Source: Bacteroidaceae bacterium
Lineage (GTDB): Bacteria > Bacteroidota > Bacteroidia > Bacteroidales > Bacteroidaceae
NCBI GenBank assembly: GCA_017536765.1
Contig: JAFXGV010000075.1
Location: 1-48,842, forward strand
Length of the DNA: 48,842 nucleotides
Reading direction: 5' to 3'
Positions 1 through 48,842 of this stretch are shown here, piece after piece (within the stretch, counting starts at the first letter, position 1; every line of letters starts with the position of its first letter). A program made the translations under genes and the position numbers. The notes beneath the pieces were generated by a model. The model did not search any database. It saw only the letters and a program-made list of their open reading frames with translations, and was not told the DNA's origin.

Positions 1-56
1 CCTGCCGCAACGTTTTATTAAAATACTGGAGAAATAACCGATTCATCAGGAAGCCT

Positions 57-91
57 TGTCATCCCGACAGAGCGCAGCGACGAGGGATCTC
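57..91. repeat. Intergenic TGTCATCCC-type repeat
   Basis: The segment begins TGTCATCCCGACAGAGCG and ends GAGGGATCTC. It has the same layout as copies at 30757-30930 and 37329-37403: TGTCAT at one end, GAGATC or GGATCTC at the other. Bases 1-167 otherwise hold no gene. Confidence 0.55.
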
Positions 92-167
92 AAAACAGGG
101 AATACGATTTTTTCAAAAAGCATTTTGTTTAAACACATACATTCAAAAACTGTTTAAATAACCGATT

Positions 168-635
168 ATGGCCGAGGAACTGCATATTGCCCAAGGAGGC
201 AAGGAAGAGAAATACAGACTGCTGTACAAGCAGATTCAGGCACTTGTGGAGAATGAGAGTGACACTATTGCCAACATGGCCAATGTTGCGGCAATGATAC
301 ACCACACATTCGGCTTCTGGTGGACAGGATTCTACCGCGTAATTGACGGAGAGCTTGTGCTGGGCCCGTTTCAGGGACCGCTGGCCTGCAGCCGCATAGC
401 ATACGGACGCGGAGTGTGCGGCACTGCATGGAAAGAGCGCACGACACAGGTTGTGCCCGACGTGGAGAAGTTCCCTGGACATATCGCATGCAGCAGTGCA
501 TCGAAAAGCGAGATTGTGGTACCGCTGATAAAAGAGGGAGACGTAAGGGCTGTACTCGATATAGACAGCGAACACCTTGCCACGTTCGACGACACCGACC
601 GCCATTGGCTTGAGAAGATAGCGGAACTGATATAA
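168..635 (+). CDS. msrC: Free methionine-(R)-sulfoxide reductase (GAF domain)
   Basis: A 155-residue single GAF-domain protein that reduces free L-methionine-(R)-sulfoxide in the cytoplasm, as part of oxidative-damage repair. It has three cysteines, C74, C84 and C108. Their spacing (10 and 24) is the same as that of the catalytic cysteines 84, 94 and 118 of E. coli fRMsr. The WWTGFYR segment (residues 51-57) and the C-terminal VLDIDSE are typical of the family, and the length is normal. The ATG at 168 leaves a complete GAF fold. The gene converges on the YbaN-like gene, and both end in one shared palindrome. Confidence 0.88.
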   Translation: MAEELHIAQGGKEEKYRLLYKQIQALVENESDTIANMANVAAMIHHTFGFWWTGFYRVIDGELVLGPFQGPLACSRIAYGRGVCGTAWKERTTQVVPDVEKFPGHIACSSASKSEIVVPLIKEGDVRAVLDIDSEHLATFDDTDRHWLEKIAELI

Positions 636-637
636 TT

Positions 638-691
638 CATTATAATACATTGCGTGAATAAGCCGGCTTATTCACGCAATGTATTATAATG
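638..691. terminator. 54-bp perfect palindrome, bidirectional terminator
   Basis: A perfect inverted repeat of 27 bp per arm centred at 664/665 (AGCC/GGCT). It lies between two convergent genes. Its right arm contains the last seven codons and stop of the minus-strand YbaN-like gene (H-Y-N-T-L-R-E-stop). It begins 3 bp after the stop of msrC. Confidence 0.75.
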
Positions 692-1030
692 GAGTATATG
701 TATACTCACCCCGGTGGCTATGGCAATGAACAGAACCCTGAGCCACCACGCCTGCGCAACAAAGATTGCACAATAGAGAAGTGTTATCCACACAAGGCTC
801 ACCGACACGATCTTCACCCTGAGTGGTATCGCCTTTTTCTCTTGAAAATTCTTTATATAAGGGCCAAGATGTCTGTGCGACATCAGCCAATCGTAGAGTC
901 GCCTGGAGCTGTGAAGGTACAGGGTTGCCGACAACAACAAAAAGGGTGTTGTGGGTAACACCGGCAGAAAGATACCTGCCACACCCAACGCGAGCGACAA
1001 GGTTCCCAAAAACGCCAAAATATATTTCAT
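668..1030 (-). CDS. YbaN/DUF454 family inner-membrane protein
   Basis: A 120-residue hydrophobic protein. The GVAGIFLPVLPTTPFLLLSA segment near the N-terminus is the DUF454 signature. A further hydrophobic stretch lies at about 78-110, so several membrane spans are expected. The function of the family is not established. A conserved basic-aromatic loop (RRLYDWL...GPYIKNF) separates the membrane segments. The final codons form one arm of the terminator palindrome shared with msrC. Confidence 0.85.
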   Translation of the reverse strand: MKYILAFLGTLSLALGVAGIFLPVLPTTPFLLLSATLYLHSSRRLYDWLMSHRHLGPYIKNFQEKKAIPLRVKIVSVSLVWITLLYCAIFVAQAWWLRVLFIAIATGVSIHILHYNTLRE

Positions 1031-1199
1031 TCGGTAATCTTCAAACTTTTCAGGCCGCTAAGATACTAAAAAATATGCCTTGAAAGCCGATATATCACCG
1101 TTCGGAAGATAAAAATAGATGAAAAAAACTTTTTTTTGTTGAAAATTTCGTATATTGCACGTGACATATAAGAATACATAATCTTTAATCTCTACTATT

Positions 1200-1697
1200 A
1201 TGAAAAAGATAATGTTCCTATTCGCGATTTTGTTATTAGGCATAACAAATGCAAGTGCTCAACAGAACAACGAGGATTTAAAGATTAAACCCCTTATAGG
1301 CGTGTGGCAGTATGTCGAGGAAGTAGCGACCCCCGACGGCGGTGTCTCCTTCATCGGCAAGCAGATATACAAGACCATCACCTGGGACAAGAAATATTAT
1401 GTCATTGCAGGAGTAAATATCCCCATCAAGCAGGCCGAAGACCAGGAGGCACAGACAAGCACCCTATCGTTCGTGACACAGGAGGGCGACATCGTCTTGG
1501 GTAGCGAGAACAGCTACCTTGAGTACATCAACAGCCACTACCTTGACAAGAGCCTGAACAACACCATTTCGCAGTTGCGTTACAGATTCAACGAGAACAA
1601 CCCCAACATCCTTTATCTTGAGTACAACCTCGGCGGAGCGGAAGAGAACTGGATAAGTGAGGTTTGGTTGAGAGTGATGCCTTTCGGTGCAAAGTAA
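1200..1697 (+). CDS. Secreted DUF4488-like protein
   Basis: A 165-residue protein with an N-terminal signal peptide (MKKIMFLFAILLLGITNASA, cleavage expected before QQN). The mature part has a lipocalin-like pattern: IGVWQYV at the start, alternating beta-strand segments such as YKTITWDKKYYVIAGV, and a closing SEVWLRV. This resembles the small periplasmic DUF4488 proteins of Bacteroidales, whose function is unknown. A weak TATATTGC box lies at 1151-1158. The gene ends at a strong hairpin. The family call is from memory of the pattern, not a search. Confidence 0.6.
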   Translation: MKKIMFLFAILLLGITNASAQQNNEDLKIKPLIGVWQYVEEVATPDGGVSFIGKQIYKTITWDKKYYVIAGVNIPIKQAEDQEAQTSTLSFVTQEGDIVLGSENSYLEYINSHYLDKSLNNTISQLRYRFNENNPNILYLEYNLGGAEENWISEVWLRVMPFGAK

Positions 1698-1711
1698 CCG
1701 GACTTACATAT

Positions 1712-1750
1712 ATATAATTTTAGGGCGGCAATGCCGCCCTAAAATTATAT
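1712..1750. terminator. Bidirectional terminator hairpin
   Basis: Arms of 19 bp pair around a single base at 1731. There is a GC core (AGGGCGGCA / TGCCGCCCT) flanked by A/T runs on both sides, between two convergent genes. Confidence 0.8.
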
Positions 1751-1763
1751 TAACGACGAATAG

Positions 1764-2438
1764 CTATTTTAACTTATACCTCATCCACACCGTTTCACCT
1801 ATCTGCTGAACACTGCAAAGATGCAACTGTGTTGCAGGGCGACCTGCATCTTGGATACCGTCGAACACCGCTGCCTGACCGGCACGGCCGTCAATGCCCG
1901 GCGCTACCATAAAGCTGACTTCATCGAGCAACCCTGCCGCAAGGAACGCACCATTGATGTGTCCGCCACCGGTGACCGCGAGCCGCTCTACGCCGAACTC
2001 CGCACGCAACAACTCCATTGCACGCGGCAGGTCAATACCATCCTTACCCGTTGCAATCCATGATATACCCTGCTCCGTCAATCGGTCGTGATAACTCTTG
2101 GGGCAGCGTTCATCGGTAACTACAAGCAGCGCCTGGCCGTCGAATTCATTCTCGCCCCACTGCAATGAGCCATGCGTGTCAATGCCCACGCAGTAGGCCG
2201 GCGCCTTGCGGGCCACGTAAAAAGCCTCGGTGCCAATTGGTGAATCGCAGAGAGGCACAAAAGGCTCAGGCTGGGCGTAATGCATCTGCATCGTAACACG
2301 CCCCATAAGCATAGAGGGACAGGAGAGCGCCTCGAGGGCCTCGTAATATTCGTTACCACCCTCAATCTGCTCTGTCATGTCGCAATCTATGCGGCCATCG
2401 ACAGAGGCTATCATGTGACATATAATATAAGGTCTCAT
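1764..2438 (-). CDS. RibD C-terminal-type (dihydrofolate reductase-like) reductase
   Basis: A 224-residue protein of the RibD-C/DHFR-like fold, the NADPH-dependent reductases of riboflavin synthesis and related stand-alone enzymes. It opens with MRPYIICHMIASVDGRI, where the ASVDGRI motif is typical of the substrate-binding start, and has LAVTGGGHINGAFL near residue 155, the NADPH-binding glycine loop. There is no deaminase domain, so it is not a full RibD and its substrate is unknown. Its ATG lies 2 bp after the MGMT stop, so it is the last gene of a three-gene leftward operon. Confidence 0.8.
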   Translation of the reverse strand: MRPYIICHMIASVDGRIDCDMTEQIEGGNEYYEALEALSCPSMLMGRVTMQMHYAQPEPFVPLCDSPIGTEAFYVARKAPAYCVGIDTHGSLQWGENEFDGQALLVVTDERCPKSYHDRLTEQGISWIATGKDGIDLPRAMELLRAEFGVERLAVTGGGHINGAFLAAGLLDEVSFMVAPGIDGRAGQAAVFDGIQDAGRPATQLHLCSVQQIGETVWMRYKLK

Positions 2439-2440
2439 AA

Positions 2441-2755
2441 TTATATTTTGTTTATTATCTTTTCATTGTCAATCAGTTGTCGTTTACGCTCCAACTGTTC
2501 ACCCTCACGCATGCCATTGTAACCGCCGAGTGAACCATCGGCAGCCACCACACGATGACAAGGGACCTCGGGAGCAAAAGGGTTACGTTTGAGCGCCTGC
2601 CCCACAGCCTGCGCACTGCCGCACCCGACGCGGCGCGCAAGTTCTCCGTATGTGATTGTTGTACCCGACGGCACCCGTAGCAGTTCAAGATACACCTTGC
2701 GCTGGAACGGGGTTATCAAGGTTGACTCAATGACTTTCTGGCGTATATCATCCAT
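2441..2755 (-). CDS. MGMT-type methylated-DNA repair protein (short form)
   Basis: A 104-residue protein covering only the helix-turn-helix and active-site domain of O6-alkylguanine-DNA alkyltransferases. The acceptor motif PCHRVV is intact with Cys66, so unlike alkyltransferase-like (ATL) proteins it could accept an alkyl group. The N-terminal RNase-H-like domain of Ogt/Ada is missing, which is common in short MGMT homologues. TYGELARRVG (residues 35-44) is the DNA-binding helix region. It sits 4 bp after the M50-like gene and 2 bp before the RibD-like gene. Confidence 0.85.
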   Translation of the reverse strand: MDDIRQKVIESTLITPFQRKVYLELLRVPSGTTITYGELARRVGCGSAQAVGQALKRNPFAPEVPCHRVVAADGSLGGYNGMREGEQLERKRQLIDNEKIINKI

Positions 2756-2759
2756 AATA

Positions 2760-3278
2760 CTAAGCTACTTTTTTGAAAGAGGCTGTATAGGCAGGATAAA
2801 GGACCTTCCAGACAAGCAGCAGATTCACCACACCGACAACGCCGGCAATCAGCGAAACTACACCCGCGGGAACCAACAATGCAATGCCATTCATGTCACC
2901 GCCACCTACCCAGCGGTAGAAGACTCCAAGATAAAGCGGGTCGAGCAACAGCATGATGAGCGAAGTATACCACGCACACGCACGCAGAACAGAAGACGAT
3001 ATGCGACACAGCTGATGCACAAAAAGAACCATAAGCCAACCGACTGCGAGTGTTGCTAATGGTCCGGCAAGACAAAAGATACCCATTTGTAAACTGCTCA
3101 TTCTTTCGGCAAAGACATCAATCTGCACACCCAGTCCCATAAAATTGATTTGCCTGAACGCCCCCTGTGCAAGAGCCACAACAAGATGCGCCCCTTCGTG
3201 AATTATATAATACATCAGCACAGCAACCGCAAGGCCGATATATTGACGATACTTCTTGTTCATAATATACTTTTTCAT
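2760..3278 (-). CDS. M50-like integral membrane metalloprotease
   Basis: About 172 residues with four or five hydrophobic segments. The first contains HEGAH (HExxH, zinc ligands and catalytic Glu) inside MYYIIHEGAHLVVAL, as in site-2-type proteases. A later FCLAGPLATLAVG resembles the NxxPG/GP region of that superfamily, but no clear LDG motif is seen. It could be a membrane-anchoring M50-like protein of unknown substrate. The reading frame extends to a TTG at 3296. The ATG at 3278 is chosen, with another ATG at 3263. First gene of the operon with the MGMT and RibD-like genes. Confidence 0.65.
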   Translation of the reverse strand: MKKYIMNKKYRQYIGLAVAVLMYYIIHEGAHLVVALAQGAFRQINFMGLGVQIDVFAERMSSLQMGIFCLAGPLATLAVGWLMVLFVHQLCRISSSVLRACAWYTSLIMLLLDPLYLGVFYRWVGGGDMNGIALLVPAGVVSLIAGVVGVVNLLLVWKVLYPAYTASFKKVA

Positions 3279-3432
3279 TCCAGTGATGCCCTGCAACTAT
3301 GCAGAAAATTACTACAAAACATTTGAGCACACAGCTATTACAGGCATAAAATTATTAAATTATCGGTTGAAGACAAAATAATGTAAATATTTTTTAAGAA
3401 TACAAGAAGCTGCCCAAAGTTAGCAGCCAGAA

Positions 3433-3470
3433 GAACTCGCGACCACGGTCGAAAGACCGTACCCGATGGC
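3433..3470 (-). pseudogene. tRNA-like fragment (anticodon arm plus T-arm)
   Basis: On the minus strand the piece runs from GGCGCCATCGG through a short stem (ACGGTC/GACCGT) into GGTCGCGAGTTC. The last part matches the T-arm of the neighbouring tRNA-Gly. No acceptor stem can be built around it. It is probably a relic of a second tRNA. Confidence 0.35.
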
Positions 3471-3492
3471 GCCGACCGACATTGGCACATGC

Positions 3493-3522
3493 ACAAAAAA
3501 AAAGACAGCCACTTGCTGTCTT
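3493..3522 (-). terminator. Terminator of the tRNA-Gly transcript
   Basis: On the minus strand an 8-bp stem (AAGACAGC/GCTGTCTT) with a 5-base loop is followed by a run of eight to nine T residues. It lies 9 bp after the tRNA 3' end. Confidence 0.85.
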
Positions 3523-3530
3523 AACCAAAG

Positions 3531-3603
3531 AGCGGAAAACGAGGCTCGAACTCGCGACCCCAACCTTGGCAAGGTTGTGCTCTACCAACTGAGCTATTTC
3601 CGC
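3531..3603 (-). tRNA. tRNA-Gly (anticodon GCC)
   Basis: A 73-base cloverleaf: acceptor stem GCGGAAA/TTTCCGC, D-arm TAGCTCAGTTGGTAGAGCA, anticodon stem CAACC/GGTTG with loop TTGCCAA, and T-arm with GTTCGAG. The discriminator base is T, and CCA is not encoded. It has its own promoter and terminator. A broken copy lies immediately upstream. Confidence 0.95.
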
Positions 3604-3610
3604 ATATTTT

Positions 3611-3682
3611 CAACCTTGCCAAGGTTGGTACCTCATTTTTATTGCGGGGCAAGGTGTGCTCTACCAACTGAGCTATTTCCGC
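3611..3682 (-). pseudogene. Broken tRNA-Gly copy with an inverted anticodon arm
   Basis: On the minus strand the first 35 or so bases (GCGGAAATAGCTCAGTTGG...) repeat the 5' half of the intact tRNA-Gly, with one A missing before CCTTGCC. The sequence then departs into AATAAAAATGAGG and ends in the 17-bp anticodon hairpin. That hairpin is in inverted orientation: CAACCTTGCCAAGGTTG reads on the plus strand at 3611-3627. No T-arm or 3' acceptor strand is present, so it cannot fold as a tRNA. Confidence 0.75.
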
Positions 3683-3685
3683 AGT

Positions 3686-3867
3686 TTCTTCGAAACTGCG
3701 AGATTTTCTGCTGCGCTCGGCATAAGAATAAATCCTTCTGCTCTCACTGGCAACGAAAATTCCGCAATCCCTGGTTTTTTCTTCGAAACTGCGAGATTTT
3801 CTGCTGCGCTCGGCATAAGAATAAATCCTTCTGCTCTCACTGGCAACGAAAATTCCGCAATCTCCGG
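3686..3867. repeat. 93-bp tandem direct duplication
   Basis: Two nearly identical units start CTTCGAAACTGCGAGATT at 3688 and 3781. They match for about 83 bases and end in AAAATTCCGCAATC. They lie inside the tRNA-Gly transcript, between its promoter and the broken tRNA copy. Confidence 0.9.
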
Positions 3868-3919
3868 TTTTCTTCACACACATCCACTCACAAGTGAGCT
3901 TTTGTCCGTGTTGCGAGTG

Positions 3920-3949
3920 CAAAGGTACAACAATTTTTCTTTTCAGCAA
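3920..3949 (-). promoter_or_regulatory. Promoter of the tRNA-Gly transcript
   Basis: On the minus strand TTG (3947-3949), 19 bases, then TACCTTTG (3920-3927). This matches the Bacteroidota -33/-7 consensus (TTG, TAnnTTTG). The start would be near 3913. Confidence 0.75.
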
Positions 3950-4026
3950 GCATTCTCGGCACTTTTTTTCAAAAAAAATCTAATCTTTTTGCACCGCAAC
4001 ACCGTTTTACGCTCTGGCACAGCGTT

Positions 4027-5196
4027 TTAGCACATTCTGTCGCGATAATCCTCGTAACGATATTCACGCAACATCTGCAACTCGCCTGTTTCGCGCAAGA
4101 AGGCTATGCTTGGGTGCGATATTCCGTTGAACATATTGGTCTTCACGGTTGTGTAGTGTATCATATCCTCGAACACCACCACATCGCCCACCTTCAAAGG
4201 TTGCGGAAAGCGCCAACTGCCCATATAATCGCCACTCAAGCAGCTGTTTCCACCCAAGCGGTAGATGTTCTCGCTGAATGGCGCCCCTTTCACCGCATCG
4301 GGCTCAAGCGATTCGGCACCTGTGACCTTCGGTTGGTAGGGCATCTCCAGGCAGTCGGGCATATGGCAGGTGAAGCTCACATTAAGAATGGCCGTGCGTA
4401 TGCCGCGGCTCTCTACTATATCCACAACGCGCGACACCAAGGAGCCCGTCTGCCAGGCAAAGGCCGAGCCGGGTTCCAGAATTATTTGAAGATTGGGATA
4501 ACGCCCGCGCAACCCCTTGAGCAGAGCGATAAGGTGCTCCACATTGTAATCCTTACGTGTCATCAGGTGGCCACCACCAAGATTAAGCCACTTTATTTTA
4601 GGCAACCACGCACCGAATTTCTCCTCAATGTGTTGCAAAGTGTGTTCAAGAGCATAAGAATCGGACTCGCAGTGGCAATGACAATGGAACCCCTCGATAC
4701 CCGCGGGCAGGTCGGCAGGCAACAGGTCGGCAGTAACGCCGAAACGGCTGCCGGGTGCACAGGGGTTGTACAGTTCCGTTTCAATCTCAGAATATTCGGG
4801 ATTTATTCTCACACCACACGAAATCGCGTGCCCCGCACTCTTTGTCATAGGATAGAAACGCTCGTACTGCGACAGGGAGTTAAACGATATATGGCTGCTG
4901 CAACGCATCATCTCGGGGAACTCCTCCGGTGTATATGCAGGCGAAAAGGCGTGCACCCTGCTGCCGAACTCCTCGTAGCCGAGGCGTGCCTCGTAGATGG
5001 AGCTTGCAGTAACAGAGCCGATGTATTCGCGAAAGACAGGGAACGTTTTCCACAGGGCAAATGCCTTAAAGGCCAAAATTATCTCAACACCGGCCTCGGC
5101 AGCCACACGACTTATGAGCGACAGGTTACGACGCAGCAATGCCTCTTCCATCACATAACAGGGCGACGGCACCTTATTTATAATATCCTTATCCAT
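4027..5196 (-). CDS. nspC: Carboxynorspermidine/carboxyspermidine decarboxylase
   Basis: A 389-residue fold-III PLP decarboxylase that makes spermidine or norspermidine from the carboxylated precursor. The PLP lysine is K44 in ILAFKAFALW. HCHCHCESDSY (about 170-180) and NLGGGH (about 206-211) are conserved phosphate- and substrate-binding parts. The late Cys region (NSCLSGDYMG) and the TVKTNMFNGI tail match NspC. The usual partner, a carboxynorspermidine dehydrogenase, is not in this window. Its ATG overlaps the pcrA stop by one base, so it is co-transcribed after the helicase. Confidence 0.95.
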   Translation of the reverse strand: MDKDIINKVPSPCYVMEEALLRRNLSLISRVAAEAGVEIILAFKAFALWKTFPVFREYIGSVTASSIYEARLGYEEFGSRVHAFSPAYTPEEFPEMMRCSSHISFNSLSQYERFYPMTKSAGHAISCGVRINPEYSEIETELYNPCAPGSRFGVTADLLPADLPAGIEGFHCHCHCESDSYALEHTLQHIEEKFGAWLPKIKWLNLGGGHLMTRKDYNVEHLIALLKGLRGRYPNLQIILEPGSAFAWQTGSLVSRVVDIVESRGIRTAILNVSFTCHMPDCLEMPYQPKVTGAESLEPDAVKGAPFSENIYRLGGNSCLSGDYMGSWRFPQPLKVGDVVVFEDMIHYTTVKTNMFNGISHPSIAFLRETGELQMLREYRYEDYRDRMC

Positions 5197-7571
5197 TATC
5201 CTATTGTTTTTAATTTAGCAAATTTAAGCAGCAGGGTTTTTGTTCCCGCATTTTTGAAATTTATCACAGCCTTGGCATTCTCGCCCACGCCCTCTACCGA
5301 CTGCACCATACCCACGCCAAAGCGGTCGTGCTGCACAATGGCACCCGGCGAAACGGGTGTGTGGTTACTCTTGGGCGCGGAATAGTCGCGCTCCACATCG
5401 GAGAGGCGCTGCAAGCGTGGGTGCCCCATAGACGAAGCATCCACTACACGTGTTGCAGGTTGCTGCGGTGTCGGAAAACGGCTGCCACCAAACAGCGAAC
5501 CGCCGTCTGCTGCCGCACGCTGCTGCTCCGCGAACATATTGCCGCGCCTGTTTGCAGCAGCAAACATACCGTTACGCTGCTGCGCTTGCGTGGTTGCAAT
5601 ATTGCCACTGCGCGACAAGCACCCCTCATCTATTTCGTCTATGAAACGGCTGGGTTCGTGATACTCCGTCGTACCATAATGGTAACGCGTTTTGGAGTGT
5701 GTGAGAATACAGTAATCCTGCGCGCGGGTAATTGCCACATAGAACAACCTGCGCTCCTCTTCCATCTCGCGTGGCGACACCTGCGCACACTGGTTGGGGA
5801 AAAGTTCCTCTTCGAGCCCCACCACAAACACAGCCTTGAACTCGAGCCCCTTGGCAGAGTGTATTGTCATAAGCGTTATGTGGTTGTCACCCGCCTCGTC
5901 ACCGGCATCCTGGTCGGACATAAGCGACACCTCGGCAAGGAAATCGGGCAGGCGGTTATACTCGTTACCCTCTTCAAGGCGCATATCCACAAACTCCTTT
6001 ATACCATCGACAAGCTCCTGCAAGTTCTCCTGCCTTGCCTTGCCCTCCACACTGTTGTCGCGGAATATGTCGCCCCACACGCCGCTCTCACTCACAACCA
6101 CCGATGCCACCTCCGAGGCGTTTTTCTCGGCAGCCACAGCGGCAAAACTCTCTATGAGCCCCACAAAGCCCATCAACTTGGCAAGCGTTCCTTTATTCAC
6201 CTGCAAGTCGTATGCCGCAGGGTTCTGTAACACATCCCACATACTCACCCCTTTATCTATTGCAGCCTGTTTCACCTTCTGCAATGTGGTATCACCTATT
6301 CCTCGTGCAGGGTAGTTTATTATACGCTTCATAGCCTCCTCGTCGTGGTGGTTGCATATAAGACGGAAATAAGCTATCACATCCTTTATCTCCTTGCGTT
6401 GGTAGAACGAAAGACCGCCATATATGCGGTAAGGGAAGGAGCGTTTGCGGAAGGCCTCCTCAAAAATACGCGACTGCGCGTTGGTGCGGTAGAGCACGGC
6501 AATATCGCAGAAGTCAAGCCCCTTGCGGCGGCGCAGTTCGGTAACCTTATTGGCGACAATCTCGCCCTCCTCAAAATCGGAATATGCCGAGCAGATGGCA
6601 AGCGGCGTTCCCACGGCACGTTGCGAATATACGGTTTTCTCTATCTGGTGCGCATTTTTTCTTATAAGGCTGTTGGCCGCATTCACTATCATTTGTGTGG
6701 AGCGGTAATTCTGCTCCAACTTGAATATCTTAGCCCCTTTATAGCGCTCGGTAAAACCAAGGATATTGCCAATATTGGCACCGCGGAAGGAGTAGATGCT
6801 CTGCGCATCGTCGCCCACCACGCACACAGCCTGGCGCTCCTTGGTGAGTTGCCACACAATTGCCGCCTGCAGGAAGTTGGTATCCTGATACTCATCCACA
6901 AGCAAATAACGGAACTTGCGCACATACTTTTCGCGCACCTCGGGGAACTCCTCGAACAGCCTGTACGTATTGAGCAACAGGTCGTCGAAATCCATAGCAT
7001 TGGCCTGTTTGCAGCGCTCGCAATAGCTGCTGTATATATAACGGGTATTGGGAATGCGCGCACGCTGGTCATCACCCAGCAGGCCTGCATCGGAGGCATA
7101 TTCGGCCGGCAGAACAAGGTTGCTCTTGGCCGACGAGATGCGCTCGCCCACCACAGCCGGTTTATACACCTTGTCGTCGAGCTGCATCTCCTTGATAATG
7201 CTCTTTATAAGACTGCGCGAATCGGCCTGGTCGTAGATGGTAAAATTGGAATCGTAGCCAAGCAGATGAGCCTCTTTGCGCAATATTTTGGAGAATACCG
7301 AGTGGAACGTACCCATCCAGATGGCCGAGGCGTCAATCTTGCCCACGCCTGCCGCTATACGTTCTTTCATCTCCTTGGCAGCCTTGTTTGTAAAGGTAAG
7401 CGCCAGGATAGACCACGGTTCGTAGCCCATCTCTAACAGATAGGCTATTTTATAGGTAAGCACCCTTGTCTTGCCCGAACCCGCACCGGCTATAACCAGC
7501 GAAGGCCCGTCGCAGTAGCGCACTGCGGCAAGCTGCGCCGCGTTGAGTTCCTCTTCAAAATTTATTCCCAT
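5196..7571 (-). CDS. pcrA: UvrD/PcrA-type ATP-dependent DNA helicase
   Basis: A 791-residue superfamily 1A 3'-5' helicase for repair and replication-fork maintenance. Walker A AGAGSGKT is at residues 28-35, DEYQDTN (motif II) near 228, and QNYRSTQ (motif IV) and the VAITRAQ motif (VI) follow. The C-terminal PGAIVQHDRFGVGMV...LLLKFAKL is the Tudor-like RNA-polymerase-binding tail of PcrA. Between them is a disordered Q/R/G-rich stretch. A TATCTTCG box (7593-7600) lies just upstream. nspC follows with a one-base overlap. Confidence 0.95.
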   Translation of the reverse strand: MGINFEEELNAAQLAAVRYCDGPSLVIAGAGSGKTRVLTYKIAYLLEMGYEPWSILALTFTNKAAKEMKERIAAGVGKIDASAIWMGTFHSVFSKILRKEAHLLGYDSNFTIYDQADSRSLIKSIIKEMQLDDKVYKPAVVGERISSAKSNLVLPAEYASDAGLLGDDQRARIPNTRYIYSSYCERCKQANAMDFDDLLLNTYRLFEEFPEVREKYVRKFRYLLVDEYQDTNFLQAAIVWQLTKERQAVCVVGDDAQSIYSFRGANIGNILGFTERYKGAKIFKLEQNYRSTQMIVNAANSLIRKNAHQIEKTVYSQRAVGTPLAICSAYSDFEEGEIVANKVTELRRRKGLDFCDIAVLYRTNAQSRIFEEAFRKRSFPYRIYGGLSFYQRKEIKDVIAYFRLICNHHDEEAMKRIINYPARGIGDTTLQKVKQAAIDKGVSMWDVLQNPAAYDLQVNKGTLAKLMGFVGLIESFAAVAAEKNASEVASVVVSESGVWGDIFRDNSVEGKARQENLQELVDGIKEFVDMRLEEGNEYNRLPDFLAEVSLMSDQDAGDEAGDNHITLMTIHSAKGLEFKAVFVVGLEEELFPNQCAQVSPREMEEERRLFYVAITRAQDYCILTHSKTRYHYGTTEYHEPSRFIDEIDEGCLSRSGNIATTQAQQRNGMFAAANRRGNMFAEQQRAAADGGSLFGGSRFPTPQQPATRVVDASSMGHPRLQRLSDVERDYSAPKSNHTPVSPGAIVQHDRFGVGMVQSVEGVGENAKAVINFKNAGTKTLLLKFAKLKTIG

Positions 7572-7592
7572 TACCTTTATTACAATATTGTG

Positions 7593-7600
7593 CGAAGATA
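7593..7600 (-). promoter_or_regulatory. -7 box upstream of pcrA
   Basis: TATCTTCG on the minus strand, one mismatch to TAnnTTTG, 22 bp before the ATG. The same variant stands before fabG, the his leader and the nitroreductase gene. No clear -33 box. Confidence 0.5.
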
Positions 7601-7675
7601 TGCAAAAAATAGCAGAAACGCGAACATAACAGCCGAAGATACGTTTATAAAATTGAACATTTATTTAACCCCTAT

Positions 7676-8293
7676 ATGAGTACAATAGTTAAAAGCAACA
7701 TCACAGGCTTTCAGATGCCTGTGCTTCTCTACCCCACCACAGCGCTTGCGCCTTACATAAGCCAGTCGACCATAGAATATCACTATGGCAAGCACCTGCA
7801 GGCCTATGTAAATAAACTGAACGAACTTGTGGCCGACAGCGATTTCGAAGGGATGACACTGCGCGAGATTGTAGGAAGCGCACCCGACGGCCCCCTCTTC
7901 AACAATGCCGGCCAAGTGCTCAACCATTCGCTCTATTTCGAGCAGTTCACCCCCACAGCGCCTGCAAACAACCGCCCCACAGGGGCTTTGGAAAGCTCCA
8001 TAAGATTCGATTTCGGCAATTTCGACACGCTTAAAAAGAAGATGGAAGAGGCTGCAGCCGCGCTGTTCGGTTCGGGCTGGGTGTGGCTTGCACAAGACGA
8101 AACGGGCAAGCTGAACATCATAAACTGCCGGGGCGGCGACAACCCTATACGCTACCATATGACACCCCTGTTGGGCATAGATGTATGGGAGCACGCCTAC
8201 TACCTCGACTACCAGAACCGCCGCGCCGACCACGTAAAACAGCTGTGGAACATCGTAGATTGGGAGATGATTGAAAGCCGTCTCAATATGTAA
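7676..8293 (+). CDS. sodB: Superoxide dismutase, Fe-type or cambialistic
   Basis: A 205-residue Fe/Mn superoxide dismutase. Metal ligands are H36 (EYHYGKH), H84 (NHSLYF), D169 and H173 (GIDVWEHAYY). Gln80, in AGQVLNH, takes the place of the E. coli FeSOD Gln69, which points to Fe or to the Fe/Mn-cambialistic type known from anaerobic Bacteroides. The N-terminus is about 10 residues longer than in E. coli SodB. Met14 (MPVLLYP) is an alternative start and would give the common length. The stop codon lies inside the terminator palindrome. Confidence 0.95.
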   Translation: MSTIVKSNITGFQMPVLLYPTTALAPYISQSTIEYHYGKHLQAYVNKLNELVADSDFEGMTLREIVGSAPDGPLFNNAGQVLNHSLYFEQFTPTAPANNRPTGALESSIRFDFGNFDTLKKKMEEAAAALFGSGWVWLAQDETGKLNIINCRGGDNPIRYHMTPLLGIDVWEHAYYLDYQNRRADHVKQLWNIVDWEMIESRLNM

Positions 8294-8343
8294 AAACAGC
8301 GCAAGGGCAACACATTTGTTGCCCTTGCGCTGTTTTTACATAT
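8286..8343. terminator. Bidirectional terminator palindrome
   Basis: Arms of 27 bp around a CATT loop (8313-8316). The GC core is CAGCGCAAGGGCAACA with A5/T5 tracts on the outside. The left arm includes the sodB stop, and the right arm ends 9 bp before the stop of the nuclease gene. Confidence 0.85.
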
Positions 8344-8351
8344 ATTCCAAA

Positions 8352-9395
8352 CTACTTTGCCTCTTTTACCAGATAGATAATCACAGGCAAGTGGTCGCTG
8401 TAGCCATTGAGCCAAATGCCGCTTGCGTGGGTGCGCTTGGGCGAGCCCTTGTACTTACCCTCGGTCTGCATCATATAGCTGCGAGAGAAAATCTCGGGTT
8501 TGTAGAATTTAAGCGTGCTCCTGTCCTTGCCCACAAGGTTGGCGGTAAACACCACCTGGTCGAAAAGGTTCCAGTCGCCTTTATATTTGAGTGTACCCAC
8601 ACCATCCTCGCGCAACACCTTCCACCAGGGATTATAGAGGTCGGCAGGACTCTTCAAATCCTCGCGGTAGCGCAGAGCGCCAAGGCATTTTTTCATACTC
8701 TTGTCATCGGGATCGTCGTTCATATCACCCATAATGATAACTTTTGAATCGGAGTGCTCGGCCATAAGAGAATCCTTCAACTCACGCACCTGCACTCCTG
8801 CACGTTCACGGGCAGGTGATGTGGCATAGCGCGAAGGCCAGTGATTCACAATCATATGTACGCGCTCGCCGCTCATCATACCGCTCACAACAAGGAAACC
8901 GCGTGTTTTATACTCGTCGCTGCCATCTTCCATCAGATAGGGAGCAAGTTTATATGCATAGGGCTGGAACAGGGCGGGGTTGTAAAGCAGAGCGCAATCG
9001 ACACCACGTGCATCGGGGCCCTCCACGTGTATGAATTTCCATCCACGTGCAGCCAAGGCATCGCTCTCTACAAGCGCCTGCAGCACACGGCTGTTCTCTA
9101 TTTCCGAAACACCGACGGCAGCCATACCCACGGGCAGCATATCCGAAGCCATATCGGCAAGCGCCTCCGACATATTCTTTACCTTGTTCACATACTTCAT
9201 AGTACCCCACTTGTTCTTTCCGTCGGGCAGATACTCGTAATCGTTTTTGCCTTCGTCGTGTATGGTATCGAACAGGTTTTCGAGGTTATAAAAGCCCACC
9301 GCATACATTTCGAAACGCTTTTGCTGTGCAGCAACCTGCCCGCACAGCACCACAGCAAGCAGCAGAGCCGCAACTGAATGATAAAATCTTCTCAT
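8352..9395 (-). CDS. Secreted endonuclease/exonuclease/phosphatase-family hydrolase
   Basis: A 347-residue exported protein with a signal peptide (hydrophobic stretch 8-20, cleavage after VAAQ or VAA). EEP-fold motifs are in order: FYNLENLFD (35-43), VSEIEN with the metal-binding Glu98/Glu100, VNHWPSR (183-189, catalytic His), GDMNDDP (223-229, metal/catalytic Asp and Asn), and SDHLPV near the end. A DNase or other phosphodiesterase role outside the cytoplasm is likely. It is divergent from the TonB receptor-lipoprotein cluster, with which such nucleases often occur in Bacteroidota, so a shared nucleic-acid scavenging role is inferred. Confidence 0.85.
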   Translation of the reverse strand: MRRFYHSVAALLLAVVLCGQVAAQQKRFEMYAVGFYNLENLFDTIHDEGKNDYEYLPDGKNKWGTMKYVNKVKNMSEALADMASDMLPVGMAAVGVSEIENSRVLQALVESDALAARGWKFIHVEGPDARGVDCALLYNPALFQPYAYKLAPYLMEDGSDEYKTRGFLVVSGMMSGERVHMIVNHWPSRYATSPARERAGVQVRELKDSLMAEHSDSKVIIMGDMNDDPDDKSMKKCLGALRYREDLKSPADLYNPWWKVLREDGVGTLKYKGDWNLFDQVVFTANLVGKDRSTLKFYKPEIFSRSYMMQTEGKYKGSPKRTHASGIWLNGYSDHLPVIIYLVKEAK

Positions 9396-9661
9396 ATTAT
9401 TAAATTCTTATTCCAAAACACCCACAAAACGGGTTCAATGCGTAAAAGTACTACTTTTTATCTTATTTGCGAGAGAAAAAAGAAATATTTTTCACACAAT
9501 GAAATTTTAACTTTTTTCAAGTCAAAAAAGCATAAAATTTACTTTTTATATTATATATTTTTTACAACCTTTGTAGGAATTTTAGAATATCGGTGACGAA
9601 CAATAGGTAAAAAGTGCCTTACAACAACGACAAAAGATTTAATTTTAATAATTTATAACAG

Positions 9662-12600
9662 ATGAAAAGATTTTTAAAATTTGCAGTGCTCTTTTTTGTC
9701 TGCTTTGCGTGGAGCAGTAATGCTCTTGCATTCACAGACGGAAAAGATCCCATACAAGTCGTTTTTCGATTTGTAAACGGGGATGATATGTTCTATGTCC
9801 CCTGGAACGGCAATGACACCAGTTTGAAATTTTTGTGCGATGTGCTCAGAGATAATTCAAACGGTGCCGGTTCTATTTACGTGGATGGTTACAGCGACAC
9901 CAAAAAGTTGTCGATGATTCGTTGCAACCGCGTAAAGTCGGAGCTTATCATCCGCACCGGTGTGACCGAAAACACATTTGCCACCACAAACAATGTGGGC
10001 GAGTTCAATGGTATGAAAGATGTTGTTGTGGTAACGGTTGTTGTGCCCGAGGGTGAAAAGGAGGAGATTGTTGCAGCAACGCAGACCACCCCCACCGCCC
10101 CAGTAAAGAGCGAGGAGAAAAAGCAGAGCGTGCCCACAAAGATGCCCGTGCATTTTGTAATGGACACCACAGCCACGGCAGATGCCACCACAATGGTTGT
10201 GCCCTCTTTCACAGGCAGCATAGACAAGGACCAGTTCACATTCACCGAGAGTATGCTCGACGAGGACGAGGATGTTATTCAGGGAGCATCGGCAATGACA
10301 ACATCGAGCGACGACTATTTCCTCTCGGAGGTGGGTTACCGCTGGAGTTCTATGCGATTCAAGCAGCGTGGCTACGACTCGCAATACAATAATGTATATG
10401 CCAACGGAGCCCTGCTCAACGATGCAGAGCGCGGCACATTCAGTTATGGTATGATTGGCGGTCTCAACGATGCCACACGCAACCAGGAGAGCAGCACCTA
10501 CCTCGAGAATAGCGGCTTCGGCTACAGCACCGTGGGCGGAGCAAGCAACATAAATATGCGTGCCAGCCAATATGCAGCCGGCCACAAGATGTCGTTCGTA
10601 GCCTGCAACCGCAACTACCTTGCACGCCTTATGTACACCTACTCCACCGGCCTTATGAGCAACGGATGGGCGTTCACGGCATCGGCATCGTACCGCTGGG
10701 CCAACGAGGGTGTCATCGAAGGTACATTCTACAACTCGCTTGGCTACTACCTGAGCGCATACAAGAAGATTAACGACAAGCACAGCATCTCAATTGCCAC
10801 CTGGGGCTCACCCACAGAGCGCGGACAGCAGGGTGCCGCCACCGAGGAGGCATACTGGCTTGCCAACAGCCACTACTACAACCCCAACTGGGGATACCAG
10901 AACGGCGAAAAGCGTAATGCCCGTGTGGTAACATCGTTCGAGCCCACAGCCCTTTTCACTTGGGATTTCCAAATTAACCGCGAGACAAAGCTCACCACAT
11001 CGGCAGCCTTCAAATATGGCAGTTACGGAACAACTGCACTCGGCTGGAACGGAAACGCTGCCGATCCGCGTCCCAACTACTACAAAAACCTCCCCAGTTC
11101 GGCCTACAACGTATGGGACCTCTCATACTACGACGATCCCGCCAACGCAGCCGAGCGCGAGGACAACATAGCATCGTGGTGGGAGCTCTATAACTACTGG
11201 AAAGAGAGCAAGAGCAACCGTCAGCTCAACTGGGACTATATGATATATGCCAACCAGCAGGCCAACAAGGTGGGTGGCGAGTGCCTCTACTATGTTGAGG
11301 AGCGCCACAACGACCAAATTATGCTCAGCATAGGTTCGGTGCTCGACCACGAGTTCAACAAATACAGCAGAGCAAACATCGGTGTAAACATAAACACCAC
11401 AAAAGGAATGCACTACAAAGAGATGAGCGACCTTTTGGGTGCCGACACCTACATCGACATCGACAAATTCTCGGTAGGCGACCACGGCTCGGACAGTTAT
11501 GTGATACAGAACGACCTCGACAACCCCAACCGTCAAATACGCGAGGGCGACAAGTTCGGCTACAACTACGACATCTATGTGAACAAGGTGAACCTCTTCA
11601 CACAGTACCAGTATAACAAGAACAAGATACACTTCTATGCCGGTGCAAACATAGACGGAACAACTATGCAGCGCGAGGGCCATATGCGTAACGGCCGCGC
11701 CACATACTTCGATGCCGACGGCAAGATGCACGACATATCAAAAGGCAAGGGTGGCACAGCCAAATTCCTGGGCGGCGGCGCAAAGGCATCGCTTGTTTGG
11801 GACATCAACGGTAACAACAAGGTGATGATTGGTGGCGGATACTCGCAACGCGCCCCACTCGCCTACAACTCGTTTGTAGCACCCCGTATACGCGAGGACT
11901 TTGTTGAGGGCCTCGAAACCGAGGGCATACTCAACGGCGAGGTATCATACGCATTTAAGTATGGTGCATTCGGTGCAAAGGTAAGCGCTTTCTACACCAA
12001 GATAAGCGACGCCGTGCAGCAGAGCGCGTTCTATAACGACTACGAGGGCAAGTTCACATATTTCACAATGACCGGTGTAAATAAAGAGCACTACGGCATT
12101 GAGGCAGCACTTGTATATAAGGTAACATCGGCACTCTCGTTCAACGTTCTTGCAGCGATTACCGAGGCCCAATACACCAACAACCCTCTTGGTTCGTTTA
12201 TGACAGAGGACGAGCAGGAGCTTAAGAACAACAAAGAGACTATTTATATGGATGGTGCAAGAATGGGAGGTACTCCCCTCACCGCCCTCAGTTTCGGCGT
12301 CGATTACAACGTAAACGGCTGGTACCTGAGTGCAAACCTCAACTACTACGACCGCATCTACGTAAGCCCCTCACTCTTTGCACGCAAGGCAAGTATGGTG
12401 AAGGACGAAGGCGGATATGACGAGAACGGCAATGCCGTATCGAGCCTTAAGGCACCTTCGCAGTTCCACGGCGACGGCGGTTTCCTGCTCGATGCATCAA
12501 TAGGCAAGAGCATAAGACTCAAAGGCGGCAAGCAGCTCAACATAAACCTGAGCCTCAACAACATACTCAACAACGAGGATATGATTACAGGCGGATATGA

Positions 12601-12721
12601 GCAGAACCGTGGCGACGTCAACGAAGACAACGAGAAGAAGACATACGTATTCTCAAAGAACCCCTTCTTGTACTATGCAAACGCATTTAATGCATATTTG
12701 AACATTGGTTTACGTTTCTAA
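9662..12721 (+). CDS. TonB-dependent outer-membrane receptor with an OmpA-like N-terminal domain
   Basis: A 1019-residue outer-membrane protein with a 23-residue signal peptide. Residues about 30-115 (VVFRFVNGDDMFYVPW...GSIYVDGYSDT...NRVKSELIIRTGV) follow the order of an OmpA peptidoglycan-binding domain. The carboxypeptidase-like domain usual in Bacteroidota receptors is not there. A proline/threonine/glutamate linker follows, then a plug-like part (MRFKQRGYDSQYNNVY, GGLNDATRN, FGYSTVGGASNINMRAS), then a long aromatic-rich barrel ending in the terminal Phe. It is first in a three-gene cluster with two lipoproteins. The ligand is not shown by sequence. The divergent nuclease suggests nucleic-acid products. 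Confidence 0.85.
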   Translation: MKRFLKFAVLFFVCFAWSSNALAFTDGKDPIQVVFRFVNGDDMFYVPWNGNDTSLKFLCDVLRDNSNGAGSIYVDGYSDTKKLSMIRCNRVKSELIIRTGVTENTFATTNNVGEFNGMKDVVVVTVVVPEGEKEEIVAATQTTPTAPVKSEEKKQSVPTKMPVHFVMDTTATADATTMVVPSFTGSIDKDQFTFTESMLDEDEDVIQGASAMTTSSDDYFLSEVGYRWSSMRFKQRGYDSQYNNVYANGALLNDAERGTFSYGMIGGLNDATRNQESSTYLENSGFGYSTVGGASNINMRASQYAAGHKMSFVACNRNYLARLMYTYSTGLMSNGWAFTASASYRWANEGVIEGTFYNSLGYYLSAYKKINDKHSISIATWGSPTERGQQGAATEEAYWLANSHYYNPNWGYQNGEKRNARVVTSFEPTALFTWDFQINRETKLTTSAAFKYGSYGTTALGWNGNAADPRPNYYKNLPSSAYNVWDLSYYDDPANAAEREDNIASWWELYNYWKESKSNRQLNWDYMIYANQQANKVGGECLYYVEERHNDQIMLSIGSVLDHEFNKYSRANIGVNINTTKGMHYKEMSDLLGADTYIDIDKFSVGDHGSDSYVIQNDLDNPNRQIREGDKFGYNYDIYVNKVNLFTQYQYNKNKIHFYAGANIDGTTMQREGHMRNGRATYFDADGKMHDISKGKGGTAKFLGGGAKASLVWDINGNNKVMIGGGYSQRAPLAYNSFVAPRIREDFVEGLETEGILNGEVSYAFKYGAFGAKVSAFYTKISDAVQQSAFYNDYEGKFTYFTMTGVNKEHYGIEAALVYKVTSALSFNVLAAITEAQYTNNPLGSFMTEDEQELKNNKETIYMDGARMGGTPLTALSFGVDYNVNGWYLSANLNYYDRIYVSPSLFARKASMVKDEGGYDENGNAVSSLKAPSQFHGDGGFLLDASIGKSIRLKGGKQLNINLSLNNILNNEDMITGGYEQNRGDVNEDNEKKTYVFSKNPFLYYANAFNAYLNIGLRF

Positions 12722-12740
12722 AATAAGGAGGACAACAGAT

Positions 12741-13583
12741 ATGAAGACAATAAAGAATATATTTTTCCTGGTGATGGCAATGTTTGCCTTCACAGCATGT
12801 ATGAACGATTTTGACACGCCACATTTCGACACCCCTCCTTTCGGCAACAACGCCATAGGAGTGCCCAATATGACAATTTCCGAGTTCAAGGAGAAATACA
12901 GAGCACAGCTTCTGGCAGCTACACCCACCGAAATTACCGAAGATATTATAATAAGCGGTGTGGTTGTATCCAACGACATAACAGGCAATGTGTATAAGCA
13001 GATTGTAATAAGCGACGGCGAGGATGCCATAATATTAGGTATAAACACATCAGGCCTCTATGCCACACTGCCCATAGGCCAGATGGTGACACTCAGCTGC
13101 AAAGGCCTCTCGATGGGTGGATACTGCTACCTGCCACAGATAGGTGTTCCCTACAACACCGAAAAATACGGTATTCAGATAGGCCGTATGAGCAAGCAGG
13201 TATTGGAAGAGCACATCAAGTTGATAGGCGAGCCCAATGAAAATTACAGCGAACTTGTACCCGTTGAACTCACCGAAGAATTCCTTTCCAATTCGGCCAA
13301 CAAAGACCTCTGCCCCCGCTATGTGATAATGAATGGCGTGGAGTTCCAGGGCGCCGATGGCAAAGAGGTATATGTTCCGGGTGATGAGATACAGGAGCGC
13401 TACGTGAAGATAGGCAAGCAGCAGATAATCTTCCGTCTGAGCAACTATGCCGATTTTGCCAAGATGGTAATGCCCACAGGCAAGCTCAACATCACAGGCG
13501 TGCTCACACGCTACAAGACAAATTCAAAGGATGTATGGCAGTTTATGCTCACATCGGACAAGGACATAACCCCCGCCGAGTAA
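12741..13583 (+). CDS. DUF5689-type surface lipoprotein
   Basis: A 280-residue lipoprotein with lipobox FTAC and Cys20. The mature protein starts MNDFDTPHFDTPP, then an OB-fold-like beta region (IIISGVVVSNDITGNVYKQIVISDGEDAIILGI), as in DUF5689 proteins found beside Bacteroidota TonB receptors and nucleases. The reading frame is open 12 codons further, but the ATG at 12741 has the only good Shine-Dalgarno here (AAGGAGG at 12725-12731) and starts the signal peptide. It begins 20 bp after the receptor stop, so it is the second gene of that operon. Confidence 0.8.
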   Translation: MKTIKNIFFLVMAMFAFTACMNDFDTPHFDTPPFGNNAIGVPNMTISEFKEKYRAQLLAATPTEITEDIIISGVVVSNDITGNVYKQIVISDGEDAIILGINTSGLYATLPIGQMVTLSCKGLSMGGYCYLPQIGVPYNTEKYGIQIGRMSKQVLEEHIKLIGEPNENYSELVPVELTEEFLSNSANKDLCPRYVIMNGVEFQGADGKEVYVPGDEIQERYVKIGKQQIIFRLSNYADFAKMVMPTGKLNITGVLTRYKTNSKDVWQFMLTSDKDITPAE

Positions 13584-13633
13584 AGCAATACATTATTTAT
13601 ATATAGAGTAATAATATAAAAACACAGATAACA

Positions 13634-16090
13634 ATGAAAACATTAAAGTATCTATTCATTGCAGCATTGGCAATATTCTGTTTCAATGCCTGCGAAGATG
13701 TGCCCGAGCCCTATGAAATTCCGACAATAAACGGCGCCGGTGGTGGAAGTAATGTAAGTACACCGGAAGGTGAAGGCACATTAGAAAGCCCCTACAACGC
13801 GGCAGGTGCAAACGCCTACATAAGCACCTTGGGAGCCGACGAGAATTCGGATAAAGCAATTTATGTAAAGGGTATAATTTGCAATATCAAAGAAGCACCA
13901 AACAGCCAATATGGCAATGCAACATTCTACATCTCGGCCGACGGCAAAACCACAAGCGAGCAGTTCTATGTATTTCGTTGCCACAACCTCGAAGACAAAA
14001 AATTCACCGACAATGATGTTCTGAACGTAGGTGACGAGGTAATCATCTATGGCAAGGTGGTAAACTACAAAGGCAACACTCCCGAAACAGTGCAGAACGA
14101 AGCTTACATCTACTCGCACAACGCTACTACCGCCGAGCCCGAGGAAACCGTCGAGATGAGCGTTGCAGAGGCTATTGACAATTTTACAGAGGGTAAACCT
14201 GCTATTGTAAAAGGATATATCGTAGGCTGGGTTGAAGGACAAAACTACGAATCGGGTGCAAGATTTAACAACGAAATACCCAACACACCCGATACTAAAG
14301 AACAAACCGACATTTTACTTGCCGACAGCCCCGATGAAACAGACGTAACAAAATGTATTCCGGTGCAATTACCCAGCGGAAATGTACGTAATAAAGTAAA
14401 TTTGCAAGACAATCCTGATAACTATAAAAAACAGGTTACACTCACCGGTATTATAGAAGCATACTTTGGCGTTCCCGGCCTCAAGAGCGTTACAAAGGCA
14501 TTGTTTGAAGGCGAAGAGGATAGTGAAGATACACCCGTAACAGATGCATATATTAACGAAACATTTGCAAGTAGTTTCGGCACATTCACAACTGCACAAA
14601 CTGTAGGTAACTACCCCTGGGTAATCGATTACAGCTGTGCCAAAGTTACTGCATACGACAGTGCAAGCAAAGAAAACAACGCAGCAGAGAGCTGGCTTGT
14701 TTCGCCCGCAATAGATTTCTCAAAAGAAACAGAGGCATACATCATTTTCGATTACGTTGTTCGCTATACCGAAAGTGGCAAGGTTAAGGATTACAGCCAG
14801 CTACTCATAAGCAACGACTACACCGACGACGTTGCTACAGCCACTTGGACAGCCATCGATTACAATGTCAAAGAAAACACCGCCGACTGGACTTTCTACA
14901 ACACAGGCAAAATAGCCATCCCTGCGGAATTTATGGGCAAGGAGAATGTGAGAATAGCATTCAAATACACATCGTCGGCAACAAAGGCCGGTACTTGGGA
15001 GGTTAAGAATGTGGTTGTAGCCAAAGGCGCAGCAGACACACCCGAGACACCGGAAACACCTGACACGCCCGATACACCTGATACTCCCGATACTCCCGAT
15101 ACACCCACCGGCGAGAGTCTGTTGGCAAATGACAGTTTCGAAGACTGGAACGGCACAACTCCATTGAACTGGGCCGGTTCTTCAATAGGTCATAACGCAA
15201 TAATATCTCAAAGCAGCGATGCCCACACCGGCAGCTACGCTGTTCTTGTGCAAGGTGCAACTGCAAACAAGCGCTTGGCATCGCAAAGCTACAAACTCGC
15301 CAAGGGAACATATACCATAAGCGCCTATATAAAGAATGGTGACAACGGAGCCGGCCAGCATCGCATAGGCTATGGTATCATCACCAATGGCAAAATTGCG
15401 AACAGCGACTATAAATACATAACCGAGCCCACCCCTGCCGCAGAGGAGTGGACCGAGGTTAAGGGTGAGTTCACATTGGATTCAGCTACCGAGGTTACTA
15501 TTTTGATAATGAATTCAAAGGTTGGTAATGGCGCGCCCATCCTTGTCGATGATGTAACACTGACCACCAACGATGGTGGCATTGTAGGCGGTTCCGACGA
15601 CAATGAAGGAACCGAAGATGATAATGAGGGCAACGAAGGCACAGAGGGCACTACGTTCACATACACCGCAACAACAACAGTTGAGCCCGGCAAATACATT
15701 ATAGCCGCAGACAACAACCTTCTTTTGCCATTGGATGAAACCAAAAATTACGGATATATGCAGGTAACATCGGTTACACCAAGCAACGGCACCATTACAA
15801 CAGGCGACAGCAACGTATTTACACTTGAGGCTACTACCGGTGGATATACCATAAAAGATGCTTATGGCCGCTATGTATATATGACAGGTAGTTATAACAG
15901 TTTCAATGTAAGCCCAACTATGCCGTCGGCCGATGAGGCAACCTGGACCATTACTTTCAATGCCCAGGGTAACGCTATAATAAAAAATAAATATAGCGGA
16001 AAGACCTTGCAGTACGACAGCCAATACAACAGCTATGGTGCTTACCCCGACGAGCGCGGCACCTACCCCGTTTTGTACAAGATGAATTAA
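13634..16090 (+). CDS. Large multidomain surface lipoprotein (OB-fold, anchor-J-like, CBM-like)
   Basis: An 818-residue lipoprotein with lipobox FNAC and Cys20. Residues about 50-165 and 170-300 are two OB-fold-like domains (YVKGIICNIKE..., IVKGYIVGWVEG...), as in DUF6359-type proteins. About 305-465 resembles the choice-of-anchor-J domain (NETFASSFGTF... AESWLVSPAIDFS). A TPDTPD linker (about 468-491) leads to a carbohydrate-binding-like beta domain (DSFEDWNGTTPLNWAG). An acidic EGTEDDNEGNEG linker then precedes a C-terminal beta domain of about 150 residues. No enzyme motif is seen, so it is probably a binding protein of the receptor cluster. It follows the DUF5689 gene by 50 bp. Confidence 0.7.
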   Translation: MKTLKYLFIAALAIFCFNACEDVPEPYEIPTINGAGGGSNVSTPEGEGTLESPYNAAGANAYISTLGADENSDKAIYVKGIICNIKEAPNSQYGNATFYISADGKTTSEQFYVFRCHNLEDKKFTDNDVLNVGDEVIIYGKVVNYKGNTPETVQNEAYIYSHNATTAEPEETVEMSVAEAIDNFTEGKPAIVKGYIVGWVEGQNYESGARFNNEIPNTPDTKEQTDILLADSPDETDVTKCIPVQLPSGNVRNKVNLQDNPDNYKKQVTLTGIIEAYFGVPGLKSVTKALFEGEEDSEDTPVTDAYINETFASSFGTFTTAQTVGNYPWVIDYSCAKVTAYDSASKENNAAESWLVSPAIDFSKETEAYIIFDYVVRYTESGKVKDYSQLLISNDYTDDVATATWTAIDYNVKENTADWTFYNTGKIAIPAEFMGKENVRIAFKYTSSATKAGTWEVKNVVVAKGAADTPETPETPDTPDTPDTPDTPDTPTGESLLANDSFEDWNGTTPLNWAGSSIGHNAIISQSSDAHTGSYAVLVQGATANKRLASQSYKLAKGTYTISAYIKNGDNGAGQHRIGYGIITNGKIANSDYKYITEPTPAAEEWTEVKGEFTLDSATEVTILIMNSKVGNGAPILVDDVTLTTNDGGIVGGSDDNEGTEDDNEGNEGTEGTTFTYTATTTVEPGKYIIAADNNLLLPLDETKNYGYMQVTSVTPSNGTITTGDSNVFTLEATTGGYTIKDAYGRYVYMTGSYNSFNVSPTMPSADEATWTITFNAQGNAIIKNKYSGKTLQYDSQYNSYGAYPDERGTYPVLYKMN
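15034..15107 (+). repeat. In-frame 9-bp repeat coding the TPD linker
   Basis: About eight copies of a 9-bp unit (ACACCCGAT and variants) encode T-P-E-T-P-E-T-P-D-T-P-D in the lipoprotein linker. The copies differ mostly at third positions. Copy number could vary without a frameshift. Confidence 0.8.
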
Positions 16091-16107
16091 ACATAGGTTC
16101 ATATCAT

Positions 16108-16154
16108 AAAGCTAAACAGCGTGTTGCTCGGCGAGCAACACGCTGTTTAGCTTT
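16108..16154. terminator. Bidirectional terminator palindrome
   Basis: Arms of 23 bp around a single G (16131), with core AACAGCGTGTTGCTCG. It lies between the lipoprotein gene and the convergent small gene, whose stop is 3 bp further. Confidence 0.85.
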
Positions 16155-16156
16155 CA

Positions 16157-16465
16157 TTACTTCTTATCCTGCACCCCGAACGAGAGCCACGTTTCGGGTG
16201 GGAAGCACTGCTTTATAGGGCTCTTGGAATCGCTGTAGCAAGCCTTCAATTCCTCCAAGCAGTTATGTGCTACAGCACGCGCCTCCTTCAGTGCCTCCTC
16301 GGCAGCATCCTGCGCCGCGCCGGCCTGCTCCAACGACGAGCAGAGCGCCTGCAAGCGTTCCACATCCACCACAATACCCTTCTTTTGCAATACTTCGGCC
16401 TGTGCCTTTACACCGGCCACCAACGACTGAGCCTTTGCAATAGGCTCCAAATAAATTTTGTTCAT
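16157..16465 (-). CDS. Small helical protein of unknown function
   Basis: A 102-residue protein starting MNKIYLEPIAKAQ. It is almost entirely helical in composition, with heptad-like stretches (VERLQALCSSLEQAGAAQDA, EEALKEARAVAHNCLEEL) that suggest a coiled coil. No signal peptide or known motif is recognised. The frame is open upstream to 16627, but the -7 box TAAATTTG at 16528-16535 places transcription start near 16521, inside that extension, so the ATG at 16465 is used. Confidence 0.6.
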   Translation of the reverse strand: MNKIYLEPIAKAQSLVAGVKAQAEVLQKKGIVVDVERLQALCSSLEQAGAAQDAAEEALKEARAVAHNCLEELKACYSDSKSPIKQCFPPETWLSFGVQDKK

Positions 16466-16527
16466 AAACAGTAAAATTATTATTAAATAACACGTGCTAT
16501 CACACCTGTAATCAAGCACTTTACACA

Positions 16528-16535
16528 CAAATTTA
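16528..16535 (-). promoter_or_regulatory. -7 box of the small helical protein gene
   Basis: TAAATTTG on the minus strand, a perfect TAnnTTTG, about 63 bp before the ATG at 16465. No clear -33 box. The rest of the 303-bp gap up to fabG shows only the divergent box at 16726. Confidence 0.5.
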
Positions 16536-16725
16536 GATAAAAAAAGCACAGGTTGTAACACCACGCAGAGCAGCCACAGCACATTGCACATATAGCTCAA
16601 AGTACTATCTATCAACCATTTACGCATTTGTTAATATTTATTAAAATTTCTCTGCCGCAATCCACAAACAGCATAAAGGAGCATATATTTTCGCCTTAAA
16701 ACGGGAAAAATATTGGCAAAAGAGT

Positions 16726-16733
16726 TATCTTCG
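16726..16733 (+). promoter_or_regulatory. -7 box upstream of fabG
   Basis: TATCTTCG followed by CACAAAG, 35 bp before the fabG ATG. The same sequence variant occurs before pcrA and the his leader. Confidence 0.5.
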
Positions 16734-16768
16734 CACAAAGAAAGCAATAACCTAAATAGAATATACTT

Positions 16769-17515
16769 ATGAAACTATTGGAAGGAAAAACAGCCCTTGT
16801 AACAGGAGCCACACGCGGAATAGGCCGTGCAATAGCAGTGAAATTTGCCGAGGCAGGCGCAAACGTAGCCTTCACCTACCGCCAGATAAACAACAATGCA
16901 CAGGAGCTCATTGAACAGATAACAGCAATGGGAGTAACCTGCAAAGGATATGCATCGGATGCATCGGACTACACAGCCACCGAAGAGACCGTGAAACAGA
17001 TTCTTGCCGACTTTGGCAGAATTGACATTCTTGTGAACAATGCCGGAATAACAAAAGACGGTATGCTTATGCGTATGACCGAGGAGCAGTGGGACAGCGT
17101 TATAAACGTGAACCTTAAATCGGCATTCAACTTCACCCATGCCGTGGTTCCCGCAATGGCCAAGCAACGCAGCGGCAGCATCATAAATATGACATCTATC
17201 GTGGGCGAGCACGGCAACGCAGGCCAGTGCAACTATTCGGCATCAAAGGCCGGTGTAATAGGCCTTGCCAAGTCGGTGGCCAAGGAGATGGGCCCCCGCG
17301 GCATAAGAGCCAACTGCATAGCCCCCGGCTTCATTCTCACCGATATGACTACAGCCCTCCCCGAGGATGTGCGCGATGCTTGGGCCAAAAGCATTCCCTT
17401 GCGCCGTGCCGGTGCACCCGAGGATGTTGCAGGTGTGGCACTCTTCCTTGCCAGCGACTTGTCGGCATACGTCAGCGGGCAGGTAATTAACTGCTGCGGC
17501 GCAATGAGCTGCTGA
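16769..17515 (+). CDS. fabG: 3-oxoacyl-[acyl-carrier-protein] reductase
   Basis: A 248-residue short-chain dehydrogenase, the NADPH-dependent ketoreduction step of fatty-acid elongation. The Rossmann motif TGATRGIG (13-20), NNAG (near 90), and the catalytic Ser (MTSIVG), Tyr and Lys (YSASK) are all present. Length and the PGFILTDMT loop fit FabG. The C-terminus VINCCGAMSC is richer in cysteine than is usual. No other fatty-acid genes are adjacent. The gene is transcribed alone and ends at a strong hairpin shared with pyrG. Confidence 0.92.
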   Translation: MKLLEGKTALVTGATRGIGRAIAVKFAEAGANVAFTYRQINNNAQELIEQITAMGVTCKGYASDASDYTATEETVKQILADFGRIDILVNNAGITKDGMLMRMTEEQWDSVINVNLKSAFNFTHAVVPAMAKQRSGSIINMTSIVGEHGNAGQCNYSASKAGVIGLAKSVAKEMGPRGIRANCIAPGFILTDMTTALPEDVRDAWAKSIPLRRAGAPEDVAGVALFLASDLSAYVSGQVINCCGAMSC

Positions 17516-17530
17516 TGAACGGCACATACA

Positions 17531-17574
17531 AAAAAAAGATAGGCATAGCCACGTGGCTATGCCTATCTTTTTTT
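17531..17574. terminator. Bidirectional terminator palindrome
   Basis: Arms of 22 bp (GATAGGCATAGCCAC core) with A7 and T7 outer tracts, centred at 17552/17553, between convergent fabG and pyrG. Confidence 0.9.
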
Positions 17575-17592
17575 GTATCTAAGTTACACTAA

Positions 17593-19480
<1,888 letters not shown>

Positions 19481-19485
19481 ACATA

Positions 19486-19516
19486 CAAAGATAGTGCAAG
19501 CCGAGAGGAATACAAA
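19486..19516 (-). promoter_or_regulatory. Promoter of pyrG
   Basis: On the minus strand TTTG (19513-19516), 19 bases, then TATCTTTG (19486-19493). Both boxes match the Bacteroidota consensus exactly. The start would be near 19479, giving a leader of about 280 bases. Confidence 0.8.
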
Positions 19517-19525
19517 ATAAATTTA

Positions 19526-19714
19526 GTTTTTTTGAGAAAGAAAAATTAAAGCAGAATAAGCAAAATAAGCAAAATGAAAAAGCAAAAAAATATTGTGCGA
19601 TAATTTGGAGGAGAGCTCGCTCGCCAACAAATTAAAGGACAATATTTTAATAAGCGAGCAAAGCGAGTGATGCTTATTCTACAGGAATAAGCAGGCTTTT
19701 TTTCTCAAAAAAAC
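19526..19714. repeat. 189-bp nested inverted-repeat element
   Basis: The ends are 14-bp perfect inverted repeats (GTTTTTTTGAGAAA at 19526 and its complement at 19701). Inside are further nested pairs: AAAATATTGT (19587)/ACAATATTTT (19639) and TAATTTG (19601)/CAAATTA (19628). No coding frame is convincing. The remaining 19715-19822 has only a second copy of AAAGATAGTGCAAGCCG, a piece of the pyrG promoter region. Confidence 0.6.
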
Positions 19715-19822
19715 AAAATTGCAGGTATTCCCGAGGCGCAGCCTATCTTCACCGAAGGTAAAGATAGTGCAAGCCGGCAATAATAAGCGAGCAAAGGGTA
19801 ATGCTACGAGGGCTGCCCTATT

Positions 19823-20665
19823 TTACACAGTTTCGTTAGTAACTCGTTTAATAATCATTTCCTTATACCTTTCATCCAGCTCAACACCCAAACCAATTCT
19901 ACGCAAATTCTCAGCAGCAATAAGCGTCGTACCGCTACCCAAAAACGGGTCTAATACAACATCGCCTTCGTTTGTTGTCATTTTAATAATTCTTTCTATC
20001 ATTGGCGTAGGAAAGACACAGGGATGTTCCGAAATACCCAGCTTATTTTTTGTCATATTATTAACACGGTCGAAATACCAAAAGTCACTTTCCGGGACAT
20101 CATAATTCCAGGTATCCGTTGGATTTCTACCAGAGCCTCCTACCAAACGCTTATCATTTTTTGTAATATACGGTATTCTTATATCGTCTAAGTTGAATTT
20201 GTAACTGTTTATATCTTTAACAAACCATAGTATCGACTCCCATCTTCCACTTAAACGATTTGTGCAATTTTGCATATTATTAAAATGCCATATAATGCTA
20301 TTACGAAGGAAATAACCATATTTCTTGAAGATGAAATATGCTATCGCATCCAACGGAACAATTTCTTTTGTTTTTCCTTTTGGAATAGGAGATACATTTA
20401 AAAGAAAACTGCCATTAGGTGCAAGAATCCTATATGCTTCTTTTGCAACATTATCTATCAAACTTTCCCACTCGCAGAACTCGCGGTTGTCGTCATATAT
20501 TCCATAAGATTTATCAAGGTTATACGGTGGTGATGTTACTATAGTATTTACTATACCGTCTGGCATATTTGCCATAGTTTCAACACAATCGGCGATAGTA
20601 AAGAAAGAGTTCTTTACAGAAAACACATTTTTTTTATTTTCCTTAAAATAGATTTGTTTCTTCAT
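19823..20665 (-). CDS. DNA methyltransferase, beta-class (second of a pair)
   Basis: A 280-residue site-specific DNA methyltransferase. The catalytic motif TSPPY (44-48) comes before the AdoMet motif DPFLGSGTT (239-246 region), the order of the beta class (N6-adenine or N4-cytosine). The segment between them holds the target recognition region. Its 5' end overlaps the upstream methyltransferase by 23 bp, so the two are co-translated. Base composition is AT-rich compared with pyrG. With the nuclease and controller upstream it forms a Type II-like restriction-modification locus. The sequence it methylates cannot be told from here. Confidence 0.9.
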   Translation of the reverse strand: MKKQIYFKENKKNVFSVKNSFFTIADCVETMANMPDGIVNTIVTSPPYNLDKSYGIYDDNREFCEWESLIDNVAKEAYRILAPNGSFLLNVSPIPKGKTKEIVPLDAIAYFIFKKYGYFLRNSIIWHFNNMQNCTNRLSGRWESILWFVKDINSYKFNLDDIRIPYITKNDKRLVGGSGRNPTDTWNYDVPESDFWYFDRVNNMTKNKLGISEHPCVFPTPMIERIIKMTTNEGDVVLDPFLGSGTTLIAAENLRRIGLGVELDERYKEMIIKRVTNETV

Positions 20666-21422
20666 TTTTCAGTCTTTCTATCGCAATTTTTATATAATCC
20701 TTTTCCAATTCATACCCCACAAATTCTCTTCCCAATCTTTTGGCAACTACAGCAGTTGTTCCACTTCCCATAAAAGGGTCAAGTATTAAATCGCCCGGGT
20801 TAGAACCAACCTTGATGATTCTCTCAACCAATTCTTCGGGATACTGGGCAGGATGCTCAGTTCGTTCAAGAGAATTCCCACTTACCATTGAAATTCGCCA
20901 CACATCTGTAGGATTTTTTAATTGGCTCTTGTATCTATCGGGGCGATAATTTAATGCAGGTATTTTAACATCATCAAGGTTAAACGTGTAATTGTCTTTT
21001 TGTTTTGTAAAAAAGAACACATATTCATACCTTGAACAAAAACGTTTGTTTGTTGAACCGCCCCAATCGAAATTCCAAATAATTATATTTTTTAAATACA
21101 TATCTGAAAAATAGTCCAATATCCAAAAAGGCGGGGTTATTACTCCTTTGTCATACCTATTTTTTATGTTAAACCACACTTGACCATCATCCTTTAATAC
21201 TCGCTTTATTTCTTCAATAACATTTGCAAGCATTGTTCTGTAAACCGATTCTTCTAAATTATCGGTATATTTTACCCCTTTGGAGCGGATTTGCCTACCA
21301 CCCTCCCAATTATGACCGTACTGAATATCTATATTATATGGAGGAGATGTAACCATAAGAGACACCGACTTATCCGGTATCTCTTTCATGCTTTCGCTAC
21401 TATGATTGAATATTTTATTCAT
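20643..21422 (-). CDS. DNA methyltransferase, beta-class (first of a pair)
   Basis: A 259-residue methyltransferase with TSPPYN (25-30) and DPFMGSGTT (about 215-223), again beta order. It is clearly related to its neighbour (shared KFNLDD/FNLDDVKIP, NPTD and EHP segments) but differs in the middle, which suggests two strands of one asymmetric site. The frame is open to 21449. The ATG at 21422 is chosen because the TATCTTTG box at 21447-21454 puts transcription start near 21440, downstream of the longer start. It has its own promoter, separate from the nuclease transcript. Confidence 0.88.
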   Translation of the reverse strand: MNKIFNHSSESMKEIPDKSVSLMVTSPPYNIDIQYGHNWEGGRQIRSKGVKYTDNLEESVYRTMLANVIEEIKRVLKDDGQVWFNIKNRYDKGVITPPFWILDYFSDMYLKNIIIWNFDWGGSTNKRFCSRYEYVFFFTKQKDNYTFNLDDVKIPALNYRPDRYKSQLKNPTDVWRISMVSGNSLERTEHPAQYPEELVERIIKVGSNPGDLILDPFMGSGTTAVVAKRLGREFVGYELEKDYIKIAIERLKNEETNLF

Positions 21423-21431
21423 ACAACATTG

Positions 21432-21447
21432 GCATACTACAGTATGC
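21432..21447. promoter_or_regulatory. Palindromic operator at the methyltransferase promoter
   Basis: GCATACT-AC-AGTATGC, 7-bp perfect arms with a 2-base spacer. It covers the last base of the -7 box and the predicted start point. The same palindrome (5 of 7 bp per arm) overlaps the controller start at 24192-24207. A binding site for the XRE controller is inferred. Confidence 0.7.
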
Positions 21448-21454
21448 AAAGATA
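21447..21454 (-). promoter_or_regulatory. -7 box of the methyltransferase promoter
   Basis: TATCTTTG on the minus strand, a perfect consensus, 25 bp before the ATG at 21422. No clear -33 box, which would fit a promoter under regulator control. Confidence 0.65.
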
Positions 21455-21497
21455 GTCTTTTTTATTTAGGATTTAGAATATATAAGTAATTATTGAA

Positions 21498-22298
21498 TTA
21501 TTTTTTCACATTCTCTATAATGCTCAAATATTCTGAAAATGTTATCATTTCTAAAAGAGGTGGATACACCTTTCCTGTTTCTTGGTGCGATTCCATATCA
21601 CCTTCTCGCTGTTTGCGCTTGTGTAAATCACCCACATTATCATAAAACTCATATACATTGTGAGAGGACATTGCAAAAATTCCTTTGATATGAAAAGAAT
21701 CGAACCACCAAACAAAATGAACGGGTATTCCTTGTTGCTCCAGTCTATCCATACACTCTCTCTGACCAAGCATTTTACTTCCGGTATCCAATGTCAACGA
21801 TGCTTCATAATCGTAACGGGTAGATTCGTAAGGAAAAGTGTTTTTTATCAGTTTATTTGCAGATAAAAAAGGAGCTTCTATGTATTTTAGTTCGAAATAG
21901 GCTAAGACCTCCCCTCTCTGTGAACACACTTCCAAATCGGGGAAAGGGTAAGCCTTCTTTTTTACAACAAGCCCTTTTGTTGCCAAATACATTGTAAGGG
22001 CTTTCTCGTACCATTGACCTAATTGTATATCAAGCCCCTTTCTATACTTATTCCGCGGACTCAAATAATATTTGCTATACTCTGAATATGCACTCTTTAA
22101 CTCAGGTATTTGCTCTTTAAGTTCCTTTACAGCAGGGGGTGTTTTTGAATATCTATTTGCATAAAACATTTTTTTATAGCATTCTATATGAAACTCGTTA
22201 AATTCAAGCGAACGACGAAATTTAGTTTCAATATCGTCTGTATGAGTATTACAGAATGCTACCAAATCTTGATATAAAAATATATCTTGTTCCATCAT
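21498..22298 (-). CDS. Putative PD-(D/E)XK restriction endonuclease
   Basis: A 266-residue protein with the core residues of a PD-(D/E)XK nuclease in order: Glu98 (WYEKAL), Pro120-Asp121 (FPDLEV) and Glu136-Leu-Lys138 (AYFELKY). The length and position beside two DNA methyltransferases and a controller support a Type II-like restriction enzyme. The ATG overlaps the stop of the TGT-like gene by 4 bp (ATGA), so translation is coupled. The methyltransferase pair starts 75 bp downstream with its own promoter. The recognition site is unknown. No close family was recognised. Confidence 0.75.
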   Translation of the reverse strand: MMEQDIFLYQDLVAFCNTHTDDIETKFRRSLEFNEFHIECYKKMFYANRYSKTPPAVKELKEQIPELKSAYSEYSKYYLSPRNKYRKGLDIQLGQWYEKALTMYLATKGLVVKKKAYPFPDLEVCSQRGEVLAYFELKYIEAPFLSANKLIKNTFPYESTRYDYEASLTLDTGSKMLGQRECMDRLEQQGIPVHFVWWFDSFHIKGIFAMSSHNVYEFYDNVGDLHKRKQREGDMESHQETGKVYPPLLEMITFSEYLSIIENVKK

Positions 22299-23563
22299 AT
22301 TTTTAATGCTTTTTTTATCGCAAGATAATTAGTATTTAAATTTTTGTCTGGTGTATTTATCAAAAGTTCTATGTAGTTATCTGTATTTGCTTTTATAAAT
22401 TTTATAAGAATATCATATTGAAGAATTGCCTCAAGAAAAATTATTATCTCTGCAAAATAAAAATCCTCTTTGTTGGGCGACGTTAAAAGTTCCTGAATTT
22501 CCTTAATTGAATATCCACAATTAAACCTATAGTCACCATCACTTATATCTTTAATTCTTACATATTCAAGACAATTCTTCTTATTTATAAAATTAAATTT
22601 GTCATCTAATAAAGGTACTAAAATTTTAGCCTTATGCAATCCTCCATCGGACGAACGTCTCCAAGCCGAATGACAATCTGAAGAATTAGCTCCTGCATAA
22701 ACAAGAAAAGGTAAAATATATATATTACCCGCACCTAATACGTGAATATGGCGCGACGTCTTTTCTCTCACCCTTTTAACAAGATTATAGCATATATAGG
22801 CCGACTTAAGGTTTTTAGTAAATCCACGAGGAATTCCCCAAAAATCATTATCGAGAACTCTGGTATTCGCAATACCACCAAGCGCAAATCCACTAAACTC
22901 AGTTCCTATGGTGTTTTCCAAATCAATAATACGCTCTAAATAAGCGATGAAGGATTCATAATCGAAACCGTGCAATGGAGCTAATACAGAATGCTTATAA
23001 CCGTTTAACTTAATTTCTTGCAAGGCTTTAGACAACAACTCAAAATTTATATCATCATCATTGGCTAATTCTTGCCATTTATACATAAATTTTGGATTGG
23101 ATTTCTCTGAAGCTTTGTAAGTATACTTCATTGCCAAATCAAGAGATACAGATAATTCAAACTTATGTTGCTCTGCGAAATCCAGGAAAAACTTTATTTT
23201 CTTATAAATATCATCGTGAGAATTATCTTTTTCCAAGAGGTCTCTTAAAAAATTACCACAACCATTATCTAAAATAAAGCCATTGATAGAAATCTTTGAA
23301 TTACTACTTTGAAATTTGGAAGATGTATATCTTTTTGCCTTAAAATACTCTCTACAAAAATTAACAAAATCATTAGCATCGTCAAATTTATCAATTTGCT
23401 TAATCAACGGAAGATCAAAACAAGTTTTTGCACTACCTGTAAGATAATAGTAGTTTAGCAGAATTCCAATGTTATCCAACTCGAATTTCTCGAGATAATC
23501 GTATAAGCGACTAACGTTTGTTCCGCCACCGCCGAGATTGTTTGTTATGTAGAATTTATGCAT
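22295..23563 (-). CDS. tRNA-guanine transglycosylase (TGT/DpdA) superfamily protein
   Basis: A 422-residue protein that follows the order of TGT motifs along its length. GILLNYYYLTG (33-43) stands for the IILGNTYHL part. FILDNGCGNF (96-105, Asp99) stands for ILTDSGGFQ. SVSLDLAMKYT (138-148, Asp142) stands for MAFDEC. APLHG (195-199, His198) lies at the QGG position. FALGGIA (226-232) stands for YAIGGL. HVLGAGN then GANSSDCHSAWRR (291-303, Asp296) stands for GVDMFDCVLPTR with its nucleophile. The CxCxxC zinc cluster is reduced to single cysteines (C331, C348). A base-exchange role on DNA, as for DpdA, or on tRNA is inferred. It lies in the restriction operon, 10 bp after the 138-aa gene. Confidence 0.72.
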   Translation of the reverse strand: MHKFYITNNLGGGGTNVSRLYDYLEKFELDNIGILLNYYYLTGSAKTCFDLPLIKQIDKFDDANDFVNFCREYFKAKRYTSSKFQSSNSKISINGFILDNGCGNFLRDLLEKDNSHDDIYKKIKFFLDFAEQHKFELSVSLDLAMKYTYKASEKSNPKFMYKWQELANDDDINFELLSKALQEIKLNGYKHSVLAPLHGFDYESFIAYLERIIDLENTIGTEFSGFALGGIANTRVLDNDFWGIPRGFTKNLKSAYICYNLVKRVREKTSRHIHVLGAGNIYILPFLVYAGANSSDCHSAWRRSSDGGLHKAKILVPLLDDKFNFINKKNCLEYVRIKDISDGDYRFNCGYSIKEIQELLTSPNKEDFYFAEIIIFLEAILQYDILIKFIKANTDNYIELLINTPDKNLNTNYLAIKKALKI

Positions 23564-23573
23564 AAGTTTTATA

Positions 23574-23990
23574 TTAAAGTTCGCTACTTAAGCAAATGGC
23601 AAGTTGATTAAAAGATATGGAATTGTCAATAATATATCGGTTTATATCAAGACTGGGATTATTAAGCAAAGCCAGTCTTAACTCTGTTCCTTCTATTGAC
23701 TTTAGGATATTATTTTCATCTCTGAATAAGAAAAACAAAGGCCTGTCTAAATTTGAATATTGAGTGGACAATAATGCTCTAATCGACACTGCAAAATCAT
23801 CGGAATTCCAATATTCACTTGACAACAATCCGTTTTCAATCCTACAAAAAACTATATATGAATGTATATTACGAGTCCTATCAAGCAGTATTTTGTTAGG
23901 TATATATCCTTTTGCAAAATTAGCATCTTCTATACGGAACCGATATTGTTTACACAATGAAAGACATTCTATATTTATATAATCACTCAT
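23574..23990 (-). CDS. Unknown 138-residue protein of the restriction island
   Basis: The product is not recognised. It has no signal peptide or membrane segment, and it looks like a mixed alpha/beta cytoplasmic protein (SYIVFCRI, RPLFFLFRDENN strands). It starts inside the last codons of the controller gene (8-bp overlap) and ends 10 bp before the TGT-like gene, so all three must be made from one transcript. AT-rich like the rest of the island. Possible roles are a partner of the TGT-like enzyme or a modifier of the controller, but the sequence gives no direct clue. Confidence 0.65.
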   Translation of the reverse strand: MSDYINIECLSLCKQYRFRIEDANFAKGYIPNKILLDRTRNIHSYIVFCRIENGLLSSEYWNSDDFAVSIRALLSTQYSNLDRPLFFLFRDENNILKSIEGTELRLALLNNPSLDINRYIIDNSISFNQLAICLSSEL

Positions 23991-24195
23991 GAACCAATTC
24001 TATTATATCGACATTCAAAGCTTTGGCAATCTTTTCTAAACTAACAACCGTAACATTCTTTTCACATCGTTCAATCATACCTATATATGTTCTATGAAGC
24101 CCCGACTCAGCTGCAAGTTTCTCTTGCGATAAGCCTCGCTCTTCTCTCAGTCTTTTTATTTTATAAGCTATAAGTTTTGAAATATCGCTTTGCAT
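23983..24195 (-). CDS. XRE-family controller (C-protein-like) regulator
   Basis: A 70-residue single helix-turn-helix protein (IKRLREERGLSQEKLAAESG...TYIGMIERCEKN), the size and type of restriction-modification controller proteins. These dimerise and bind palindromic C boxes. It is first in the leftward operon. Its start codon lies inside a palindrome that is repeated at the methyltransferase promoter, so autoregulation and control of the methyltransferases are likely. The transcript would have a leader of only about 12 bases. Confidence 0.88.
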   Translation of the reverse strand: MQSDISKLIAYKIKRLREERGLSQEKLAAESGLHRTYIGMIERCEKNVTVVSLEKIAKALNVDIIELVHE

Positions 24196-24207
24196 ACTTT
24201 AGTATTT
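24192..24207. promoter_or_regulatory. Palindromic operator at the controller gene start
   Basis: GCATACT-TT-AGTATTT: the same arms as the operator at 21432-21447 with two mismatches in one arm. It spans the predicted transcription start and the ATG of the controller. A further AGTATAC half-site lies at 24251-24259, next to the -33 box. Confidence 0.6.
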
Positions 24208-24213
24208 TACTTG

Positions 24214-24244
24214 CAAAAGTACAATTAACCGTTATAGGTATCAA
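24214..24244 (-). promoter_or_regulatory. Promoter of the controller-TGT-nuclease operon
   Basis: On the minus strand TTG (24242-24244), 20 bases, then TACTTTTG (24214-24221). It matches the -33/-7 consensus, with the start near 24207. Confidence 0.7.
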
Positions 24245-24315
24245 CACACCATAGTATACAATAAATAAAGATACCTAAATTTTCAATAATTATAAATATC
24301 ACTCCCCAAACAAAC

Positions 24316-24345
24316 ACCTCGGGCGGCCTTGTGGCCGCCCGAGGT
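24316..24345 (-). terminator. Hairpin after the GH27-GH16 gene
   Basis: Thirteen-bp arms (CCTCGGGCGGCC and complement) around TTGT, starting 23 bp past the stop. A weak T-rich tract (GTTTGTTTG) follows on the minus strand. Confidence 0.7.
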
Positions 24346-24368
24346 TCATCTATACAAGCATTAAAGCA

Positions 24369-27300
24369 TCACTTAACCACGGCCTTTTGACCGTCAATCA
24401 CATAGATACCCGCAGGCAGGTAGAATGTGTGGCAACCATCCACCAACGCCTTGATCACGGTGCGGCCCACTATATCATACACCACAACATCTTGGAGCGA
24501 AGCGGTAGAAACCATCACACCACCGTCAACAGCCGACAGCTTCACAGGATTCCTATCCACAACATTTACAATACCCACAGTGCCGAGAGTATTCTCCATA
24601 CCCTTCTTCTGATATACACGTACCCAGTCGAACAATGTTTCGTAGGTATGTGTGACATCGGCATTTGCAGCCCACGAGCCGTTGCCCACACTCTGGTTCA
24701 GTATAATGTGGAAATGGTCATCGAAAGGCCACTGGCCCTTGTTAAGAGCATCGCTCGACGATGATTTATAGTACTGCGCCACCTGTTTGCCATCAACGAA
24801 CCAAACGAGCGATGTTTCGTCCCACTCGAGTGTAAACACGTGGTAACGGTCAAGCGGAGTATATTCGTTGAAGCTCGACTGCGGGTTGCCGGTATTTCCC
24901 AAATTGTATGTCCAGTTTGAGTGAACGGTATGATAGGCCCTTTCCTGCGCATCTATCACCTCCCAGATATCAATCTCGCCATCGTTGGGCCAACCACCCG
25001 ACTGGTCCTCGGGCATCATCCAGAATGCAGGGAAGTTACCTTTCCAACCACTTGTCTTTATGCGGCCCTCGATGCGGCCATACGTAAAGCCGAACTTGCC
25101 ACGGCTCCATATACCGCCTGTAATCATAGGCACGTTATCTACCGACGTGTCGGGGTTGGGTATTGCGCGGGTAACCAACTTGCCATCCTCAATGTACACA
25201 ACCTCCTCGCGGTCGCTCAACCAACGGTTCCAAGTGGCTCCCTGTCGCATACAACGTGACCACCATTGGCTTGCAGGCTGCGTGCCATCGGCTGCGTTGA
25301 ACTCATCGCTGAACACAAGCTGCCACTCGCTGTCGGCGCTGTTTGCAAACTCGGCGATAATCTCAACCTCACCATCTACATACTCGGCAGGCAGCGTCAT
25401 AACATCGGCCGATGCCGCAATCACCTCCTCGCTCCACTGCTTGTTGCCATTTACATACTGCTCGCCCTTTATGTTGTGGCCGTGGCGCACAACAACCTCG
25501 CTTGCTTCGAAGCCCGGAGCTCCGGGCATCAGTTGGAACTGCAATTCAGCCATTGGAGCCAGTGTCATTGGCAGCGCCGAATTATTGGGGGCGATGATGC
25601 TACCGTTGAGAGTATTGAGGTTCAATGGGCAGTTGCCCGTAACTATATTTATAAGGAAATCGACCACCACACCATTGTTGGCAACAATTGCAGTCGAACC
25701 GGCAGGAGATACATCATTTACATCGGCTTTCACACGGGCACGATATACACCGGCAGGCACATTATCGGGGAGATTGTAAAGCGGCAGCACCTTGCCGGCG
25801 GTGGCAACTTCGTTGCCATTGCTATCCTTGCCATTGTATTGAGTGAAGGCCACTAACTCGCTCGAATACGAGGGGAGCCCGTCGCTGTTGAGCAACGCTG
25901 TGAAACGGCCGTCGTTGTTCCAGTCGATATACAAATAGTAGTGCAGGCCGTCGCGGTTGTCATCTACCGAGAGGGTGAGCGAGCGGGGCAATGACAGCAC
26001 CACGGGGGCATCGGTTGCATCCATATAGACCTTGCTACCTGCCACCTCAATGCCATAATCATTGAGCCCTACCGCCAACGAAAGCACTCCGTTGTACTCC
26101 AGGCCTGCAACAGCCTCCTTATCGAATGAAACAGCATATCCGTCAGCAGCCGCATCCTCCTGTGCCTTGGCAAAGAGAGCCTCTATTTGCACATCGCCAT
26201 CCACATATTCGGCAGGCAGCACAAGCACACCATCCTTGCACATATATGCGGGGATTAAATCGTCGCTATACTGCTTTACACCAAACTTTTCGGCATCGCC
26301 CGTGAGATTATGTCCGTGGCGCACCTTCACAACATCGAGCACATAGCCTACAGCAGGCACCACCTTCAATTCAAGCGGCTTGCCAAATGGCACCGTGGCA
26401 GGCAGAGCAGAGCCATCGGCGGCAAGCAGGGCGCCATTCTCGGCAACCACCGAAAGAGCACCATTCGCGCTGTGTACATTTATGCACACATCGCATATGG
26501 CGCCGCCATTCTTTATTATTCCGTTGCCATCCTCGGTGCGGCCGGCGGGGTCAATGGATGCCCAATCGACCTTGTAACGCATAAGATAGAAACCGTTGGC
26601 AAGGTCGGCAGGCAAGGTGAACGAGGGCGGGTTGAGCACATCGGCATTGGTCACACGCACACCTGTGCTGTTGTATCCCACACCCGAGTTCAATGTATGC
26701 TCGGCATACGAGAAGGCCATAATATCGCTATCGGCGGCATATGTACCATCCTCGTTAAGCACCGCATCGAAAGCACCATCCTGTCCGCGGTCGAGATAAA
26801 CAAAACCATTCATCCAGTTACCTGTAAAGCCAAACACGGGCGTGAGCGATTCGCCTGCCATTGCAGTGAAAGCGGCGCCATCTACCTTACTGTATATTTT
26901 AAGCGGTGTGGGCATATCTATCTTCTGGTTGCCATCGGCCGAGCCATTGAGCGACACGCTGTTAAGACGGCGCGAACCGTGTGTATAGTTCATTGTCTTG
27001 TCGAACACCACGGGATAGTAATCCACATCCTCTGTCACATTCTTGGGGATAAGTTTCATACAATCGATATCACCCATCCAATCCCGGTTATAAAGGCGCA
27101 CTACGTTGTTGCCCTTGTTCAGAGTGACATTGACATCCACCGTGCCCACTGCGCTCCAGCTACCACCGTTTGTGGTAACCTCCACGGGAGTGCCATCGTT
27201 CACGCTCACCAGCATCTTGCGGCTCTCGCCCGAGATGAATGAGAAGCGGAGCGTATATTCACCACCCTCTTTGCTATATACATTGCGCCATTGCAGGTCG

Positions 27301-28634
27301 TTTTCCTCATTGCCACCAAGCCAGCCCACTGCAACGCCTCCCGAGCAAGAGGATTTGTCGAGATACATAGCGGTGCCTGCCGCTTCGTGGTTCTCCAATT
27401 CCTGATAACAGGTGAGCCAAGCCGTTTCGGCCTCATAGAGAGAGCGTTCGAGGCGCTCCTCGGCAGTCAATTTATATATGCGTGTGCCGTGTGCGGGCAC
27501 TGTAACGGCCAATGCCCCGCTGAACAGGCCCCTATCCTTCTTTTCGAAGAGGTCGCGCACAGCCACATCGCCCGCAAGGTCGAGGTCGGAGAAAGCAATG
27601 CTCATCTGCTGCTCGGTATCGGTGGGGTTATAGAAGGCCACAACACGTTTGGTGCCGTTGAGCACCTCAACATCCTTCACAAGCACATAAGCACCATTCT
27701 CTCTTTTCACCACATAGGCCTGCAGCCCAAGAACATCCTGGTTCACGGCAATAAGTTCTTTGTTCTGCATCAATGCAAGGGCGTCACCCTTTATATCGTT
27801 GAGGTCGCAACCGATGAGCAGCGGCGAGCTCATAACACACCACATACCAAAATGGGTTTTATCCTCCTCGTCAGTGAGGCCGCGGCCCACCTCAAGCATA
27901 TCCATATCGTTGTAACGGCCGTTGCCTGCGTATGCCGACAGATAGAGGCTCTGGTCAATGATACTCTTCACCGAAGCCCAGCCAAGATAGATATCCTCGG
28001 TTGTGCGCCAGGAATTGGCAATATCGCAAGCCCAGGTACCGGGGAAAGCCCAACGACATAAGTTCCAGGTAATATCGGTGCGGCCCGTGCTCTTTATAGC
28101 CTCATAAATCTCCTTGTAGCGCGCCTCGACATCAAGGTCGAGCCCCTCGGAGTTATTTCCGGCATCGGCGCCGCAATAATCTATCTTAATAAAATCGAAA
28201 TCAAGTTCATTGAAATAGAGATTCATATCCTGCTCATCGTGACCGTAGAGGCCCACTCCTACACCTATTTCATCGCCGCCCCAATACGAAGCACAAGTGT
28301 TACGCCCCGCATCGGAGTAGATGCCCGCCTTAAGCCCACTGCTGTGGATATAATCCACAAGCGGACGCAAGCCGTTAGGGAAGCGTGTGGGATGAATGAG
28401 CAGTTTGCCATTCTCATCGCGACCGCCAAAGAAGCCATCGTCTATGTTTATGTGATTGTAGCCACAATCGTAGAAACCGAGCTTCACCATAGCATCGGCC
28501 TGCGCCTTAATGATGGATTCGCTAATCTCGAAGCCGTATGCATTCCACGAGCTCCACCCCATCAACGGGGGATTCACGGCAACAGCCACCATCGTTGCCG
28601 CACACAGCATTACGCCAAGTATAAGTTTTTTCAT
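24369..28634 (-). CDS. Secreted GH27-GH16 bifunctional glycoside hydrolase
   Basis: A 1421-residue exported protein with a signal peptide of about 19 residues. Residues 20-395 are a GH27 (alpha-galactosidase-type) barrel: NPPLMGWSSWNAYG, nucleophile Asp152 in FIKIDYC, acid/base Asp214 in SWRTTED. About 396-530 resembles a CBM35-like beta domain. Two related modules follow (about 535-822 and 833-1096), each ending in a VVVRHGHN...LPAEYVDG segment. Residues 1101-1343 are a GH16 domain with GEIDIWEV (Glu1220, Asp1222, Glu1225). The last 60 or so residues resemble a type IX sorting tail (VVVYDIVGR...LPAGIYVIDGQKAVVK). It should cut alpha-galactosyl and beta-glucan or galactan links of one polymer. 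The substrate is not shown by sequence. Confidence 0.88.
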   Translation of the reverse strand: MKKLILGVMLCAATMVAVAVNPPLMGWSSWNAYGFEISESIIKAQADAMVKLGFYDCGYNHINIDDGFFGGRDENGKLLIHPTRFPNGLRPLVDYIHSSGLKAGIYSDAGRNTCASYWGGDEIGVGVGLYGHDEQDMNLYFNELDFDFIKIDYCGADAGNNSEGLDLDVEARYKEIYEAIKSTGRTDITWNLCRWAFPGTWACDIANSWRTTEDIYLGWASVKSIIDQSLYLSAYAGNGRYNDMDMLEVGRGLTDEEDKTHFGMWCVMSSPLLIGCDLNDIKGDALALMQNKELIAVNQDVLGLQAYVVKRENGAYVLVKDVEVLNGTKRVVAFYNPTDTEQQMSIAFSDLDLAGDVAVRDLFEKKDRGLFSGALAVTVPAHGTRIYKLTAEERLERSLYEAETAWLTCYQELENHEAAGTAMYLDKSSCSGGVAVGWLGGNEENDLQWRNVYSKEGGEYTLRFSFISGESRKMLVSVNDGTPVEVTTNGGSWSAVGTVDVNVTLNKGNNVVRLYNRDWMGDIDCMKLIPKNVTEDVDYYPVVFDKTMNYTHGSRRLNSVSLNGSADGNQKIDMPTPLKIYSKVDGAAFTAMAGESLTPVFGFTGNWMNGFVYLDRGQDGAFDAVLNEDGTYAADSDIMAFSYAEHTLNSGVGYNSTGVRVTNADVLNPPSFTLPADLANGFYLMRYKVDWASIDPAGRTEDGNGIIKNGGAICDVCINVHSANGALSVVAENGALLAADGSALPATVPFGKPLELKVVPAVGYVLDVVKVRHGHNLTGDAEKFGVKQYSDDLIPAYMCKDGVLVLPAEYVDGDVQIEALFAKAQEDAAADGYAVSFDKEAVAGLEYNGVLSLAVGLNDYGIEVAGSKVYMDATDAPVVLSLPRSLTLSVDDNRDGLHYYLYIDWNNDGRFTALLNSDGLPSYSSELVAFTQYNGKDSNGNEVATAGKVLPLYNLPDNVPAGVYRARVKADVNDVSPAGSTAIVANNGVVVDFLINIVTGNCPLNLNTLNGSIIAPNNSALPMTLAPMAELQFQLMPGAPGFEASEVVVRHGHNIKGEQYVNGNKQWSEEVIAASADVMTLPAEYVDGEVEIIAEFANSADSEWQLVFSDEFNAADGTQPASQWWSRCMRQGATWNRWLSDREEVVYIEDGKLVTRAIPNPDTSVDNVPMITGGIWSRGKFGFTYGRIEGRIKTSGWKGNFPAFWMMPEDQSGGWPNDGEIDIWEVIDAQERAYHTVHSNWTYNLGNTGNPQSSFNEYTPLDRYHVFTLEWDETSLVWFVDGKQVAQYYKSSSSDALNKGQWPFDDHFHIILNQSVGNGSWAANADVTHTYETLFDWVRVYQKKGMENTLGTVGIVNVVDRNPVKLSAVDGGVMVSTASLQDVVVYDIVGRTVIKALVDGCHTFYLPAGIYVIDGQKAVVK

Positions 28635-28698
28635 AATTATATTGAATTAAGGTTTTCAATGTTTGCTACAAAAATAATATATATTATTAAAGATTACT

Positions 28699-28706
28699 TA
28701 CCTTTG
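28699..28706 (+). promoter_or_regulatory. -7 box upstream of panE
   Basis: TACCTTTG, a perfect consensus, 24 bp before the ATG at 28730. No clear -33 box in the AT-rich sequence before it. Confidence 0.55.
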
Positions 28707-28729
28707 TGTAGATTTTAATAAAAAACCAT

Positions 28730-29650
28730 ATGAAATACGCGATTATAGGAACAGGCGCCGTGGGCAGTTTCTACGGAGGCAAACTGGCACACGCAGGCTG
28801 CGACGTTCACTTTCTGCTACACAGCGATTACAAATACGTGAAAGAGCACGGCCTGCAAGTGGACTCTTGCGACGGCTCCTTTCACCTGCACAGCCCGCAG
28901 GTATATAACAACACCGCATCTATGCCGCAAGCCGATGTGGTTATTGTGGCGCTGAAAACCACCCGCAACCACCTGCTTAAGGAGTTGCTGCCACCACTGC
29001 TGCACAAAAAGACACTGGTGTTGCTCATACAAAACGGCATAGGGCCCGAGCCCCTGCTGCAAGAGCAGTTCCCCAACCTATATTTGGCAGCAGGCCTTGC
29101 CTTTATATGCTCATCGAAAACCGAGCCCGGCCGTGTGAATCACCAATGTTACGGCAGCATAAACATAGGCAACTACTCCTGCAAGGAACCCGCCATAATA
29201 GAGCAACTGATAGCCGATTTTACTATGGCAGGCATAACCGCCTGCGAGGTGGAGTATCTCGAGGCCCGTTGGAAAAAAGAGGTATGGAATATGCCGTTCA
29301 ATGGAATGACGGTGGCGCTCGACACCCGCACCGACCACCTGCTTGCCAACCCCGCAACACGCGAGCTCATACACCGCCAGATGCTCGAGGTTATTGGTGC
29401 AGCGCAAGCAGTCGGCGCCAAGAACATTGATGCATCGTTTGCCGACCAAATGATTGAAATGACACTCAATATGGCACCCTACTCCCCCTCGATGAAATTA
29501 GACTACGATTTTCACCGCCCAATGGAAATAGATTACATTTACAGCAACGCCATAGCCCGGGCGCACAAAGCCGGTTTCTCAATGCCCTGCTTGGAAATGC
29601 TCGAGGCCCAGCTCCGTTTTTTGGAAGCCACCAGAAGCAATAAGGAATAA
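28730..29650 (+). CDS. panE: Ketopantoate reductase family protein
   Basis: A 306-residue NADPH-dependent 2-dehydropantoate 2-reductase-type enzyme (pantothenate and CoA synthesis, or a related 2-keto acid reduction). The N-terminal GTGAVGSFYG (8-17) binds NADPH. KKEVWNMPFNGM holds the catalytic Lys and the conserved Asn. The C-terminal helical domain ends YSPSMKLDYDFHRPMEIDYI, matching the SSMLQD-RxTEIDxI substrate region. Length is normal. It stands alone, convergent with a lipoprotein gene at a strong terminator. Confidence 0.85.
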   Translation: MKYAIIGTGAVGSFYGGKLAHAGCDVHFLLHSDYKYVKEHGLQVDSCDGSFHLHSPQVYNNTASMPQADVVIVALKTTRNHLLKELLPPLLHKKTLVLLIQNGIGPEPLLQEQFPNLYLAAGLAFICSSKTEPGRVNHQCYGSINIGNYSCKEPAIIEQLIADFTMAGITACEVEYLEARWKKEVWNMPFNGMTVALDTRTDHLLANPATRELIHRQMLEVIGAAQAVGAKNIDASFADQMIEMTLNMAPYSPSMKLDYDFHRPMEIDYIYSNAIARAHKAGFSMPCLEMLEAQLRFLEATRSNKE

Positions 29651-29661
29651 ATTCAAGCAAT

Positions 29662-29715
29662 AGCAATAGACTAAAGGAGGGCAGCCGTGTGGCTGCCCTC
29701 CTTTAGTCTATTGCT
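29662..29715. terminator. Bidirectional terminator palindrome
   Basis: Arms of 25 bp around GTGT (29687-29690), core CTAAAGGAGGGCAGCC. The right arm contains the stop codon and last codons of the minus-strand lipoprotein gene. Confidence 0.85.
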
Positions 29716-30103
29716 TGAAACGCACAAACCTACTCACAGGCGACAAAGAACCATCCTCGGCAATCTCCCGCAAGAAAAGCGTATCGCACGACACTGAATA
29801 ATCGAACCTCCTGGGAATGGAGAATTTCATACCCTGCATCCTGTAGTGATACTCGGCATTTATCACAGCAGAATCGGGCTGCCACGAAATGCCGCAATGG
29901 AAAGTATCGGCCACAAAAACAAAGCCCGTGCTATCCTCGTTGAACATAAGTTCCAGTTTGGCGGCACCATCGGGCTGCTGCAGCACCCACAAACCAAGCA
30001 TATCGCTGTAGTAGGGCGCAGCGGGCTTCTCGCTCTGGCCACCACCGCAAGCTGTGAACAGCAGGGCAACAATTGCCAACGCAGAAAAAACGGTAGTTCT
30101 CAT
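29708..30103 (-). CDS. Small lipoprotein, lipocalin-like
   Basis: A 131-residue lipoprotein with lipobox LFTAC and a mature start CGGGQSEKP. The mature part looks like a small beta barrel (MLGLWVLQ, LELMFNEDSTGFVFV, DTLFLREI), as in lipocalin-like Bacteroidales lipoproteins. The function is unknown. It begins 2 bp after the hisIE stop, so it is the last gene of the histidine operon transcript, although nothing in its sequence connects it to histidine. Confidence 0.7.
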   Translation of the reverse strand: MRTTVFSALAIVALLFTACGGGQSEKPAAPYYSDMLGLWVLQQPDGAAKLELMFNEDSTGFVFVADTFHCGISWQPDSAVINAEYHYRMQGMKFSIPRRFDYSVSCDTLFLREIAEDGSLSPVSRFVRFKQ

Positions 30104-30105
30104 AA

Positions 30106-30705
30106 TCAGCTATGTCTGTCGGCGAGCTCGCGCTCCATATCCTGCAATGTGAAACCCATCTGCTCGTTGAGCACCAAAAGGTGATAGACAAGGTCGCAAG
30201 CCTCGTACAGGTAACGCTCCTTGTTGCCATCGATGGCCTCAATTACCGTTTCCACAGCCTCTTCGCCCACCTTTTGCGCAATCTTGTTCACACCCTTGTT
30301 GAACAGGTGAGTGGTATATGAACCCTCGGGCATAGCGGCGTGGCGGCCCTGAATAACCTTCTCGAGCTTGCGAATGAAGCCCTCGGTCTCGGGAGTGTCG
30401 AAACAGGCTGTAGTACCGCGGTGGCAGGCAGGGCCGTAAGGCTTGCCCATAATGAGCAGCGTGTCGTTGTCACAGTCGGGGTACATCTGCACCACCTCAA
30501 TGAAATTGCCACTTGTTTCGCCCTTTGTCCACAGGGCTTTGCGCGAACGGCTGTAGAATGTAGCCTTGCCGGTCTCCACTGTTTTTTCAAATGCCTCGCG
30601 GTTCATATAAGCAACCATAAGCACCTTCAATGTAGCGCTGTCCTGCACCACCACGGGCAGCAGGCCGTCGCTGTTCTTTGATAAATCGAAATCAGAAAAA
30701 TTCAT
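30106..30705 (-). CDS. hisIE: Phosphoribosyl-AMP cyclohydrolase / phosphoribosyl-ATP pyrophosphatase
   Basis: A 199-residue fused enzyme for the second and third steps of histidine synthesis. HisI domain about 1-110: VVVQDSATLKVLMVAYMN, WTKGETSG and the zinc-binding CDNDTLL and ACHRGTTACF motifs. HisE domain about 112-199: the acidic EEAVETVIEAI and EACDLVYHLLVLN motifs of all-alpha NTP pyrophosphatases. It is separated from hisF by a 231-bp gap filled with intergenic repeats, the only large gap in the operon, so expression could differ from the genes upstream. Confidence 0.96.
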   Translation of the reverse strand: MNFSDFDLSKNSDGLLPVVVQDSATLKVLMVAYMNREAFEKTVETGKATFYSRSRKALWTKGETSGNFIEVVQMYPDCDNDTLLIMGKPYGPACHRGTTACFDTPETEGFIRKLEKVIQGRHAAMPEGSYTTHLFNKGVNKIAQKVGEEAVETVIEAIDGNKERYLYEACDLVYHLLVLNEQMGFTLQDMERELADRHS

Positions 30706-30756
30706 ATCTTATATTCTTATTATTTTATTATCTAAAATTATCATTCAACGCCTTAA

Positions 30757-30930
30757 GAGATACTTCACTTCGTTCGGTATGACACGCTATTGTCATTCCA
30801 CTCTTGTTATGTGATGGCTCGTTCATAAATAAACTCACCGATAACAAAACATTGTTTTGTCATTCCGAACCTTGTGTGAAGAATCTCAACCTACCGGTAT
30901 TTTAGATACTTCACTTTGTTCAGTATGACA
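30757..30930. repeat. Cluster of three TGTCATTCC-type intergenic repeats
   Basis: Copies at 30757-30784 and 30904-30930 share GATACTTCACTT-GTTC-GTATGACA. A third at 30858-30887 is inverted (TGTCATTCCGAACC...AAGAATCTC). Together they can form long hairpins between hisF and hisIE. The same family is at 57-91 and 37329-37403. Confidence 0.75.
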
Positions 30931-30936
30931 ATCGCG

Positions 30937-31692
30937 TTATAATCTCACTTTAATATTCTGTTTCTGCAGTTCCCTCTTCAGCGCCTCCACGGTAATTTCG
31001 CCATAATGGAAAATGCTTGCCGCCAGCGCCGCATCGGCCTTACCTTTGGAAAGCACATCGGCAATGTCGCCCACGCAGCCCGCACCACCCGATGCAATTA
31101 TGGGGATGGAGAGTTCCGATGCCAGAGCCGCAAATGTGTCGCAGGGATATCCGTTGCGCGTGCCGTCGTGGTCCATAGAGGTAAAAAGTATCTCACCGGC
31201 GCCACGCTCCTGCCCCTCACGAGCCCACGAAAAGAGTTCCTTGTCGGTGAGTTGGCGGCCACCGTGAGTGGTTATGCGCCATACGCCGTCAATCAGCTTG
31301 GCATCTACCGCAAGCACCACAAACTGGCTGCCATACTTCGATGCAATCTCGTCTATCAACTGCGGGTTGCGCACCGCCGCACTGTTAATGGAAATTTTGT
31401 CGGCACCGGCATCGAGCAGGCGGGCGGCATCCTCAATGGTGGATATTCCGCCACCCACGGTAAAGGGGATGTTTATGTTGGATGCAATGCGCTCCACAAG
31501 CGAGGTGAATGTATTGCGCCCCTCCACGGTGGCACTTATATCAAGATAGACAAGTTCGTCGGCACCCTGGCGGGCATACATACGGCCCAGTTCCACGGCA
31601 TCGCCCACATCTTGCAGGCTCAGAAAATTTATACCCTTAACGGTGCGCCCCTCTTTCACGTCGAGGCAGGGAATTATTCGTTTTGCAACCAT
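30937..31692 (-). CDS. hisF: Imidazole glycerol phosphate synthase, cyclase subunit
   Basis: A 251-residue TIM barrel that uses ammonia from HisH to form imidazole glycerol phosphate and AICAR. IIPCLDVKEGRTVKG holds the catalytic Asp11. LAVDAKL, the second catalytic Asp near 130, and the GGAGC phosphate-binding loop are present. It overlaps the end of hisA by 19 bp and would complex with HisH two genes upstream. Confidence 0.97.
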   Translation of the reverse strand: MVAKRIIPCLDVKEGRTVKGINFLSLQDVGDAVELGRMYARQGADELVYLDISATVEGRNTFTSLVERIASNINIPFTVGGGISTIEDAARLLDAGADKISINSAAVRNPQLIDEIASKYGSQFVVLAVDAKLIDGVWRITTHGGRQLTDKELFSWAREGQERGAGEILFTSMDHDGTRNGYPCDTFAALASELSIPIIASGGAGCVGDIADVLSKGKADAALAASIFHYGEITVEALKRELQKQNIKVRL

Positions 31693-32399
31693 AGCTCCAA
31701 ATCTTTAAGGGTTATGCGGCCTTCGTAAATAGCCTTGCCAATGATTACACTATGCAGGCCCAGTTCGTGCGCCTTGCGAATATCATCCATAGAACTTATG
31801 CCACCGCTCAACGTGGTATCCACGGCGGGGAAATTATCCTTCAGCTCCACATAGAGCTGGAAATTGGGCCCCTGCAGCATACCATCCTTGGAAATATCTG
31901 TACAAATAAGCTGCTTGAGACCAAAGGGCAGGAACCACCCTATTATCTCGTCGATGCTCACCTGCGACTCTTTGAGCCAACCGTGAGTAGCCACATTGCG
32001 GCCACGCACATCGGCACCTAAAATAACGTGCTCGGCACCATAATTCTGCAACCAATCGGCAAAGAGTTCTCTGTTATCCACCGCCACACTGCCGCAGATA
32101 ACCCTGTTGGCACCCGCGTTCAGTGCCGCACGCAGCGCATCGGTACTTTTAATGCCGCCACCCCACTCAATGTCGAGGCCGGTGCTTGCGGCAAGCTGTT
32201 CAAGCACGCGCAGATTGCAAGGTTCCTTAGCCTTTGCGCCGTCGAGGTCCACCACGTGCAGGCGACGTACACCGCAGTCGGCATACATCTTGGCCATATC
32301 CACAGGATTCTGCTCATACACCTTTTTAATGTCGTAATCGCCCTGTGTGAGGCGCACACAGCGCCCATCTATCAAATCTATTGCAGGAATCAGTTCCAT
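31674..32399 (-). CDS. hisA: ProFAR isomerase
   Basis: A 241-residue TIM barrel for 5'-ProFAR isomerisation. MELIPAIDLIDGRCVRL with catalytic Asp8, the GGGIKS loop, TDISKDGML with the second Asp, and SGGIS are all in place. It shares one base with the hisH stop and overlaps hisF by 19 bp. A normal family member. Confidence 0.97.
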   Translation of the reverse strand: MELIPAIDLIDGRCVRLTQGDYDIKKVYEQNPVDMAKMYADCGVRRLHVVDLDGAKAKEPCNLRVLEQLAASTGLDIEWGGGIKSTDALRAALNAGANRVICGSVAVDNRELFADWLQNYGAEHVILGADVRGRNVATHGWLKESQVSIDEIIGWFLPFGLKQLICTDISKDGMLQGPNFQLYVELKDNFPAVDTTLSGGISSMDDIRKAHELGLHSVIIGKAIYEGRITLKDLELWLQNE

Positions 32400-32989
32400 T
32401 ACAATTCAATAAAATTTTTCAATATACACTCTCCCACGGCACCGCTCTTCTCGGGGTGGAACTGCGCACCGTAGAAATTGTCCTTGTTTATTGCAGCTGC
32501 AAACTCACGCCCATTGCACGATGTGGCAATGGTGCCACCGCATACATCGGCTGCAAACGAGTGAACGAAATAGACAAAAGCACCCTCGTCAATGCCCTTG
32601 AAGAGCGGTGATTGCAGATTGCGAATCTCGTTCCAGCCCATATGAGGCACCTTCACTCCATCGGCGGGCGACGGTGTGAAACGGCGCACCTCGGCATCAA
32701 AAATACCCAGGCAGCGGGCGTTGCCCTCCTCGCTGCTGCGGCACATCAATTGCAGACCTATGCATATACCAAGCACAGGCTGTTTAAGCCCCCTGATAAC
32801 GTCGCACAAGCCGCGCTCGCTCAATTTCTGCATAGCCGACGAAGCCTCGCCCACACCGGGCAACAACACCCTGTCGGCATTTTTTATAATATCGTGGTTG
32901 TCGGTAACACAATATTCGGCCCCAATGCGGTCGAGCGCATTGCACACCGAGCGCAGGTTACCGGTATCATAATCTACTATAGCTATCAT
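32399..32989 (-). CDS. hisH: Imidazole glycerol phosphate synthase, glutaminase subunit
   Basis: A 196-residue class-I glutamine amidotransferase. The nucleophile Cys in LGICIGLQLM and the His/Glu pair in AQFHPEKSG are intact, in contrast with the degenerate triad of PyrG in the same window. It overlaps hisB by 4 bp and hisA by 1 bp, so translation is coupled along the operon. Confidence 0.97.
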   Translation of the reverse strand: MIAIVDYDTGNLRSVCNALDRIGAEYCVTDNHDIIKNADRVLLPGVGEASSAMQKLSERGLCDVIRGLKQPVLGICIGLQLMCRSSEEGNARCLGIFDAEVRRFTPSPADGVKVPHMGWNEIRNLQSPLFKGIDEGAFVYFVHSFAADVCGGTIATSCNGREFAAAINKDNFYGAQFHPEKSGAVGECILKNFIEL

Positions 32990-34110
32990 AAAACTCCCTT
33001 GCTGCTTGGCAATTCGTAACTGAACGGTTCGCGCTTCACCGCCATACGCAGTGCACGCGCAAACGCCTTAAAAATACCCTCGGCAATATGGTGGTTATTT
33101 TCACCCTCTGCCTTTATGTGAAGGTTGCACCCCATAGCCGCAGCTAACGACTTAAAGAAGTGGCTGAACATCTCGGTGGGAACATCGCCCACATACTCAC
33201 GCGTAAAGGTGACATCCCAACAGAAATCTATTCGGCCACCAAAATCAATGAGCACCATAGCGCGGCTCTCGTCCATAGGTAGCACAAAGCCATAACGGCC
33301 TATGCCTCGTTTGTTGCCGAGTGCCTTAACCACCGCCTCGCCCAATACTATGGCAATATCTTCCATAGTGTGATGCTCGTCAACGGCAAGGTCGCCCACG
33401 GCTTTCACTTGCAACGACACGCCCGCGTGATGCACTATCTGGTCGAGCATATGGTCGAGGAATTTAAGCCCCGTGTCTATACCCGATGTGCCACGGCCGT
33501 CGAGGTCGATGCTCACCGTTATATCGGTCTCCTTTGTTTTGCGCACCACTGTGGCAGTGCGCTCCTCGCAACGGAGGAACTCGGCAACGGCGGCCCAGCT
33601 GTCGGTGGCAAGCACGCACACATCGGCATAGGGCAAGGCGCGCATCTCCTCTATGCGTACCTTGTCGGCAGTGTAGAGAATAGCCTTTGCACCAAGATTC
33701 TTGGCAAGTTCCACATCGGTGAGGCGGTCGCCAATGACAAAACAGCACGACAGGTCGTACTCGCCCGTCATATATTTGCCAAACATACCCGTGCCCGGCT
33801 TGCGGGTGGGTTGGTTGTCGCTCTTATACGTAACGTCTATAAGCTGGTCGGCAAATTCAATACCCTCGCCTGCAAGCACCTGCAACATCTTGTTGTGCAC
33901 AATGTCGAATTGCTCGCGCGGGTAGGCATCGGTGCCCAAACCATCCTGGTTGCTTGCAAGCACAAGTTCGAAATCGCTCTCGGCTATGCGTGCAAGCGAG
34001 CCTATTGCACCCGGCATAAAGACAAGCTGCTCCAGCGTATCCACCTGCTCGGTCACAGGCGGTTCCCATATAATTGTTCCGTCGCGGTCTATAAAAAGTG
34101 CCTTTTTCAT
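32986..34110 (-). CDS. hisB: Histidinol-phosphatase / imidazoleglycerol-phosphate dehydratase
   Basis: A 374-residue fusion. An N-terminal HAD phosphatase domain (about 1-165) has FIDRDGTIIW and the later GDRLTDVELAKNLG. A C-terminal dehydratase domain (about 175-374) has the metal-binding DHMLDQIVHH and DEHHTMEDIAI motifs. The same fusion is known from enterobacteria and Bacteroides. The frame is open upstream to 34191, but MKKALFIDRDG at 34110 is the family start and overlaps the hisC stop by 4 bp. Confidence 0.96.
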   Translation of the reverse strand: MKKALFIDRDGTIIWEPPVTEQVDTLEQLVFMPGAIGSLARIAESDFELVLASNQDGLGTDAYPREQFDIVHNKMLQVLAGEGIEFADQLIDVTYKSDNQPTRKPGTGMFGKYMTGEYDLSCCFVIGDRLTDVELAKNLGAKAILYTADKVRIEEMRALPYADVCVLATDSWAAVAEFLRCEERTATVVRKTKETDITVSIDLDGRGTSGIDTGLKFLDHMLDQIVHHAGVSLQVKAVGDLAVDEHHTMEDIAIVLGEAVVKALGNKRGIGRYGFVLPMDESRAMVLIDFGGRIDFCWDVTFTREYVGDVPTEMFSHFFKSLAAAMGCNLHIKAEGENNHHIAEGIFKAFARALRMAVKREPFSYELPSSKGVL

Positions 34111-35150
34111 TTTCCAAAATCTTTTATCACGGCAAGCATTCTGTCGTTCTCGCCCGGTGTACCTATTGTAATTCTCAAACACTCGCTGCAACCCTTTACT
34201 TTTGAACGGTCGCGCACGATAACCTCGCGGGCTATAAGCGCATCGTAGAGGGCACGCGCATTGCTCACCCTCACAAGCAGAAAATTGGCATCGGAGGGGA
34301 ACACCTTTTCAACACAGGGCATCTGCTGCAGCGCCGCGGCCACACGGGCACGCTCGCTCACAATGAGCTCTATTTCGCCCTGCACATCGCGGTCGAGCAA
34401 CTCCATTGCACGCTGCATACCCGCCTTGTTTATGTTATAGGGGTATTTAACGTTGGCAAACAGCGCCATCACCTCCTTTGCGGCAAATGCCAGCCCCAGG
34501 CGCAAGCCTGCAAGGCCGTATGCTTTGGAGAGGGTTTGCAGGACAATTAAGTTCTTATACTCGCCAAGCAGGGTTGTGAGGCTTGGTTGCGAGGCAAAAT
34601 CGATGTAGGCTTCATCCACCACAAGCACCCCCTTGAAATTGTCGAGCAGATAGCGCATCTGCTCAATGGAGAATATATTGCCCGAAGGGTTGTTGGGCGA
34701 GCACACAAACATCAGTTTGGTGTTCTCGTCGCAAGCGGCAAGCAGTTCTTTGGCAGGCAGGGAGAAATCGCCGCCCAACTGTACCTCGCGCACCTCGACA
34801 TCGTTTATGTCGGCCGCCACGCGGTACATACCATAGCTGGGTGCAATGGCCACCACGTTGTCTATGCGCGGTTCGCAGAAGATGCGAAAGCAGAGGTCTA
34901 TTGCCTCGTCGCTGCCGTTACCTATGAACATCTGCTCCACTGCCACACCCTTCATAGGTGCAATGCGGGCCTTCAGCTCGGACTGACGAGGATCGGGGTA
35001 GCGGTTGAAGCCGTTGTCAAAAGGATTTTCGTTGGCATCGAGGAAAACTCCCAATGCCCCTTTATACTCGTCGCGCGCTGTGGAATAGGGCGCAAGAGAT
35101 TTTATATTATTGCGGACAAGCCGCATTACATCGTCGATATTCATAATCAT
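34107..35150 (-). CDS. hisC: Histidinol-phosphate aminotransferase
   Basis: A 347-residue fold-type I aminotransferase. Conserved parts are LDANENP at the N-terminus, CSPNNPSGN, DEAYIDFA, the PLP lysine in TLSKAYGLAGLRLG, and the C-terminal LRITIGTPGEN with the phosphate-binding Arg. The first ATG at 35150 overlaps the hisD stop by 4 bp. A second ATG lies at 35144 (MNIDDVMRL). Confidence 0.96.
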   Translation of the reverse strand: MIMNIDDVMRLVRNNIKSLAPYSTARDEYKGALGVFLDANENPFDNGFNRYPDPRQSELKARIAPMKGVAVEQMFIGNGSDEAIDLCFRIFCEPRIDNVVAIAPSYGMYRVAADINDVEVREVQLGGDFSLPAKELLAACDENTKLMFVCSPNNPSGNIFSIEQMRYLLDNFKGVLVVDEAYIDFASQPSLTTLLGEYKNLIVLQTLSKAYGLAGLRLGLAFAAKEVMALFANVKYPYNINKAGMQRAMELLDRDVQGEIELIVSERARVAAALQQMPCVEKVFPSDANFLLVRVSNARALYDALIAREVIVRDRSKVKGCSECLRITIGTPGENDRMLAVIKDFGK

Positions 35151-36430
35151 ATTTCTTTACCCATACGCAAAAGGGCAGCCGCAGCGTGAGCATCGAGACC
35201 TTCGGCCTTCGCCATAGCAACGATGGTGTCGCCAAGCTCGTCTATACCCTCTTTTGTAAGTTCCTGATATGTTATTTTGCGCACAAAACTATCGAGGTTC
35301 ACACCGCTGCAAGAGCGCGCCCACCCACTTGTAGGCAATGTATGGTTGGTACCCGATGCATAGTCGCCGGCACTCTCGGGCGAGTAGTTGCCTATGAACA
35401 CGCTGCCCGATGCGGTTATTTTGTCGGCCACTTCCCAGGGATTATCCATTGATATAATCAGATGCTCGGGCGCGTAGCTGTTTACAAAAGCCACCTGCTC
35501 CTCAACCGTGGGCAGAACTATTGTGCGACTGTTTTCCAAAGCCTTTGCGGCAAGTTCCTTGCGAGGCAGCTTTGCAAGCTGTTCTGCCACACATGCATCA
35601 ACGGCATCGGCAATGGAAATGCTGCCACACACAAGTATAGCCTGCGAATCGGTGCCGTGCTCAGCCTGGGAAAGAAGGTCGCTTGCCACAAATGCAGGGC
35701 AAGCGGTATCATCGGCCATCACAAGCACTTCCGAGGGGCCTGCGGGCATATCTATCGACACGCGATTAGTCACACGCTCCTTGGCCTTCGTCACATAACG
35801 GTTGCCCGGCCCGAATATTTTGTCCACGGCGGGAATGCTCTCTGTGCCGTATGCCATAGCAGCCACAGCCTGTGCACCACCCACCTTGAATATTCTGTCC
35901 ACACCGCACACCATAGCGGCCGAAAGCACCGCGGGGGCCACCTTGCCCTGCTTGTTCACAGGGGTGCAAAGCACTATCTCCTTGCAACCCGCCACTTTTG
36001 CGGGAATGGCAAGCATAAGCACAGTGGAGAAAAGGGGCGCTGTGCCACCCGGGACATAAAGCCCCACTTTTTGAATGGGCACGGCACGCTGCACACATTT
36101 TACCCCTGGCGATGTAACCACCTCGATATCATTAAAGCGCTGCGCCATATGAAAACGTGTGATGTTGCGGGCAGCCTTTGCAATGGCATCCTTCAAATCC
36201 TGTGGCACAAGAGCAAAGGCCTCGCGTTTCTCCTCCTCGCTCACCTCAATGGCAGCAAGTTCCACACCGTCAATCTCGCGGGCAAGCTCGCAGATAGCCT
36301 TTTCGCCATCGCGCCTCACACGCTCAATTATGGCATCTACGCGTGCGGCAATTACCGCATCGTCGGTAACCACGCGCTCACACAGCGCGCCCCACTCACA
36401 GCGGGCAGGGTTTATATATCGTTTTATCAT
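35147..36430 (-). CDS. hisD: Histidinol dehydrogenase
   Basis: A 427-residue zinc enzyme that oxidises histidinol to histidine with NAD. Typical parts are YVPGGTAPLFSTVLMLAIPA, FGPGNRYVTKAKE, IDMPAGPSEVLVMAD, SQAEHGTDSQAIL (metal ligands) and YAPEHLIIS with the catalytic Glu-His. The start MIKRYINPARCEW at 36430 overlaps the hisG stop by 4 bp. The upstream extension to 36505 is inside hisG and is rejected. Confidence 0.96.
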   Translation of the reverse strand: MIKRYINPARCEWGALCERVVTDDAVIAARVDAIIERVRRDGEKAICELAREIDGVELAAIEVSEEEKREAFALVPQDLKDAIAKAARNITRFHMAQRFNDIEVVTSPGVKCVQRAVPIQKVGLYVPGGTAPLFSTVLMLAIPAKVAGCKEIVLCTPVNKQGKVAPAVLSAAMVCGVDRIFKVGGAQAVAAMAYGTESIPAVDKIFGPGNRYVTKAKERVTNRVSIDMPAGPSEVLVMADDTACPAFVASDLLSQAEHGTDSQAILVCGSISIADAVDACVAEQLAKLPRKELAAKALENSRTIVLPTVEEQVAFVNSYAPEHLIISMDNPWEVADKITASGSVFIGNYSPESAGDYASGTNHTLPTSGWARSCSGVNLDSFVRKITYQELTKEGIDELGDTIVAMAKAEGLDAHAAAALLRMGKEI

Positions 36431-37278
36431 AATACAATCTTTTCGAGAGCCAACACCAGAATATCCTCGGCACCAATAGCCTTCAACTGCTCTATCACAC
36501 TCCACAGTTGTTTTTCATCGACCACAGTCTGCAACGAGCACCAATCCTTCTGCGCAAGAGGAATCACTGTGGGGCTGCGCATTGCGGGAAGAATCTTCAC
36601 AGCCTCATCGAGCGCTGCGGTGGGGATATTGAGCAACAGGTACTTTTTACCTGCACCCTTAAGCACCGATTCGAAGCGCGACATCAACTGGCGGGCAATG
36701 GTCATCTTCTCCTCGCTCAGGCCCGGGGTACCAATGAGCACCGCCTCGGAGTGCAGCACCTGTTCCACCTCCACAAGACCGTTGGTTATGAGCGTGCCGC
36801 CCGACGACACAATATCAAAAATGGCATCGGCAAGCCCCGCTGCGGGAGCAATCTCCACCGAACCTGTAATGGTGTGAATTTCGGCCTTTATACCATTCTC
36901 CTCAAAATACTTTGTAAGCACATTGGGGTACGATGTGGCAATACGTTTGCCGTTGAAATAGCCAAGCCCTTCATAAGCATCGGCCTTGGGAATGGCAAGC
37001 GAAATGCGGCAACCGCCAAACCCGAGTTTTTGCAGAATATCAACATCGTAGCCACGCTCGGCCACCTCGTTATAACCCACAATACCCAAATCGGCAGCAC
37101 CCATCGACACCGTTTGCGGAATATCATCGTCGCGCAAAAAGAGAATCTCCACAGGGAAATCCGATGCACGCATCAAAAACTTTCTCTTTTCCTCTTTAAT
37201 GGTAACGCCCGCATCGCGCAGCAGCTGCATACTCTGCTCGTTCAAGCGCCCTTTTGTCTGTACTGCAATTCTCAGCAT
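36427..37278 (-). CDS. hisG: ATP phosphoribosyltransferase, long form
   Basis: A 283-residue first enzyme of histidine synthesis. IAVQTKGRLNEQSMQLL at the start, DLGIVGYNEV, and the PRPP motif region DAIFDIVSSGGTLITNGL are conserved. The C-terminal 70 residues (LLLNIPTAALDEAVKILPAM...LVLALEKIVL) are the ACT-like regulatory domain of the long form, so histidine feedback is expected and no HisZ is needed. First structural gene of the operon, 240 bp after the leader peptide stop. Confidence 0.97.
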   Translation of the reverse strand: MLRIAVQTKGRLNEQSMQLLRDAGVTIKEEKRKFLMRASDFPVEILFLRDDDIPQTVSMGAADLGIVGYNEVAERGYDVDILQKLGFGGCRISLAIPKADAYEGLGYFNGKRIATSYPNVLTKYFEENGIKAEIHTITGSVEIAPAAGLADAIFDIVSSGGTLITNGLVEVEQVLHSEAVLIGTPGLSEEKMTIARQLMSRFESVLKGAGKKYLLLNIPTAALDEAVKILPAMRSPTVIPLAQKDWCSLQTVVDEKQLWSVIEQLKAIGAEDILVLALEKIVL

Positions 37279-37328
37279 ATCATTATTGTTTTATTTTAAG
37301 GAATAAATTCTTGCACCAAATGTTGCAA

Positions 37329-37403
37329 TGTCATCTCGAGCGTACGCGAGAGATCTATACACCCTCGTTGAGATTTCTCCTCCTAACAGTCGTCGAAATG
37401 ACA
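37329..37403. repeat. TGTCATCTCG-type intergenic repeat pair
   Basis: TGTCATCTCGAGCG...AGATCT (37329-37356) and an inverted copy GAGATTTCTCC...GAAATGACA (37370-37403) can pair into a hairpin. It lies in the his leader between the attenuator and hisG. Confidence 0.65.
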
Positions 37404-37441
37404 ATTTGATACAATTTTACATCTATTCTTGTTATTATTTC

Positions 37442-37482
37442 AAAAAAAATAAAAAGAGCTCACCATTCTTGCAGGTAAGCTC
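37442..37482 (-). terminator. Attenuator terminator of the his operon
   Basis: On the minus strand GAGCTTACC / GGTGAGCTC form a 9-bp stem with one T-G pair and a 9-base loop, followed by TTTTTATTTTTTTT. The 5' arm CTTACC can instead pair with GGTAAG at the leader-peptide stop. The 3' arm ATGGTG can pair with CACCAT in the His codons. Termination here would prevent hisG transcription. Confidence 0.85.
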
Positions 37483-37518
37483 ATAGATTATAGCGTTCGC
37501 AAAACGGGAACACCCCAC

Positions 37519-37578
37519 TTACCCAACTCTTTTTTGAGACAGGCGATGATGGTGGTGATATACGTTTTGTGCAAACAT
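37519..37578 (-). CDS. hisL: His operon leader peptide with four consecutive His codons
   Basis: A 19-codon frame: M-F-A-Q-N-V-Y-H-H-H-H-R-L-S-Q-K-R-V-G then TAA. Codons CAC CAC CAT CAT stand in a row. A rho-independent terminator lies 37 bp past its stop, upstream of hisG. This is the layout of enterobacterial his attenuation, where ribosome stalling at His codons when charged tRNA-His is short frees the antiterminator. It is too short for routine ORF calling. A Tyr codon directly precedes the run. Confidence 0.85.
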   Translation of the reverse strand: MFAQNVYHHHHRLSQKRVG

Positions 37579-37657
37579 TCTCTATCTGTTTTTTATTTTG
37601 TTACCCTAACAACGCCGGCTGCTCACATTTTGCAACCTATATTGCGTTTTCACATCG

Positions 37658-37665
37658 CGAAGATA
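37658..37665 (-). promoter_or_regulatory. -7 box of the his operon
   Basis: TATCTTCG on the minus strand, about 80 bp before the leader-peptide ATG. Start near 37651. The -33 box is unclear (TGTTTATG about 20 bp upstream). Confidence 0.5.
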
Positions 37666-37747
37666 GTAAATTTTACAATACTTCATAAACATTTGTACAC
37701 TTTTTTCGGCATAATGGCGAAAAAAGTGTACAAACAGGTTTCAATGG

Positions 37748-38629
37748 TTATTTCCTCTGCACTATGTGTGCCCCTGCGGGAACGTTCTCGGTAACCCAAA
37801 TGTTACCGCCTATCACCGCATCGCGGCCCACTGTTACCCGCCCAAGAATGGTGGCGTTGCTATACACAATGACATTGTCCTCCAATATCGGGTGGCGGGG
37901 AATACCTTTTATGGGGTTGCCGTTCTCGTCGAGCGGGAAGCTCTTGGCACCCAGCGTAACTCCTTGATACAACTTCACATTGTTGCCAATGATGCAGGTT
38001 TCTCCTATAACTATACCGGTGCCGTGGTCTATTGTAAAATAGTCACCTATCTGCGCACCCGGGTGAATATCTATACCCGTTTCGCTATGGGCTATTTCGG
38101 TAATGATGCGGGGAATAAGAGGCACGCCAAGTTCCAAAAGGCGGTGTGCCATACGATAGTTGCTCACGGCTTTTATGCTGGGGTAGCAGCTGATGACCTC
38201 ACCAAAGCCTGTGGCAGCGGGGTCGCCGTTGTATGTAGCCTCTACATCCTTGGCAAGAGCTGCCCGCAGTGTGGGCAGATACTCAATGAAAGAGAGGGCC
38301 ATACTGCGTGCCGCGGCTGCTGCCGTGGCGGGGCTGTCGCAATTATTGCTGTAACAGAGCCCGGCACATATCTGCTCGCACAAGATTTTGTACAGGCGGT
38401 CTATGTTCATACCTGTTTTGTATGCAAGGGTGTGGTGCTCCTGCACCGAGTCGCCAAAGTAACCGGGGAACACAATGGCACGCACAATATCCACCGCCTC
38501 GGACAACACGCGCCACGAAGGCATAGGCTCGCCGTCGCGGCGATGGTGGAACATATCTTGGGAACCGCCACCACTGAGCAATTCATCTATCGTATGCGAG
38601 AATACGTCGGCAATAGTTTTTTCTTTCAT
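37748..38629 (-). CDS. cysE: Serine O-acetyltransferase
   Basis: A 293-residue acetyltransferase that makes O-acetylserine for cysteine synthesis. The N-terminal half is helical. The C-terminal half is a left-handed beta helix of hexapeptide repeats (IDIHPGAQIGDYFTIDHGTG, IVIGETCIIGNNVKLYQGV, ILGRVTVGRDAVIGGN) with the catalytic His in IDHGTG. It belongs to the longer, EpsC/SATase-like group seen in Bacteroidales. It follows cysK by 6 bp, so substrate maker and user are co-expressed. Confidence 0.94.
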   Translation of the reverse strand: MKEKTIADVFSHTIDELLSGGGSQDMFHHRRDGEPMPSWRVLSEAVDIVRAIVFPGYFGDSVQEHHTLAYKTGMNIDRLYKILCEQICAGLCYSNNCDSPATAAAAARSMALSFIEYLPTLRAALAKDVEATYNGDPAATGFGEVISCYPSIKAVSNYRMAHRLLELGVPLIPRIITEIAHSETGIDIHPGAQIGDYFTIDHGTGIVIGETCIIGNNVKLYQGVTLGAKSFPLDENGNPIKGIPRHPILEDNVIVYSNATILGRVTVGRDAVIGGNIWVTENVPAGAHIVQRK

Positions 38630-38635
38630 AGTAGT

Positions 38636-39559
38636 TTATTGGAATAGGTCGGTTGATAGGTAGCGCTCACCGCAATCGGGCAGCAGCACCACTATGTTTT
38701 TATCTTTGTATTCGGGGCGTTGCATCAGAGAGGCCGCAGCCCACAGCGCTGCGCCCGACGAGAAGCCCACAAGCAGCCCTTCGGTGCGCACAAGCAGGCG
38801 CGCAGCCTCCACGGCATCTTCGTTGGTAACGGGAATGACCTCATCCACCAGTGTAGCATCGTAAATGGCAGGAACAAAGCCTGCACCTATGCCCTGCAGT
38901 TTGTGGGCACCCTTTTCGCCACCGTTGAGCACAGCCGACGATGCAGGCTCCACACCCACCACCTTTATTGCGGGGTTATACTCACGCAATCGGCGGGCCG
39001 TGCCGGTGATTGTACCGCCTGTGCCCACACCTGCCACAAAAACATCTACGCGACCATCGGTGTCGCGCCATATTTCATCGGCTGTGCTTATGTGAGCCGC
39101 AGGGTTGGCCTCGTTCTCGAATTGTTGTAAAATGATGCTTCCCGGGGTGGCTTCACGCAGTTCCCGGGCCTTAGCTATGGCCCCTGCCATACCCTCGCTA
39201 CCGGGGGTGAGCACAAGGCGGGCACCATATGCACGCAGCAGGTTCATACGCTCGGCACTCATTGTGTCGGGCATTGTGAGTATGAGGTTATACCCCTTTA
39301 CAGCCGCCACAAGAGCAAGCCCCACACCGGTGTTTCCGCTGGTGGGCTCTATGATGGTGGCACCCGCGCTCAAAAGGCCGCGTGCCTCGGCATCGTTTAT
39401 CATTGAAAGTGCCGTGCGGTCCTTCACGCTGCTGCCAGGGTTGAAGTACTCTATTTTAGCCACAGGCGCGGCGGGGAGAGAGGCTGCCGCGGCATAGCGC
39501 GAGAGGCGAAGCAACGGTGTGCCTCCTATGAGCGACAAGAGGGAATCGGCTATTTTCAT
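38636..39559 (-). CDS. cysK: Cysteine synthase A (O-acetylserine sulfhydrylase)
   Basis: A 307-residue fold-type II PLP enzyme. The PLP lysine is in NPGSSVKDR, the substrate loop is EPTSGNTGVGLA, the phosphate loop is GVGTGGTITGTARRL, and the C-terminal GLLVGFSSGAALWAA is typical. It forms cysteine from O-acetylserine and sulfide. It lies between maf (3 bp upstream) and cysE (6 bp downstream) in one operon. Confidence 0.96.
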   Translation of the reverse strand: MKIADSLLSLIGGTPLLRLSRYAAAASLPAAPVAKIEYFNPGSSVKDRTALSMINDAEARGLLSAGATIIEPTSGNTGVGLALVAAVKGYNLILTMPDTMSAERMNLLRAYGARLVLTPGSEGMAGAIAKARELREATPGSIILQQFENEANPAAHISTADEIWRDTDGRVDVFVAGVGTGGTITGTARRLREYNPAIKVVGVEPASSAVLNGGEKGAHKLQGIGAGFVPAIYDATLVDEVIPVTNEDAVEAARLLVRTEGLLVGFSSGAALWAAASLMQRPEYKDKNIVVLLPDCGERYLSTDLFQ

Positions 39560-39562
39560 ATT

Positions 39563-40147
39563 CTATGGTATCTGTTTAAGTTCGTTGTAAAGCCTCTGCA
39601 CGGGAAGGCCCATCACATTGAAGTAGGAGCCGTCGATAGAGGAGATTCCTATGTACCCTATCCACTCCTGCACGCCATATGAGCCCGCCTTGTCCATAGG
39701 GCGGTATTTGGCAATGTAGTAATCAATCTCGTCGGCCGTAAGGGTGGCAAACGTCACCTGCGAGCAGGCCACGAAACTGCGCTGGACATCCCGTGTGGTA
39801 ATAGTAACACCTGTGAACACCGAATGGGTTTTGCCCGACATAAAATTGAGCATACGGCGGGCATCGGCCTCATCGGCAGGCTTGCCAAGCGGCTCGCCAT
39901 CTAACCACACAATGGTGTCGGCGGTTATCACGAGCTCGTCATCGGCCATAAGCGAGCGGTAGGCATCGGCCTTCTTCTTGGATATGTAAAGCGGTATATC
40001 ACCACCCTGCAATGCGGGCGGGAACGACTCATCCACATCGGGCAACGTGCGCACCTCGTAGGGGATATCGAGCCCCGCAAGAAGCTCACGGCGGCGGGGC
40101 GATGCCGACGCAAGGATTACCTTGTACTTTTTTATATTATCGAGCAT
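39563..40147 (-). CDS. maf: Maf-family nucleoside triphosphate pyrophosphatase
   Basis: A 194-residue house-cleaning pyrophosphatase (dTTP/UTP type). Conserved motifs are VILASASPRRRELL, the PDVDES motif, TADTIVWLDGEPLGKP, and DKAGSYGVQEW near residue 160. The last one is the dTTP/UTPase signature area. The frame is open to 40198, but MLDNIKKYKVILASAS at 40147 is the normal start, 4 bp after the kdsC stop. Confidence 0.93.
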   Translation of the reverse strand: MLDNIKKYKVILASASPRRRELLAGLDIPYEVRTLPDVDESFPPALQGGDIPLYISKKKADAYRSLMADDELVITADTIVWLDGEPLGKPADEADARRMLNFMSGKTHSVFTGVTITTRDVQRSFVACSQVTFATLTADEIDYYIAKYRPMDKAGSYGVQEWIGYIGISSIDGSYFNVMGLPVQRLYNELKQIP

Positions 40148-40151
40148 AGCA

Positions 40152-40670
40152 TCACCAACCAAAAGCGTTAGACTCATCCATCCACTTACCCTGCGCACGC
40201 ATCACCTGCTCTATCACATCGCGGCCGCAGCCTTCGCCGCCACGCACAGGCGAAATGTATCGGGAAATCTCCTTTATCTCCACAGCTGCGTCGGCAGGGC
40301 AACAGGGAAGGCCGCACATCTTCATCACCTCGTAGTCGGGGATATCATCGCCCATATAAAGAATCTCCTCGGGCTTCATATCGTACATTGTCATAAGCTC
40401 CTCGAAGCAATCCTTCTTAATGGCGGCACCCAAATAGACATCGGTAATGCCCAAGCCGTTATAGCGAACCTTCACAGCCTCGGTGCGGGCACCTGTTATT
40501 ATGGCAACGTGGTAGCCCGCCTTCACGGCAAGCTGCAGTGCATAACCATCTTTAATATTCACGGTGCGCATAGGCTCACCGCCCGGGTACATAGTTATTG
40601 TTTCGCGGCTCAACACGCCATCGACATCAAAAACCAAACCCTTTATCTTTGTCAAATCGTAATTTATCAT
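40152..40670 (-). CDS. kdsC: KdsC-type HAD phosphatase (KDO-8-phosphate phosphatase)
   Basis: A 172-residue cap-less HAD phosphatase. [10 protein letters not shown] gives the catalytic Asp pair, [10 protein letters not shown] the motif II Thr/Ser, and [11 protein letters not shown] the motif III acidic residues. Size and the [15 protein letters not shown]-terminal loop match KdsC, which removes phosphate from KDO-8-P for lipid A-core synthesis. The KDO synthase and KDO transferase genes are not nearby. Confidence 0.88.
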
Positions 40671-40682
40671 TATGGTAATATT

Positions 40683-41477
40683 TTATTGTTTTTCATTATT
40701 GTCGCGTGCCACCTCGGCGGTAATGTAGTCGCTCAGCACGGTATAAATATCCTTCAGCTGCCCGTCAAGCATAGCCTTGTGGGCATTCATCACCGCAGCA
40801 TCGCCCCTGCGTGCGGGGCCCGTCTGCGCATCGCGCGGGTGCAGAGAGTGAACCTTGGCCGCCGTCTCATCCACCAAAGGCAACATAGCATCAAAAGAGA
40901 GGCCATTGGCCTCCAACAGCTTGGCAGCCATACCATATGCCGCATTGGCAAAATTGCAGGCAAAAACCGCCGCTATGTGCAAATAGCGCCTCTGTTCGCT
41001 TGTAGCGTGCACCACCTTGCCGGTGAGCATAGATGCCACCCCCGCAAGCAGAGCGGCCACCTGCGGGCAGCACCCCTCTACAAAAACGGTAATATTCTCG
41101 AACGGCACAACGCGCTGCTTGCTGAATGTCTGCATAGGGTAGAAAACACCATAACGACCGGCACCCGCCACGCGCAGAATATCCATAGGCACGCTGCCCG
41201 CCGTGTGGGCTATTACAGCCGCGGGGAAACGGGCCGCCACCTGCTGCGCCACATCAGGCAAAGCATCATCGGCCACCGATATTATGAATATATCGGCTGC
41301 GGGCAGCTCGTTCATATCGCAACAGGCAGGGCACCCCACCCTTGCGGCAAGGGCAAAAGCCGATTCCGCGGTGCGGCTCCACACAGCCACAGGCGGTGCC
41401 CCCGCCGAAGCAAGAGCCACGCCAAGCGAGGTGGCAAGATTGCCTGCCCCCACAAGCACCACACTACTCCTGTCCAC
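40683..41477 (-). CDS. DUF2520 Rossmann-fold oxidoreductase-like protein
   Basis: A protein of about 264 residues. Its N-terminal NAD(P)-binding domain (VVLVGAGNLATSLGVALA) resembles ProC/6-phosphogluconate-type folds, and the C-terminal half (HATSEQRRYLHIAAVFACNFANAAYG) is the DUF2520 helical domain. The substrate is unknown. The start is uncertain: no ATG fits. GTG codons at 41477 and 41462 are candidates, both overlapping the end of the nitroreductase gene. It lies in the nitroreductase-to-cysE operon, 12 bp before kdsC. Confidence 0.8.
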   Translation of the reverse strand: MDRSSVVLVGAGNLATSLGVALASAGAPPVAVWSRTAESAFALAARVGCPACCDMNELPAADIFIISVADDALPDVAQQVAARFPAAVIAHTAGSVPMDILRVAGAGRYGVFYPMQTFSKQRVVPFENITVFVEGCCPQVAALLAGVASMLTGKVVHATSEQRRYLHIAAVFACNFANAAYGMAAKLLEANGLSFDAMLPLVDETAAKVHSLHPRDAQTGPARRGDAAVMNAHKAMLDGQLKDIYTVLSDYITAEVARDNNEKQ

Positions 41478-42003
41478 CGAATTTTCCAATGTGCACCTTC
41501 TCCCACTGCATCTTCTCCTCGTCAAAGGGCTTGGCCTCGCGTGCCTTGTGCCCCACTGCCACTACCGACAACACCGCGTAGTGCGAGGGAATATCCAACA
41601 AACGCCTTACATTATCCTCGGCCGATGCTCCGTCGGCACTCTTGCGGCAACGCATCTGCACCCAGCAAGAGCCCAACCCCATAGACTGCGCCGCAAGCTG
41701 AATGATGATGGTGGCAACCGAGCAATCCTCAATCCACACATCGGTTTTGGTGGTATCGCCCAGAACCACTATAGCCATAGCCGCGCCCTCCAAAAGAGCC
41801 GCGCCCTGTGCCTTGCACACCGACAGCGCCTTCAGCACCTCCTTGTCCTCCACAAGCACAAACTCCCACGGGTTGTACCTATGGCCCGACGGCGACATAA
41901 GAGCCGCACGCAACAAGTTGCACACCGCCTCTTTATCCACAGGCTCGTCGGTGAAAAGGCGACAACTGCGCCTGTTCTTCAATATATCGAAATAGTTATT
42001 CAT
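41464..42003 (-). CDS. Nitroreductase-family flavoprotein
   Basis: A 179-residue FMN-dependent oxidoreductase. It starts MNNYFDILKNRRSCRLFTDEPV, with FMN-phosphate contact NRRSCR and AALMSPSGHRYNPWEFVLVED, and ends with the conserved KPFDEEKMQWEKVHI. The physiological substrate is unknown. First gene of a six-gene run (nitroreductase, DUF2520, kdsC, maf, cysK, cysE) with small gaps or overlaps. A TATCTTCG box lies 25 bp upstream. Confidence 0.9.
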   Translation of the reverse strand: MNNYFDILKNRRSCRLFTDEPVDKEAVCNLLRAALMSPSGHRYNPWEFVLVEDKEVLKALSVCKAQGAALLEGAAMAIVVLGDTTKTDVWIEDCSVATIIIQLAAQSMGLGSCWVQMRCRKSADGASAEDNVRRLLDIPSHYAVLSVVAVGHKAREAKPFDEEKMQWEKVHIGKFGGQE

Positions 42004-42027
42004 AAGTCATTATCATTTTTCAATTTG

Positions 42028-42035
42028 CGAAGATA
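42028..42035 (-). promoter_or_regulatory. -7 box of the nitroreductase-cysE operon
   Basis: TATCTTCG on the minus strand, 25 bp before the ATG. The -33 box is not clear. Confidence 0.5.
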
Positions 42036-42097
42036 TAATAATCTGCGTAAACACCAAAAAAAGAGCTGTTGTAAAAACAAAAAGCAGAAAAAACAAC

Positions 42098-42105
42098 TAC
42101 ATTTG
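42098..42105 (+). promoter_or_regulatory. -7 box of the secreted unknown protein gene
   Basis: TACATTTG, a perfect consensus, 57 bp before the ATG at 42162. A TTG lies 26 bp upstream, longer than the usual spacing. Confidence 0.55.
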
Positions 42106-42161
42106 TAACACAACGGGGTTTTTGCCGTCATACCTATAAAAAGCAACAAAAACCAAGCATT

Positions 42162-43271
42162 ATGAAGTACTTTGCACTAATCATCGCAATCATCTGCAGC
42201 ATACAGCTGCCGGCACAAAACAATTTAAGAAAGCTCAACAAACAGGAAAGAGAAAAATACCTTGTGGAAAAAGCAAAAGAGGTGGTGCTGAACTTCGGCC
42301 CCGCATATTACCGCGAATACGGCACCCCCGAAATATCCAAAGCCCGCAAATTCAAGAGAGAGGAGAGATGGGAAGAATTCGCCGGCAAGCGATACTACAC
42401 GGTAACACTTCCCTATGACAAAACCAAAGAGCAACTCGCCTGGAGCTATGCCGCCAAGGTTGATATATGGGAAGAGAACGGCGAGCCGCGAGGAGTGATG
42501 TTCGGCTATGGTATGGGCATTCATTTCCTCGATACACCATACAAAGAGAGGGTTGAACGAGGAATAAAGCCGGAGGAGCAGGCACCATACTTTTGCGGCC
42601 AGGAGTGTGACCTCATAATGCACCTCACCGACTCACCCGCCTACTACAGCAACCAAATAAAGGAGAAACGAGGCGCCGTGTGCACCCTGCCCCACCGTGC
42701 GGTACTCTTCACCGAAGGAAAACCCGAATACTACTTCACATTCGGCAAAGCAACCGAAGAGCACCCCACCCGCCCCACATTCAACGGCGGCCCCCTTGTG
42801 AACCTGCAAGACGATTTTTCGATTGTGATAATGGGACTGAACAGCGAGCAGAAGCCCACCCCCGAAGCCTACCCCGCCGAGCGCACATACGACACCCCCA
42901 TATCCACAAGCTACCTGTTAAGCAACTGCGGCACCCCGTGTGCCGGGCAGCAGGAAAAGGCAACCTGCCTGCGAGCCCGCCACGAACAGATGCTGGAAAA
43001 CCACGAGCTCACGCAAACAACCAACTGCCACCGCATATACATTGTGGAGCTGCCCAATGTAAAGAACATCGAGGCGCACAACCGCCACACCGGAATACCC
43101 TGTTCCAAAACCATTACCGACCTTGCCGCAAAAGCCGCAAAATGCTACAGCGTGGAATTCTACAAACAAACAGCCAGCGAACCCCTCATAATGCTGTTTT
43201 TCATAAACAACAGCAACACCGCCATAGAGGAGTGCGTGGCACAGATAGCGCAGTATATAAAGTTTGAATAG
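42162..43271 (+). CDS. Secreted protein of unknown function
   Basis: A 369-residue exported protein. The signal peptide is MKYFALIIAIICSIQLPAQ. The mature part starts with a charged helix (NNLRKLNKQEREKYLVEKAK), then a beta-rich body. Nine cysteines are found, including FCGQEC and NCGTPC pairs, so disulfides are possible. No known motif is recognised. It has its own promoter and a hairpin after it, so it is transcribed alone. Confidence 0.75.
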   Translation: MKYFALIIAIICSIQLPAQNNLRKLNKQEREKYLVEKAKEVVLNFGPAYYREYGTPEISKARKFKREERWEEFAGKRYYTVTLPYDKTKEQLAWSYAAKVDIWEENGEPRGVMFGYGMGIHFLDTPYKERVERGIKPEEQAPYFCGQECDLIMHLTDSPAYYSNQIKEKRGAVCTLPHRAVLFTEGKPEYYFTFGKATEEHPTRPTFNGGPLVNLQDDFSIVIMGLNSEQKPTPEAYPAERTYDTPISTSYLLSNCGTPCAGQQEKATCLRARHEQMLENHELTQTTNCHRIYIVELPNVKNIEAHNRHTGIPCSKTITDLAAKAAKCYSVEFYKQTASEPLIMLFFINNSNTAIEECVAQIAQYIKFE

Positions 43272-43290
43272 AGAATGACGGAGATTACCA

Positions 43291-43323
43291 AAAAGGCTGC
43301 TAAAAAATTTTCAGCAGCCTTTT
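43291..43323. terminator. Bidirectional terminator hairpin
   Basis: AAAAGGCTGCT / AGCAGCCTTTT, 11-bp stem with an A/T loop, between the secreted unknown gene and the convergent ATPase gene. Confidence 0.8.
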
Positions 43324-43342
43324 AGCAAATTTTCCAAAAGCC

Positions 43343-44689
43343 TCACACACCCTGCCTATCGGAAAGGAACCGCCTCAGCAAGAAAGCCAAGAAATACGGG
43401 AATGTATAGAACTTGCCATTGAAACCAATGTTTTTATACCCGAACTTTATTCCATATTTTATATCGGGGAACCTGTCATCTTTCAACAAATTGTTAAGCG
43501 ATGCAGTTGCACCATCGTTTGCCTTCACCTCTACCGGTATAAGCGAGTTGGCATCTCGCACAAAGAAATCCATCTCTATCGCAGGCCTGTCACTGCTGTA
43601 ATAGTAAAGGCCATACCCCTGCTTCACAAGCATATCCCCAACTATATTCTCATAAACGGCACCCTTGTATGTTCCAAGATTGCGGTTTGCCCTCAAATCC
43701 TCCTGCGCCTCTTCGTCAAGCGATGCAATCAAAAGACCGGTATCCTTGTAATATATCTTATAAAGTTTGGAGTCATAATTCCCTTTTAGCGGCAGTTCGG
43801 GGCGGTTCATACAATAGCAGATGTTTATGACACCGGCATCGGCAAGCCACTCGACACACCCAATGTAATCCCTGTTACGCGCATTCTTGCCAATCTTGGT
43901 TATTTGAAAGCGCTTGCTCTCCTTTGCAAGAAAGGTTGAAATATGATTATACACCGCTTTCACCTTTGCTTTGTCAAGACCTTCGACATATTTGGTAATA
44001 TCCTCTTCATAGTCTTTGAGCAACTGCTTTTGTATTGCAAATGTTCCGCTGAAGTTCTTGTTCTTTATGTAAGTGTTCACCACCTCGGGCATACCGCCAA
44101 TGGTAACATAGTCGCGGAACAGGCCGAAAAGAATATCCATCTGCAACGTACCGAGGGGCTTAACCTCCAGCATATACCTGTAGAGTTCATCTATAAAATC
44201 ATCTGAATATCCTTTGGCCCAAAGGAACTCCTCGAAATCCATAGAATGCATTTCATAATCCTCCTTGTAACCCACGCTGTTGGATTCTATCTCCTTATAG
44301 TTTATACCCATCAACGAGCCCGAACAGATGACATCGAAACGACCATCTATTTTGAAGAACTTCAACGATGTGGCGCAGTTAGGACAAGCCTGCAACTCGT
44401 CAAAAAAGAATATTGTTTCACCGGGAACAAACTTGAATTCCGGGTTAAGCAACGAAATATTCTTGAGTATTGCATCAACCTCATAGCCATCATCGAATAT
44501 AGCCTTGTACATCTTTTGCTCCACAAAGTTAATCTGAATCACATTTTTGTAATTCTGCCTCGCAAACGACTCGATAGAACGAGTCTTTCCAATTTGGCGA
44601 GCCCCTTTTACTATAAGCGGCTTTCTATCGGCATTACTCTTCCAGGCAAGCAAATAAGCATCTATTTTTCTTCTAAGCAATTCTTCCAT
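43343..44689 (-). CDS. AAA ATPase with DUF4143 domain
   Basis: A 448-residue protein of the AAA_14/DUF4143 group. Walker A is IVKGARQIGKTRS (26-38), Walker B TIFFFDELQACP, and sensor-like ICSGSLMGI. The DUF4143 half has FLAKESKRFQITKIGK, IYYKDTGLL and a PD-(D/E)XK-like end (EMDFFVRD...LIPVEVKA). The cellular role of this abundant family is not known. It is a single gene behind a -7 box and a long array of 33-bp repeats, often a sign of an accessory gene. Confidence 0.9.
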   Translation of the reverse strand: MEELLRRKIDAYLLAWKSNADRKPLIVKGARQIGKTRSIESFARQNYKNVIQINFVEQKMYKAIFDDGYEVDAILKNISLLNPEFKFVPGETIFFFDELQACPNCATSLKFFKIDGRFDVICSGSLMGINYKEIESNSVGYKEDYEMHSMDFEEFLWAKGYSDDFIDELYRYMLEVKPLGTLQMDILFGLFRDYVTIGGMPEVVNTYIKNKNFSGTFAIQKQLLKDYEEDITKYVEGLDKAKVKAVYNHISTFLAKESKRFQITKIGKNARNRDYIGCVEWLADAGVINICYCMNRPELPLKGNYDSKLYKIYYKDTGLLIASLDEEAQEDLRANRNLGTYKGAVYENIVGDMLVKQGYGLYYYSSDRPAIEMDFFVRDANSLIPVEVKANDGATASLNNLLKDDRFPDIKYGIKFGYKNIGFNGKFYTFPYFLAFLLRRFLSDRQGV

Positions 44690-44714
44690 ATCTCAAAGCA
44701 CTAATAATCAAGCG

Positions 44715-44722
44715 CAAATATA
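44715..44722 (-). promoter_or_regulatory. -7 box of the DUF4143 ATPase gene
   Basis: TATATTTG on the minus strand, a perfect consensus, 26 bp before the ATG at 44689. The repeat array begins 6 bp upstream of it. Confidence 0.6.
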
Positions 44723-44727
44723 ACAAA

Positions 44728-44840
44728 TTTCACATAATCACATATAAAAACCGAGGTATTTTTCACATAATCACATATAAAACGGGGTAGATTTTCACAT
44801 AATCCACCCTGTTTTTGCCGCAAATTTCACATTTTCCCAT
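44728..44840. repeat. Degenerate 32-33-bp repeats near the ATPase promoter
   Basis: TTTCACATAATCACATATAA occurs at 44728 and 44761. Shortened forms starting TTTCACAT follow at 44793 and 44825. The spacing is 33, 32 and 32 bp, in near phase with the regular array at 44882. Confidence 0.7.
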
Positions 44841-44881
44841 AAAAAGCGGGCAACAAATTGCGGCAATGTAACAACGATTTT

Positions 44882-45124
44882 ACACTTTTTCCAACGAATA
44901 ACAAGGGATTCGTTACACTTTTTCCAACGAATAGCAAGCGTTTGCTTACACTTTTTCCAACGAATAACAAGGGATTCGTTACACTTTTTCCAACGAATAA
45001 CAAGGGATTCGTTACACTTTTTCCAACGAATAACAAGCATTTGCTTACACTTTTTCCAACGAATAACAAGGGATTCGTTACACTTTTTCCAACGAATAAC
45101 AAGCGTTTGCTTACACTTTTTCAA
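44882..45124. repeat. 33-bp minisatellite, seven full units and a partial eighth
   Basis: ACACTTTTTCCAACGAATA begins at 44882, 44915, 44948, 44981, 45014, 45047, 45080 and (partial) 45113. Each unit ends either GGGATTCGTT (type A) or GCGTTTGCTT/GCATTTGCTT (type B), in the order A, B, A, A, B, A, B. The unit is a multiple of three, which keeps spurious frames open on both strands. No unique spacers exist. Confidence 0.95.
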
Positions 45125-45175
45125 GGGAAATAGAAAAATATGCTTTATTTACTTTTGTTTTTCGCCTCTTATTTA

Positions 45176-45265
45176 CTACCCTGTAGCCCTCTGACGGAAA
45201 CGGATTGCAGTAACAGAACGTACACGGTAGCCAAGCGAAAGAATCATATCAAAAATAACTAAAAA
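45176..45265 (-). pseudogene. Relic of a RhuM-type gene
   Basis: On the minus strand about 25 codons read L-V-I-F-D-M-I-L-S-L-G-Y-R-V-R-S, then V-T-A-I-R-F-R-Q-R-A-T-G-stop. This resembles the conserved YNLDMIISVGYRVKS...RFRxWAT segment of RhuM-family proteins. A stop codon lies directly upstream, and nothing of the rest of the protein remains. A TACTTTTG box on the plus strand at 45150-45157 could serve the malic enzyme gene. The remainder to 45435 holds nothing recognisable. Confidence 0.55.
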
Positions 45266-45435
45266 TTATTTCACTCCTATACCAAAAGCCAAATTTATAA
45301 AGAACAGCAACAGATATTCCCTGCAACGAAAAAGCACCTCAAAAAGCACCGCCAATAAAAACGCTTACACAAAAAAATCGCCCTTGCAAAAAAACTTTGC
45401 CCCTGCAGGGTTGTTTATTAAGAAAATGGTTGATT

Positions 45436-46791
45436 ATGAGCGAAAGATTAGAGGAGAGGGCCTTGGAATACCACGAAGGTGAGAGGCCGGGAAAGACCGA
45501 GATTACCCCGACGAAGCCGCACGACACGCCCGAGCAGTTGTCGCTTGCATACAGTCCCGGAGTGGCTGCACCGGCAGCCGCCATAAACAAGGATCGTTGG
45601 CAGGCCTATCGTTATACCAACAAAGGGAACCTCATTGCGGTGGTGTCCAACGGCAGTGCGGTGCTGGGCCTTGGCAACGTGGGTGCGCTCAGTTCCAAGC
45701 CGGTGATGGAGGGTAAATCTATGCTCTTTAAGATTTATGCCGATGTAGATGCGTTCGACATTGAGCTTGCCGAGGAGGACCCCGACAAGTTCATTGAGGC
45801 GGTGCAGGGTATCTCGCCCACCTTTGGCGGCATAAACCTCGAGGATATTAAGGCGCCGGAGTGCTTTTACATAGAGGAGAGGCTGCGCAATCTGCTCGAT
45901 ATTCCCGTGATGCACGACGACCAGCACGGGGCGGCCATAACCATTGCCGCTGCGCTGTTGAACGCTGCCGAGGTGGCCGACAAGGAGCTGCAAAGCCTGA
46001 AGGTGGTGATAAGCGGTGCGGGTGCTGCAGCCATTTCCACCGCCAAGATGCTTGTGCGCTTAGGGCTTATGCGCGAACAGATTACATTGGTCGACAGCAA
46101 GGGTGTGATTACCATTGCGCGCGATATTCTCCCACCCGAGAAGGCGCTCTTTGCCAGCAGCAACACCTCGCTGCACACGCTTGCCGATGCCATAAAGGCG
46201 AGCGATGTGTTCATTGGTCTCTCGGTGGGTAATGTTCTCACCAAAGAGATGGTGCGCAGTATGGCCGACACTCCCATAATTTTTGCCCTTGCCAACCCTA
46301 CCCCCGAGATAAGTTATGCCGATGCCATAGCTGCACGCCCCGATGCCATAGTGGCTACCGGTCGCACCGACACTCCCAACCAGATAAACAATGCATTAGC
46401 TTTCCCTTATCTGTTCCGCGGGGCGCTGGACACGCTTGCCACCAACATAAACCGCGAGATGGAGATGGCGGCGGTAAAGGCCATTGCCGCACTTGCCCAC
46501 GAGCCTGTGCCCCACGATATTAAAAAGAGCTACGGGAGCAACCTGAGCTTCGGCCCTGCATATATTCTGCCCAAACTGGGCGACCGGCGCCTGCTGTTTG
46601 CGGTCTCTATGGCGGTGGCAAAGGCTGCTATGGATAGCGGCATTGCCCGCCGCAGGATAGCATCGTGGAGCGAATATGAGGAGGCGCTGCGCTGCCGCAT
46701 AGAGCGCGAAACTCATTACCGCCACCACGGCCGCTGCAACAACGAGCAGCTGCTGCACAAGAGATACAACAGAGGTATGAACAAGATATAA
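45436..46791 (+). CDS. maeB: Malic enzyme, NAD(P)-dependent, short form
   Basis: A 451-residue malate dehydrogenase (oxaloacetate-decarboxylating), giving pyruvate, CO2 and NAD(P)H. LAYSPGVAAP, the NGSAVLGLGNVG region, MHDDQHGAAI, VISGAGAAAISTAKML (nucleotide binding) and FALANPTPEI are all conserved. The C-terminal phosphotransacetylase-like domain of full-length MaeB is absent, as in many short bacterial malic enzymes. The ATG at 45436 (MSERLEERALEYHE) is chosen over the open frame from 45397. The 84-codon gene follows 9 bp later. Confidence 0.94.
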   Translation: MSERLEERALEYHEGERPGKTEITPTKPHDTPEQLSLAYSPGVAAPAAAINKDRWQAYRYTNKGNLIAVVSNGSAVLGLGNVGALSSKPVMEGKSMLFKIYADVDAFDIELAEEDPDKFIEAVQGISPTFGGINLEDIKAPECFYIEERLRNLLDIPVMHDDQHGAAITIAAALLNAAEVADKELQSLKVVISGAGAAAISTAKMLVRLGLMREQITLVDSKGVITIARDILPPEKALFASSNTSLHTLADAIKASDVFIGLSVGNVLTKEMVRSMADTPIIFALANPTPEISYADAIAARPDAIVATGRTDTPNQINNALAFPYLFRGALDTLATNINREMEMAAVKAIAALAHEPVPHDIKKSYGSNLSFGPAYILPKLGDRRLLFAVSMAVAKAAMDSGIARRRIASWSEYEEALRCRIERETHYRHHGRCNNEQLLHKRYNRGMNKI

Positions 46792-46800
46792 GCAAGTGTT

Positions 46801-47055
46801 ATGAAGAAAGAGGATGCTATCCTCTCGCGCAGCGAGAGAAAGAGAATAGAGAAACTGCGTAACGAAATAATTGGTTACATAGAGGATAACTCCGCAAGGA
46901 AGATGTTCACCTACGATGACGACGACGAGGAGTATGACGACTACAACACCGACGAGCCGTCGCCCATTGACGAGGAGCCTGTTTTCGATAACTACATAAG
47001 CGAGCACGAACTCTATCTTTTATACCGCAACGCTGTTTTGCAGAATTTGAATTGA
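46801..47055 (+). CDS. Small acidic protein of unknown function
   Basis: An 84-residue protein with a basic helical N-terminus (SRSERKRIEKLRNEI) followed by a very acidic stretch (YDDDDEEYDDYNTDEPSPIDEEP) and a helix EHELYLLYRNAVLQNL. No motif is recognised. It starts 9 bp after malic enzyme and is probably co-transcribed with it. Confidence 0.65.
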   Translation: MKKEDAILSRSERKRIEKLRNEIIGYIEDNSARKMFTYDDDDEEYDDYNTDEPSPIDEEPVFDNYISEHELYLLYRNAVLQNLN

Positions 47056-47072
47056 ATAGCCCGTCGCTTGTA

Positions 47073-47096
47073 GGGGCGAACCCGTGTGTTCGCCCT
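47073..47096. terminator. Hairpin after the small acidic protein gene
   Basis: GGGCGAAC / GTTCGCCC with a 6-base loop, 17 bp past the stop. There is no T run, so it may be a transcript-end stabiliser or a common GGGGCGAACCC-type intergenic repeat rather than a classical terminator. Confidence 0.5.
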
Positions 47097-47176
47097 CAAT
47101 TACATCAAACTGCAACAAATGAAAAAAATCCGCGAAAATTTAGCAAAATAAAATGCGGATAAAACATTTCATTTGC

Positions 47177-47184
47177 TATTTTTG
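47177..47184 (+). promoter_or_regulatory. -7 box of the DUF4494 gene
   Basis: TATTTTTG followed by CAAACG, a perfect consensus, 82 bp before the ATG at 47266. Confidence 0.55.
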
Positions 47185-47265
47185 CAAACGCATTGGCAAC
47201 GCACGTTGCGCTGTGCAATGCACCCCACACAAGCAATAACAAAAAACAAACGATAAAAAACAATT

Positions 47266-47709
47266 ATGACACAAAGCTGGTTCGAAGTAAAGGTATCATA
47301 CGAGCGTGCAGGCGAGAAGGGCCTTAACACAAAGGTAAACGAGGTATATTTGGTACAGGGATTCACATTCACCGAGGTGGAGAAACGTATAACACTTGAG
47401 GTGCAGCCTATGGTTACGGGCGAGTTCACCATCAACGAGATGAAACGTACCAAATATGGCGAACTTGTTGACAGCCCCAGCGAGAGTGCCGACAAGTGGT
47501 TCAAGTGCAAGATTGTGCTCGTTACCATAGACGAGGTGAGCGCCAAGGAGAAAAAGACCTCGGTTGTGATTCTTGTAAAAGCCGAAGACTGTGCAGGCGC
47601 CGTGGCAGGCCTCAACAAGCATATGGAGGATTCTGTTATGGCATACGACCTTGCATCGGTAAACGAAAGTTCCATTGTGGACATCTTCCACTATGAAGCA
47701 ATACAGTAA
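47266..47709 (+). CDS. DUF4494 domain protein
   Basis: A 147-residue cytoplasmic protein of a Bacteroidota-specific family of unknown function. WFEVKVSYERAGEKGLNTKVNEVYLVQGFTFTEVEKRI at the start is typical of the family. The C-terminal half (SSIVDIFHYE) is also conserved, as far as memory of the family allows. It overlaps the start of the YggS-type gene by 17 bp, so the two are translated together. Confidence 0.8.
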   Translation: MTQSWFEVKVSYERAGEKGLNTKVNEVYLVQGFTFTEVEKRITLEVQPMVTGEFTINEMKRTKYGELVDSPSESADKWFKCKIVLVTIDEVSAKEKKTSVVILVKAEDCAGAVAGLNKHMEDSVMAYDLASVNESSIVDIFHYEAIQ

Positions 47710-48370
47710 CATAATTGCAGAAAGAATAGAAAAGATAAGCGCAACCCTCCCACAGGGGGTTACACTTATTGCTGTTTCCAAATATCACCCCGTGGAGGCT
47801 GTTGCTGCAGCCTACGCTGCGGGACAGCGCCACTTTGGCGAGAGCAAGGCACAGGACCTTGTAAAAAAGCACGAGGCCCTGCCCGAGGATATCTTCTGGC
47901 ACTTCATAGGCCATTTGCAGAGCAACAAAATAAAATATATAGCCCCCTTCATCCATTTGATACACAGCATTGACAGCCTGCGCCTGTTGCAGGAGGTTAA
48001 CAAGCAGGGTGCCAAGGTGGGGCGCAAAATCCCCTGTCTGTTGCAGATACACATAGCACAGGAAGAGACAAAATTCGGCTTCACGCCCCAAGAATGCATA
48101 AATATGCTTGCCGCGGGCGAGTGGCGCGCGTTGGATAACATTGAGATTCGCGGCCTTATGTGTATGGCAAGCAACACCGACGACGAGCAGCAGATAAGGG
48201 CCGAATTTGCAACTGTCAACAAGTTGTTCCACACCATCAAGGAGCGTTTCTTTGCCGAAAGCGAGCAGTTCTCTGTTCTATCGGCCGGAATGAGCGACGA
48301 CTACCCCATTGCCATTGAGGAGGGGAGCAACCACGTGCGTGTGGGTTCGGCAATATTTGCTATGGAATAA
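47693..48370 (+). CDS. yggS: YggS/PLPBP-family PLP homeostasis protein
   Basis: A 225-residue single-domain fold-III PLP-binding protein. The PLP lysine is in LIAVSKYHPVEAV. GESKAQDL, WHFIGHLQSNKIKYI, IHSIDSL, LMCMA and SAGMSDDYPIAIEEGSNHVRVGSAIF are all signatures. It regulates cellular PLP levels rather than acting as a classical enzyme. The start MKQYSNIIAERIEK at 47693 lies inside the end of the DUF4494 gene. Confidence 0.93.
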   Translation: MKQYSNIIAERIEKISATLPQGVTLIAVSKYHPVEAVAAAYAAGQRHFGESKAQDLVKKHEALPEDIFWHFIGHLQSNKIKYIAPFIHLIHSIDSLRLLQEVNKQGAKVGRKIPCLLQIHIAQEETKFGFTPQECINMLAAGEWRALDNIEIRGLMCMASNTDDEQQIRAEFATVNKLFHTIKERFFAESEQFSVLSAGMSDDYPIAIEEGSNHVRVGSAIFAME

Positions 48371-48842
48371 ATTACAGGTTCAATTATCTTTTTATTGATT
48401 CTTTTCCAGTTTCTTGGTAACAACCGAGGGTTGTATTTTTAATTTGCAATATAATTCTCGGTGGCCCGTGAGCCTTTCTTTGTATATAACTTATTTTCTA
48501 CGTTCTTTCATCGCGTGAAAGAACCAAAGCGCCCGGCACACGCAAAAATCAGTCACAACAGCCTTATGCTCACGAGTCGCAAGCGACATCCTTCGTTCGC
48601 CTGTTGTGCTAAAGCACACTCCTTTGTAAAGCTAAAGCTTCAGTCGTCGCAAACATTGCTCGCCCGCAATGGTGGCGCAAACAGCATTTCGTTCAACCAT
48701 CGGGGACAAAAGAACTCGCTTTTCACGCAATAACAGCAACAAGATGAACACCGCTCAAACAGCATTTGTCCTTTTCCGCTGCTTGAACGGCTGTTTGCTG
48801 TGATTTCATCGGTGCCGGTTCTCTTTTTTGAATTACTTCTGC
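48371..48842. other. Gene-free end region with a probable intergenic repeat element
   Basis: No credible gene is seen. A hairpin GTTCTTTCA / TGAAAGAAC with loop TCGCG is at 48502-48524, followed by CCAAAGCGCCCGGC. The frame open here is poor in coding signal and reads like a translated intergenic element. The edge of the window cuts it. Confidence 0.4.

Follow-up and report, generated by a model that had tools for sequence, protein, structure and literature searches.

A TGT-superfamily protein coupled to a predicted PD-(D/E)XK nuclease in a candidate exchangeable restriction-modification cassette

The window, a 48,842-nucleotide stretch of DNA from a Bacteroidaceae bacterium that was analysed as a whole, holds a compact locus in which the gene of a 422-aa protein, almost certainly a member of the TGT superfamily, is coupled to that of a predicted PD-(D/E)XK nuclease and lies near two DNA methyltransferase genes. 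The evidence for a conserved association of this TGT-like protein with restriction-modification (R-M) genes is strong. We tentatively read the locus as an exchangeable six-gene R-M cassette whose restriction half would be made up of a DNA-directed TGT-fold enzyme and the nuclease. The genes are transcribed from the minus strand in the order HTH, 138-aa, TGT-like, nuclease, MT1 and MT2:

19777-24301, no strand: whole cassette with all six genes, from blastn of the flanks and the empty-site sequence
23983-24195, minus: HTH (Cro/C1-type) protein, 70 aa (Pfam HTH_3, 3.4e-16; PADLOC Control_protein, 1.8e-23)
23574-23990, minus: 138-aa protein, its gene overlapping the HTH gene
22295-23563, minus: TGT-superfamily protein, 422 aa, assigned by relatives, profiles and a predicted model
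23267-23269, 23138-23140, 22970-22972, 22874-22879 and 22676-22678, minus: codons of D99, D142, H198, G229-G230 and D296 of the TGT-like protein
21498-22298, minus: predicted PD-(D/E)XK nuclease, 266 aa, assigned by conserved motifs and predicted fold
21936-21938 and 21885-21893, minus: nuclease active-site codons D121 and E136-K138
20643-21449, minus: MT1, N6_N4-type DNA methyltransferase with TSPPY motif (PF01555, 1.8e-58)
19823-20665, minus: MT2, N6_N4-type DNA methyltransferase with TSPPY motif (PF01555, 3.9e-53)

By its Pfam and PADLOC matches the HTH protein resembles R-M controller proteins. A PD-(D/E)XK nuclease pattern and two PF01555 methyltransferases are the sequence marks of a Type II system, and these three proteins may be taken as one Type II R-M set. 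TSPPY is invariant in all 20 rows of MT1 and MT2; as SPPY is a sign of N4-cytosine methylation, it suggests m4C as the methylated base, and the PDB relatives of MT1 include N4-cytosine and adenine enzymes alike, at similar scores. No significant Pfam match was found for the TGT-like, nuclease and 138-aa proteins. The last of these, which also had no family match in NCBIfam, PADLOC and PHROG, has relatives at 4 of the 10 loci described below (L002-L005, all Bacteroidales) and 29 invariant columns across 5 sequences; a conserved LDxTRNIHSY stretch occurs in it.

The active-site pattern of the predicted nuclease is intact: its G-x3-E, PD and E-x-K motifs are invariant in 27/27 nuclease sequences. 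Together with the Pfam and PADLOC results, this bears out the sequence-only reading of the locus, made earlier from the letters and their translations, in which the TGT-like gene overlapped a PD-(D/E)XK nuclease gene by 4 bp beside a controller and two methyltransferases. The predicted fold of the nuclease lies near RecU/Hjc, closest to structure-selective resolvases, and in the fold comparison the protein resembles resolvases more than sequence-specific enzymes. It is rare among genomes, occurring in 2 of 395 in one set (the window's own genome and a 41-aa frame with stops that was not counted as real), in 2 of 399 in another (its own and G663, the host of locus L004), and in a single genome each of further sets of 327 (the centre genome) and 393 (its own); a set of 299 genomes returned none, an empty answer that is uninformative by itself. 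No relative was found in the plasmids or viral_contigs collections. Relatives of about 50% identity are listed in entries of Kordia, Myroides, Polaribacter and Flavisolibacter, and the TGT scan of the species-genome collection gave no locus for these four. At least 21 of the 120 listed nuclease clusters could be linked to a TGT cluster by matching longest contigs; the matching used 68 of 112 TGT matches and missed L004, which has both genes, and the nuclease list omits the window's own 100% nuclease, so that non-matches carry no weight; no locus with the nuclease but not the TGT gene came to light in this way.

The TGT assignment of the 422-aa protein emerged only via its relatives and through profiles. 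Searched directly, the window protein had no significant match to the families of Pfam (best CbiK, 0.11), NCBIfam, PADLOC or PHROG, and phmmer against PDB gave nothing significant (best 0.084). In hhalign (97.7%), D99, D142, the glycines GG229-230 and D296 pair with canonical TGT residues, and the predicted model has a TGT barrel, a fold common with tRNA TGTs (VIA-align); the three aspartates are invariant in 28 of 28 sequences of the family. The TGT-order motifs picked out earlier from the sequence were thus confirmed, as were the expected barrel and the position of the Asp nucleophile. In the tree, tRNA and archaeal TGTs fall outside the R-M TGT clade, which is split off at 100/99. By sequence, the solved 'DNA-guanine transglycosylase' 7ui4 matched the TGT-like profile weakly (E 0.012), and it was not among the 50 fold matches listed for the TGT-like model.

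The CxCxxC zinc site is absent in 12 of the 28 sequences, the window protein included, and present in 16. Three Bacteroidota canonical TGTs examined likewise do not have it, so the site is not strictly defining for TGT, and its loss was dropped as a mark of inactivity. Residue 198 is His where canonical TGT has Gln, and it aligns with a His of phage 9g DpdA, with which the LDSG, LGG and Asp positions are shared as well; DpdA has a conserved His at position 196. As one archaeal Loki TGT also carries His at this position, the residue was taken as non-diagnostic and not used as a DpdA signature; DpdA2 is described in the accessible text of one study as being without the conserved His (PMC6884629). 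Among viral proteins, the best fold match of the TGT-like model comes from Vibrio phage nt-1, which according to the same text encodes DpdA2 (PMC6884629), a link at the level of the phage. Searches of the viral_contigs, phages and plasmids collections found no relative of the TGT-like protein. A numerous family of 456-aa TGT-like proteins (P0240, P0248, P0109, P0111 and relatives, one member named as coming from a Clostridia MAG) has the aspartates and also the N-terminal glycine-rich motif in common with it, and has no relative in these three collections either.

Comparison of the flanks by blastn delimits the cassette. In the same-genus genome G772, about 124 bases separate the counterpart of the window sequence that ends at 19776 from that of the sequence starting at 24302, i.e., the site is empty. 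In G716, whose flanks are about 95–96% identical, the same slot between pyrG and a glycoside hydrolase gene holds other genes (L046, G716:C12, 2948-7823), namely genes for Type I-like M (N6_Mtase) and S (Methylase_S) proteins and for a YhcG/DUF1016 nuclease, with no HsdR among the ORFs listed. G724 matched at pyrG only. From the empty and the refilled site we take 19777-24301 to be a cassette with all six genes, and the pyrG-adjacent slot appears to be a site where defence genes are exchanged. The left edge (19249-19512 and 19760-19785) has repeats of 48–86 nt, and two copies of AAGATAGTGCAAGCCG were found there vs 0.03 expected; similar copies exist at the empty and refilled sites, too. Beyond the right edge, 24369-28634 encodes a 1421-aa protein composed of an alpha-galactosidase part (Melibiase_2), a Glyco_hydro_16 part and a GEVED domain.

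Relatives of the TGT-like protein were found at 10 loci in the scan of the species-genome collection, belonging to four Bacteroidales, one Chitinophaga MAG, and Lokiarchaeota, Aenigmatarchaeota, Woesearchaeota, Diapherotrites and Freyarchaeota MAGs; L005 is from a named isolate with the whole gene set, Bacteroides cellulosilyticus DSM 14838. The nuclease is present at 9/10 loci, the tenth (L008) being a 3,057-bp contig on which the TGT gene runs off the end, leaving that side unreadable. MT2 relatives occur at 9/10 and MT1 relatives (>=64% identity) at 8/10, in line with the co-occurrence that the sequence-only reading had called for. At the Loki locus L006, a 505-aa protein with two N6_N4_Mtase stretches (4998-6515) stands in place of MT1. 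A second Asgard version, L016 (765-2351), has MT1 replaced by a 528-aa protein with two such stretches. L011 has no methyltransferase beside its TGT–nuclease pair; its genome contains a methyltransferase pair like that of Loki (46% and 61%) on a separate contig, 765 bases from the contig end. L002, L003 and L005 have a relative of the HTH protein, and L008 gave a weak match (0.005).

The nuclease and TGT genes are co-oriented in 10/10 readable pairs, the window included, and abut or overlap in eight of these, the exceptions being L011 (187 bp) and L006 (3,835 bp). The TGT gene leads in the window and in L002, the nuclease gene in L003, L004, L005, L007, L009, L010 and L011, and at 5 of the 9 methyltransferase-bearing loci (L006-L010) the methyltransferases are on the strand opposite the TGT gene. 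TGT, nuclease and MT2 agree in their pairwise distances over 10 genomes (for L011, MT2 was taken from the other contig), with correlations of 0.80–0.87 that at most 3 of 2000 permutations reach. Judged by these sequence comparisons, TGT, nuclease and methyltransferase have been co-inherited across bacteria and archaea. All MT2 matches on plasmids (1853/1853) and phages (1371/1371) are less than 60% identical, the best listed at about 39%. L006 additionally encodes a second, very divergent TGT homologue (1880-3118, minus), which keeps the catalytic aspartates and adjoins the nuclease gene in divergent orientation.

As to the mechanism, a role of the TGT-like protein on the restriction side is somewhat favoured. 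The two methyltransferases would mark the target, probably as N4-methylcytosine, and thereby shield host DNA. At an unmarked target, the TGT-like protein would flip out a guanine and D296 would attack C1', as in TGT acting on tRNA, with a covalent adduct, an exchanged base or an abasic site as the possible outcome; the nuclease would then cut the altered site, and the HTH protein, perhaps also the 138-aa protein, may time expression. This is the simplest reading because the TGT gene goes with the nuclease gene and the catalytic residues are fully conserved, and because two methyltransferases alone could protect an asymmetric site, so that TGT is not obviously needed for protection. It gains from the coupling of the pair in both gene orders, the often opposite strand of the methyltransferases, the correlated distances, the swap of the slot with Type I-like M and S genes, the resolvase-like nuclease fold and the failure to track 7-deazaguanine supply detailed below. 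By analogy, R.PabI offers a precedent for methylation-blocked base attack, being described in the accessible texts as excising adenine unless it is methylated (PMC4357717, PMC10273834). The restriction-side reading is weakened by the L006 arrangement and by the nuclease relatives in Kordia, Myroides, Polaribacter and Flavisolibacter entries, for which no locus came up in the TGT scan. More doubtful is the wider claim of a new restriction enzyme class, the two-protein restriction transglycosylase, common to Bacteroidota, DPANN and Asgard archaea: its TGT-fold subunit would attack or excise guanine in unmethylated target DNA via an aspartyl-DNA intermediate, the partner nuclease would cut the altered site and methylation would block the attack.

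Dpd clusters and phages are known to use TGT chemistry on DNA, with 7-deazaguanine as the base installed. A serious rival, which we consider rather unlikely, is a DpdA-like modification, in which guanine in host DNA would be exchanged for a salvaged or made 7-deazaguanine or another base as a second mark, and the nuclease would cut unmarked DNA. Among 11 carrier genomes (G663 and G791 counted once), full-length QueC (E <= 4e-61) was detected in 4 (hosts of L002, L004, L005 and L011), and the other 7, the window's genome included, gave none or weak partial rows (E 6.9e-6 or worse). Vut_1, the sole transporter searched, is present in 4 (the window's genome and the hosts of L004, L008 and L005). 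One or the other occurs in 6/11, which suits this rival, and neither in 5/11 (hosts of L003, L006, L007, L009 and L010), which speaks against it; most carriers are MAGs, possibly incomplete and with completeness not given, so that single absences are soft. With these counts, the R-M system does not track 7-deazaguanine supply. Moreover, Pfam recognised no dpdB, dpdC or preQ0/precursor gene among the six cassette proteins, as had been seen earlier, the methyltransferases could already shield the DNA, and the TGT gene is coupled to the nuclease gene, not to those of the methyltransferases. On the other side stand the intact catalytic residues, the positions shared with 9g DpdA, the fold match from a phage said to encode DpdA2, and the demonstration that DpdA modifies DNA, as given in the accessible text (PMC6884629). 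Of the sequence-only reading, the superfamily, the catalytic residues, the R-M operon and the co-occurrence thus stood, and neither a barrel mismatch nor loss of the Asp nor a lack of co-occurrence was observed; the reading is supported in part, with the insertion of a 7-deazapurine into DNA as its hypothetical element. Its other suggestion, an enzyme that licenses or redirects the nuclease, would fit the gene coupling better.

The TGT fold might also serve as a specificity subunit only, finding the target, flipping a base to read its methylation and recruiting the nuclease with no chemistry of its own. The tight coupling and a nuclease more resolvase-like than sequence-specific are compatible with this, but invariant D99, D142 and D296 go beyond the apparent needs of recognition, and we regard it as improbable. 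Less credible still is a counter-defence aid acting on 7-deazaguanine-modified phage DNA to enable cutting, since TGT exchange runs essentially irreversibly the opposite way to 7-deazaguanine removal and the present data indicate no such modified substrate. In its favour, phages with 7-deazaguanine DNA are described as evading restriction in the accessible text of PMC6884629. That an ordinary tRNA-modifying TGT merely hitchhikes in the cassette is the least believable: the fold is common with tRNA TGTs, and the Aenigmatarchaeota and Diapherotrites hosts gave no TGT match other than the R-M protein, but 9/11 carriers, the window's own genome included, have a separate canonical TGT (E <= 1e-70), the R-M clade stands apart in the tree, and the nuclease is constantly alongside.

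Compared with known systems, the cassette resembles Dpd in placing a TGT-superfamily enzyme with the 9g DpdA positions in a DNA-defence setting, and differs in having two methyltransferases and a compact six-gene R-M layout, with no dpdB, dpdC or preQ0 gene recognised. With Type II systems that have a controller and paired methyltransferases it shares the HTH protein, the nuclease and two SPPY amino-methyltransferases; its additional feature is a conserved TGT-type subunit, encoded by a gene that is coupled to the nuclease gene. Canonical bacterial and archaeal TGTs have the same fold and catalytic residues, whereas the R-M protein forms a separate clade, with His for Gln at 198 and an R-M context. 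If the restriction-side reading is right, the methylation-blocked attack on the glycosidic bond would be common to R.PabI restriction glycosylases and the cassette; unlike these, the latter, known here from sequence and models, has a TGT barrel instead of HALFPIPE (the two models match TGT and PD-(D/E)XK folds), guanine instead of adenine as the expected base, and a separate nuclease partner. Recruitment of TGT homologues to defence is known for Dpd and for BREX-related capture (BRC) systems, the latter comprising PglZ, DUF6079, STAND NTPase, DUF4007 and HerA/FtsK in the accessible text (PMC12839542); none of these was recognised in the cassette, and Pfam and PADLOC found no PglZ, BrxC-like ATPase or HerA/FtsK among its six proteins. 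The accessible text of an archaeal R-M survey mentions no transglycosylase, glycosylase, deazaguanine or archaeosine (PMC10609329), and that of a 2025 R-M review has TGT only as a PUA-fold example and DpdA as phage defence (PMC12707154). In the open-licence literature searched, no Type II R-M locus was described as containing a TGT homologue.

The question is experimentally testable, as the named isolate Bacteroides cellulosilyticus DSM 14838 carries the whole set; either reading, if true, predicts that unmethylated sites acquire a base change, an adduct or a nick in a manner that depends on D296. That a TGT relative accompanies a DNA-cutting enzyme in some gut bacteria and distant archaea is a hint of a new way of attacking or marking foreign DNA. 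Found from gut Bacteroides to Lokiarchaeota and DPANN archaea, a compact module that pairs a nuclease with an apparently catalytically complete TGT would represent either a far simpler DNA base-exchange system or glycosidic-bond restriction with a fold unrelated to PabI.
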